DNA from: Nymphaea colorata
Taxonomy: Eukaryota > Streptophyta > Magnoliopsida > Nymphaeales > Nymphaeaceae
DNA: 64,000 nucleotides
Assembly (NCBI RefSeq): GCF_008831285.2
Contig: NC_045149.1
Span: 16,485,035 to 16,549,034 of the forward strand
Direction of reading: 5' to 3'
Positions 1 through 64,000 of the stretch are shown here, in pieces (position 1 is the stretch's first letter; each line of letters begins with the position of its first letter). Below the pieces are notes generated by a model. That model was not told where the DNA came from, searched no databases, and saw only the letters and a program-made list of their open reading frames with translations. Made by a program: the position numbers and the translations under genes.

Positions 1-99
1 TGCATCTTGAGGTCTTCACGAACGTCTTCCAAAGGCTCCAGCCACGACGATTGGATTTTCCGCTTGGGGCCTGCAGCCAAAGAACAGCAACCTGTTTAA
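1..99 (+). CDS. Possible C-terminal end of a gene entering from the left
   Basis: From base 1 a frame stays open for 32 codons to TAA at 97-99 and reads a polar tail ending in DDWIFRLGPAAKEQQPV. The composition looks like a real protein terminus, but a second plus-strand frame is also open here, and a minus-strand exon behind a pyrimidine-rich acceptor at 71-90 is equally conceivable. I do not recognise the protein. Low confidence. Confidence 0.2.
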   Translation, partial: CILRSSRTSSKGSSHDDWIFRLGPAAKEQQPV

Positions 100-569
100 G
101 TATACTTTCAGTCCTCCGTTCAGGCGTTCCCACCTTAGCACATCAGGCTCTTAGAAATTATGATGAGTCTAGTATTTATGTTCTACAATTGGCTCAAAAT
201 AACATCCAAAAACTACATTTACTATGTCTAACATAAGCTTTAAAGGAAGGAAAAGATAATGTGAACAGTCACACCTACTCTGTTCAACGTAGTAACAAGA
301 ACAGGATGCCTGTACTGTGGAAATAATTTATTGCATCATGCTTGCTTTATTCCTAGACAAGAGCGAACATATTAGCATGACCTGGCAGATAGTGTTCACA
401 GGCGAACTACGACTCCTAGATAGCAGAGTATGATTGCAGATGTACCACCATGTTACATAATCAACTTCCTGCAATCTACAATAATTCCACTTTTTGTAGA
501 GGAACCCAGTTGGAAAACCCTGAAACGGCGATATGTTCTTAACCTAAACACCTCTTTTCTCGTCCTTAG

Positions 570-734
570 ATTCATGAACTTTTCTTCAAGTATGGAAACA
601 TTCGGCTTGGGATGCCTGAAATCCTCAAACACAAGATGTCTAAGCTACAGCAACCAAAAAAGAAGGTGAAAACATGTAGGAGTCTTGCATATATCAAACT
701 ATATCCCCAGTGTATTCAGCATCTACACATCTGA
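570..734 (+). other. Possible isolated exon, unrecognised product
   Basis: A strong pyrimidine-rich acceptor (cctcttttctcgtccttag, ending at 569) precedes a 54-codon open frame that ends at TGA 732-734. The peptide begins IHELFFKYGNIRLGMPEIL and continues with a lysine-rich stretch (KLQQPKKKVK); an alternative donor AAG|GTGAAA follows that stretch at about 665. No partner exon was found nearby, so this could be a pseudogene fragment or the end of a gene outside the window. The family is not recognised. Confidence 0.2.
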
Positions 735-3334
735 AATTTGATTCCTTCTGTACCTTGCTCCCAAACTGTTATACTCCTCGTCCATGGCATTCAATGCTGC
801 CGTGCTCCTAAAATCAGCGGCGGTAACCCAACTTTATAAACACCTCGTAAAAGCATTAGATACTAGATACACTTGTCATGTGGAGAGCATGTGGGGAGAG
901 AAAGAGAGGGAGAGGGAGAGAGAGAATCGTTTTATGCATTGAGAGTTTAAGTATTAAAGATACAAGATTCGGAAACAGTGAAGTCTGGACCTGCTAGAAA
1001 AGCTCTTTCAGTGACGAATGAAGCCATCCAATTTTTCGAACATGCTGCACTTACTGACTCATACTTGTTTCTCCCATTCCCCCGTGTGCGTTTAGATTGT
1101 AAGCTTTACGGCTAATATGGTATTTTCATGTACTCCCAGTCCCCCGTGTTCCTTCGAAAAAGAATTCTCTCAAGTACTCCCTCCCGCTAGAACAGTTTAT
1201 CTGATTAGCATCTAAATCCAATTAATAAGATTTGGTAGGAAAGTCTAAGTCTGATTAAAAACGAATTTGGATTCAGTATGCATTTTTTTGCCAGATTTAA
1301 CAGATCCGTAGGTATCTGAATCTGGTTGCAGATAAAAAACAGAAACTTGCATGATTGCACAGCCCAACCGACTGTGACTCTAATTCGAATATGGTGTCTA
1401 TAACTGCATCAGATGTAGTTATCTTTGACAAGCTCTTTAATGCATTTGTTCGAGACTAGGAGGTAGACTCAAGAGATCTACCATTATTCATGGGTTCAAA
1501 GTCTTCATCTCCTTCCAACAAGTTCCAAAAACGTAAGGCCTGTCATATGGGACAAATACCAATTCCATTCCAGTACTTGGTCGATTCTTTCCTCTCTATG
1601 AAACATCAAATTTCGCAATGGTTTATGGTCCCCCTAGGTGAAAAAGGATCAATGGTCCCATATAGATCACACGGCGGTTGTTTCCATGGAGTGGGGTAGA
1701 CTCCCGATTACTGATGAGGCCATACAATACTTATTCAGCGCCTCCCCGTCCAGAAACTCTCGAGGGCGTCTGGTAACAGGAACATTTCCTTCTTTGGAAC
1801 ACAGCGATGTGCTCCAAAACGTGTCTCAATCTTTGAGACACATCCATGGAACATGTGGTGTTGCATGAATGTGTCCTAAGAATGTGCTCCAGGAACACGT
1901 CCATGGAACACTATGTTCTATTATCAAACACCCACCCCATAAGGAACATGGTAGATCTTATGGAAGCATTTGAAAATAGGTTGAGATTTTTGTGCATCAA
2001 AAGTAAAATAAAATGAATTTCACTATTTTCCGCAGTTTTTTTTTTTCTAGTTCATAAAAAGATAAAAATAACGTGGAGGATTTGGACAAAATACTTTTCA
2101 AAACCGTGCACTGTAAACTGATGTCTGTATTTGCAAGTTGTCTCCTGAAAGAAAACAGGTTAACATCTTTGTCAAACTGAACGAAATGACAGTTTTCTCC
2201 CTCCCTCAGTTTTTCTTCGTTCACTAGAATAACATGTTTTTGATATAAGAGAAGTTCTTTGAGAGTCGTCCGCAAAGAAAGACTGTATGCCGTTACCTCC
2301 GCCTCGTATTTGAAAGTTGTTAGAAAAGTAGTGGCTATTAGAAAATTCAGAAATAACAGGTGGTTATTTAATATTAGGATCACTATTGAGGTCTCAACGA
2401 GCATTTTTCCCGGAAACGGAAAAGCAAAAGAAGAACAAGGAAAGCGAGACACTGATTCCGATACGTTCGTCACAGCGTAACTACTCGCAGATACAGGTTC
2501 CGGATCCACCTGAAATTCACTTTCCGAGGCCGGGCAACCGCGATGATCGGGAGGATGAAGACGGTAAAGTAGTCTGATGACTCTCGGCGCCACCGCCTGG
2601 CCGCATGCTGAGAAGCCGCTTTTCCTCCGTCATCTGCACGCCTTCTACGATTGAGAAACTCTTTGACGCTTCGCCGATTCTTTAGATTCCTTCCCTTGAT
2701 CTGCTGCCGACGCTAGCAGATCCCCTCCGGCGAGCAAGGGGAACGGTCGCAGTGATCCGGAGTCTTCTACGGTGAGGTTTCCGGCACCTTCCTTTGGGCT
2801 TCTAGAAATGTCCGGTTTTCCAGGATTAGGGTTTATGCAAATGCGAGAACATAAAAGGGAAACGACGGAAAAAACGATGGCGGGAGGACACAGATGGAAC
2901 GGTCATGGAAATTGGAGACGATACAAAATTAATGGAAGAAATTATTGAATAATTCAGTGCATGCGGCAATGCGGCTAGATCGAATGGGATAATTCCATTC
3001 GATTCACCTAAGAAACAAAAAGAAAACTACGAGGAAGATGAAAACTGAAAACGGCGGGAGCGACACGCGGAAAACCTTTTCTTATTAGCAAAACTAGAAC
3101 TCTTTTTTATAATCGCTAAAAGCGCCAAACTTTGTTTGCTCCTATTGCACCTAGAACATGTCCGTCCACTCTTTCTCTCTCGATTCAAAACCATTCTCGA
3201 TCCAGAAACCCTTTGAGTTATCATGTTTTTAATGGAAAAATCAGTCTTAAAAAACAAATCAAAATCTCAAGAACATATCCCAGATGTCTACAATATTTAC
3301 TTGACTATGAACCGAGACCGAACGCTAAATCAAT
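735..3334. other. Spacer without a supported gene
   Basis: AT-rich sequence with a GA-rich stretch at 897-925. A region at about 1700-1945 is rich in the motif TGGAACA and ends in TATTATCAAACACCC, the kind of edge seen on MITEs. A telo-box (plus-strand TTAGGGTTT) lies at about 2826-2834, next to GC-rich sequence at 2600-2800 that looks like a 5' untranslated region. The minus-strand frame opening at 2633 (MTEEKRLLSMRPGGG...) closes after 38 codons at 2517. No full gene could be assembled. Confidence 0.4.
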
Positions 3335-3580
3335 TTGAATAACCTTGAATTGACGGACTCGAATTGAACCAGTGAAAAAACAATCTGTTAGCTTAAACAG
3401 ATTTAGGTCACATTTATTTCAATTTTCTCTAACTATTCCATTGCTTTTCTCTCATTTTTGAATAACCTTGAATTGACGGACTCGAATTGAACCAGTGAAA
3501 AAACAATCTGTTAGCTTAAACAGATTCAGATCACATTTATTTCAATTTTCTCTAACTATTCCATTGCTTTTCTCTCATTT
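3335..3580. repeat. 123-bp tandem duplication
   Basis: Two head-to-tail copies (3335-3457 and 3458-3580) begin TTGAATAACCTTGAATTGAC and end CTTTTCTCTCATTT. They differ at only a few positions (for example ATTTAGG against ATTCAGA), so the duplication is recent. They lie about 450 bp upstream of the HCF107 start and may be in its distal promoter. Confidence 0.9.
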
Positions 3581-4029
3581 AATGTTGACTACTCGTGGTT
3601 CTAAAATTAATTCGACTTGTAAATCACGATTTACCTTTGTTAAATTTTGTAAGCAATTTTTGAAAATGGGTTTTTGTCGACTTGAGAATTGAGGTGGATT
3701 TCTGAGCGTCAACTTGCCCGCATATCCTATGAGTCCTACTCTTTTGGTTCCAAAGTCGGAACTTATCAGAACCAGATCCGAAAGAGATCCAATCTTAGCC
3801 AACGTTGATACTCTCCACCAATGGCAGCGTTCCTGGTTTGATTACGTGGCAGAAGCATGGCCACCAGAGCCACGCTCACACCTTCGTCACCGGAAACGAG
3901 AGGAAGAGAGGCCAGGCCGCTCCCTGGCTGAAGTTAACAGCGGAGAAGATAAACTAGAACTACGAGAAGGCGGTCGAGTTCCTCGTTGCAATTTCGTGCT
4001 ACAGAAGGCAGAAGGAAGAAGAAGGATCA

Positions 4030-7000
4030 ATGAGCGCCATATCATTCGGATGTCGTTTGCCGTCGTTTCCTCCCTCTCCTTCTTCCCTCCAGAACCCTTC
4101 CAAGACCCTCTTCATGCCCTTCCCCCATCCTCCCAACACGAAAGACGCAGTGATGAGGGTTCCTTCTTGCACCTCGAAGCAAGGAGAGCCTTCTTCGACG
4201 TCGGCGGCGGCTGACTTAGATAACAGCGATCCGTTTGCCGATGCCAACGACGGGAATGCCCCTGGCCGGCAAGCTTGCGTCGAAGCTGACACCGATAAGG
4301 ACGACAACGGGTCCCGGGAAACGACTTTCTCGGCAAGTTCTGTCAATCGAAGCTCCAGTGAGCGGGCGACGAAGGAGTCGCTTGTCATTAGGAGGCCTGT
4401 TATGGATGCTGTGACGGCCGAAGATCCGGAAGCTTCGGGCAGGATTGGGGAAGGAGAGGAGAGCATCGACGGAGTTCCTTCTTCGTCTTCTTCTTTTACT
4501 TCTTATGAACCGGAAGTTTCTGGTCCGGAGAGGGTTCGCGGTAACGTGGAGAGGCCCCTTCGGATCAACCTGGAGCTTGCGTTGTACCGCGCTAAGATTC
4601 TGACGAGGAACCACCAATTCGATGATGCGGAGAAACTCCTTAGGCAGGTATAATTTTTGTCTGGCTTGTTGTTTGCTTACGGCGTGCAAAATCAGGCAAC
4701 ATGATCGCTGAATTTTGGAAGAATGTAGCTGAAGTTCATTTCTCATTCAGGAATGGCTAGGAGTTTATCACCACACTGTAAATGGATAGCAAGTTTTGTA
4801 ATAAAAAAGCAAATTTATGAAGTTATTGCGAATATCGCTATTCTGCATTATTGCCTTCTCCTGCTTCCAAGCGAAATTGGAATTCACCAAGGAAACAGAG
4901 CATGAAACTTGCAGTATAATGACGAAACTAACTCTTTATCCATATGAATTATCATGACAAAAAATGTAACAAAGTGTTACGATCTTTTGGTTGGAATTTG
5001 ACGGAACTATTCTTGTTCGCGGGTTCATGCCTATAGTTGTTTATGCTTGTCTTCTGTTCTGAGTTCGTTGTATTTGCTTGGGTTGAGTTTTAGATGTTGT
5101 AAGCCGTCTCCCTGATATAGTTATTTTGTATAAGTGTATGTATTTTTGGCCAGAAGATGGAAGACCGTATGTGGCCCTCGGTCGAACATTGAGGAAGCAG
5201 TCAAAGACCATGGAAGCTAGGGCCGTGTACGAGCAAGGCTGCCAAGCAACGCAAGGAGAAAACTCTTACATCTGGCAGGTCAGTGTACTTTTATCCACAG
5301 GTGTTTTGCCCTCTCCTTAAAGAGGCTCTACAATCATAGGCAGAAATTGACGTAGGAATCGACTCCTGGTTTGAGCGCTTTTCTATAAGCTACTATTTTT
5401 ACTCTAAATCATAGTGGTCAATAGTAGTTCATAAAAAAATTTACAAAGTCTTAATTACCCTATTGCTGCATCCTCTGGTGGTTGCAGTTGAATTGTGTAT
5501 CAAGTATTATTTGTTCTATCAGGTTTGCATGCATCACAATGCCTGAACTATTGAAGCTCATTTTATTACTATTTGCAAAACACGCAAAATGGAAATTAAA
5601 TATCATGTTAATAAGTGTAGAATACTGCAATTTGCCCATGGCATTTTCAGATGAGGTGATATTTTAAGAATATCATAATTTCACCAATACTATACTGACA
5701 ATTGGAAGTTTAATAATAAAGCAATATGTGCTTGAAAAAACTCATAGTTCTGGTTGTGCTTGTGTATTGTCCTTAGGTATCATTACATATGTTAAGATAT
5801 TTCAGGCACATCACTCCAATTGCAGGTTCATCCATAAGGATTTTGTAACTTTTAACAGATTCATTGGATAGGAGTTTGCTTTTTCAATGTCTTATATGGT
5901 GCTTTCAGCCAACCAATTGTGCAATAACTTTGTTAGTCTTCTTTTACTATTTTCTGTGGCTAGTGTTGGGCCGTTTTGGAACAAAAGGTTGGAAACATCC
6001 GAAGGGCTAGAGAATTGTTTGATGCTGCTACTGTGGCTGATGAAAAACATGTTGCAGCTTGGCATGGATGGGCAATTCTTGAGATAGAACAAGGGAATAT
6101 AAAAAAGGCTAGAAACCTTCTTGGGAAAGGACTTAAGTGTTGTGGAGCAAATGAGTATATATATCAGACACTTGCTTTGCTTGAAGCCAGAGGAAACAGG
6201 ACTGATCAAGCGCGCTACTTCTTCCGACAAGCTACCATATGTAACCCCAAAAGCTGCGCAAGTTGGCTTGTAAGTACTAAGTACTGATAAATTACTTTCA
6301 GATCAAGACATCTTTTTTTAGAAGGTTAGTTGATAATCTTTTCTGGTGCATTGGAATTGTAAAATTGCAATTCTGGTTGCTTGTGAACTTACAGGCATGG
6401 GCACAAATGGAGGTGCAGCAAGAAAACACTATCGTTGCTAGGAAACTGTTTGAGGTGCCTACTTTCAACATGTTTATTTTACTACTGTTTCAGGCTATGT
6501 GAGCATTTTATGCCCCATGAGTTTTAATCACACACCACATTTGTTAACAAAGGGAAAGTTTACTTAAGTGGTTGTTTATTCCATGGCCATTGCCTTTCTT
6601 TAGACACCATACATGTGACAAAATTAAGGTTATTGTTTCCATTGTCCGACTTGCGAAGTCTGTTTACATTTAAGAACATTACTACCCATGTCACATTTGG
6701 ATAAGTTCATAATTTGGGAAGGTAATTCAGTTAGATGTTAAACTTCTAATTAATGGTGGTTGATTTACCCATTGGTTCATCCTTACACATCATTTCATCA
6801 TTTAATTCTTTCTGTGCTTGTAAATTAACTCTTTAATTTCAAAGCATTCTTATTCCTGCGCAGAGAGCAGTCCAGGCTAGCCCAAAGAATAGATTTGCTT
6901 GGCATGTCTGGGCTCTCTTTGAGGTCAAAGAGGGTAATATTGATAAAGGAAGGAAGCTTCTAAAGATAGGCCATACACTCAACCGCAGGGATCCTGTTCT

Positions 7001-10000
7001 TCTTCAATCACTTGCTCTGTTAGAATATAAGCATTCATCTGCAAACCTTGCTCGTGAACTGTTCAAACGAGCAGCCGATATAGATCCGAAGCACCAACCA
7101 GTTTGGACTGTAAGGTTCCTTCTCCAAATGGCAGCTTTCTTCTTTTGTGATCTTCCAGTATGAAGCCTGTCTTTTGTTTAATGTCTACCATGTTAGTGAA
7201 GAATCTAGTTGAAAAATGCGTTGTACTATTTGGAATAATTTGTGGAGATCTCCCCTTTTAATTTACATGGGCCAACAGAATTGATTGGCTCATTGTGGCT
7301 GTAAAGCAAACAGATTTAGATTACTATCTGGTTCATGTAGAATCTGCAATGTATGCTATAGGTCTCCCGATCCCCTGATTTTATGCATGAGCCTATGAGA
7401 AACATAGCCTTCAAGCGGTTATACGGAGGTTTCTGCTATCACTAAAATTGAAAGTTTCATAGACCCATTTCAGTGGAATACTGATTAGAAGTTGTGCTGT
7501 TGGAATGGTTGCTTATTACAGCATTATTGCAAAAAATTCTGATGGGAAATTCTGCTGTCTGAGAGGGGTTATAAAATGGTTGCTTATTACATTATTATTG
7601 CAAAATCAAAAGAATAATTTGATGCATTGGCATGTGGGCTCAACTATTTTTGCACACCTGCCTGTTGATCTTAGCTGAAATTAACTGATTCTCATAAAAT
7701 ATGGTTTAGTTAGCAACTTTGTGACTCTTTCATTGGTATACAATTATTTTCCTGTTGCACATTCCAATATTGTGTCCTAATTTCTATTCATCACCCTACT
7801 TGACAGTTGACACTAACTGATTACATTATAAAATTATATACAAGCTATGACAAACGGTAAGCACAGTTATGGTTATCCACTTGTGAAGATTGATGATGGC
7901 TTGTTAAGATTATAGTTTCCCCTTGCTCTACCAACAGCTGTATATTTGCTGTTGACATTAGCATTTTGTGATTTATGAACTTGCCAGGCTTGGGGCTGGA
8001 TGGAATGGAAAGAAGGCAACATAAGCACAGCACGGAAACTTTATCAAAAGGCACTCTCAGTTGATTCTACAAGTGAAAATGCTGCACGCTGCCTTCAGGT
8101 ACTCTTTCGCACTATTCTAATGAACTGAAGCGTATGGTTGGCTAATCAAGCTTTTCATAGGAAAGGATCTTTCAAGGAAGCCACCTGAATAATTAAATGG
8201 CAATTCAGTGAATATTGAACACTTATAACGTCATTCTGTCATGGTTACCTCCATGAGATGGTTTTTGTAAACCACTGCATGAACCAAGGTGAATGTCTAG
8301 GACTCTAGGCCATCAACAATAAAGTCACTACTTGCCAGCAATCTTGAGGATATCGCAAAGCAGCCATATTTGGACCAATCATAAACTAAGATCTTACTGT
8401 ACTTCTCAAACATTATATCATTTGTAAATTTGGACAGCTATTTAATCTTTTCTTCCTTGATCGGTAATCTAGTAATATTCGTAAAATTGGTTTAGATGGT
8501 TCGACTTATAAGTTCATAGCATGTTTCAGTCTTTACAAGTGCTTCATAATGAGTCTATATCTTTTAATTTTTCTATGACGAGAGAACAGCCCTTAATCAT
8601 TGACTTCTGGCTTTTTGGTTTCTTTTTTTTCTTTTTTTGTGTCTCAAGATTCTCAACCAAATTGAATTGTTGCATTGCTACAATTTATCCTCATAGTCAT
8701 ACTGTATAAGTAATTGTAACCATACAATGTGCAAATTATTGTTAACCAAATGTATCAAATAAGCAGTTGGTGGAGGCTGCTTCATGTAAAAGATGCAAGT
8801 AATTGGTCAGTTTCCTCTTGCCGTGACCAGTTTTACTGCCCACTTGAAAACCTCCATATAAAAACCAGCATAGAAAGGACATACATTGGAAAGCGGCTAG
8901 GTTCACCTATTGCTTCAAGAAAAGCAACTGCTTGAAGACATTTTATTATTTTTCAATTCAAAATGGCCTGTAAATTATAAAGTGGGCCAATGTAAGAAAA
9001 TATGATATCTTTTTGTTCGTTTCCCTTGCTCAAATTATCCTTCAGTGCATTTCAGGCTTGGGGTGTCCTAGAGCAGAGGGTTGGAAATCTGACTGCTGCC
9101 AGGAGGCTCTTTAGATCCTCATTGAATATAAATTCACAAAGTTATGTTACGTGGATGACATGGGCGTCATTAGAAGAACAACAAGGGAATGCAGTACGTG
9201 CAGAGGAAATCAGGAACCTCTATTTTCAGCAGGTAATTTATTTACCCAGGTCAGAGGAAACTAGAACCTTTATTTCTGGCACACAGTTTCAATTGATTCT
9301 CAGAACCCCCTCGTAGGGCTTTATACTTGCTAGTTTGCCTACATAGGGTGTGTTTCCAGATTAAGGCGATTTGGATGTTTCATTCATAGGCTATGGGAAC
9401 CAAAAACAGTTTTTACCAATCCTGCATGTCACGTTGGGCGAACCAGATGATCCTACAACTAATCTATTTACTGCAAAGTGTTCAGAACCATTTTTCCTTG
9501 CTTTTTTCTTTAGAATATCTACAACATATTTGTTACAGGCTCTTTTTAACTGAGAAAACACTTTTTTTGGACAACTTTTGTTTTGACCTGTCAAAATCTG
9601 GTTACCTACTAAATAGTGTAGAGTCCTCACCTCGTGCTTACAGAATCATGTATTCGTTTAAGCAAAAAAGGCACCTATTGGGATTTGATTGAGGCTACCA
9701 GTTTCCAAAATTTCTAGTTTTGTTGTTATAAGTAAGTCGTTCTAATTTATTTCTTTAAAGTTCTTCATTGAAGTAGACAATTTCACATCAACTCCATACG
9801 GGGAGCTTTTCTGAGTCCTTTCAAAAGCAACTTAGCTTCTGAACTTAATATTGTGCGACTAATCTACATCAGAAAAGGAGCCTACCTACGCGTTTTTGGG
9901 TTAAGACTTCAGAGTTTTCCTTAAAAAACAAAACAAAAACTGAACTTTGTACTCACATGACGATGGAATCCTGTCATGTACGTGCCGATATATTTGATTT

Positions 10001-10866
10001 GAGACGGACGTTTATCTGGCTGGTGCATGTCACTGTCCGTTTCCAACTTAGCAACGAGAGGCATGGGTGATGGTCATTGAGAGCCACGTGCAGTCAGTCC
10101 TGTATTGAGATTGAGTGCTAAGGATGGTGGTTATGTTTCTGTCACCAGATCTGCTCTCACCACTATACCTCATGGCCGGTGCCTATGGATACATATATCA
10201 TAGCTTGATGGAGTTACTTCCATCTGCTCGAGTCATGAATGGGTATTTGCAATCTGGTTATTTGTGTAGGTCCTTCCATCACCAACTCAAATGCGGGTCT
10301 ATTTCCGCCCACTCATACACACACTGAGAAACGGTAACTTGCTTGTTGTGTAATTAGCATTCTTTTATTGATGTAGGTCCTTCCTTCACCAACTCAAATG
10401 CGGGTCTATTTCCGCCCAGTTACACACACAGAGAAACGGTAACTTGCTTGTTGTGTAATTAACCATTCTTTTTTGCACGCAGAGAACTGAAATTGTGGAT
10501 GACGCTTCGTGGGTTATGGGTTTTCTGGACATGATTGACCCTGCGGTGGACAGCATAAAGAAACTTCTCAATTTGAACAACAGTTCTTTGAATGAGGAAG
10601 CTATCCAGGATGCAATAAAGCAGGACAACTACAGCAACACGGGGACGAGCTCCGTTCCCACTAGCGTGGCGGAGGAAAATAGTCATTACGGAAATGACTC
10701 TCCAGGGGGTTTCGATGTCGATGCTTTTGTCAGAGATAAACTCTCTCTTGACCCCTCGCAGTTGGAAATTCCTGCATCAGAGTCCCAGATTAAGAAGATT
10801 AGGCCTCCAAGAAGGACATGGGAAGCAACTCCACACAGCTACTCAACTCCGACAGTGCGATCGTGA
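4030..10866 (+). CDS. HCF107: HCF107-like HAT/TPR protein for chloroplast psbH RNA
   Basis: Eight exons can be joined: 4030-4647, 5135-5278, 5964-6269, 6395-6454, 6864-7109, 7988-8098, 9056-9232 and 10483-10866. All are multiples of three, all introns are GT-AG and phase 0, and they give 681 aa (Arabidopsis HCF107 is about 650). The N-terminus is Ser/Pro-rich, like a chloroplast transit peptide, followed by an acidic variable stretch to about residue 170. From residue 175 a run of HAT half-TPR repeats follows, with the W-x-x-W-A-x-x-E pattern about every 34 residues (HGWAILE, LAWAQME, HVWALFE, TAWGWME, QAWGVLE, MTWASLE). The tail has the family's DDASWVMGFLDMIDPAVD block. In Arabidopsis HCF107 binds the psbH 5' UTR, protects the processed RNA from exonucleases and activates translation for photosystem II. 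Identity rests on long blocks remembered from the family. The start is the first Met of the frame that carries the conserved region. Confidence 0.9.
10265..10474. repeat. 107-bp tandem duplication at the last HCF107 splice acceptor
   Basis: Two near-identical copies at 10265-10367 and 10372-10474 start TGTAGGTCCTTCC and run through GTAACTTGCTTGTTGTGTAATTA. The second copy ends about 8 bases before the acceptor of exon 8 (AG at 10481-10482), so the branch-point region is duplicated inside intron 7. Confidence 0.9.
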
Positions 10867-11686
10867 TACTTTACCCTGGCTTTTCATAAAGGCAAGCTTC
10901 ATCCCACAAAATTTGAACAGTGACTGCACTCAAGCAGATCATTATATTGTCATCCTGTAGCTTCCATTGTGTATCGTCCCGTGCTCACTTTGAATCCAGA
11001 TAAGTGGTGAATGCTCGTGGTTGACCATCTCAGTTAAAACGTTTGCTCTCCAGGTTGTTGGAGCATGACTGCCCTCTTTGGCTTGAAAGACCTAAAATTA
11101 ACAAAGGAAGCTACCGAGAAGTTTGCATGATGAACCTATTGACCAACTAAAGATACTACTAAGATGAAATTAAAACTCTGAACTTAGAAACGCTTTTATG
11201 CGTCCATTATGTCCAAAAAAATTCTCGTTGTAGGTTTCTCTGGGCGGTTTGTTGGCATGTCATTTCGGAAGGAATAATTTCCGTGTCTACAGATCGTTGT
11301 CACCCCAAGTTCTGGACCATTGAACAACTGAGATTCCCAAGGCAATCTTATACGAACAGGAAGACCTTCCTTACATGTCTAAAGGGTTGGAACTGAGACC
11401 ACGAAGGCAAAAGCAAAAGCTAAAAACGAGAGGAAGAGAGGGAGACGGGAGGCACTAAAAAACCTCCTACCACCAGCCAAGGAAGCAGCTCGAAATATCT
11501 TTTCTGCAAAATCCGAATCCTCGTAATAATTAATTACCACACCATCAAGAAAAATGTGAAACACATATTATCACAAAACCAAACAATAACACCAACAACA
11601 GCTTTGATGACACCTCATTACTTGACATCGACAATGCCCTACAAAACTGACTGTTTTAGCCGCCAACAGGACATCGATTAGTTTCT
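10867..11686. other. Tail-to-tail spacer between HCF107 and CCT1
   Basis: This holds the 3' untranslated regions of two convergent genes. No open frame of interest and no repeat was seen. Confidence 0.6.
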
Positions 11687-14600
11687 CTACTCTTCATTGT
11701 CCCGCTCATCTTTGACAAGCTTGATCATGTCATCAATTCGAAGTATTGTAATTGCTGCTTCAGTTGCAAACTGCAAATTCAGGAGAGACAGGCAAAAAAA
11801 GAGTGTGATTATGGTAGATAAAATACAGGCATGCCCAACGATATCTAGCTAGAAGAACAAATTAATAAACATGGCCTTTAACCTACCTGAATAATCTTAA
11901 CTTTGCTCATCGCTGGTTCAAGAACTCCAGCATCAAGATTGTTCCGGACCGTTCCTTTCGACAGCTCCAAACCCATGCTTAAAAACCAACAAAAACAAAA
12001 ACACGAGAGCCTTCAACATCAAGAAATCTTAATTGCAAGAAAAAAGAATAAGTGAAAAAGACGACTAAAGCTGACCACAAAACGGTTCAGCCTTATGATG
12101 ATTCCAGAAACTGATAAAATGCAAGTAATTGCCAAGTAAATAAACAGCCAATTATTGTTACAATTAGTCATCCACACAACTGCCTAAACTGAGCAATGGA
12201 TCCAGGTGATCGATCACCTAGCAGGATGAAACAGATACCGTCCTCTAGTTACTCCTAATATATGTATTATCGTGAAAGGAAGTCTCCGCAACTCAATGTC
12301 TCATCCCTTGATTGGATCGAACATTATTAACACGCTGGATTTGCAGTTTTGCACGTACTATGCAAAAGGCAGAAAACCTGCGGTAGGGTTGAGTTTTTTT
12401 TCAAGCACAAATTACCAGCATTAAACTGGCAGGCCAACCTGATTATGTGCTATAAAGGAATGAGCAAACCTAAACACTCCAAACACAGAAAAAGAGTTTC
12501 TCAAAGTGTCAGTAAATAAGAACAAGAGTGTTGCATCCAAGAAAAACAATGTTTAATTTGCCCCTTAGCATGATTGAAAATGGCACCCGAGTTACGTTAC
12601 TTGAACCATGTTTAAAAATTTTTTTCTATTGCAACAAACTAGACCCAAGTCCAATTACGTGAATGGGATCAAAGTCTTTGATGTACTCAATGGACCAAGT
12701 ACACTTGGAAGTCCTTTCATTGGAAGTACACTTGGAAGAGAAGCCTAGCAGAATACCAGCTCAATATACACAGTCAATGCTGAGAACTTTTTATTTGACT
12801 GAAGAAAGTGGGGGAACTGCCCACCACATTAGGCACGTGTCAGCACAACCCAAAATAATAATATAATTGACAACCATGAAAGGAAGAGCCATACCTAGAG
12901 AGATGTTGCTTCTCAGCTTTTGTCTGTGCAGTGTGGTGGTAAGCACGTAACTTAGCAACTAATTCTGTTGCATCTTTTGCAGCATTGACAGCAAGCACCT
13001 AAGATCACCAGCAATTTCAGTCAACAAGGAAGCAGCAACAACACTAAAAAATGGGAGCTGAATAAAGTTAAATACCAAATTGCACCTTTGGTATGATAAG
13101 AAGGGACTCAGCAAACTCTGCAATGGCTAGTTGCTCTCTGGATCCCAGTGACGTTGCAAAATGCTCCAAGTATACAGATAAAGCTGCCTCAACAGCACCA
13201 CCACCAGCAACTACCTGCACCAACAGATCCAATAGATTCTTTCAAAAAACAAGGTCATGTTTCATGATCTCAGAGAGCTTGTGAACGCATTGATGGAAAG
13301 ACAGACTACAAATACAAGGACAAAAACGAAAACTAGGCTACAATGAAAGGCTCCCTGACCTGCACTGGAAGAATAACAGTGAGGCATGATCTTGGACACA
13401 TATTTATGTTTTCGGCCTTATACTAGGCTATTGGAAATAGTCGGACACTTGTGAGTTTTAATATTGAACTTCCATGTTGTTCAAGAATCAAATAGTGTGC
13501 AATCTAGATTCCAAATTTACAGAACACTCATGTTCTTGAAACAATTTTTCACAGCCTTTCATTTGAAAACTAACAGTATCGGAGATTATTTGGGTGTGCG
13601 GAAGAATTCACAGACCAATAAATCAACTTATTTACCCCCATTCACCGGTTGCAATGTGTCCTTCCATTTCTAATTATGCCTTAGATTTTGTTATGTTCCA
13701 AAAGCAGGTCGCACAAAAAGCCAGTCAAACATACCGCATTCGACTCAAGAGTTCGCTTGACAATGCACAAGGCATCATGCAACGATCTCTCCATCTCATC
13801 AAGCATGTAATCATTTGCCCCTCTGAGGACCAACGAAACCTGACCAAACAAAAACCGACAGAAAGTAGCAAGCATTGGTGATATATCAACAGTTTTGCTG
13901 TTTTTACATTATAATTAGAAGATATACTAATGAAACATGCACTCACGGCACTTGTATTCTTTGTTCCTTTCACCATGATGACATCATCATCAGCAATACG
14001 CTCCTCAGCTACTTCATCAGCATATCCAAGAAATGAAGGATCAAATGTCTCTTCCCCTTCCATGTCAGCAAATGTGAGAACCTGTAAAACGACTAATTAA
14101 AAATAACTAGAAAAAAAAAATCATAATTCTAAATATAGATTCAACAAGCATTCAACAGGCAGTCAGAAATCTAAATTATCAATCTTGGGTACCTTTTTTG
14201 TGATTTATACAGCATAAAATACGTTGACTACTTTGTAGCTAGAACTGTAACTGCTCTTGCATTTCGAAGAGCTAAATCTCATCATGTTGAAAAGTCACAT
14301 TTTATATGCCAAACACAAAAAAAAAACCTATTTAGGACAGGATTAGCGATCCAAATTCACATGTGGGAACCAGAAGCTAACACCCTTGGATTCTGGATGG
14401 ACCTACCCAACATGATAAGGAGGTGGATCTCTGGTGCCTCAAAGGTTAATTGTCTGGATGCATCATTGTCCTAAAGAGATTTCTTACAAAAGGAAGTTGT
14501 GCTACTTCATACACTTTACAGATACACCGTCCAACTTGAAATTGCCATTGCTCATAGCATCATTGAAACAGGTGCCTGACCTTGGAACACAGAGACAGGT

Positions 14601-17600
14601 CATCACAGAAGTCACAAATAGGAAAGTAGGGAAAGCTCCATTAGACATAAATATATCATGCACGATGACACACTTTTAACAAACACTTCAGCTGCCTCAC
14701 AATGTGTTCAAGTAACAACGTGCTTACTATAACTTCGGCACGAGAAGCAAGTGCAGAAGCTTAACAAAAAATAGTCAGCAAGAGACAGCAACACATACAT
14801 GCTTTACACTGGTGGCATTCAAAGCTACTAGTCCGAACATTTCACACAAGGAAAATAATGACTAATATGAACAGAGTACAGTTGTCCCAACATCAGATAC
14901 AAAAAAGGTAGATCAGACACAAAAATAACAGAGAAAACACTTCGGCATTTAAGAGAAAGATATAGCTACCCTCTAGTACAGGTTCTAGATAAAATGGATC
15001 AGGTTTAAGAGACAGTTTTTAACTGGTACCTGAGTTGCACCAGATGCCTTGGCCACATGACGTAAATCATCTTTTCTAACACGCCTGACAGCAATAGCAC
15101 CCGCTTCTACAAAGTACTGAGAGGAATGTTTTTATTGACATACATGTTAGTAAATAAGATGAACAGAGATTTTATGGACTGATATAGTTTGTAATGGGAA
15201 CATACCTTGAGCGCCATGTCATCAATGCCCTTAGTTGTTAGAATCACATTAGCTCCAGCTTTTAGAAGTTTCTGAATACGCTCTTTTGTTATATCAGCTT
15301 CCCTGTGAAGATCAAACTACTTTAGAAAACTTACTAACAAGAGATTGCTAAAACATATCTGAACTCTAAAGCAATCAAAACCAAGTAATAACTAATATAC
15401 ACTAGAATTGCAAGAGAACATATGCATTTTCTAGTTAATATCTCTGATGGATGTATTACCTTTGGCGAATTTTTTCAAGTTCCCTAGGATTAGTAACCAA
15501 CACTTGGACACCAAGCTGCATCTTGGTCTTCTGAAGATTGAAATCAAGACAGGCAATTCTTGCTGGGGCTACTCTTGTAGGCATTCCTTGTGCAGCACGT
15601 CCTGTATTTAAAGCATAACCTTTTAGCAGGTAACTGTCCTTCGCACTTTTCCCATGAGCTTTCAAAATATTGATCCCCTGAAATTTTCAAAAAATAAAAA
15701 AAAAAGAATTGGGTCAAAATATGACTAAGACATAAATTTGCACACGTATCAAAAAAAATATACTGCAGAAAACACTCTTAGTCAATTTCCATTCCTTGGT
15801 GAGATATATTAATTATGTTATACACTTTTTTAACGAAAACATAAGACACGATCTTTATAACTTTTTCAAACCATAAGAAGAAACATAACGAAAAACCATA
15901 AAAATTACGTTAAAAACTTTTTTAAAAATAAAACACGATCTTTATAACTTATCAGGAAAACCACAACAGCTCATATTTTGATAAAACCACATTTCCATCC
16001 CGCATCCATCAGCTCGTTTAAAGTTTAATCAGTTCAAATACTAATGCAGAACATGCCACCTAGTAGCTAGTGGTAATAGTCATCTGCTACATGCCAGATA
16101 ATGCAAAAGTTGGAACAGCAATGATGGGAGCCACCATATTAAAATGTCAAGATCGTAGATTTTTTTTTTTTGCTGATATAATATCCATTAATATCATAAC
16201 GCCAGAGAAGGTCCACAGACAGCAGTGAAAATTGTCACTCTATTTTCTGAGACTAGGCAGCTATGACAATCACATGACAAAAGATTCTTCATATTCATGA
16301 TGGAGGATTGGGTGAACATCACCCATTTAATAATCCTTGGCGGTGTATATCATGAATGTTCAAGACGCAGCTGTATCATAAGAGGCAATCTAACATCCAG
16401 TAGCAATGCAGAAAGAAGGCTTTAACTTGTAACAACGCAACCCTTTCTATATAGTCATATACACATTGAGACGTACATGTGCGGATGCACATGAATGAAA
16501 ACAAAAATGCAATCACAAGTGACATACCATATTTTTTGACTAGTCAATTATCATAAAAATCAATTTCATACGGATAGGCTATATCATTATAGATAACATA
16601 CTAGTTTATCTTTAAAAAGTGTTGCCTTACAATGAGCATTTAATAGCAGTCAAGTTTGAACACCAAGCTAGAAAAGAACTGGCTTACTTTTCTCCCTTTT
16701 CCCCTTTTATCTCACATATTTGCTTGCTATATATTATTTCAATAAGTTACGGTGTTTGCAAAGCTAATCTCTGCGAAGTATGAAAAGTTAATGTGATTTC
16801 TTACCAAACTAGAAACCAGTAACAGTGAACAAATGAATTTAAAAACTCAAAGTTCACACGCCAACTGACCTTGATCGGGTATTTAACTTCCCCTTTGTCA
16901 TTAGTCATTTTAACTGCTTGAACAGCATCAACAACCTAAAGATTTTAGAACAGTAGATGGTCAGCATATCATAACAGCAAGATCACCCCAAGAAATAAAA
17001 GGAAAAAGAAAAAAAAGTGAAAGACAAATATGTAAATGACAATCACTATCAGTCCAATTAAACTGAAATTTTTCATAAAATAAGATTGAAATAGACTGTT
17101 CTCAAAGTGTCAATTACTACAGCAAAAGCACATGCACGACAATTATAAGCATGAGCCTGCTGCCAACATCAAAATACACCACCAGTCCACAGAATTCATT
17201 AATAAAATATTCTGTGTTAGTCAAACATGCAACACCAATGAAATTACAACTCTTTTCCACCAGGCATAGAATCCAAGCAAATGACACTAAAAGGTTTACA
17301 ATATCAGAGGTATTCAAAGAAAGGATCCCATGAATAGTGGAATAATATTTTCTGTTACATGAAGTCAAATTTGATCTGACGCCTGAAGCAAAGCCTAGAC
17401 AAATTCAACATCCACAAGTTCCTGGCCTCACTAGCAAGATAACAGGAAGAGAAGTATGAATGAAGAAAGACGATGTGAGTCACTTGACAATGGTGTGAAC
17501 AGGTAGACCAGATCGCAAGATGGCATACTGTTCTCGTAATGACACCTTGATCCTTTTGATATTGACTACTGAAATTAAAAAAGCAAACCCCTCATCTGAT

Positions 17601-20600
17601 GAAATGAATAAAAACAAAAAGGCAGCCTTTGACCATTGTAACCCAAGGCTATTTCATAAGGGCCTGCATGTGTCCAAGCTTCACAAAACCCACAAAAATC
17701 AACTTTGAACAAATATTAGCCAAAATTGTCTAATTCCGAAGTTATGATATAACATACATAAATCTGAATAATTCCAGATCAAAAAGATCAAAGTTCTAAA
17801 TATTGGTATCCCTGTTACATGGGCCAGTTTTGGTGATACGAAGATAACCTTAATCTAAAAATTTTAGGATTACTTTAATCTTAGGTGGTCAGCTGAGACG
17901 TGATATGGCATAATGGCAGACAGAAGATCTTAAACTGCCATAAGAAAAGGCATCACCAACGCAGCACCAGCACCCAAATCCAAATGCACATTTTAGCACT
18001 GACAAAAACAGCTAAAAGCTTACCATGTTTGCGAAAAAGTCAGAGTCACTGGAAACTAGCTTGGAAGACATGCTTGTCTTGGCACAATTTATAAGTGAAT
18101 CTTTTCCCAACTTCTCAACCTAGCAGTCAATGAAAAATTGGCCATAAGTAACCAAAAACTAATACTATGTCAAGAAAAATAGAGAGGAGATGAACACAAG
18201 CAAGAACAAGAACTATATTTTTCAATAAATTTCATTTAGCAAAACCACCAAAAGTATAAGATATATATGTAAGCTAACCAACAAAATGAAACCAAGATTA
18301 CTCCAACGGATAAGCAAAAGAGAAAAAGACAGCATGAAGAACATAAAAGCAATTAATGAAAATCAAATCAAACTAATCATATCTGACTAGCTAAAGATAT
18401 GATTGGTTGAGGCTTCATTGCAGGCATGTTTGAATGAATTTTCCAGGACACCCTCACCTTGGAGAACTTCTCCATGGTAAAAGCAGTTAAACCCATAGAG
18501 TACAACTAATTTCACCATCTTTTAACACAGGAAGTTTGACTAGTGGAGAAGTTGTATGTGGATGAATTGTCCTGTGTTTGAAGTAGAGATGTACTTCAGG
18601 CGACTGGTGAGGAAAGTCCTGTCCATCAAACATGCCACTGCAGATGATGCCCATTGACAACCCTTTATAAAACCCTTTCCAGAACTCCATGTGTGAGTGT
18701 GTTCGGCCTTCAACAAAAAGAAATAGGGTGGGTTTCTTTTCTTACTTTTACTTCTGAAATCAATTTAAAATATTTGAAATTATTTTTAAATTCAGAAAAC
18801 CAAAAGATAGAGAAAGACGGACCAATACATAACGATACATATTTGCAGATATGACACTGATACCAATATTTACAACATTGGTAATTTGGTTATACGATAT
18901 ATATACCAAAGAAGTGCACAGCAACATGATACTGCCAAAATATCCCCCTAATATTGGGATTAGCTTAAAGTCATCCACTAGTAAGTAGTAACGCATGAAT
19001 TATTGAAATTATATAAACTTTGATGGTCCAACTACTTGTAAATCTATCATAGAGGACCTAAGAATAAAGAGCTAAACTTGCTGGAACTTGACTGCCAATA
19101 ATTCTTTGTACCTGATTTGGCAAAAGATGTACTTGCCTTTAATTATCTTTATTACTGTTACATTCTTGCATATTATTGTGTAAGTACCATCCTACCTGTG
19201 CTACACAAGTTATGGGACCATTAGACCATATAAGGGCTTCTTATAGTAAAAGTATGAACTTACTGAACCACAACTTTGCTAAACATCATATTTGGTGGCC
19301 ATCAATCCAATTTTATTTTTTTAATAACAAAAAGTTAAAGTCCTTCGAGCCTGTTGTGGTTCTGCAGAAAATATCAGATAGCAGCAGACATAGCCAGATG
19401 GTTTATTATGATTCAATTTGAATTCGTCACTGGACCTTGCATTTACAAAAAATAATAATGAAAGCATAAGAGACATGCCTTGACTGCTAGCTTGTCATCT
19501 ACATATTTGCAAGCTTCTCTCATAGCAAGCTGCAAACATCAAAAGTTGTCAAAGACTGGTATAGTTAATATAAAACATAGGCAGTATCAGTTCTATATGA
19601 ACAAAGAACTTACTCTATAACCACTGATTATGGATGTTGGATGGATCTTACTTTTCACAAGATCATTTGCTCTCTGCAAAACAGTGAAAGGAAAAGGGAC
19701 AAATAAGGACAAAGTCACCATGTTGGCCCATTATACCAAAACTATGAAGATAAAAAAGTCATGACTCGTGCATGACAGATTAGCAAGGTACCTTCAACAA
19801 CTCAGCAGCTACGATGACCACTGATGTTGTCCCATCTCCAACTTCACGATCTTGAAGTTCAGCCAACTCTACCAGCACCTGCACACAGCAGATCAGTGAT
19901 GTCACATGAAATAGTTCACCAAAACCCAAAGAAGGTATATGATGCAGAATAGCCAACTTATGGGCACATATCCTTTACCAGGAAAAGGGAAAGAAAAAAA
20001 AAGATGGAGGAGAAAGCTAAATCTTAAATATAATTCCAGCTTAACTGCAACTATAATTGCAAGTTATTTACCTTTGCAGCAGGGTGTTCCACTTCTAACA
20101 TTTTGAGTATTGTTGCTCCATCATTAGTAATAGTAACGTCTCCAATATCATCAACTAACATCTGAAAAAGAATTAGGGTTAAGTTTCTAACAACCTAAAT
20201 CTCTTGTATGCTTGTGCAGACAACCTGAATCTCTATACGCATTTGTGTAGCATCTATGTGGGAAAGGATACACACACACACAAGTAGCCGGTGGTCCACC
20301 AGTGCCACCATTCCCATTAACTTAATGCACATCTTCTTCCTATACTTATTAGGAATTGTGCACAATTGCATGTAAACAATAAAACCAAAACACTTTTGTG
20401 TATCTAAAACCATGATACAGATATTTCCACTCGCCAATCCTGAAAACAATTCAGAGGAATTAATGTTCAGTTAAATCAGACCATTCCTAAACTTGAAGGC
20501 ACTGATACATGGATGTGTAGAAAAATAGGGAGCCGGGTCCATGATGAACTACAAGTGCTTTACATCAACTTCACTGCAAGCATGCAAAAGACCATGTACC

Positions 20601-22247
20601 ACCACATTCAGAAAATTACTCATGTCAACACTGTAGTTGTCACACCATGGTATTTGCATGGCTGCGTCAGCTAAAATAGCTGAAGGAGATATCTGCCGTT
20701 GCTCTTGGTAGAATCACATAACAATTCGAACAACATATTTCAATTATAAAGAGGTAGATGTCCACAACCACCCAAAGTATATGAAACAGCTAAGACAGCA
20801 TTTTGCAAGATACTCATTGTATTTTTTCTTCAACATCTACAGAAGTAAATAAGATAACCAGAAAATGGACAACAAGACAACTGTGCATAATTGCTAAAAT
20901 GAATATCCAGGCAAAGACACATTAAACTACCATTTACAACCAAAGTGGATATCCAGGCAAAGAGAAATTAGATTCTAGTGTCCTATGCATACATCCTAAT
21001 TCCTGTATTGGAGGTCATAAAACTTAAACTATATTACTTTAAAAAAATTAAAATCTGTCGCAAAGGTACGCATTGATATATTTCTCACACGCAACTTACA
21101 ATTCTGATGGTGACAAAGGGTAGGCCTAAACTGCTAATCATTGCCCCTGACATATTCACCAAACCCCAGATTGTAAAGTAGGTTGGACATCAAGCAAGCA
21201 TCACGTTCAGGACACATCAACATTTGGTGTCAGATGACTCAGATTGAAGGCAACAAGCCAACAAGTGACGAAGACACAGCGTCCCTGAGATTCGTCAGTA
21301 AGCTAACTCTACCGCTAAAGGCCTTAAGCACATTACAATGACAACAAACTACGTAATTTATATTCCCCTAGATGTGGTATTTCTTATGGACATACCTTAG
21401 AATGTGATATAATAACAATCGATAGGATTCTGAAACAACTCACACTTACTTGATAATATCCCCATCAATTTGTCCCAGTTTCTTTGCTTAAATTAAGTTT
21501 TCATCATTCATTTTGTCAAACTTGCTATAAGTTAATGTATTTGTTTTCCATGTTGTTTGAAATGATTATAGCTCATCCTTTTTGCTTATATCCATTTCAT
21601 GGGTTTTACCATTCAACTTCTAAATAACAACGACGAAGATAACAGTAGTGGTGGGGTGATGGTGCATTTAGTACTAGTAGTAGCTGTACAATCTTTAAAG
21701 CATGACATTAACCCTAACTTCTTGTGACAATAGATCCATACGAGCAAGTAGGATGAACAAAACTAACAACAAATGTACGACCAAACTATCGCTTCAGGAT
21801 AATCACGAGAAGCTTAATAGTCATTGACGTAAAAACTAAAAGCACCAGCTTAACGCCGAGAAGCTTATCGGAAAAATCCAAGAGCTTCATTATCGACTTT
21901 GTCCTAATAAGAAAGAAACAACGCAGAAGACCAAGCAAGACGAAAAGAAACTTCAGTTCTCGCTCTCAGAACCAGAGCCAAACCGAGCGGGGAGAAGAAA
22001 ATAACAGCATCGGATTTTTCACGTACTTTATCAAGACCGACGGGCCCGAGGGACGACTTGACAATGTTCGCGACGGCTTGGCAAGCAACCACTGCAAAGT
22101 GTAGGGAACATCAACCTCGAGGCCAGAAAACCAACTCGAAAGAGAACGGGTAGAAAAGAAAAAAAAAATGGCACCGTTCTGAGTGCGAACGTCTTGCCCG
22201 GATTGGCGCTCCCCCATTATATCGGGCGTTTGAGCTACGATCGCCAT
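11687..22247 (-). CDS. CCT1: T-complex protein 1 subunit alpha (chaperonin CCT1)
   Basis: Seventeen exons in transcript order: 22175-22247, 22027-22091, 20072-20161, 19792-19878, 19614-19673, 19479-19529, 18024-18119, 16870-16935, 15460-15677, 15206-15302, 15030-15116, 13947-14081, 13735-13839, 13086-13214, 12895-12998, 11887-11977 and 11687-11770. They join without a break into 545 aa, the length I recall for Arabidopsis CCT1. Group II chaperonin landmarks are present: [14 protein letters not shown] near residue 35, NDGAT (Asp60), GDGTTS (Asp91), the ATP-hydrolysis Asp397 in [10 protein letters not shown], and VVAGGGAVE at 411-419. CCT1 is one of eight subunits of the cytosolic TRiC/CCT double ring, which folds actin, tubulin and many WD proteins. 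The start context is an ATG 24 codons before the first intron. Intron 2 is the longest, at 1.87 kb. The intron after exon 19479-19529 uses a GC donor. Confidence 0.96.
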
Positions 22248-22324
22248 CTTCTCCGGTAGCCGGAAAAGACAGGCGGCCACCAAATGTTCCGGTTGCTCTG
22301 GCCCAACCTTCCCGCCGAGAATGG

Positions 22325-22334
22325 GAAACCCTAG
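22325..22334. promoter_or_regulatory. Telo-box upstream of the CCT1 start
   Basis: The plus strand reads AAACCCTAG at about 22326-22334, some 80 bases upstream of the CCT1 ATG. Telo-boxes of this form are common near the transcription start of plant genes for growth and translation functions. Function is inferred from motif and position only. Confidence 0.45.
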
Positions 22335-24027
22335 TCCCGATCTCCTTTCGCGCCGCTCTGGTTTTGAGAGAGAGGGAGAGTGAGGAGCGAAGGGTTTTGG
22401 CACGACAGCGTCTCCCGCCTCCCACTCGCACGTGCCGAGAGAGCTTTTAAGCGAAGAGTCTAGAGCCTGCCGATTTTTTCCTCCGATAAACGGAAATTTC
22501 AATATTTAACGCGTACTTATCATTAGTGCTTAAAGTGGTTGGTTTTTTACGCATGTTTTTTTTAGTTCGGTTTTTCTAAAATTAAAAAACATTTTGTTTA
22601 ACAAATCCAACCAATTCGCTGAATGATTCGATGCAAATTGCTCCTTAAGTGCAAAACACTTAATCCACTTATTAATAAGAAAAACAGGATTTCCGGGTCC
22701 GACTCAGTCTTGCTATTTATGGTTGTGCTCAGATTCAGCAGCTTCAGACATTCGTACCTGGGCATGATATGCAACATAATGTACTCACCTTTACAAAATA
22801 TTTTAAAAATTTCAATTGTTCTTAATTTTTTATTATTGTGTACAAATATATAAGCTGAAATGAACACAAAAAGCAAAAGGCATATGCTCTTTTGTTGATA
22901 CTATGAAATACTCATTCTACTCAAACTCAACACTGTCTAAACACTGTCAGCAGCGCGAGATCCCGTAACCAAGAGTCCATGGGACTTTTGTTTTCGTATA
23001 GGGCATGGTCAGATTCATCGAAGGTTTGTTTCCCCTTACGAGTGCAGGAGGCGGGATCGTTCGAGGGCTTTTATAAGTATCTTTATCACGACAAAAAACG
23101 AGGAGGAACGAAATAAACAAGCAAAAACAGAAACGAAAAAACAAGATACTGATTGTTTCCTTGATCGGCAGCATAATTGAAGTTTCTACAGAAAAAAGCC
23201 CCAAAGTTTGGCGGACCAACAAAAAAAATGCCACTGACCATTTCTTTGAACACCGAAAAGACAGTACAAACTGAAAATCTTTGCAACAAACTCTGCGCCA
23301 AGTTCATTACATCGGCAAAGAAGTTAATGGTTAAAGAAATTCCTTTCAAGGAAATCTTTTACTTAAACAGCAGTTGAGTGGCTGCAAGAATTTCATCCTT
23401 TCATGGATGCATGAAAAGAGTTCCTGAAAGTTAAACGTTTGAATATTGGGTTAACTGGGTTGAAAAAACCAACATTACTTGAAATCTTCACATTTAAATC
23501 GATAGTCTAGGACCAGCAGGACATAGGATGCAATTTACTCGTCAGCATGAACACCAAAAGATATGCACGTGAGATCATTTGATAAACTCCATATACAGAG
23601 GTAAGAATTAAAGGGAAGACAAGAAATTTTCAGATGATCCTCATGCCAACACTAATGTGTTTTGATATCCCAAACTTCTTTGCTCTACACCCAATTCCTC
23701 TAAAATTTGGTTTTGGTGGCATGCAAGTTGAGCCCAAGCAGAAGCATAAGGAGAAAACAAAAAGGCCAGGCGACGTCCATGATGAAGGAAAGCCATTAGC
23801 ACATGAAATACTTTAATGTGGAATTCACTATTCCAAATCACAGAATGTTCAATCAAACATAGTAGGACAATCTGACTGAAATACAAGCAACTATTACTCC
23901 GAGTTACTTGTACCTTACCCACAGTGGCATCTATTTGCAATTTAATTCTATATCTTTGCTTCTAACAAAGTTGAAAAGAATTACTCTCTTATGCCAAGCT
24001 TTTAGAGCAGGTGGCAGTGTAGAGAGA

Positions 24028-24045
24028 ACACACACACACACAGAG

Positions 24046-24092
<47 letters not shown>
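24028..24092. repeat. Compound microsatellite (CA)n(GATA)n(GA)n
   Basis: About 65 bases pass from ACACAC through AGAGATAGATAGATAG into an uninterrupted GA tract. Three adjacent motifs suggest stepwise growth by slippage. Confidence 0.95.
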
Positions 24093-24094
<2 letters not shown>

Positions 24095-25384
24095 ACCTTG
24101 CATTAATGAAATCACCTATATTCATAAATCTTAATGGTTACATCTTTGATTCAGTAAGATCTTCAGAGGTAGTAATGCTTTTAGAAAATATGCTAAATTT
24201 ATACTCTTCATGGTATAACATGTGAAATGAGCAACTAACACCTCCCACCCCATCTCTCCCCGTCTAGGCTGCTTTTGAGAGGGAGGATTTCTACACAGAC
24301 AGAGGATCTTCAGTATCTTGTTCAAAAATAGAGCTTGAATAGTTAACGCTCACGGAGAGGCAAACAACAGCTTGTTGCTTTGATCACGAGGTATCCTAAT
24401 CCTGCGAATCTTGCAGCTGCTGTAAGGCATGTACAAGCACAAACCTTTAATAGGCATTTGGAAGTATAGGGTTCACTGCTTTTATGAAGGTAACATTTAA
24501 TGTGGATACCTGCAGTCACAAATAGTCTTCACAGACAACAACTGGCAGTTGTCTACTGTTCAGGCACTTAGAATAGAATGTGAAAGTTACTTGCCTTGGA
24601 ACTCCATCGTCAGATGCATCCACTTGATCTTAATGTCATTTCTGCATGACACACGGGAAGAAACATATGTGTACAATACCAAGTCTTTCTACAAGCTCAA
24701 TAATATCAGCTTGAGAAACAGCTACATGTACCCGTAACAATGTCCAGAACTTAAATCTGCTTTAATGTATGACGAATGCAGTTTTGCGTTGTTAACCAGG
24801 GAAAAGAGTTAGCAGTTGAGTAAAATAGAAACCCATAAATTGCGAACTTGCTGAAATGCTCAATGAAATTGCATGAAGGTGAGAAATGTCACCAAAAGAT
24901 ACAGTAGATTTGATAAAGAAGATGCAAACTGTCTGTATCGATGAATAATGTGCTTACAGTGTAGAAAACTAATGGTCCTATATGTATGTCAAAAACATAA
25001 GCAGAAAAGATTGTTGCAGCAGTTCAATGCGATAGCAGCAACCTTTGCTTCATCCGCCATCCCGCCAATCCCACTTTTTCTAATGACTAAGATACAAAGG
25101 GCAGAAAATGAAAGGTAGCTGTTACATCTTTCAAGGTGAGCAGAGTTTGAAATGGAAAGATACAGAAGTCCCACTGCAAAAGAGAAGATTGTTATGTGAA
25201 ATGGATGAAATTGTGCATCACAAATCATCAGTTTCTCCCTTCACCAGAACTGCAGGCAGCATTGAGAAGCACCTTCTTCTATTAATTGTATCACTGGAAA
25301 CGGACAGCTAAACTATGAGTTGATTACAATACAACAGACATGATGTCTACCTTCTTGGCAAGCAGAGATTGAAGATTTAGAAAC

Positions 25385-27899
25385 CTATACCCTCTTAAAA
25401 AACTTTCCACCTTTGCCTCCCATTCCAGTCCCAAAAAGGGAATCTGCAAGAACAGATTTGGTGTCTGGTCGCCATTTCAACTCTTTAAGGACTGAAAAAA
25501 CACTTGCTAAGGAAGGGGTAACTTCAATATCCTTTATATTGTTACAAGACACCACCCTTAACCTTTGAAGCTCCTTCCAAGAAAGAACCAGAGACTCCAG
25601 ACCCTCGGTCGTCAATAAAGAGCAGCCTTCCAATGATAAGGATTTCACTCTCCTGCAAAACAAGTAAAAGCGGTTCGGTGCTTTAACATTTACAATAACA
25701 GACAGGCCTAGCTTGTCCGAGGTTAAGAGTTTGCATAAAATTTGAAATAGGAAAGAGGACAAGACATTGCTTGGACGGATTACAACATCTAATTTTACTT
25801 ATTTACAACAACTAAGTTTTACTGATTAGATTTAAGCAACTAATTTATAAACGCTCAGAAAATCCTAGATAAGAATAAGAAGTCGAGAACCAAATTAGGA
25901 ATTTATGATAAAAATGGGAGGTTGCTAGAAAGTTTATCAGCTGCTACACAACGCACAAAAAATAACGTCTTAGAGACTTAATTCACACAACTGAACCACT
26001 TCCTACGATATTGCAATGAAATTTATTTCGAGGTATGGTTTATGTTACTGATCTAACTGAAAGAACTGTGTACTTCAGATCGGTTCAAGGCAACTAGCTA
26101 GTGGCGATTCATATGCGTTGGTTAATCATATGTCTCAACCAGAAAAGAAAAATCAGAGCCCGTGGTAGATACAATTTTCGTGTCACCTCATATTATGATC
26201 TAAATTGAACGGCTCTACTCTTCCACGACAATGTCCATTATGCTATAGATCATGAAATACTCCAACCCTCCTACAAAAGCCAAAATTTGGAGAAAGGACA
26301 AAACTAAGATATTCAAGACACCCAGAATTGCCAAGCATTATATAATTAGACATTCTAATGGTACTAATGTCAGATGTATCTGTAATCACAGATTGCATTT
26401 ACAAGTTACTGGCAAAGGTCAAGAAAACGCTGCCAACATCTAGAGAAAGCTGAGAAACAAAGACAATACACTCAAACTCGCAATTAGCCCTTAGCATTTT
26501 ATGATGTAAGTGCTTCATGGGGCAATGTTACGTTCAAGAATATCCTCCTAATGCATTCCAGCCAAAATACCAAGAAAACTAGGAACATCGTACTAATCAT
26601 GACACATCAATGAAGCGCCAAATGTCAGCAATAAATAAGATTGAAATCCTACAATCATCCCAACAACCACACATACCTGCAGCAGCTACCAATGCTAAAG
26701 ATCTCATCCTCCAAACCCCAACAATCCTGAAACTCAAGCTCTTTCACGGTCCCACAAACAGTAAACAGCGCGCTCATGCCCTGCTTGTCGCGCACATTGC
26801 ACCTCTGCAGTTGTAACTTCTCCAATGTCGGGCACAACCCCAGGTGTTCGGCGGGACCTGGATCTGAATCTATCCTCCTGCAGCTCTGCAACCTCAGGCT
26901 CTTCAAGTTCCCGCAGGACTTCAACCCGGCTATCCATCCGCCTTCCATCCTGTGATCGCACAACGTGAGCTCTTCCAACATGAAACAACACATTCCGATC
27001 GCGCTGATCCCGTCGTAGCTGCCCTCGCACCCGCACAACTCCAATTTCACCAACCTCTTGCATCCATGAGCCAAAGTCGTCAGACCAACGTCCGAAACCA
27101 CCGACCCATACAGCCCTTCCGAGCATCCCACAACCTTCAACACCTGCAAGTTTCTGCAATTCGAGATTGACCTCAACGAGAAATCCGTGCATTGGTGCAG
27201 CTCCAACTCCTGGAGCATCAAGCATTCGGCCGCGATCATAGACAACCCCGTGTCCAACGCCTTACCCTCGTAGCCATCGGCCGTCGAAAACGCCCTACCT
27301 TCGTCATCAATTGGTCTGGAGACATCAACCACCCTGAGCCTTCGAAGATTAGGGCACCCTCTAGCGAGTGCCCTCAATCCTTGATCCAGCGATTCCGGCA
27401 CCAACCTCCTCCCCTCACCGAGAAGCTCGCCGGAGAGATCAAGATCCGAGGTATCCAGGGGAATGGTGACCATCGAGTGGGTGAGAACCAGACCCCAATT
27501 AGAGGTGGGCACCCTTTTGATGCAAGCGTTGATCAAATCCACATCTGTGAGGTTAGGGAACCTGGAAACCATTCTACCACGCTCTAGGAAGCTCCAATCG
27601 TGAAGTTTCAAAGACTGGAGGAGGGAGCCATGGATCCTGCACCATCTCTTGCAGACAAGAGAGCACGACAGCTGAGGGAGAGGAAGCTTGGAGAGGATTC
27701 CTGCAAGGATCTGGTCGGAGAGAAGGAGAGAGAGGTCACTTCTTCTTTTCCCCTGTTGGTCTTCCTCTAGCTGCATCTTGAAGAAGACATGGTTGTTTAG
27801 GGTTTTTGGGTTGCGGGTGAGGAAGAAGGCGGGGACCCAGCTGCTCTTTGGGGGCTTCCAGGGGTTGCTTGGTTTTTTGGGGGGATTGAAAGACGGCAT
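25385..27899 (-). CDS. F-box/LRR (RNI-like) protein
   Basis: Two exons, 26677-27899 and 25385-25652, join through a GT-AG intron that splits an Arg codon (AG|G) and give 496 aa from the first Met. The F-box lies at about residues 57-100 ([20 protein letters not shown], then VCKRWCRI). Leucine-rich repeats of the RNI/AMN1 type follow, with motifs such as [38 protein letters not shown] and [12 protein letters not shown]. The C-terminal exon has [20 protein letters not shown] and ends in a glycine/lysine-rich tail. The closest family I recall is Arabidopsis At5g51370/At5g51380. F-box proteins recruit targets to SCF (SKP1-CUL1) E3 ubiquitin ligases; the target here is unknown. The start is uncertain: Met42 at 27776 (MQLEEDQQ) lies just after a telo-box, which usually sits in untranslated sequence, and would give 455 aa. 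That shorter form may be the true one. Confidence 0.85.
27796..27805. promoter_or_regulatory. Telo-box near the F-box gene start
   Basis: The plus strand reads TTTAGGGTTT, so the transcript strand reads AAACCCTAAA. It sits 20-30 bases upstream of the Met at 27776 and inside the longer open frame, which favours the downstream Met as the real start. Confidence 0.4.
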
Positions 27900-30800
27900 T
27901 GGGGATGAAGAAGAGATTGGGGGGAAACAAGGAGCACCATCTGCATTGACCGCCCCTTATCTCTCCCTTTGTCCTCCCTTTTCTTAGCAGAAACAACGAA
28001 ATTATATATCTAGCAAAACGAACGCAGCTTGCATTTTGCATCAACAGAGAAGCTGACTACGCCTTTGCTCTCTCATCCAATTTGGATCGAGAAGCGTTGA
28101 AAGACCTATCTGCCCTTAAGTCTGTTGACAAAATGTCTAACGTTGCTTTGAGTAATTTCGTTCGTACCTTTTGAGAGGTAATTTGTTGGTTTGAATCCGA
28201 ACCCTTTCTTTTAAGTTTCGATTCTTTTTATCATTCGGGCTCAAAATATTCCAAAGACGAGACATACACATGCAGGGGTATTTCGGTCATTTAATTGAGA
28301 ACAATGAATTTTTAGGAGCATATTCCGAAAGTCCTTTGTATCCGTTGGCGACTCGAAAATGGGGAATTTTGTACCGTTGGGGCTTTCCAATAACGAGGGG
28401 AACGGCGCGTGGAGAGCTGAAGAGTGGGCTCGGCTCCCCTCAAGGGAAGCGCGAGCCAGATGAGGAACTGGGCACTACTCATCCAGCCAGGTTTCGAGAG
28501 GTCGGCGAGGATTTAGGTGACGCCAAACCCGCCTCTCCGACCAACAAGCCACCCGCAACCAATATTTCGAAGCGGGTGAGCGTCCGTACAGGCCGCCGTC
28601 GTATGTTCTCAAAAGTATCACCACTTTCTTTCTAATGCTTGAATTTTAAAAAATAATTTGAAATGTGTCATATAGTTGGTAAGCTTAATGGCCTCATAAG
28701 TTAGTTTGACATCTCGTTATTTAAGATGCAAAAGCATAGTATTTATGAGAATCAACTAGAAAAGCACGTCTTCATCCACCTCTAATCTAACCCTAAGACC
28801 ATGAAAATCATTTCTTATACAAGTGAAATGCATATGCATGTATCAAGTATAAAAAAAATAGTTTCTGAATAAAAGTTAAGGTTTGATTGCTTCTTTATTG
28901 TATTGGGAGCTATGTAACAGCCGATTTAGTTGATATCTAGTTCCCACATCGAACCACATACCACGCCTATCTTCGGCCGATGTGGACCAGTAAATAATGA
29001 TGGTCACCATATTGGTTCTATCGCTGCCCAATGGGGATTGCTATTGGAATCCAAATCGTCAATACTTGAACAGTTGAACTAGATCAAGATTTGAAGACTA
29101 GTGACAAGAAGGGCACCCTTTCGATATTATGTCATTAATATTTTCAACGATAGCTTGCGAGACTAGTGCTTGTTGCATGAAACACTAGGTAGGTGTGTTC
29201 TTGATGATCTCTTTCCAAGTCGAACACATTGTTTAAAAGCTCAACACTAACCATTTGCTATCCAGTCCTTTTGTATAAAGAAAAATATATCTGAGTATAT
29301 TTATAATTGGTTAATGGAGCAATTTATGGACTTAAAGGGCACTTTGTCAAGATAAAATTTTGTTGTTGGAACAGGTTTTTAAAGCACATATTTCAAGAGT
29401 ATCATGCTTTTGTTCCAAGAAATATTATAAGCTATGTCCAACATTTGATTGTCGGATCTATGAACAACATTCATAAAAACACATCTTCTTCTTCTTTTTT
29501 TTTTTTCTTTTTTGAGTATGTGGTTATTTTTTCACCGGTCTGAAGAGAGGTCGTAGCCCCCCTTTCTCTTGTGTGTCTCTTCCATAGAATTCACAAAGTA
29601 TGCTTCAGGACCTTCTTACACTCTAAAAAAAGTAGTGTACTGGGTCTTGGCATCTAACACATGTTTTGTAATACAGACCCCATAACTTCTACTAATCAAG
29701 GCTTACCTTCCTGTTCTGCTGTATCCCTTTCACTAAGGGATATATAACTGCTGTGCTTGTAATACTACAAAATTTTTATTGTCATCCTTGAGATTAAATT
29801 GTTAATTAAATTAATCTTTTTAGAAAAACCAATAACATAGATGCATTTAAAAAGGAGATGGGTGGTTTTCATATGACAAAATAAAAGTAGTTGTCAACTG
29901 ACTTAAACTTAATGCGTGGTATTTATTCAAATACCTAGTTTGAAAAGGGCAGCAAACGGGTCGGATCTAATAGAGCGTTTCGATAATTTTTTTTATTTGT
30001 ATCAAACCCGATTCAGACCCGATCTAGCTACAACATGTTTTCTTGTGATACGCAACTGGTGCGTCCCTTTTTCTTGTGAAAATGAGGTGGAAGCTCGCCG
30101 ACAACACTAGATCATCAACTGGTGATCTCATGTTACACGTGAAAAAGGAACAACCTTTGACGGATCCAGATCCATTGTAATGTCCCTACTCCTCCTGAGA
30201 GTTGCAACTGAGATCAATATCCGTGATAGTTCGGGTAAAGACGGTATTGTGGGTACTCGTGCAAAAGATGTTCTCGAAACACCAAAAGCAAACCTTATAA
30301 CTAAGGGGTTGGGTAAAAACATCGAAAAGTTCATTTATTTTGTATGAATTATGATCTTTAATCGAAAAATTTGGACATAAAAGAAAAAATCGAATCAGCC
30401 AAAAGCCAATTCAGCCAAATCAATCAGTTATGAATATATATATATATATATATATATACATTGGCTTTTAAATAAAGAGCCATAAAAATATTTAGAAAAC
30501 GAACTAGTGTTTGATGAATCGGCTCCAATATTTAAAACAAGTTCATAGAATAGATTTGGAGAATTTCATATCAGTTTGATGGAACGTGCAGTTCTAAGCA
30601 GCCTTGGTTGAAGTCTCGCTCAGTTGCTATTTTGTAATCTCCCATTAAACCGTATGATCACTTCCCAAAAATAGATTTAGGATTTCCATCATCTACTTTC
30701 CAATGAAAAGACTATTCAGCAATATCAGCATGAATCTTGTCCCCCGTTGGCTGCATCATCTATCATGATCATTGGAAATGGCCAAGCACGCCGTCTACGT

Positions 30801-33800
30801 GCCTGAAGACGTAAGATCCATAATACTACCGGAATGGAATAAATGAGAAGCTCCCCGGCCTTTCAGATGCATCAAGCCCTGCCTTCCCCTTTATCTTTCC
30901 CGGCGTAGAATTGCCGTCATCTTTCGCCGCCTGTTACCGCAGAGTTTTATTTCTGTTACCGGCGTTTTTGGCAAGCGCCGACGAGCTAGGGGCATTCTGC
31001 TGCTGGTAGGAATGATCCATGGGTATGTCATACGGCCGCCTGGTATCGACAGATGCGTTAATAAAATTAATTAAACAAAGAATTTGCTGATACAACATAT
31101 GGTTCAGATATATACAGAGAGGAAACAGATAGGTAATCTCCGAACACTTGACCTCCATCGTGTTTCAAGCTGCAAATCTACCAGCCAAGGCTCAAGCCGA
31201 GTTCTATTTAGTGAAGGTCTACCTTCAATTGAAAAAAGAATCTCATAAATTAAAAAGTTCAAGAATTAAGTTTGGCGTTCTCTGCTTAACAATCTAGTGA
31301 TCATGGCAACTTGGTGCCCCCCCAGAAAGCAGGTCACTACCTAAAAGCACAAAAAAGGATCCAAGTTCATGTGATTCATGAAAGCAATAAGAAGATGAGT
31401 CTAAATTTTTGTTCTCTTTTAAGCTTCTATTTCCATGATCTGAAAAAATGGGAAAAAGGATATCGCGTCCAGCCGAACTATATAATCCAATTTAATCCAT
31501 GTCATGTCATCTGATGTACCAATATTCTTAGTGAATGCTGCAAAGAAATTGGCATGCTCCATGTGTTTGGGACATATGCATGTGATGTCACATTCATATG
31601 TTCCTCATACTCTTGTTTGGATATTTTCAAAAAATTAGTGAGGCGCTTTTTGATTGGAGATGTCAAGGGATCAGATATTATCTGACATCTGATCTCAAAC
31701 CGAATCCTGCTTAGTTGAATATGGCAAATTACGGATCCAATATATGTCCACTCAATTGATTCAGATTTTCTCCCACACTGCTGATCATGGGTCTGCGATT
31801 CCGGCAGACTCGCGTATTTTATTTATAAATATCATTGTCTACCATCAGTATTGATACTCTTCATTTTTCATCTACATTCAATCCTGATTAGGCAATATTC
31901 GAGCACTCTGAAATAGTACATGGTAATTATATATATCGTGCCTAAATCCGATACGTTCACATGTCCATCGATGCATGGTAGACTTTGAAAGTTTGAATTT
32001 TCAATATTGTTCGTTTCTAAGCTAAAAAACGGAGCTCGTTTGGACCTCTAAATTATATAAATTCTATTTTGCAATAAAACTAAGATTTTAAGACATGGAT
32101 AAATATTTTGTTCCAGGTGTTATAAGAATGGGACTGAAAGGTTCAATTGGAATCAAATAGGTGGCAATTCGATTTAATTTGATTCTTAGGGTGATACATC
32201 GACCATCTTCTTTTTTTTTTTTTGAAAATGATTTTAACATACTTTATTGTTAAATTTTAATTATGTTTAAAAATAAATACAATGATATTTTTTGCGTGTT
32301 AGTAATCGATTTGATTAAACTGAAATCAACCGATTTGCCAAATTGGTAGCGTGGCGGATTCAATTTACAAACTTAGGGAAGGGAAAGTTCTAAAAACTAC
32401 AAACTTTTAGCTTGGTATTGGAGTATGAATTCAAGAAAGCATGATGAAGTACCATCTTGATTGATAGATACTATCAACCTAATGTTCTTGCTTGCGAGTG
32501 AGTGATTTGTGCAAAGCCCCCATGATTCTGCTTTGTGCAAAAAATCCCCCATTCGTTTGGTACTAATCTGCAAGAGAAAGTGACTTGGCCGATTATATGA
32601 TCGTCGCTGATCGAGGTCTTCTCGGCTGAAAGCAAAAGAAGAAACACTTGGGGATTGTTTGGATGACAACCTCCAAAAGCTTGGTTTCATGGAAAGCGGA
32701 TTTTTTTGAAAACTTGGTTAAAAAGTCAGTTTTGTAAACTTAGTTTGGATGACATGTGAAAAACTTGGTTTAGGGAAAAAAAAATCAGAGCATGAAAAAC
32801 CTGTAGGAAGGCAGGTTTTTCAGAAAACCAGATTTTGAGAAAACTAGAGGGATGACACCCTCCAAAACCCAGTTTTTAAAAAAACTTGGTTAGTGAAAAC
32901 CAAGTTTTTAAAGTGGTTTTTAAAATTATATTTTTGTGTTTAGGTGAAAAACCAATTTTTTTGTAAATAATTGTCATCCAAACATTTTTGAAAGATGTTT
33001 TTTTTTTTGTAGTAAAATCAAGTTTTATTTTCGGAAACCTGGTTTTTGTTTAGAAAACTGGGGAATTTTGTCACTTGCCCGATGGGCGGATATTGGATCG
33101 AGAGAGAATGTCGCTTCCCAGATGTCGTCTTGTGTTCGCAATCTACAATCTGGATCACAAACCATGGCTGACCGACACGTCTGTTAGCTCTCAATGATCA
33201 GTTGCATTCAACATTTACTGCGATCACCTTGCAACCGCTACCAATATTTTTCTTTTTCATTTATTTTTTAAAATAATAAATGAGGAGATGTTCAGTTTCG
33301 AAAAGGCCGATCCCCTCTCTACCAATATCCCAGATGTTCATTTATTTTACATTCGTATTGAGAAAAAAAAAAGAAAAACTACAAAGACAAGGAAAAGAAG
33401 TTATAGGCAGTTTTTAAGTGTAGTTTGGATGAAATCTGGTTTTCCGAAATCTGGTTTTCCGGCAGCCTAACTGGTGGTGACTTTGTTCATGTAGAGGCCG
33501 TGCAATTTGCCTTTGAGGCGTGCCCCTAGACTGGACCCCCCCCTCACATTCATCCGCTGCAATGGAAAGGGGAAGCGATAAAGAAATCTAGCGATACTTA
33601 TGTGGACCAATTTGTTACAGTGCAAGACTAGAGCAGCTTCATTTGCGATTCCGACGTTGACAGCGCGGTGGTGAGAGGCATGGAAGTGGTGGTGCTCGTT
33701 TTACGGCGGTGACATCTCGGGAAGAGCCCACAGATAAGCGGGCTATATGGAGTCGGTGGTCTTCTTCCTCTTCTTTATTTTTGTTGGGAAGAGATGAGAA

Positions 33801-34236
33801 GAAAAAGAGAGAAGAAGGTGAGATGTAGCTTACCAGAGGAGAGAGAGAGAGAGGGGGGGGGGGGGGTGTGAATGCTGCTGGTAGAGAGAGAATCGGCCTA
33901 TCTACAAGAACTGGAGGAGTGCCCGCTCTAGCCACTCAGACGCCAGGAAAAGATATCATGGATGCCGCCGTGACCCCACCCCCACACCACACAGCTATCA
34001 TCCCACCCAACTCCCCACATTCACCCAACCATGACCCTTCTTTTAACTGCAACCTTCTCCTCCTTTTTTTCCCCACCCTTTCTCTCTCTCTCCTCCACAC
34101 AATCACCCTCCTTCTCTCTCTCTCTCTTTGTCTCTCTCCTTTTTAGCAGAACCACATCTGCTACCAGCATTCTGACTCCCCAAAAGCAGCCGACCTTTCC
34201 CTCTCTGTCGATCTCTCTGTATTATAGCTTGGTTGA
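27900..34236. other. Repeat-rich spacer upstream of F-box and UNE10 genes
   Basis: No gene is supported. A GC-rich block at 28380-28600 is open on the plus strand but resembles no protein. An (AT)n tract lies at 30434-30459. A minus-strand peptide at 30934-31050 (including YDIPMDHSYQQQNAPSSS) looks exon-like but is isolated. A MITE-like element lies at about 32650-32990 and a fragment of the same family at 33418-33470. A GA/G run lies at 33841-33867. Pyrimidine-rich sequence at 34076-34145 is probably the UNE10 5' UTR. Confidence 0.45.
32650..32990. mobile_element. MITE-like element with TTTGGATGACA termini
   Basis: The left end carries TGTTTGGATGACAA (about 32657) and the right end its inverse TTGTCATCCAAACA (about 32971-32984). 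Inside, CTTGGTTT/AAACCAAG-type blocks repeat in both directions, so the whole could fold into a long hairpin. It has no coding capacity. Related sequence recurs at 33418-33470 and 56358-56577. The superfamily is not assigned, because target-site duplications are unclear. Confidence 0.55.
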
Positions 34237-37225
34237 ATGAATCACAGCGTTCCTGAATGGGAGATGGAAGGAGGACAAAGGAGCTCTACCAAGACTGGAG
34301 CATGCGCCCTCCCCAATATCGACTCCTTCAGTGACAGCTTATCCACGTACAATCTCCTCTCTTTCTTCAACTTTTTCCCTTGTTCTGCTTTACTCTTCCT
34401 CGTGCTTATTCTTTTGTGGGTCTGTGTAGCTTAAGAGGCTTGCTTGCTGTACATGGTGCATATGTGTGTTTACACATGCATCCTTCTCTCTAGGACACAC
34501 AGAGATAACTAGCTATATCATAATCAAAATTTTGAAGTATGTCATGAATTAGATCATGATTATTTCGTAAGATCTTATGGTTTTGGCTCCCTTTCTTTTT
34601 TTTTTTCTCTCCTTTACTGATTCTTTGGTGGGTGGATTTAGGTGGGATTATGAAGTTGCAGAGCTCACATGGCAGAACGGCCAACTGGCAATGCACGGCT
34701 TAGGCCCGCCAAAGTCAAGCAGCTGCAAGCCCTTGCCAAAGCAGGTCTGGGAGAGGCATCAGGCCAGCGGCACCCTCGAGTGCATAGTGAACCAAGGCAC
34801 CGGGTTGCCCGACAAGCCATCGCCGATCCCCGAGGCGAAGGATCTCTCTCCATGGTTCAAGGACGCCTTGGTTCCTTGCTCCATCTCCGACGCACCCAGC
34901 TCCACCTTGCCCGGCTCCGACGGAGCGCTGCACCGGCCCCCCTTCGACCACACCATGGGTTCGGACTCCGGTGCCTATGCCGGCTCGTGCAAGGCCCCCC
35001 TTCCCGGCCTTGATGACCGCGGGCGCCATGAAAAGATGGGAGCCCAAACTCAGCAGTACTGCAAGCGCCAGAAGCTCGCGGTCGTGCCCGAATCCAGCCG
35101 CTCCGGCGCAAATCTGAGCATTTCTGGCAGCGCCACCTTCGGCCGAGACGACACGTTTGTATCCGTTGGCACTTACGAGACGAGCGGTCACGTCGACGGG
35201 CTGACCACGCCAGCCGGCTCCCCGGAAAATACGAGCACCGCGAAGGATGAGCAGGACTCGGTGTGCCACAGCAGATCCAAGGTGCACGTTGTTTCTCTAT
35301 AATTCTAGCACTTCTTGTTGAGCTTCCCGGAGTTCTAGCCGGAATATCCTTTGGCGACTCCAAAGAAGCGCATCCATCGTATCGATCTTAATTTTTTGTC
35401 AAGTTGGTCCTGATCGATTTACAATGTTTTGATGTGTTTCTGGGCATTCATTTCTTGAACATACCAAAGATGGAGGAAGAGAGTGAGAACTGCAAAAGCA
35501 AGGGTCAAGGAGCTCGTTCTTCAACTTCCTCCAGAAGAAGTAGAGCAGCGGCTACTCACAATCAATCTGAACGTGTAAGTTCACTTACATTGATTGACTT
35601 CTTCTTTTTTTATTTTTATTTTGCACTTCGTTTATATATATTTTATGATTATACGAGACCACAAACATTTTTTTATAGTCAAACCACCAATTTTTTTTTT
35701 TTTTTTTAATTCTCATATGATTAAATCTGGACGACGAGTGGTGTTTGTGAGGAAAAGTTGATTCCACATCCACAATTGCATCGGTCCTGCCTTTTATGGT
35801 CGAAAGAGAAGATAAAGAATTGATGGTAGCGCTTATGTTAACCTCGACAAGAAGAATCATTGTAAAAATTGATAATAATAATAATAAATATTAATAACAG
35901 CAGCAAAGAGAACAAAAAGAAGCAACAGTAATATAATAAAGTAATTACTATAATTAATAACAGTGAGGTGGTAAATATCTTGCAGAAAAGGAGAGATCGG
36001 ATCAACCAGAAGATGAAAGCTTTGCAGAGGTTGATCCCAAATTCCAGCAAGGTAACATATCTCACATCCTTACTGCGATGACCTGTCCTTGTGTTGCCTT
36101 TCATTTTGCTCGTTTTGGATTTGACTGCCGGCTACGAGAAAAGTGAGACGACAGACGAATCCCCTTCGTACAGATAAATGAATATTTATGGTGTCCCCAG
36201 CTTTCTGTGAACCATGATTGCAGGAACAGTGTCCTACCATTCACTGTTCTGCTATTGATATAGACTTTTCTCTTATGATCTCCTGGATTTTCATCAAATC
36301 AAGAACTTAGATATGAGAGTAAGTTCTTTCTGTTTTTCCCTTTTTAATTTAAATATGTAGAGATCACTTTTATGAGGCTAGCTTCATGAAGAAACGCAGC
36401 TGACAGCTTTGACTTTCTTGTCTAAAAGTTTTGGGACCCAGAGTTAAGCAAAACTTTTCACGATGGAGGGAAAAGATTAACAAAAAGTTTCTAAAAGAAA
36501 TATTTCAAACTCATAATGTATGCTATTATATGTTAAAAATCCGACTTCATTATAGTTACGAGGACATAATCAAACATGTGTGTACTTTTTTCGCTGCCCC
36601 ACAACTTGATAACTTCAGTATAGAAACATGCTGTCAAGTCTCGCTGACGAAGTGTACCTTCATGATGCAAAAAATTAAAGACGGACAAGGCTTCCGTGCT
36701 GGATGAGGTGATAGAGTACCTAAAACAGCTGCAGGCCACCGTCCAGATCATGAGCCAAACGAACATGCAGCAGATGATGATGCCAATGAACATGCAGCAG
36801 TTCCAGATGTGCATGCTGGCACAGATGAGCATGGGCGCCAACGCCGGCATCCGGCCGGGCGCTGCCGGAGTGTCTCCGATCCTCAACCCTTCTGGTTTCC
36901 AGCCACCAGGCCTTGTTGCGGCATCCGTGGCAGCGGCTGGCCCCTGTGATAGACTGGGAGAGAGAATGGCAGGGGCGTCGACGTTGCCCGATCCTTTCTC
37001 CGGCTTCCTAGCATGCCAGGCACAGGTGCGTTACAAGACCAAACATTAATCTAGAGTTCGCATGCTGCGAATCTTTGCCGGCGGATGTGAGTTTTAGGCA
37101 TCTCTAACAAAATTCCCCTTGTGAAAACTTTGCAGACCATGAACGTGGATCCTTTCAAAATGGCAGCAATGTATCAGCAACTGTATCAACAGCTGCCATC
37201 CAACGTCGATGGTTCAGGGGAATAA
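34237..37225 (+). CDS. UNE10: UNE10/PIF8-like bHLH transcription factor
   Basis: Six exons (34237-34346, 34642-35281, 35470-35574, 35986-36051, 36681-37025, 37136-37225) join to 451 aa. The N-terminus MNHSVPEWEME matches the UNE10 type. Residues 40-55 (DYEVAELTWQNGQLAM) are the active-phytochrome-B-binding motif, with Glu44, Leu45, Trp47, Asn49, Gly50 and Gln51. Exon 2 keeps clade marks such as SGTLECIVNQ, ALVPCS and DSVCHSR. The bHLH spans about 273-325, with the G-box contact residues His280, Glu284 and Arg288 in THNQSERKRRDRINQKMKAL, then SKTDKASVLDEVIEYLKQLQ. A Met/Gln-rich segment follows (NMQQMMMPMNMQQFQM) and the tail contains DPFKMAAMYQQLYQQLP. No phytochrome A motif was seen. The family acts in the nucleus as light-regulated repressors or activators. 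Exon 1 uses an unusual donor (AC|GTACAA), the only GT that keeps phase. The position before His280 is Thr, where Ile or Val is usual. Confidence 0.92.
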
Positions 37226-37946
37226 GCGAAACTTCCAACCACAACGATGTAATTGAATTATGTATACTGACACTAATCCCCCTTAGTTGGTAAAATTTTC
37301 TTTTCGAAAAGATTGTTGAATGATCATAAGCCTCCTAAATTAGAGGACGAGATTTAGTACTCTAAGCGAGTGCTCTTCCATAAAAACATTGTGTGTAGGA
37401 TTCACACTCAATTTGAATAGTGCAGCCTTCTCCCCAAAGCGGAGTTGTTAGTTTGTTGGTCTTAGCATTTTCCTTTCTGCACTACGCAAAACCATGCAAT
37501 CAATGGACATCATGCATACAAGAAACATTAGGAATACGATGTATGCAGCTTGTGAACTACTTTGTTTAATAAAAACATAACCAAATAAACGGTTTCGAAT
37601 TCAACTGCACCATCACCATTCACCATCAGATCATATATATATATATATCAGACCATTTAATCTTTTGCTAAAAAATTATATTTCAACGTCCTAATATATC
37701 TATAAGAACTAATTTGATACAAAAACATGCTTTGGTTCAAGTTGATATTACAAAAATGTGGAATTTTCTATCATCAAAATCTTAATGCTATGGGAGCCAT
37801 TCTTTTTTTGCAATATTAAAGTTCAAAAAAGTGGTCAATTTAATATATATTTTACATCAACCCATTCTTATCGATAAGGTTAGATTGCAAAAAAAAAACA
37901 TTTAAAACAATTATGCTGGTTTTTGTTTCTGACCTGGTTTGTTTCA

Positions 37947-37950
<4 letters not shown>

Positions 37951-38014
<64 letters not shown>
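37951..38014. repeat. Compound microsatellite (AT)n-(GA)n
   Basis: An AT tract of about 32 bases is followed, after ACATGT, by a GA tract of about 28 bases. Confidence 0.95.
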
Positions 38015-38018
<4 letters not shown>

Positions 38019-39362
38019 ACAGAAGAGATTTTTTTTTTCTCTTTTCTTTATTTCTGACTCAAGGCAACTGCTCCCGGGTTGACAGACTTTGTGGCTTCTC
38101 CATCAAAGTAAAACCCTTCATCTTTTATCACATCTAATTATGCCTATCATACCTTGCAAGTTGGAGATGGAAGCTACTACTGTAAGTTTGATCGGTCACC
38201 GAAAAAGCTGTGATAAATGCTATATATATAAACAGCAGAAGGACAGGATCACGGTAGTTGGATTTTCTTCCATGAGACTGAAATGATTGCCCCCATGCAA
38301 AGTCAGACATCTCACATTCAAGTCTTACACACGAAATAAATGCTGTGGATGCACGCATTGATAACGATAAAGAAATATTATATTGGACTTGGAAAATGAC
38401 TTCTGCATGTTGAATATTTTAAATGTACCAGCTCGGTTACAGTGCACACTTATCTGTACAGTGTACACACACTCAAAGGCACGCATCTACCAAGGTAGTA
38501 AGATTGTGAGAACAATCTTAATAGTTGTAGTAAAAATGTTGGAATCCAAGAGAACGCGAACAATTTAAAAGTGGTCCGCTCAAAGTTAGGGTAAGGAAGA
38601 CATCGCCATCTGAATCAAAGATCAAAAGAGACTTTTGGTAGCAAAAGTGGAAAAATTCGTGACATCCTTTCTCCTTCTCAACACCCACTCTTTTTGTTTT
38701 TGTTTTTCTATCGTTCTTCCACTTCCGAAAGCGAAGCAGAGGCCTGGTCAGATCACCTCAGTTCTAATTTGAAGAAGGACACCAAAAGAGTTTCTTAGAG
38801 AAACTAAATTAATGAACATGTATTCCTTAGTGAGGCACTTCCAATGAAATATGATCACATCAGCAAAGTATCTATTCACCAGCAACCAAAACAACCAGAC
38901 AAGCTTCAACTTAATAATGAATGACTATTTATTGATAATGATACTATAATGACCACCACCAATAATATTTATGATGGTGACTATATGTGTGTCTGATTAG
39001 AAAGATTAGAGGATAGTAATAAACTTCCAACGGGATTATGTAAAAAAAAGTTCACTCCCAAAAAAAAAAAAAAAAGATGCTAACATTGTGGTGTGGATGC
39101 AAGAGGATATTGCTGCCCTCTACAACTTGTCAGATGTTGGTTGTCCTTCTGAGTGATTGGTGTAACGTGGTGTGTCCACAAGCCACTTGACAGGTGGGAA
39201 GACCAGTTAGTACCTGAGAACTCTTTGCCACCACATGTTTTGGAAGAGTAGGGACTACTGAGATTTTCATGAAAATTATTCCTAAGGGGATCACTAAAAG
39301 AGGAAAAATTTTACATCCGCGGACTTACCCGCATTCCTAAGTGGTACCACCAATAAAATTAA

Positions 39363-39467
<105 letters not shown>

Positions 39468-39755
39468 TTGTTTAAAAAAAGAGAGGAAATTGCATGTGAA
39501 TTTAATACTTAGTGGACCCTCCATCAAAGTTTGAATCGCATATCCCATTGGGGGGCACATCATCATTGATGCGATCTTCCATCTTTGTGACCCGAAATCT
39601 ACGAATTAATTTGAATAGGACATCTCATCCATGATGAGGATAAGAAGGAAAGGCAACACTCGACTGCGATGAAAACCATTTGCACCGTCTGAGTTTTCAC
39701 ATGTCATTTAAACCCACTTTGTAACTTTTGTGTGTAGGACTACCACTGGTCCCGT

Positions 39756-39938
39756 TATAGTGGCGGAGCTAGAAATTTCTGTACTTTAATTTAAATTTAT
39801 TGAACCTTAAGAAACACTTACATGTAAAAAAAAAACTAAAATTTATCCAAGTTTGTTATGTATAAATAAAGTAAATTTTGTAGGCTGATGTGGGCAATCG
39901 CCGACACCATCTTCTAGAACATAGCTCTGCCACTGCGA
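39756..39938. mobile_element. Short inverted-repeat element
   Basis: The left end AGTGGCGGAGCTAGAA is mirrored at the right by TTCTAGAACATAGCTCTGCCACT, the inverse with a small insertion. The element is about 180 bp and non-coding. A related half (GTGACAGAGCAAGAAATTTGTGG, about 39978) follows directly, which suggests a nested or decayed neighbour. Confidence 0.45.
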
Positions 39939-40607
39939 GAAGGTGAACAGGAGCTCAGGTAGAGAAGGAGGTAAAGTTAGTGACAGAGCAAGAAATTTGT
40001 GGCCAAGGGGTGCTATACTAATATAAGAAATCTTAGGTTTGAAGGGCACCAATATGTGATAAACTAAATTGTGTAGAGCAACTAACATGTAAATAAAATA
40101 AGTTGGGTAGACTGTATAGAGTGTAAAATGAAAGAGATTCAGTAAAAATGGCAAAGGATGATCATGGAAAAATAGGCATGCATGGCAAACTGAAGTCGTG
40201 TGTTCTCAAGGCATTTAATTGGGTTTTCTCAAATGATTGCCGCAACAAATTCTAGCGACTCATGCGTTCTAAGGCATTTACTTGATCTTCTCAAATCCTT
40301 GGCACCACAGGCATTTGTCATTTTCAGTGTATCATATCCAAATCCATCAGACGATACTCTTTTGGATAAGAAAGAAACACATAATTTAGACATTGGTGGC
40401 AGATTATCTCTATTGTGAGCATTGGTGGTTATACTTTTCTCTAACAGAGGCCAGACCACAAACGACAGGTCAGTTTAAGAATGTCATTAAGCAAACGGTC
40501 CAATCAGCTGTTTAAAATCCATCCTGACATTTAACAAAGTTTTTCAGATCACACCGGCTCGATGCATTGCATTGAGTAACACAGTCATTGATGGATGTTA
40601 CCGAATG

Positions 40608-40609
<2 letters not shown>

Positions 40610-40653
<44 letters not shown>
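40610..40653. repeat. (TA)n microsatellite
   Basis: About 44 bases of TA repeats. It lies inside apparent open frames on both strands, which it keeps open artificially. Confidence 0.95.
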
Positions 40654-40658
<5 letters not shown>

Positions 40659-43600
40659 TGTACTTTTATCTTCACACAATCTATGAAAGATTTCTTCACA
40701 ACTTTGGAGCGTACAATAATTGCAAAAGTTACGGACTTTATTGTGCAGGATCTTTCGTTGCTTTTCCTCTCCTCTTTTAAGCCTCGATCGTACGAATGTC
40801 AAAATTCCATTGATAACGCAGAATTTTAATTTTTGCAGTTGATGATAGGAATCTTGATCGCGAGGTTGAGGCAAGTCGAGATTCTCTCTCTCCAACCTTA
40901 TCTCCAATTCTCTTCTTAAGGAGAGCCTAAAACTTGAGAATTTTTTTTGGCTCACTAAAGAAAACTGCTTAAACCATGAAAAAAGTGTTACCTGAATTTT
41001 GCAGGAATATGACATGAATACAATATCATATAGCATTTCAAAAATGAAAACAATGGCTAACAAAAAATATGTATTTACTGAATGAATGACCATGTTGAAA
41101 GAGTGATTCCACTGAATTCACCAAACAAGTCACACCAGTATAATCAAGACATCAATCGTACGTAGTCAAATTTGACAAAGACAAATTAAAACATTGAGAT
41201 TCAAAATATATGTTTTTATACAATTGTGTCCCAAATTTTAGGAACATCTCATTTTTTACGGCAGGCCTTTATATTTGTTCACGTAGATTGCTGATCTTTT
41301 TTTTGTCAGTCTCTTAAAATTTTGTTATTTTTAAATAAGTGTTTTAAAACGTTTATCCTTATATATATACATATATATCCTATATGAGTATTTTTAAACA
41401 ATCGCAGTTTGGCGACTGTTGTAGTGTTCCCCAAATTAGTTGAACTAAGAAGATAAAAAAAGAGGGTCTTAACTAATCTGAATTTTCGACTGAGTTTAAG
41501 CATAAAACCAATAATACTGTGCAATTTGGCATTTGCCAAGAAAACTGTTCTGTATATCACTTAAAAAGGTGAGATACTATTCAGGTTAAGCAAGAAAATT
41601 TCGGTTCCAAAGAAAATTTCCTCTTCCTGCATTTAGTAGCACGCACTCTCACGCATTACAGTTGAGCAGACACTCCTTTTTTTCCTATTTTTGCACAAAA
41701 GGATCAGATCTCTCTCTCTCCCTCGCTCTCAGCCCTCTCTCTCTCTCATATGATTAGCACACACGCGTGGCAGATCCTAAAGAAATGGCAGAGACGGCGA
41801 TGAGCTGTCTTTGTGGCCTTCGAATTCTCACTTATAAAGCAGGCATGGGACCAAGCGATGCAGCATACCGATTGTGGGGCATGAGAAACAAGTGAATTAT
41901 TGCACACTCTTTGATAATGCAGGACAATTTGTCGGTACTACTTGTTCCTTCTAACTTTTACTTCCTTGTACAATTTCAGGCTCCTAAGATTGAACTGAAG
42001 TCTCATCAAAGTAGATAACTCAAAAATTTCCCGCACTTTATGCCCTATACTGTTGATATCTACTGCAAATCTTTTGTTTAGTAGATAAGATGCAAAATCT
42101 TTCTGTCAATTTTCTGGAGAATCTTTTGAAATTACCCATTTTAGCATCATGTGAAATGTGTCCTACTTCTTGAATAAGATCACAGGCTTACAATGATATT
42201 GCACTCTTCGCGCCGACTTGTATCTTGATCTGCCCACTATAAACAAAAGGGGTGAGAGTTTTTCTTGCTATTTTTTCCTGAAAACACATGAAAAGTGAGC
42301 AGAGATCCACAAGCTTGAAGGGAAAGAAAATGGCAGTTCATTTATTCTGCTGCGGCGTGACATACATCTGTTCTAGCTGTGAACAGGTCTGCTTGTTGAG
42401 AAATCACATGGGGAGTCCATGAAATGCTTCAATTACAGAAAGTCCTCTCAGTTCTATGCCTCGATTCATGGGGACTACTAGGTCCAGTAACAGGGTCGAC
42501 AACTCAGACTTCTTCAATAAAGCGAAACCATGCCTTATCTCAATACCCCACAGAGCCTGGCCCTGTCTCTTCATCCTTTGAGAGTCATAATTGACTCAGA
42601 TGTGTAAACCATGATTAACCAAGCAAAATAATTCCAACACCTAACTCTGCTATATAGACTTGGGTGGCACCCTAGGCAGTGGTCCAAAATCATTTGGCTG
42701 GCATACGTACCCAGAGTTTGTCTTGTCAACTATCCTCTGTTCTATAGCTAGTCGGGTTTCATTTATTTGCAGATTTGATGTGGGGAAATTCTTCTTCAAC
42801 TTCAGTTACAGTTCAAAAGGGGGTTAAAGTGACGCACCACTTTGCGGAGTGCGTTTTTTTTCTGACTTTCAAGGGCTTCTTTCATTGTCATTGAGAGCAG
42901 GACGACCTTGGATTCCATTTGATTCTCAGATATGAGGGGATTAGGATCGACATGGGCCATGCACAAAGGTTCAAAAGCTGGACCATGAATAGCAGATCAC
43001 TGTTCTTAACGATTCGGTATTAAATTTTGTAGCTTAAATTCCTGGTTTTTCCCTCTCTTTGTCGGTAGGATGCATTGGACAGAGGTGGGATAATGATAAT
43101 CTATCTCTGAATCTGAAACATAAACAGTAGATTTTAGTGAGAAGCTGTGGATCGGAATTATGACTGCTGCCACACAGGCGGCAGCCCCTTAACTACAGAA
43201 AAGAAAAAGGAAAACTAGTTTTACATGTGATCAGGACTATCAGTTGAATTGGGTTATGATCCAAGCACAAAACAGAAAACAATAATATCACCGTTCAATA
43301 TGATTATTCCATCAAGAATGTAAATCCACATACAACGTGATGCATTCAGGTTAGGTTCAACCACAATAAATAGATCTGCAGCCCTAATAAGGGAACAAGG
43401 ATCTGTAACACCAACTCTTGTATCTGAAACCTAAAAATTGTGAGCCAACAGCACTCAAGATGCCAAACCAACAAGAACCTCAATTGCCTAGCTAAAAGGG
43501 TCATTCCGCGTCGGATCTCAAGTTGAAGAAGGTCAATGGCGGTAACACATTTCTGTCAATGTAATTTGGAACTTATCAGGCCAAACCCCCATTTGACTAT

Positions 43601-46529
43601 ATGAAACGAATAAGAGCAGAGAGGTCTTTTTATTCAGAAAAGTAAGCGAAGTTATTACCTTCAGCTGACAGTAAACTCAAAGTTAGGTTCTAAAGAGTGT
43701 AGATTGGTCTCTATGTCAACAGCAGAAGAGAAGAAATAATTAGGATACGTCATTTCAATGAACTGTAGCTGAGTTGTTAAAGTCAGTCACTCCACTCATG
43801 AGCGAGCTAAAGATTGTTCGAGAAGCATGAATTGCCATGCATTTTAGTGTTGTCAACAGTTGAAATGTCATCACCAAGCACACACCACCTTTTTCTAAGC
43901 AATTTCAAAGAAAGAGTAACCTCTCTCTCTCTCTCTCTCTTTGGAGGAGGGGGAGGGGGAACTAGGACCGGTGTCTTGTTCAGTCATGTATCGATGATAA
44001 GGCACAACAAAATGGACAGGGACTGCCCAACTGTTGGCCATGTTCTCCTACTTCCGTCAATCAATGTGTTCCATGAACTTGGACTGCAACAATAAAAGCC
44101 CTCCTCCCTCCCTAACCCCTAAAGGACAACCACCCACTATGGTGGTCATCAACCTCCTTTCTTTCACACACATGCGTAACAGGTAGCTGCGTGCACCTGT
44201 GTTCATGCATGAGAAAACAGAACATGTGCTCATGCTGGTGGAATTTGCTGAAAATTTTACTTGGTAGAACTTCCATGGAATCACAGTATGCACGGATTCT
44301 AGCTACGTGTCATCTTGTTGCCTTCTCCAGTAACCAAGGCACCTGGTCGATCTGGAACTTATCTTTTGGCAGCAGATTTCTTGTCGCCAAGCTTCAGCCT
44401 TTGAGACAATCAAGTTTCAAGTTTACGCAATGAATTAAAAGAAGTGTAAAGCATATCAGGCAACCACTTAGCAGACAAGCACTTTCACGATATCCATGTT
44501 GGGGACAGTTTATCTCTGGCCAAAACAAGAAACAAAAGCAGGAAAAAAAAAATGGTAACCATCTATCGTAAAATCTGGAATAGAGAAATATATGGTGGAT
44601 GTTTCTCCAACGGCTTGACCATGTGCAGATAATTAATGACATGCGTGGGTTTAATTTCTAGAGCCTAACAAAATTGACAAGGATTTAATTCAAAGGAAAA
44701 TTCGGCATATTTGAGATGGGGAGGCCGAAGCCGGGAAACTCCTTGAATTGGAATGTGCATAACTTCAGTGCATATTTGGGATGGGGAAGAAAATGTCTCG
44801 GATGGAAGAATGTCCGGGATGTATGTTCTCTTTCATAATGTCTGTCATAACTCGTAACATGTAGGTGACAGAAATAGATAGAGAAACGATAATCTTAATG
44901 TGGATTGATGGAGAAGGCCATGAATCTACAATGTTTGAGTGGGAGAGCTGGGGAGTAAGTTTGATGCCTGTCTCAAATATTCTCTTTCACTTGCAAAAGT
45001 GCGGCAATCGTGATAATTGAACCATGATTCTCCATGAGAACCACAAACCGCCACACCATCCAACCCTTTTCAATATTTGTGACCATTCGAGGCATCTTTC
45101 ATATATGTATATAAGATTGATATGACATACTAATCATCGGATTAGAAATCAAGCATCATAATCAACTGTTACTCATGAGGAACAAAATAATTGCATTCAA
45201 GGACGGCTTTCCGCTCATGAAAAGGGTGCCATTAATGATGAGCTTGGCGTTTGTCTTGTACTGTTAGACAATAAATGAAAAAGCATTTAGATTGGATCGT
45301 TTGAATTTAGAACATTAAATTTTGTATAACAAAGTCAATGGATCTGTTGAAAATTGGTGACAAACAGCGGAAAGTAATGTTCGTGTTTTAACTGAATTTA
45401 TATTTCCTTGAATCCTATATCAATTGAACTGACTATAAATAGCGTTGAGGGGCATAACATGACATGACTGTTTAGGCCAGAATATTTGATATATTTGATT
45501 TTAGTGGGTGCTATATCCTTACTTACTTTCAGTAGTGAGAGAATTGAATCGGCTCACTTGTACTGAACCCACACCAGACATCAAAGCAGCCCTAGAACAT
45601 GGAGTAGGAAATGCTCGAGCTCTTGCCCGAGAATGGAATGGAATTCTCCCCTCCCGCTCATCCAGACGACCCGGCTCTTTTAAGGCCTATGCCTTGAAGG
45701 GGTCACATGTTTGAATCCTGTGGTCGCTGTTGCACTCTAATGATTGGTCCTATAGATTGTAAATGTTGACAACTATGTCATTCGAAATGCAAAGCTTGAA
45801 GAAAACCAAAACCTTGGAAGTATAAAGGTATTACACCGGTTTCTTCTAAATAAAAATTAAAAGAAAAATCAATCAGAGAAAATGCCGAGGAATCAAGTGA
45901 ATTGGTTGCAAATAATTGGTAAAGAATAATAAGAAAGTATTTCCAAAAAAGAAAAAGAAAAGAAAAATCAAATAGTTAATTTACAAATACAAAATTCTTA
46001 AAATAACTCTCGAATCGCCCACTGGCTTGAATCCGTGCAATTCGGATCTGCTAACTACACTGCTCTCACCATCTCCAGCAGCTCCATCTCAGATCTGATT
46101 TAAGTATTGGATCGGCCAACTTAAATTCAGTCATCCCAATTCTGAAACCTAAATGATCGATGCCACGGGCACGATGACGTGCACAACTATTCTTCCAACA
46201 TTAAATCTTTATAATTCTACTGTACTTTTCTGTGCTTAAACTAATTTTCATGAAAACTGTTTTTAAAAATATATAAAAACAAAAAAAAAATTATTGATCA
46301 AATTCTGAAACCTGTTGTGTTCTTGTATCCGACTTGTAAGCTTAAACCCAAATTTATAGTTGTGACATTAGGTCCGGAATTTTGACCTCATTGGATGGGG
46401 CTAAAATTCTTGTTTAATGGAACACATGGTGTTCCATGCAAGAAGGAACGAACTCATATTTCGTGCGGAACGTCCGTTCTGTTTGGGTATGCAGAAATGC
46501 CGCTTGAGGGACACGCTTCCCGTGCTGCT

Positions 46530-46810
46530 ATAAGTTGGCAGACCTAAGACTCGGACTCGAATCGGCTAAGACTCGGACTCAAATCGGTTGATGACCGGGT
46601 CATCGGATCAGCAAATTGACTCGTCGACTCGGTCGAATTTTGAAATAACATGAATCGGGCGAGTTAGAGGCAAGTTGGGCCAAGTCAAGGCCAAAATGGG
46701 GACGAACTGGGCCAACCTTAACTCGTGGCCAAGTTTTCTAGCGATCCAAGTTGACTCGGTGATTCCCGACCCAACTAGGCGCTATGTATGTATGTAAGTA
46801 AGTATGTATG
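46530..46810. repeat. ACTCG-rich repeat with TATG microsatellite
   Basis: GACTCGGACTC-type words recur on both strands over about 250 bases (AAGACTCGGACTCGAATCGG, then AAGACTCGGACTCAAATCGG), followed by TATGTATGTAAGTAAGTATG at 46785-46810. It looks like decayed transposon or satellite sequence; the family is not assigned. Confidence 0.5.
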
Positions 46811-48039
46811 GATAAAGAAAATTATCTCAACATTAGAATATCTTGACTCGTAACTAGAATCTCAACATATTTATGTCAAGTTGCTAACATGATGAGGAAC
46901 AAGCATCAAGTGGCCTCTTGTAAGTCAAGAACATAATGTGGCTTGGACCCGCGGCCGAATTCATCAAAGTTATAGCATTGATCATTATTATATTTTGATG
47001 GGGAAGACGAGGCTCTAAGCAATGGTGGAGCGCAGATGCCCACAGGAAATTTATTTTATTTATACATAAAAACTTCCTTAATTTTCATTTTTTTAAACAT
47101 ATACAGGCCAAATGTTGTGTTAAGATGACAATATTAACGCGCCTGTGCACATACACCTATGTATACATATGTAAATGAATTAAATACGTTTCACACTCAA
47201 AGGAAAAATCTCGGCAATTGATTTCTTTCAAATAATAAATAGTTCAAAAAAATGATGAAAAAATCAACTTTAAATTAAATGGGACCCCGTTTTTGCTTGT
47301 TTCTCTCTCTTCCTTCAGGTCCTGCACCTTCATTTATAATTTTCTAACTCTCCTTTTACGTCATCAGTTGTTGAGTGGTCTATTTAACTGAATTTTCTGC
47401 CGACTATTCAACTATTGATGAACTTTGTCTCATCAACCTTTTCGTATGGTTCCAAGTTAGATGTGTCTCATATTTTGCAGAGGAACTCCAACTTTTGCCA
47501 AATCAAGACTACAAAGAAATTCAGGGTTGTTTGGTAGTTGTCTTATGATTTTGGGACATATTTTATTAACGTTATATTTCCTTAAATAAACTACAAAATT
47601 GAAATAAATTCATCTGTTACCAAAGATTCATTCGGTTCACGGTTGCAAGCAACGAATGATAAAGTTGGCAGTGGAGAGCATTGGACTAACCTCATGCGTG
47701 AGCTTTCTCTCAATCCATAATCATGTCATAAATATTATATGTAAAGTCAAAGCAGGAAGAATAATAAACAAAATAATCCAACACCCTAAAGTCAAAAGTA
47801 TTAACAACATGACCTCAGCTTTCTTACTTCATTGTCGGTGATCTACCTCGTTCCTTCGACGTCAGACTCTTTTCCGGTGATCGGAATCAACATTTTCTTT
47901 CTACCGTTGGATCGATTGAGAGCGGAATGAATTTGTAAGGGCAAGTAAAACATTTTATTTTATTATGGGTGACATTACATCTCCTAGCTATTGTTTAACG
48001 CAACATCATGCAAAGAACAAAGTGTCAACTTAACGGACA

Positions 48040-49020
48040 TCAAAACCTAGAGACGAACTTAGAGATCAAGCCCATCAACTCGGTGAGCGCCTCTCTCTCT
48101 TGGCTGGGCAAGTAAAAGGCGTGCTCCTCCTCCGGAAAAACGTGCAACTCCACCGCTTCCCTTCCCAGTTTCTTCAGTTCTGCGGTCAACAGCACGCTCC
48201 GGTCACTCAGCACGTCCCGACCTCCCGTCACAACCATCACCGCAACGTCCGGCAGCCCCTCTGCCGGCGGACAACAGAACGGGTGGTCTCTGGTCCTCGG
48301 TTCGTTGCTCTCTGGCCGTGCCAGCACCCAGCACGCATCTGCGATCTTCACGGTGAGAAACCCCTGTTCGTCCGATGCTTTCTCTGATTCTGTTCGCTCC
48401 TCCGAGCTGTAAAAGGGTTGTAAGAGCACCACGCCCTTGAGACCAGGCAGCTTGGGTCCCTCGTTGGAGGCGAGGACATTGTGAATGATGTTTCCACCGG
48501 CGCTGTCCCCCATGATGAAGAGGCGAGAGAGGTCAGCTGAGGCCAAGAGGTGTTGGCGAGCATCAGGGTTGGAAAGCCAACGAAGAGCAGCTCGCAGGTC
48601 GTCGTAGGCAGCCGGGAGGCGGTGCTCTGGCGCAAGGCGGTAAGCGACCGAGAGGACTATGGAGGACGTCGCAGAGGCGAGGCGAGTGGCGAGCCGATGA
48701 AAGTCGTCGACGCCAGGGGAGAAAAGGCAGAAGCCGCCTCCGTGAACGTAGACAATGAGCGGGAGCTGTTTGTCGGTAGAAACCGGCGGGTGGTAGATGC
48801 GTGCCCACAATCCGGTGGATGGGTCGAGGGTCACGTCGACGGAGGGGACAGGGTCGGATGCAGAGGCCGGGACAAAAAGCGGTGGGTGGTCGAAGTCCAC
48901 CACTCGTGTTACGGTGCCGTCCGGCTGGACCTGGATTAGGCACCACACGTCTATCTCCACCGCCGGATACATCATTGCCTTCGTCGTCGAGGTCTGCTCG
49001 ATTCGGGGGGTGGACTCCAT
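48040..49020 (-). CDS. Carboxylesterase, plant CXE class I (copy 1)
   Basis: Intronless, 326 aa from the Met at 49020. An upstream in-frame Met at 49107 is rejected because it lies beside the probable TATA element at 49110-49124. The alpha/beta-hydrolase-3 fold is evident: oxyanion-hole HGGGFC at residues 93-98, nucleophile elbow GDSAGGN with Ser173, Asp269 in GGRDVLSDR, and His300 in EEEHAFY. Other family blocks are YRLAPEHRLPAAYDD and SEERTESE. No signal peptide was seen, so it is probably cytosolic. Plant CXEs hydrolyse esters of small metabolites. The EERTxSE block recalls the CXE15/CXE18 side of the family, and AtCXE15 cleaves strigolactones, but the substrate here is unknown. It is the first of three tandem copies on the same strand. 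Confidence 0.92.
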   Translation of the reverse strand: MESTPRIEQTSTTKAMMYPAVEIDVWCLIQVQPDGTVTRVVDFDHPPLFVPASASDPVPSVDVTLDPSTGLWARIYHPPVSTDKQLPLIVYVHGGGFCLFSPGVDDFHRLATRLASATSSIVLSVAYRLAPEHRLPAAYDDLRAALRWLSNPDARQHLLASADLSRLFIMGDSAGGNIIHNVLASNEGPKLPGLKGVVLLQPFYSSEERTESEKASDEQGFLTVKIADACWVLARPESNEPRTRDHPFCCPPAEGLPDVAVMVVTGGRDVLSDRSVLLTAELKKLGREAVELHVFPEEEHAFYLPSQEREALTELMGLISKFVSRF

Positions 49021-49109
49021 CGTTGCTTGGGCTTCTAGGTATGCATTCGCAGCTACGAAACTGAAGATCCACAAGTTGTTCTGATATATGATACGTTTGC
49101 CTTGCACCC

Positions 49110-49124
49110 ATATATATATATATA
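49110..49124 (-). promoter_or_regulatory. Microsatellite-type TATA element of CXE copy 1
   Basis: A TATATATATATATA tract lies about 90 bases upstream of the CXE copy 1 ATG, the only TATA-like run at a suitable distance. Longer AT tracts lie further upstream at 49180-49201, 49320-49340 and 49371-49438. Confidence 0.45.
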
Positions 49125-49179
49125 CTCACCCCACACCACCCGGTGCTTGTTGACGGAATGCAGCTTTATGACGCTAGAA

Positions 49180-49367
49180 TTATATATATATATATATATA
49201 TGTAAAAAATGAGAGAGAGAGGGAGAGAGAGAGAGGTTTCCCTATTCAAGTACTATTTTTATCGATTGTTGTCTAACTATATTCATCTACCACATTTAAT
49301 TTATTTATGGAAGGCATACTATATATATATATATATATATTCACATTTAATTTATTTATGGAAGGCA

Positions 49368-49441
<74 letters not shown>

Positions 49442-49560
49442 AGAGAGAGAGGGAGAGACAGAGAGGTTTCCCTTTTCAAGTACTATTTTTATCGATTGTT
49501 GTCTAACTATATTCATATACCACATTTAATTTATTTATGAAAGGCATACTAAATTTTGGT
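49180..49560. repeat. Nested microsatellite and direct duplication upstream of CXE copy 1
   Basis: A unit starting in a GA tract (49210-49234), running through GGTTTCCCTATTCAAGTACT and ending GGAAGGCATACT (about 49319), recurs almost unchanged at 49441-49550. A third, partial copy of the CACATTTAATTTATTTATGG part lies between them at 49342-49370. (AT)n tracts at 49180-49201, 49320-49340 and 49371-49438 separate the copies. Confidence 0.9.
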
Positions 49561-49599
49561 CTGGATCCGGATGATTTGTTCAGATTCAGTTGTACCATA

Positions 49600-52500
49600 A
49601 AAAATTAGAGAATTCACAAGTAATGACTCAGCTTTCAATATTTTTATAGGTTACTGATTAATATTTGAAAGATTGTAAAGGGCCGTTTGACTTAATAAAT
49701 CAATTGATCTTCATTAATTGATGAAAAATGTTACATATGCCTAAAAATGCTTTGACTTTAGTAAAACAAACAATTCTGTGAAAAATTTTCAAAAGCCCCA
49801 TTTGTTAGGGTCAATGTCACATTCTGTACATACACGATCCCTGGGCCTTTTGTTTTAGCAATGAAACTTAGGAAATGGTCGAATCGTGAGGAGATGTAAC
49901 CGCAGTTTGCATGCCCATTGTCTAATGATAATAAGACGAGTGCGTGTTTGAGTAGAAGCGGCCATGGGAAAAAATTCATCCTGGAAAATAAATCTAACGA
50001 TCGAAATTTCTTCTATTAAGCGGCTGGCTTCTATTAACTTGAATTCTAATCTCTAGAGAAATGTAACATAGACACACATCTGAATATATAAGTGGGCTAT
50101 GTTGAGGCTCTACAATTGTGGCCGTGTTTGAATCGGGCCTGGAAGCATATGTAGCATGCCATCATTTTCCCTAAACATATTACGACACTCAATCCACTAT
50201 ATCTTTATTGATGCGGGAAGATCAAGTCGACGGGCCACCTCCCAAATTTAATTAATAAAAAAAGAGTATGAAGGCTATCTTAAATTTAAAATATTTTTAA
50301 CCAAAAAAATGAAACACATTTCTCAAATGCATTTTTCTAAAACTGTTTGCATGTGTGAAGCTGGCCACATATTAATCAACTTTCAGAATTTGAATCTAAT
50401 TGTTTCAATTGCTTTGGGAGTCAATTTCAACACTCAAAAAGCCAGAAGAAGAAGAACACGATATGTTGGAAACACCTCACAATTAGTTTTACGTCAAGGA
50501 TTTTCTAAGAACGAAGAAGGCTTCAAATATTAACATACTTATGTCTGGTATTCTCAGTTGTGTTAATTTAAATTAAGCTTTCCTACGTGCAATAAGACTA
50601 TGTCAAAAGAAAGACCAAACACGCAATTCAATGTAGCCCTAAAGCAGCGGAGCTGTTACACATATTAGATGAAATTATATCAGAAACCGCACCGCCTTGA
50701 TGGCACAAGGAAGACTCTTCTCCCGCCTCCAGAAAACCAGTCGAGCACCGGAAAAACAAGAAAGGGAAAGAGAAATGGCCGGATAAAATCAAAAAAAGAA
50801 AGGAGAGGCTGATCGATTTTACCGGAAACCAGCCATTGCCGTGCTGCCTTAGAGCTCTCCCTCCTTGGTGAAGGCAGATCGTAAGAGGCAACCTTCTCAA
50901 GAGGAAAGAGGTAGTCAGGTAGACGAGAAATCGTTCTCCCGTTTCTTGGTTTTTTTACGCGGTAAAGATGTGCAGAAAAACCGTTCAAACCCAAACGCAC
51001 GCGCACTTTCCTTTTATGTTCTTCAAAGATTTTTATCAGGGTCAAACAAAAGAAGATCCAAATCCATGGTCACTTTTTTTTTTGGTACATTGGAACGGTT
51101 TAGAAGCGCATTAACTAACTATAGCACGAGGTCGAACCACACCAATGAGATACTCCTCAATCAATAGATGACCAGGTGGATTGGGTAAAGAAAAGAAGAT
51201 CCAAATCCATGTTCACATAGAACTCCTTATCCGATCCTAAACAAACAAAACTAAGAAAAGTGCGTCCACCTCATAATATTTAAAGAACGCGGCAACAGCT
51301 GATGTTTTTTTAGTTTTTTCTTTTTAATGGAAAAGTAATATGAAACGCATCCAGTCTGCCATGCTTGTAATAGGCGTTATTAAAATAAAATAAGTTTTTA
51401 ATTTCCAAAGCATTTTTTAATTTTAAATAGACTTTTTTATATTATTTGAAAGAACATTTATGTTTTGCGCGGTTAAGTCTTTTAGGTTAGTGTTAACATA
51501 AATTGAAAATATGACTGTAACCAAGAAATAAAACATATTCCACAGTTTTTATAGCCCTTTTAAGCCATATAAAACTATATTATTGATGCAAACAGAAATT
51601 ACGTCATAAGAAGAACCAAACACTCTTATCAAATTGAATAGGGTTGTAAAACTTCTCATTCAAATCGGCAAAAAAAAAAAGCTCAACCAAAGGACAAGTT
51701 TGAACTTAAAACTTTTCTCATCACTAAAAACAATGATTATAGGGGTGTTTTGTTTTGTATTATTGAGGGGTGTTTGATGAGCTTGAAATTGAAGAATTTC
51801 AAAAATAAAATTATTGTTTTTTATGAATTGAGAAGTATATTATTAAACAACAATTTTGTATTATAGAATTATAACCTTATTGTCTAATCAAAACTCTGAA
51901 ATTATAATTATAATTTCAGAATTTTATAAATTTTTTATTCTCTCTCTTTAAGTTGTATGTTATGATGGATTTAATCCATCAATTATAAAATTTTGATTAC
52001 TGCTTTTATCAAACAAGTCATTTTCAGTTTTAAAATCAAAATTTCATACTATCAAACACGACAATTCATTTTCCTCAATAATATAGCATACTAAGCATGT
52101 GCTAGTGGCATACAGGGAGGGCTCAACTAACATGTGGCACTTATATTTGTAAAATATATTTCATTGGGTTGCCGGATCCATGTACATGTTGACACGTAAA
52201 TCCTTATATGTTTATCCATGGTTCTATAACTATAGTTAGCCATCACATTCAATTCATTTATGTATGACAAATCTAAATTCATGTCTGGTTCTGATTGATT
52301 CGTGCACCTTTTCCCCATCTCTCTCTCTCGTAATTCAGTAATTGTGTCACAAAAACTTGAAAAATTCACGGGTAATGAATCTGCTTTTAATATTTTTATA
52401 GGTAACTATTTAATATTTGATAAATTGAAAAAAGCTGTTTGACATAATAAAATAATTGACAAACACCTGCTTCATTAATTGACGAAAAATGTTAAAATCT

Positions 52501-52860
52501 TTAGTAATTTCTATGAAAAAAAAAATCACATTTTGTTTATACACTCTCCCTGGGCCTTTTTTTCTAATCTTGATGCTCATAAAATAGACGGAAACTAGAA
52601 ACATTGAAGAAATTGACAAAAAAATTGGTCCATGAAAAATTTTCAATTCAAAGGTAGTTTCTTTTTGATAAGGGTAAAATGGTCCTTTTTCATAAATTTT
52701 AAAGTTTTCAATTAATGGAGCATGTGCGTGTACGTTATTGTATAAATATAAATGGTTAGTTGTAACTTTTGAGAAGAAAAATGCATCAAGTGTCATTAAT
52801 TATTTGTCTGGCTATATATATATATATATAATGGTGGTGGACTGATGATTTCGATGAATA
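49600..52860. repeat. Spacer between CXE copies 1 and 2 with a dispersed duplication
   Basis: Sequence at 49600-49870 is similar to sequence at 52350-52580. Shared blocks include TTCAATATTTTTATAGGTTA, TTCATTAATTGATGAAAAATG and a CCCTGGGCCTTTT word, all in the same order and orientation. Between them are AT-rich sequence, GC-richer sequence at 50650-50950 of unknown role and a MITE-like element at 51758-52084. No gene is supported. Confidence 0.65.
51758..52084. mobile_element. MITE-like element with GTGTTTGAT termini
   Basis: The left edge is TATTATTGAGGGGTGTTTGATGAGCTTGAAATT, of which the outer 11 bases and the core GTGTTTGAT reappear inverted at the right edge (ATCAAACAC about 52053-52061, CCTCAATAATA about 52073-52083). 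The interior is AT-rich and non-coding, about 325 bp. The inverted core and AT-rich body fit a non-autonomous DNA transposon; the superfamily is undecided. Confidence 0.6.
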
Positions 52861-53407
52861 AATCTAAGGCCCTGATATGGATTTTGTTTATTTCACCCAC
52901 TTTTTATACTCACACTTGCAAACGCGTGTGACTGAGCACCTAGGTGAATTTTTTATGTCTCAGGACACGTATTCAAACAGGCAACCCTCTAATTAATTAT
53001 GTGTTGGGGGAAAAAGCCTGGACTTTCAGGAACATCTGTCATAAAGTTCTCAGAAAGTTGCTAAGAGGAGGGAAACTGCATATGCTTCTCATATAACACG
53101 GGCACACATAAATTTAGCTTTCACAAATTTGGACACTTTTTATATGATATTGAGACGGAGGAGCGATCCCTAAAGAGGTCAAAATCCGGCTCTCTTTCCC
53201 ATGTCGTGCATTGATCTGAAAAGCGGAACATATTGTCTTGATCAAATGAGAGTCCTGAACACAGTGTCTGCTTAAATAAATACCCAGAAGGGAACACGTT
53301 CAATCACGATGTAACAATCAAACAGGGGGGGACAACAACAGAGACTTACTTGAGAAATCAACCATAACGAAGACAAGATTAATGACACAGACATTGCGTC
53401 CTGGACA

Positions 53408-54337
53408 TCAAAACTGCGAGACGAAGGTAGAGATCAAGCTCATCAACTCGGTGGACGCCTCTCCATCAACACTGCGCACGTAGAAGGCATGGTCCTCCTC
53501 CGGGAAGACGTGCAACTCCACTGCCTTTCTCCCCAACTTCTTCAGCTCCTCCACCAACATCACACTACGGTCTCTCAGCAAGTCCCGCCCTCCCGTCACC
53601 ACCATCACCCCGACCTCCGGCAGCCTCTCTGCCGGCGGGCTACAGAACGGGTGGTCCCTGTTAGTCGGTTGGTCGCTCTCTGGCAGTGCCAGCACCCAGC
53701 ACGTATCTATGTTCTTTATGGTGAGGACCCCCTGCTCGTCCGATTCTTTCTCTGACTCTGTTCGCTCCTCCGTGCCGTAGTAGGGCTGCAGGAGCACCAC
53801 CCCCCTCAGCCCTGGCAGTTCGAGCCCCTCGCTGGAGGCCAGGACGTTGTGGATGATGTTCCCGCCGGCGCTGTCCCCCATGATGATAAGTCGAGAGAGG
53901 TCGGCTGAGGCGGAGAGGTGGTGTTGAGCATCCGAACTGAAAAGCCAGAGAAGAGCAGCACGCACATCGTCGAAGGCAGCTGGTAGGCGGTGCTCCGGTG
54001 CCAGGCGGTATGCGACGGAGAAGACGATGGAGGACGTAGCAGAGGCGAGGCGAGCAGCATGCCGGTGGTAGTCTTTGTAGCCCGGGGTGAAGAGGCAGAA
54101 GCCTCCCCCGTGGACGTAGACAATTACTGGGAGCGGTTTGTCGGCGAGGACCGGCGGACGGTAAATGCGTGCCCACAATTTGGTGGCCGGGTCGATGGTC
54201 ACGTCGACGGAGGGAACATGGTCGGAGGCGGACGCTGGGACGAAAAATGGTGGCTTGTCCAAGTCCTGCCGTGTGATGGTCCCGTCCGTCTGCACCTGGA
54301 TTAGGCCCAACAAGTCTATCGCCACCTCCGGATGCAT
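53408..54337 (-). CDS. Carboxylesterase, plant CXE class I (copy 2)
   Basis: Intronless, 309 aa from MHPEVAIDLL. It is the closest relative of copy 1 (shared IQVQxDGTxTR, PSVDVT, LWARIY and GVVLLQPYY blocks) but starts about 17 residues later. The oxyanion-hole HGGGFC lies at 76-81, Ser156 in GDSAGGN, Asp252 in GGRDLLRDR and His283 in EEDHAFY, so the catalytic triad is complete. The same small-ester hydrolase role is inferred; the substrate is unknown. No clear TATA box was seen in the 150 bases upstream. The coding region is much more GC-rich than the flanking spacers. Confidence 0.92.
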   Translation of the reverse strand: MHPEVAIDLLGLIQVQTDGTITRQDLDKPPFFVPASASDHVPSVDVTIDPATKLWARIYRPPVLADKPLPVIVYVHGGGFCLFTPGYKDYHRHAARLASATSSIVFSVAYRLAPEHRLPAAFDDVRAALLWLFSSDAQHHLSASADLSRLIIMGDSAGGNIIHNVLASSEGLELPGLRGVVLLQPYYGTEERTESEKESDEQGVLTIKNIDTCWVLALPESDQPTNRDHPFCSPPAERLPEVGVMVVTGGRDLLRDRSVMLVEELKKLGRKAVELHVFPEEDHAFYVRSVDGEASTELMSLISTFVSQF

Positions 54338-57300
54338 TGCTCGAATCGGAAAGGTTTGCGAAGTTTGAGAAGCGACGGCGAAGATTCAGGGGACGTTATC
54401 GTTCCTCGAGTTGGTAGCTCCAAGTTGGAAACTGAGACCGGCGGCACAACGAGACAGAGATAGAGGGTTTTGTCATTTTGATGCTGCCATTTAATTTTAA
54501 GCAATGTTTGAAAATAAGAGGACTAAAATCAACGATGACGGGTGCAGCATCTCGAAGGAACGTGCCTATCTTAATTAAAAAATTTACAAAATGGAAAAAC
54601 AAAACTGCACATGACAAACATTTCCTTGAACTCTTGTTTTATGTTCTAATTTTATAATTGCCTTCAATATTCATTCCTCATCAATTCTCATGGTGATTGA
54701 CGAATTCCGAACCAATTTTTCGTGAACTATTTCGACTGGCCCTTAAGTTTTCCGGCCAACAAAACAGTTCTTCGATGAACACTTGTAAAACAGTGTTTGA
54801 AACGCGATCGTATGAAATTAAGTGGATTCTCATGAAGAAAGCTCATGATTTGGGTTACTACTAATATTACTTGATAAGCTGATAAATATGGAACAAGAAC
54901 CAAAGAGACAATTTCGTTTTAAAAGAATCTAAATGTTGAGAGCGAATTTCTTAGATTGGAACTTACAAATGCAACGGACCTCCTCCTTTGATATTGAAGA
55001 GCGGCCGGCGATGGTGCCCAGACAGCAGCGGAACGGCGACTTTGTTCAACTTTGTGATAGAAAACCCTTCTTATAGAGAAGGAAAAAGGGAAGTCAAGAA
55101 AAATAACTTTTATAAAATTTGGTTTCTTTGTTTCACCAGGCAAATGCGTCTATTTGGTTGTTGGAACGTCATATCAAGACCCAGACGCGGTAAGAAAAAG
55201 TTTGACAATGGTTTCATAATAAAAACAAGAGTCAAGAGGGCAGCAGCCTAATTAGAATTCAAGATTGTTTTCTTTTGCATGCTCGAGAAAGAAGTTAAGT
55301 TATTCACAATCAATTAAATTAATTAACGAATCGAAGAGATTGACAATAGAGTGTGACCAATCAAAAAAAAAAAAAAGACCAAGAATAAGGGGACGTCTCT
55401 CTTAACTAAAGAGGTGAATTCTGAAAGAAAAAAAATTTCTGGATATTTATATCCTCATCCAGATATATAGAAAAGCGCTGCCAAGACATGAAAAGAGATT
55501 CAAAAGCAATCTAAATGATCAAATTATGGTCATGCAGGGCTGAACCATCACCGGCTCTCTGTCTTTTTGTTTGTCACGCATGTGAACCTCACATGGACAA
55601 CTAACGCTCTCACCAACACGAGTCCTCAAAAGAGCTATCGGGTCCCGCTAGCTTTCTTATGCGCCAGAACAAAAATGAGGGAAGAAGATTCTCTTAGTTG
55701 AACTAGTTGACGTGAACAACTAATTACTTTATTTTTATATTAATTAATTTAATATTTGTTTTTATATATATTCCATTAAAAACGTGTATTTACAAACAAA
55801 TGTTTTTTCAGCCAAGATCAAACCAAAAAGCCATATTGGCACAAACGTCGCATCATGGATGACAGTAATCGCGATATATTTGGGGTCTGAATGAATGCAG
55901 AGACCGACGGCTGAGAGTCACCGGAGATCGGAGAAAGCGCAGCCAAGGAAATGGAAGCCGGCTGGCCACTCGAGATGTTTCAATCTTCAGGTTTGGTTGA
56001 CCTGATCATTTTAGCTGCAGATATGGGCATATTGGTAATCTAAAGCATCACTTAATATTTTCAGTTAGAAATTTTATTGTAAAGTAATATAAATTATACC
56101 ATTTTATTTTTATGTAGTATAAACAAACATAAATTTAACAATTTTATTTTTATCTTATAATCACATATTTCCTTTCATTTCTTTTCTTAATCATTTTTCT
56201 TTCATTTTCACCCCCCCCCTCTCTTTCCTTCCCTTTTCTTTCATCCAAACAAAATGTAAAAGTGGACCGTCAAACTGATAGGGTTGCAAAGGATGAGCAG
56301 CATTTTGTTATTTTCTCAATAGTTGAGGGGCTCAATGTAATTTTTGTAAAATTTTAGCAGGTGTCAGGATGAAAACTTAGTTTTACTGAAGTTAAATATT
56401 TCAAAGTTTTGAAAACCTATTTCATTTGATTGGGTGACACCGGTTTTTTAATAGCTTAAGGAATGCCAGGTTTTTACGAAACCAAATTTTGCAAAGGCGG
56501 GTTTTTCCTCATGCTCAATTTTGATGACACCCAAACATTCAAAACAGGAAAACCTAGTTTTAGGATATCATCCAAACACTCCCTTACAAATTTCCAAAAT
56601 CTCGTTTAGTCATTGAAGCTACCACAAGCTGCAGTTGCTCATATATACACTTGTTTTTCCTTGAGAGGAACGCCACCAATCCGGTTGCAACGATAGTAGC
56701 ATTTAGAACTGAGTTCTGAAAACCATCACTCACAGGTAATTTTGGGGGAGGGTGGTGTGGATTTTCCTCAAGTAAATTTCTAAAGAACGTAGGTAAATAT
56801 ATGTTACATACACATCCGAAGGTATTCAAATATTAAGATTCAAAGTATGGATCACATTAGTAGGACATTAAATTCCAAATCAATCACATGCAATGTTGAA
56901 ATGTCCCAAATACAGCCGCAGTTCCTCATTTATCCTGATAGACGACTTAGCTTGTGATATTTAACTTGACTATGTTTTTATGAGATACTGAAAGAAAGAT
57001 GATGCTTTGAAAGGGTAAAGGCCTCCCTAATATGATCATACTGTTCACAGTTGCTGTTAAAACAATGATCAACTGATTTAGCAAATTTTTTTTGGCATTG
57101 TTGTCCGATAAAAAAAATTTAAAAACAATTTGCACACAAGGGATGAACAACTACTCATGTAAAAGTCTTTTATTGAATATTGCATACGTCATCAGGCTAC
57201 ATTTTTGTATTTTTAGGAACACAGATACATGATAATATAAGGTAACAGAATATAGTACACGAAAAGCAATTACTGAAGCACGAAAAAAAAAAAAAAACAC

Positions 57301-57347
57301 GCAGATCCATGGCTCGCTTTTCAAGAGAAGCGACGAAACAACCAGCG
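54338..57347. other. Spacer between CXE copies 2 and 3
   Basis: AT-rich, without a supported gene. A GC-richer patch at 54980-55040 with a minus-strand GTAAGTT donor-like site could be an untranslated exon of copy 2. A C-run lies at 56212-56219 and a MITE-like element at 56358-56577. Confidence 0.45.
56358..56577. mobile_element. Second member of the TTTGGATGA MITE-like family
   Basis: The right edge inverts to GTGTTTGGATGATATCC, and the left edge reads GTGTCAGGATGAAAAC. The interior shares AGCATGA-AAAACC and AAACCAAATTT-type words with the element at 32650-32990. The termini are more diverged, so it looks older. Confidence 0.45.
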
Positions 57348-58277
57348 TTAATGGCAGCCCAAGCGAGAGATGAAGGCGGAGATGAAGCCCATCAGCTGCT
57401 TGAACGCAGGATGCCCCTGGCGGCGCCCGTAAAAGGCGTAATCCTCTTCCTCAAAGACGTGCAGCTCCACCGCCCCCCTTCCTAACTTCTCCAGCTCCGC
57501 TGCCACTCTCAGGCACCGGTCCTTCAGCACATCCTTGCCGCCTGCTACCAACATCAGGCCGACGGCTGGCAGGCCGGAAGCAGGAGGGCTGCAGAATAGG
57601 TGGCCTCTAGTCGATGGTGGGTCCGTGTCCGGCAGCGCCAGCCTCCAGCAAACATCGGAGAATGGCATGGTGAGGTAAGCGTGCTCGTTCGACCACCTAT
57701 TCTCCGACTCCGTCCGCTCCTCCCCGCCGTAGTACGGCTGCAGGAGCACCACCCCTCTCAGGCTTTCCAGCACCTCCGCAGGCGCGCCGATGTTCAGGGC
57801 GTTATGGATGATGTTTCCACCGGCGCTGTCGCCGATGAGGAAGAGTCGGGAGAGGTCGGCGGAGGCAGGCAGCTGGCGGCGCGCATTTGGGGAGTAGAGC
57901 CACTGGAAGGCGGCAAGGAGATCGTTGTAGGCTGTTGGGAGGCGGTGCTCCGGCGCGAGACGATATGCGAGAGAGAAGACTACGGAGGATGTATCGGAGG
58001 CGAGGTGGGTGGCGAGTTGGTGGTACTCGACGGAGGCGGGGGAGAGGAAGCAGAAACCGCCGCCATGAACGTAAACTACGAAAGGGAGGGGCTTCCCGGA
58101 TGGGTTAGGAGGAGTGTAAATGCGAGCCCATAGGCCAGAGGAGGAGTCGATGGTTACGTCGACGGAGGATACGGGGTCGGAAAGGGACTCCGGGACAGAG
58201 AACGGTGGGTGGTCGGCGGCGGCCGGCCTGACGATGTTGCCATCCTGGTTGACATGAACTTGGGGAAAAAGTTCCAT
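57348..58277 (-). CDS. Carboxylesterase-like protein lacking the catalytic His (copy 3)
   Basis: Intronless, 309 aa from MELFPQVHVN. An upstream Met at 58379 is rejected because the TATA box at 58333-58341 lies between the two. Fold marks are kept: HGGGFC at 71-76, Ser151 in GDSAGGN, Asp249 in GGKDVLKDR, plus YRLAPEHRLPTAYND and GGEERTESEN. At the position of the catalytic His the frame reads EEEDYAFYG, with Tyr280 (codon TAC at 57440-57438) where copies 1 and 2 have CAC. The frame is otherwise intact. Loss of this His is known from the gibberellin receptor GID1, a CXE relative that binds its ligand without cleaving it. The protein may be a weak esterase, an inactive binder or a young pseudo-enzyme; the last two are inference. 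Confidence 0.9.
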   Translation of the reverse strand: MELFPQVHVNQDGNIVRPAAADHPPFSVPESLSDPVSSVDVTIDSSSGLWARIYTPPNPSGKPLPFVVYVHGGGFCFLSPASVEYHQLATHLASDTSSVVFSLAYRLAPEHRLPTAYNDLLAAFQWLYSPNARRQLPASADLSRLFLIGDSAGGNIIHNALNIGAPAEVLESLRGVVLLQPYYGGEERTESENRWSNEHAYLTMPFSDVCWRLALPDTDPPSTRGHLFCSPPASGLPAVGLMLVAGGKDVLKDRCLRVAAELEKLGRGAVELHVFEEEDYAFYGRRQGHPAFKQLMGFISAFISRLGCH

Positions 58278-58332
58278 CGTCAAAGCTTGAACAGCGTTCG
58301 ACTGCAGGTGGTGCCAAAAGCAACGAGAGGGA

Positions 58333-58341
58333 ATTATATAG
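58333..58341 (-). promoter_or_regulatory. TATA box of CXE copy 3
   Basis: The minus strand reads CCTATATAATTCC, a near-perfect plant TATA box, ending about 55 bases upstream of the chosen ATG at 58277. It would place transcription start near 58300, downstream of the alternative Met at 58379. Confidence 0.65.
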
Positions 58342-58799
58342 GAGCTGGAGTTCGTAAAAAAAAGCCAAAGCAAGAGCAACTCAAATCAATGATGCCGTTG
58401 GTGAATATTTACAGACAGATGAAAACTGAAGATGGTGAGGCGAAACTTTAACCAGGAAGGAAAAGGAAGACGGAAGTCCGTCAATTTTGGCCCCACGGGC
58501 ACGTGATGGTGTAAACCATAGAAGAAGGAGGCCGCTCCTCTTCTTGCGTTGGCAAGCCGAATGTTCACAGGTTGAGTTATTAAAGCCTGTAATTAATTTA
58601 AAAGAAGAGTTTGCTTAGGCATCTTTTATTTTCTTGTTTGGTAACGGAATCAGAATAACGAAAGATCACGTGGCTACAGCTGAGAGTCTGAAACACGCAC
58701 GTCAGAACAAGTTCTTCATGAAGAGACGCTGGAATTTCCCACTTTCAAAATTGCAGCACTCGAAGAAGGAGAAGGAAGAAGACCCAACAAAGATATTGT

Positions 58800-59673
58800 A
58801 ACAGGTATTCTTCTTCGATTTGGGGTGTTGATTCTTTTACTGACATATGGTGGGCATCGATAAAACTTTTACTGACATTATGGTTGGAATGAAAAAGCAC
58901 AAAAACTTGAAGCAAAAAACCCAAATCATTACCCTGAAATAATAAACCTAAAATCATTCACAAATGGAAAAAAACTGAACATTAAGTTCAAGCAACATAC
59001 CTTTTCATCATTTAGATGTCAAAAATTGAAGAAGAACACTGCAATCATCCAAAAACTTCAGTAAACAACAGTGGGAAGAGGAGAATGAAAAGAGGGAAAA
59101 AGAAGAAAGGAGAAGGAGGGCTTGGGTGGAGTTATAGAGTCAAAGAAGTCTTTACCGCCATGTAAAATACGTCAGTAAAAGTTTTGTAGTAACTTTTACA
59201 TGTGTTGGTGAAGGAGGCTTTTGGCAACGCGAGAATGACCGTTCGTCTCCTAAACTTATTTCTTTTTGTCGACATCTGCGAAGTGGATGTCGTAAAAGGC
59301 TTTTTACCAACGTTCTGTTCTCAACATTGATAAAAGTGACATGTTTAGTGATGTTTTCGAGTTGAACGTCCCTAAAAGCTCAACTTCAAATGACATCCTA
59401 ACTGCATGTGTTAGAGAAGGCTACTTTTCATTAACGGTTTTTTCTGGGCGTTAGTAAAAGTGACATGTTTATTGACTATTTCGAATGGGATAGCGGCAAA
59501 CACCGATAAAGGCTACTTTTATCGGTAAAAATTATTCTTCACTGACATTTAAAGCCAGACATTGTAAAAATTAAGCTTCATCGACATTTAAAGCCGGACG
59601 TAGGTAAAGTTGCTTTTCCCCAACGTCCAATTTTCCTACCCGTTGGTGAATTTGTCTTTTTTTTTCCGTAGTG
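58800..59673. mobile_element. One end of a CACTA-like DNA transposon
   Basis: The right edge inverts to CACTACGGAAAAAAA, a typical CACTA (En/Spm) terminus. The adjoining 500 bases hold at least six degenerate subterminal repeats of the type AAGGCT-TTTT-CAACG (for example GTAAAAGGCTTTTTACCAACG and ATAAAGGCTACTTTTATCGG). Words such as CTTTTACTGACAT extend the pattern to about 58830. No left terminus and no transposase were seen, so this is a truncated or non-autonomous copy. The left boundary is approximate. Confidence 0.65.
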
Positions 59674-60540
59674 TGGGCACTAATCTCTCCGATAAGGGCT
59701 TCAAAATTTCTAAGAATTTTTATGCAAATTGAAGGCTCGATTTGTGGGAAATGTTTATTTTGGAAATTGTTTGGAAGGAATGTTTTTTCTGTCTTTTACT
59801 TTTTTTAATTTCCTTTTGCCCATACAAAAAGGTTTTTTTCTCTATTAATAGGGGGTATTTTTTGTCATTAGATATACTGGCACATGAAAATTTCTTGCAC
59901 CAATGTGCATAACCTGCTTCTCGCCGATTGGAGGTCTACATTTGCCCTGACGATTCTGGACTTGTTAAAATAATTTTTTCTCAAAAAACAAAAAAAAAAG
60001 GACAAATGATCAGATCTTGGTTAGGCCTATAAAAGTTCAACAAAGTTGATATAATCAAGAAAGAGCCTTTGTAAGGTATGAGGTAACAATGGGTGGTATT
60101 GGATAACCGATCAACCAGCATTTAAGACCATTAAGTATTTGTTGTGATCTAACTGTTAAAAGATTCAAATTTGATGCACAATTCACGTACAGGGCCCGAG
60201 GCTACAAAGCTGGAACAACATATATAATTGTCAATCACAATTAAGTTGCATGATTATATTTATGAGTCGGGAAATATTTCAAATGTGTAATGGGAGAAAA
60301 AGAACAGGAATATAGAAACATGAAATTTTTTCTGAATATGCTGAGTTTTTAAGAATAATCATGGGTAGCTCAAGAATAAGCGGCACCAAGATTTGGCCGG
60401 AAAAAAGAAGTGTTGTCAAACAATATGATTTAAGGCGGATTATTGCAAATTTGGACGAAGGAAATTCACAAGAACTACGAAGGTTACGGTACATGAACAA
60501 AGAACCTTGAGTAACCTCGCCTCGCGATATATATGTATGC
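59674..60540. other. Spacer between CACTA end and orphan gene
   Basis: AT-rich, with no gene, repeat or RNA signal that I can support. Confidence 0.5.
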
Positions 60541-61015
60541 ATTCAGACAATGAACACAGAAGATGGACAAGAAGTGTTGTACGTAGTAATCAAAGTTGTT
60601 GCTTCAATAGGTGATCAAAATAATGATGCATCTGTTTTCGAAACAATGGTGTCTACATGGAGAAAGATTGACAAACGGGAAAGGGAATTAATGGAAAAAG
60701 AGATCAAAGAACAAAAATAACGTCGAGCGAGTCGTGTTTCTTCATCTCTGACAGCTCCTGCTACATCCATTCTCCGTCGTAGAAAGCGCTGAGGTTCCTG
60801 GACTACTTCGCTCTACTCTCTACCTCCGTCGTTATTCGTCTCCCAGGGCGTACCAGCACTCGACCTCTCGCTCATCTCTTCTTCCAACTTCGTGCTTTGG
60901 CATTCTGCCGGCGTCGGAAAACCAAAACCCGTTTGACCATCTAAAACTGGCCCCTGTTCCAAGTTTCCGGATTGTGCTGTTACTGGCAGCGACAGGGCAC
61001 CAGCTGAACGTTGCT
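60541..61015. repeat. Segmental duplication, copy A (3' end of the orphan gene)
   Basis: Matches 62874-63345 in the same orientation. Shared blocks run in order from ATTCAGACAA through CATGGAGAAAGATT, GAGTCGTGTTTCTTCATCTC and CGCTCATCTCTTCT to CGACAGGGCACCAGCT-like sequence. It covers the last 70 codons of the orphan frame and about 270 bases downstream. Confidence 0.88.
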
Positions 61016-61829
61016 GGCAGATATGCTCCCTCACCAGGTGGCCATCTTCTTCCTTCTTCCTTTCCACGGAACGCTTCCCCTGTCTTCGTGCAGGCGTAAT
61101 TTTAGCTGTTGGACCGGAGATGGAATGCGTGCTTTCAGCATCATCAACAGCCACGGAATCTCGTCGTTTCGGCCTCATCGGCTCTGCTTGGTGCTCTGTT
61201 GGAGGCAAGAATTCGGTTCTTGGCAAGGGAGCAGAACACTGACCTTGATCGAAAACGTCAATTTCCTTTATGTAAATCAGTCCTTGATCATCAACAGCCA
61301 GTTCAAGTCTCTTTCGGCACAGTTTCTTCTCTGCTGGAGTCGAGATTTCGGAACTTGGTGCAGGAGCAGTGTGTGTTCTCTCCTCTGTTGCAGTCAAGAA
61401 TTCAGCTGTTGGAATAGAGGCAGGGCGGTCTTCTTCCTTCATAGTAACATTAGCGCTTTCAGAATCAGGTTCTTTCAGATTCCGGAGGCACGTTTCCGTC
61501 TCCGCTGGAGGCAAGAATTCCTTTCTTGAGTGAAAAACGGACCGCGCCTGGCGGTTAGCATCTCGCCGAATGTGGCCATCGTGTTCACCTTGGAAAGTCG
61601 GCGAAACCGGACGGACTTCAGAAGGGTTGCCGGAGATTCTCTGGCTACTTGGTGGATTCTTTACTTTTGCCTCCACAGGCATCTCAGGGTGGTCGGCGCA
61701 TTGCAGCGATCTCTCCCGCAACAGGTCGACCTCAGTTGTAGGTGGATTCAATATTGTGCGCTGGTTGTGATCCCCGTCATCGTCATCGCCGCCGCTTTCA
61801 ACGACGTCTCCGGAGTCCTTCACTTCCAT
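60813..61829 (-). CDS. Unrecognised charged repeat-containing protein, 338 aa
   Basis: A single open frame; the ATG at 61829 is the first Met after an in-frame TAA, so no N-terminal extension is needed. I do not recognise the family. The protein is hydrophilic, rich in Glu, Arg, Pro, Ser and Thr, has no signal peptide or membrane segment, and opens with an acidic patch (GGDDDDGDH at 13-21). A degenerate motif recurs: EFLPPAE (104-110), EFLTATE (143-149), EISTPAE (161-167), EFLPPTE (206-212), KITPARR (243-249) and FPTPAE (304-309), mostly 18-45 residues apart and separated by basic or acidic stretches such as KKLCRKRLEL and VERKKEEDG. This suggests a disordered scaffold grown by repeat duplication. 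Its 3' part is duplicated at 62874-63345. Spliced extra exons cannot be excluded, nor that the frame is non-coding. Confidence 0.5.
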   Translation of the reverse strand: MEVKDSGDVVESGGDDDDGDHNQRTILNPPTTEVDLLRERSLQCADHPEMPVEAKVKNPPSSQRISGNPSEVRPVSPTFQGEHDGHIRRDANRQARSVFHSRKEFLPPAETETCLRNLKEPDSESANVTMKEEDRPASIPTAEFLTATEERTHTAPAPSSEISTPAEKKLCRKRLELAVDDQGLIYIKEIDVFDQGQCSAPLPRTEFLPPTEHQAEPMRPKRRDSVAVDDAESTHSISGPTAKITPARRQGKRSVERKKEEDGHLVREHICQQRSAGALSLPVTAQSGNLEQGPVLDGQTGFGFPTPAECQSTKLEEEMSERSSAGTPWETNNDGGRE

Positions 61830-62873
61830 GTTGCCACGGACGTCAGTTGCGCCACTGATCTCCTTCTGCGGATGACCAATCTCAATCTCTCTCTCTCTCT
61901 CTTAAACGCACTGGTAATGAAGGGGCGAAGCTGGTAGGTGGTGGCACTGCATAAGGACCAGTGCGGTTTAGATTGCTTTAGTTCCTCTAGTCATTTGTAT
62001 ACCTATCGCCAATTTTGATGCCATCATATGGTAAAGAAAAAATATTTTCTGAAAATATGAGAAATTTTAAACAAACATTTTTTTTTGGTTCTACAAACAA
62101 GATTGACCTTTAAATATTAGTGAAAATGTAACTAAATACATTTAAATTATAGCAAAAAAAGCTTCCCATCCTCTGTTTACAACATTAAGAAAAAAAAAAA
62201 AGTATTCTTGTTTCCATCCTTTGTCGCTTCCATGAGTAAAGCTTTACAAAGCTTTATCTTTTAACTTCTTGCTTCACATCTAGTGCATTTACATCTCCCT
62301 GCTCAGCCATTCTTCTGCAATTTTCTAACATCCTTTGCAATCCCGAACTACGCTCCTTGTCCTACTTCACGGTATGGTTATTAGGAAGGATTATGAAAAG
62401 AGGAAACCTTGACGGCCTTTTTGTTCATAATATTTTAAATTTTATTTTGTAACGTCCATCATAATCTCAATAAAATCGAAGAGGTTGAACAATCATACCA
62501 AATTACCAATACAGCTATAATATAGCGAATGAGAGGCAATTAAATAGTTTGCAACAGAGAAACATTAACAGGAAGCTGCTCCGTTCTAATGTGTTCCATT
62601 GCGATAGAATTAGGCCAAGAAGAATCACTTACTTGGAAGAGAGGACGTAAATGTTAGTGTAGTGTTCATATACCTTCCCATGCATAACCTCATTCTTCCT
62701 AAACTTAAGGTAATCAAGTTCATTTCCACCTTAGACGGCGTGAAGTTGAGGGGGGATATTAGGATGAACGACAACGCAGCAAATACATCTGCTTCCAGCG
62801 CTGTTCAGGAAGACATGGAAAGAAATATTCAGACCTTGAAGACCAAATCAAGAAAAAAGGAACGAGAAAATAG
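61830..62873. other. Spacer between orphan gene and duplicated copy
   Basis: A (CT)8 tract at 61887-61902 lies in the orphan gene's leader. The rest is AT-rich; a plus-strand frame at 62662-62919 (with lysine-rich KTKSRKKEREN) runs into the duplication and is not recognised. Confidence 0.4.
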
Positions 62874-63345
62874 ATTCAGACAACGAACGCAGAAGATAAA
62901 CAAGGATTACTGTATATAGTATTCAAAGTTCAATCGGTGATCAAAAGAATGACTCCGTCGGTGTTCGAAAGAATGGTGTTTACATGGAGAAAGATTAACA
63001 AATAGGAAGGGGAATTAAAGGGGAAAAAACAAAAAAGGAAACCGTCGAGTGAGTCGTGTTTCTTCATCTCTAGCAGCTCCTGCTGGACTCGATCAGCCAT
63101 CCTCAGTCGTGTACTTAACTCTACCATCTTCCTCCTCGTCATTCGTTTCTGCGTTTGTCGCCACCGGTGAAGGATTCGAAGAGGACGTACCATCCGTCAA
63201 GCTCACGCTCATCTCTTCTACCAACTTCCTGGCTTGCTCTTCAGCAGGCGCCGGAGAATGGAAGCGCGATTGACCATAAAAAACCGGGCCCTGTTCCGAG
63301 TTTCTGGATTGCGGCCATACTGCCATCGACAGGGCACCAGCTATG
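62874..63345. repeat. Segmental duplication, copy B
   Basis: A diverged copy of 60541-61015 with small insertions and deletions. Homology stops near 63345, where the sequence equivalent to the middle of the orphan protein should begin, so copy B is 5'-truncated or joins a different upstream exon. Confidence 0.88.
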
Positions 63346-63367
63346 TTTCGGCGAGTATAAGCAGCCC
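63093..63367 (-). pseudogene. Truncated paralogue of the orphan repeat protein
   Basis: The minus-strand frame aligns with residues 272-338 of the orphan protein: RRNIAGALS against QQRSAGALS, NSEQGPVFYGQ against NLEQGPVLDGQ, and PAPAEEQARKLVEEMS against PTPAECQSTKLEEEMS. It stays open for the whole match but ends differently (VKYTTEDG, stop at 63093-63095). The first Met is at 63326, yet similarity extends upstream of it to an acceptor-like GCAG near 63380. Either a 5'-truncated pseudogene or the last exon of a separate paralogue. Confidence 0.5.
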
Positions 63368-63380
63368 AACTCTGCCTAAT

Positions 63381-64000
63381 TCAAATGAATTTTGGGCATG
63401 AGTTAGACCAGGTTGTGGTGATGAAGAGCGCTGGCTACACGAGAACCCGGACGGTAAAATTTTGAGGCTATGAATTTAAATCCAATATGTTTTAAGAAGG
63501 ATCTTAAGACTGAGAGACTTTAATGAAATGATTGTCATGGTTCCTAGTTTTATTAGGATTAAAACCGAAACTGTTAGGAAGTGGATTGAGATCCGTCGAA
63601 TCAGGGCCCAAACCTGAGAGAGAGTCGAGTTGTTATAGTGGTATCCACACGCACAGACGCGTGTGCATCAAGGAGGGTGGATTGTAAAACCACAGAAGTT
63701 TAGTCTTGTATCAAAGATTGTGAGGGATCTTCAAAAACTCATAAAGGGAGGTTGGGATCCGTCGAACTAGGAACCCAAGCCCGGCCCGAAAATAGATAGA
63801 CACTTATCATATTCCCCATATAATGCCGCATAAATTCTGGCCGGAATAAGGGGCAGCATGTTCCAAGACAAAAAATCAGTAAAAGAAAATTTCTCTTTTT
63901 TGGTATAAAAATATTCATGTTTTCCTAAACCGAAGTACCATGCTCTGTTTCCTTTTCAAACATGAACTTTGCGTGTCCCAGGTTTTAATACACCATCCTC
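63381..64000. other. Right-edge spacer
   Basis: No gene was seen. Two degenerate direct copies of GGATCCGTCGAAC-AGGNCCCAA-type sequence lie at about 63580-63620 and 63755-63790, probably repeat remnants. Confidence 0.4.

Follow-up and report, generated by a model that had tools for sequence, protein, structure and literature searches.

A tandem carboxylesterase paralogue of Nymphaea colorata carries tyrosine in place of the catalytic histidine and may be a maintained non-hydrolytic protein

One of three tandem carboxylesterase (CXE) paralogues in Nymphaea colorata has tyrosine at the position of the catalytic histidine, in a gene that is intact and has evolved under purifying selection over most of its branch. 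We analysed a 64,000-nucleotide stretch of contig NC_045149.1 (hereafter the window), which holds three uninterrupted CXE frames with an Abhydrolase_3 domain, arranged head-to-tail on the minus strand at 48040-58277 (Table 1). Residue 280 of copy 3 is encoded by TAC on the minus strand where copies 1 and 2 have His, as the preliminary description had read from the sequence; the frame is uninterrupted over its 309 aa, and the nucleophile Ser151 and the acid Asp249 are kept in GDSAGG and GGKD, again as described there. Serine esterases need His to deprotonate Ser. The reading we favour, with moderate confidence, is that copy 3 is a maintained non-hydrolytic CXE paralogue, which has lost ordinary esterase turnover and is kept for another use of its pocket.

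Table 1. Features of the tandem CXE trio and of the active site of copy 3 (positions in the window).
Feature	Position	Strand	Evidence
Copy 1: CXE paralogue, 326 aa from first ATG, His300 intact	48040..49020	-	Pfam, alignment
Copy 2: CXE paralogue, 309 aa, His283 intact	53408..54337	-	Pfam, alignment, AlphaFold
Copy 3: CXE / Abhydrolase_3 paralogue, 309 aa, Ser151-Asp249-Tyr280	57348..58277	-	Translation, Pfam, own-genome match L001, AlphaFold
Tyr280 codon TAC, catalytic His position of copy 3	57438..57440	-	Translation, alignment
Asp249 codon, triad acid retained, in GGKD, copy 3	57531..57533	-	Translation
Gly225 codon, copy 3; Asp in 23 of the 28 paralogues aligned from the genome, including copies 1 and 2	57603..57605	-	Alignment
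His199 codon, copy 3 only (Gln in copies 1 and 2), stretch aligned to AtCXE15 binding-pocket loop	57681..57683	-	Alignment
Ser151 codon, nucleophile retained, in GDSAGG, copy 3	57825..57827	-	Translation
Candidate TATA box TATATA(A), -63 from copy 3 ATG	58335..58340	-	Pattern match only

Copies 1, 2, and 3 match Pfam Abhydrolase_3 at E=6e-50, E=1e-51, and E=2e-43, respectively. Copy 3 shares 59% protein identity with each of the other two, compared with 75% between copies 1 and 2, and it departs at 70 of the 303 compared positions where those two agree. A Met pair lies inside the frame of copy 1 (48975/48972). The start of copy 2 is not kept in copy 3, whose ATG lies about six codons further in and aligns with ATA in copy 2. 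The pattern that gave the candidate TATA box of copy 3 (TATATAA) had no match up to 300 bases from copy 2; its matches near copy 1 sit in or near TA repeats. Several repeats accompany the trio. A 144-nt direct repeat (94%) with TA microsatellites lies just upstream of copy 1 (49181-49554), diverged direct repeats (72-80%) occupy the intergenic region between copies 1 and 2 (49590-49881 and 52342-52590), and further direct repeats (77-84%) are found at 60631-61005 and 62958-63342, the first of them overlapping an open frame at 60813-61829. A tblastn search of the window with the three copy proteins returned, as relic CXE copies elsewhere, only one 38-residue match (E=0.63). Farther away in the window, the open frame at 34577-35302 starts with ELTWQNGQLAMHGL, which we take to resemble a phytochrome-interacting-factor-type motif.

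Copy 3 is assigned to the plant class I CXEs by its Abhydrolase_3 domain, alpha/beta-hydrolase fold, HGGG oxyanion motif (beginning at residue 71), GDSAG, and triad Asp; the triad His, which a catalytically competent CXE needs, is absent. The preliminary description had set seven-letter motifs of copies 1 and 2 against an eight-letter motif of copy 3. On alignment the His-to-Tyr change stood, whereas the difference in length did not: the segments are equally long, F-P-E-E-[E/D]-H-A-F-Y in copies 1 and 2 and F-E-E-E-D-Y-A-F-Y in copy 3, and copy 3 differs near the motif by two substitutions, P276E and H280Y, without an inserted residue. The same segment length and these two substitutions rule out a frameshift or insertion near the motif. 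An error of sequencing or assembly in the first base of codon 280 would require only a single C-to-T change, from CAC (His) to TAC (Tyr). We regard it as very improbable, given that residue 276, close by, likewise differs from its counterpart in copies 1 and 2, that copy 3 differs from them at the 70 positions mentioned above, and that the N. colorata assembly was processed with Pilon, as stated in PMC7015852. Other changes are found around the pocket. In copy 3, an extra Trp195 and the new His199 fall where the sequence aligns with loop 215-222 of the AtCXE15 binding pocket, and His289, 9 residues past Tyr280, is also new.

The 407.8-Mb N. colorata assembly (783 contigs) was searched and gave 82 CXE matches. 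Fifty loci were fetched, frames of at least 180 aa were taken, and 42 of them (43 less one cut duplicate) were aligned; 32 were near full length, defined as at least 85% of the core covered, and only these were counted, not the ten partial frames. His occupies the catalytic column in 30 of the 32 near-full-length frames, the exceptions being copy 3 with Tyr and L022 with Ile. L022 is the orthologue of GID1 in this genome (E 2e-170 to GID1A). With near-copies removed, His was present in 26 of 28 frames. The partial frame L045, outside the count, has Arg in this column. Bacterial relatives were also compared: frames were suitable in 72 of the best 80 of 536 confirmed relatives, with His in 69 and Gln in 3, and as these rows were found by patterns including HGGG and then filtered for HGGG, only the columns for Ser, Asp, and His carry information. 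The three Gln rows, loci on Devosia and Rhizobiales contigs (L070, L092, and L099), read GEDAG, with Asp for the nucleophile Ser, and TQGFF, with Gln for His, and keep HGGG and the triad Asp; judged by these motifs, they appear to be a naturally double-substituted alphaproteobacterial lineage.

Fragments of a copy-1/2-like CXE are also borne on dispersed repeats. All 17 of those fetched carry an in-frame stop, located at the same place in each, and all 17 keep His. Because His is kept in the genome paralogues, the bacterial relatives, and the repeat-borne fragments, Tyr is derived in copy 3, and the counts of 30/32 genome frames and 69/72 bacterial rows rule out chance or an alignment artefact as its origin. 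The repeat loci (L049, L050, and L131-L145) are distributed over C3, C8, C13, C14, C15, and small contigs, with 9 of the 17 on C15, and L049 and L050 are ~93% identical over ~3.7 kb. Apparently, a CXE gene fragment was captured by a mobile element and then multiplied. A separate, dense tandem CXE array is located at C10:3.26-3.65 Mb; its genes group with HID in the tree described below, and several of its copies are interrupted.

Selection on the trio was estimated in two ways. Pairwise NG86 values of dN/dS were 0.141/0.534 for copies 1 and 2, 0.291/1.12 for copies 1 and 3, and 0.303/1.00 for copies 2 and 3. The dS of ~1.0-1.1 between copy 3 and copies 1/2 is close to the peak of the Nymphaealean whole-genome duplication, which PMC7015852 places at KS ~0.9 with a different estimator; orthologues would accordingly be expected throughout Nymphaeaceae. 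In a three-taxon codon model of 303 codons, omega was 0.17 for copy 3 and 0.21 for copies 1 and 2; the copy 3 branch as modelled also takes in the path leading back to the ancestor shared by copies 1 and 2. Bootstrapping (100 replicates, one of them with the branch length at its bound) gave overlapping ranges, 0.09-0.27 for copy 3 against 0.15-0.29 for copies 1/2. Forcing omega=1 on the copy 3 branch changed the log-likelihood from -2587.65 to -2625.24, which rejects a neutral pseudogene for most of the history of copy 3. The branch has thus evolved under purifying selection, and neutral decay, which the preliminary description had named as the contrary outcome, does not hold over it; a final neutral phase of up to ~5% is compatible with the data. 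Such a phase costs 4.0 in 2lnL at 5% of the branch and 8.5 at 10%, and copy 3 was therefore constrained over ~95% or more of its branch, although this constraint may wholly predate H280Y within the branch.

A short final phase of this kind would fit a copy that has recently lost the catalytic His and, now without function, stands at the start of neutral decay. We consider this an unlikely but serious alternative. Neutral simulations over 5% of the branch ended with zero stops in 31% of 400 runs, so that the open frame alone adds little. Moreover, copy 3 departs at eight family-conserved positions, defined by agreement among at least 85% of the remaining genome paralogues; copies 1 and 2 depart as well at positions 183, 230, and 242, and the other five, V103L, D225G, P227L, V243L, and H280Y, are copy 3's own. 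In the other frames the number of such departures is 0-8; L016, with eight, ties with copy 3 for the highest count among unbroken frames, and the broken L044 has 18. Together with the unpreserved start of copy 2, the eight departures could represent early decay, and CXE arrays of this genome do hold broken copies (the interrupted matches on C10; L044 and L045). Against recent loss stand the fully intact frame, the confidently predicted fold, and the shortness of any neutral phase. When active-site elements were chosen by hand, the changes specific to copy 3 were not concentrated in them (12/63 versus 58/240, Fisher p=0.50), a point against the reading that we favour.

AlphaFold models copy 3 (pLDDT 88.3, pTM 0.91) and copy 2 (pLDDT 88.9) with equal confidence. 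The first 30 residues of the copy 3 model are of low confidence, and the part of AtCXE15 used for comparison is without its N-terminus, the region of its mobile N-terminal helix. The highest structural Z to the copy 3 model was obtained for the plant carboxylesterase AeCXE1 (PDB 2O7R; Z 36.2, rmsd 2.3, 292 aligned), with AeCXE1, AtCXE15, and CXE20 tied within 1. Unlike copy 3, AeCXE1 has an intact triad, given as Ser169-Asp276-His306 in PMC9663428. The strigolactone hydrolase AtCXE15 (PDB 8ZRF and 8VCA) is the best PDB sequence match of copy 3 (E=3e-46) and its best Foldseek match, and both have HGGG; AtCXE15 differs in having the catalytic His and in carrying Glu in place of Asp. With the frame open, omega at 0.17, neutrality rejected over the branch, and the fold confidently predicted, the earlier picture of a triad base lost from an intact gene is supported.

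We propose that Tyr280 replaces the general base that deprotonates Ser151, and because of this replacement ordinary serine-esterase turnover would be lost in copy 3. The protein would be a class I CXE-type alpha/beta-hydrolase with a stable fold, in which the same pocket is retained for a different, non-hydrolytic use and Tyr280 acts as a pocket-lining or hydrogen-bonding residue, not as a base. Because the oxyanion hole, Ser151, Asp249, and the compared pocket positions remain, copy 3 should still bind a small ligand. The intact Ser151, Asp249, and HGGG oxyanion hole would also suit a protein that is still an esterase, with reduced or altered activity. The base might then be His199, His289, Tyr280, or a bound water, or only activated substrates might be hydrolysed; the new His199, opposite the AtCXE15 loop in the alignment, and the new His289 are points in its favour. 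However, His199 and His289 lie off the triad position in the alignment, AtCXE15 and GID1A are without His at both, and mutation of the equivalent His in kudzu 2-HID (H301A) abolished esterase activity according to PMC9663428. Continued hydrolysis of this sort is, in our judgement, rather unlikely.

A maximum-likelihood tree was built from 34 proteins, comprising 27 from the N. colorata genome and 7 PDB chain parts. Copies 1-3 form one group (100/100, stem 0.72), placed weakly (79/89) near the CXE15/GID1 side. GID1A and L022 join at 100/100, with copy 3 outside the GID1 clade. AtCXE15 groups with L009 and L021 (100/97) and not with copy 3, which is not its orthologue. Tabersonine, catharanthine, and coronaridine synthases (TS, CS, and CorS) and HID form a group (100/99) without copy 3.

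The preliminary description had raised, as speculation, a GID1-like receptor role. Such a receptor would perform no catalysis and would bind a protein partner together with a small signalling molecule. Part of the likeness stands. The gibberellin receptor GID1 (PDB 2ZSH and 3EBL; in this genome, L022), which binds DELLA in a gibberellin-dependent way, is of the same superfamily and resembles copy 3 in fold, in the kept Ser and Asp, in the lost His, and in its intact gene, and L022 is the only other of the 32 near-full-length frames without His. The more specific marks of GID1 are absent: copy 3 falls outside its clade and has Tyr, HGGG, and GDSAG, whereas GID1 has Val or Ile at the His position, HGGS, and GDSSG. 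At the positions aligned to Asp243, Arg244, and Tyr247 of GID1A, presumably contact residues, copy 3 has Phe, Ser, and Cys. Only 11 residues precede Asp-Gly in copy 3 (Asp12-Gly13), versus at least 27 in L022, and the N-terminal extension is absent. In GID1 this N-terminal stretch would form the lid, in agreement with PMC9663428. Membership of copy 3 in GID1 is rejected by clade, N-terminus, and motifs; a receptor of this type is improbable, and GID1 is only an analogy.

Loss of the catalytic His is already known in plant CXEs, in GID1 and in the Apocynaceae cyclases. In copy 3 the loss falls in a clade apart from these, Tyr takes the place of His, and HGGG and GDSAG stay intact. Among the titles and abstract openings listed in literature searches, none concerned the copy 3 gene or a Nymphaea CXE, which does not show absence from print. 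If copy 3 is functional, it would represent an independent His-to-Tyr loss in a plant esterase, outside both GID1 and the eudicot alkaloid-cyclase family. In that eudicot family (Apocynaceae), PMC10873640 describes His-to-Tyr as accompanying the rise of alkaloid cyclases. The two His-bearing tandem neighbours of a functional copy 3 would be controls for a direct test of a Ser-Tyr-Asp active site, and the system would test whether loss of the base can serve repeatedly as a step towards novel enzymes or receptors in plants. We suggest, tentatively, that a water-lily CXE clade independently evolved a Ser-Tyr-Asp 'triad' while the rest of its HGGG/GDSAG active site stayed intact, and is now a non-hydrolytic catalyst or small-molecule sensor, a possible third convergent route after GID1 and the cyclases.

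TS, CS, and CorS of the Apocynaceae (PDB 6RS4, 6RT8, and 6RJ8) have the class I CXE fold, as does copy 3. PMC10873640 describes these cyclases as esterase-derived, with an aromatic residue where the catalytic His would be; in TS and CS this is Tyr. Tyr280 of copy 3 is of the kind that this source associates with cyclases, namely Tyr or Phe at the triad His. That Tyr takes the place of His in CS and TS is drawn from PMC10873640 and not from the present alignment, in which the His column holds Asp in CS and Gln in TS, with Tyr adjoining, owing to a two-residue gap. Relative to copy 3, the cyclases have gaps ahead of the Tyr and opposite residues 197-202, and they have HGAG, whereas copy 3 has HGGG. 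Membership of copy 3 among HID-like [4+2] cyclases is rejected by this motif and by its position outside the HID/cyclase clade. In the Apocynaceae cyclases, according to PMC10873640, Tyr for His ended the remaining hydrolysis while cyclisation was taken up. Other findings of that source speak against a simple reading. Tyr is not essential in the cyclases, one ancestral enzyme having become more active with Y300F. The source also gives no detected activity for clade 1b proteins without Ser and His, and almost no esterase activity for clade 1c proteins with the full triad. Because such full-triad proteins barely hydrolyse esters, copies 1 and 2 cannot be assumed to be active. The Apocynaceae cyclases are a closer published precedent for copy 3 than GID1, combining Tyr for His (PMC10873640) with non-hydrolytic catalysis in the same superfamily, and in our view a repurposed enzyme of specialised metabolism, comparable to tabersonine or catharanthine synthase, is more likely for copy 3 than a hormone receptor.
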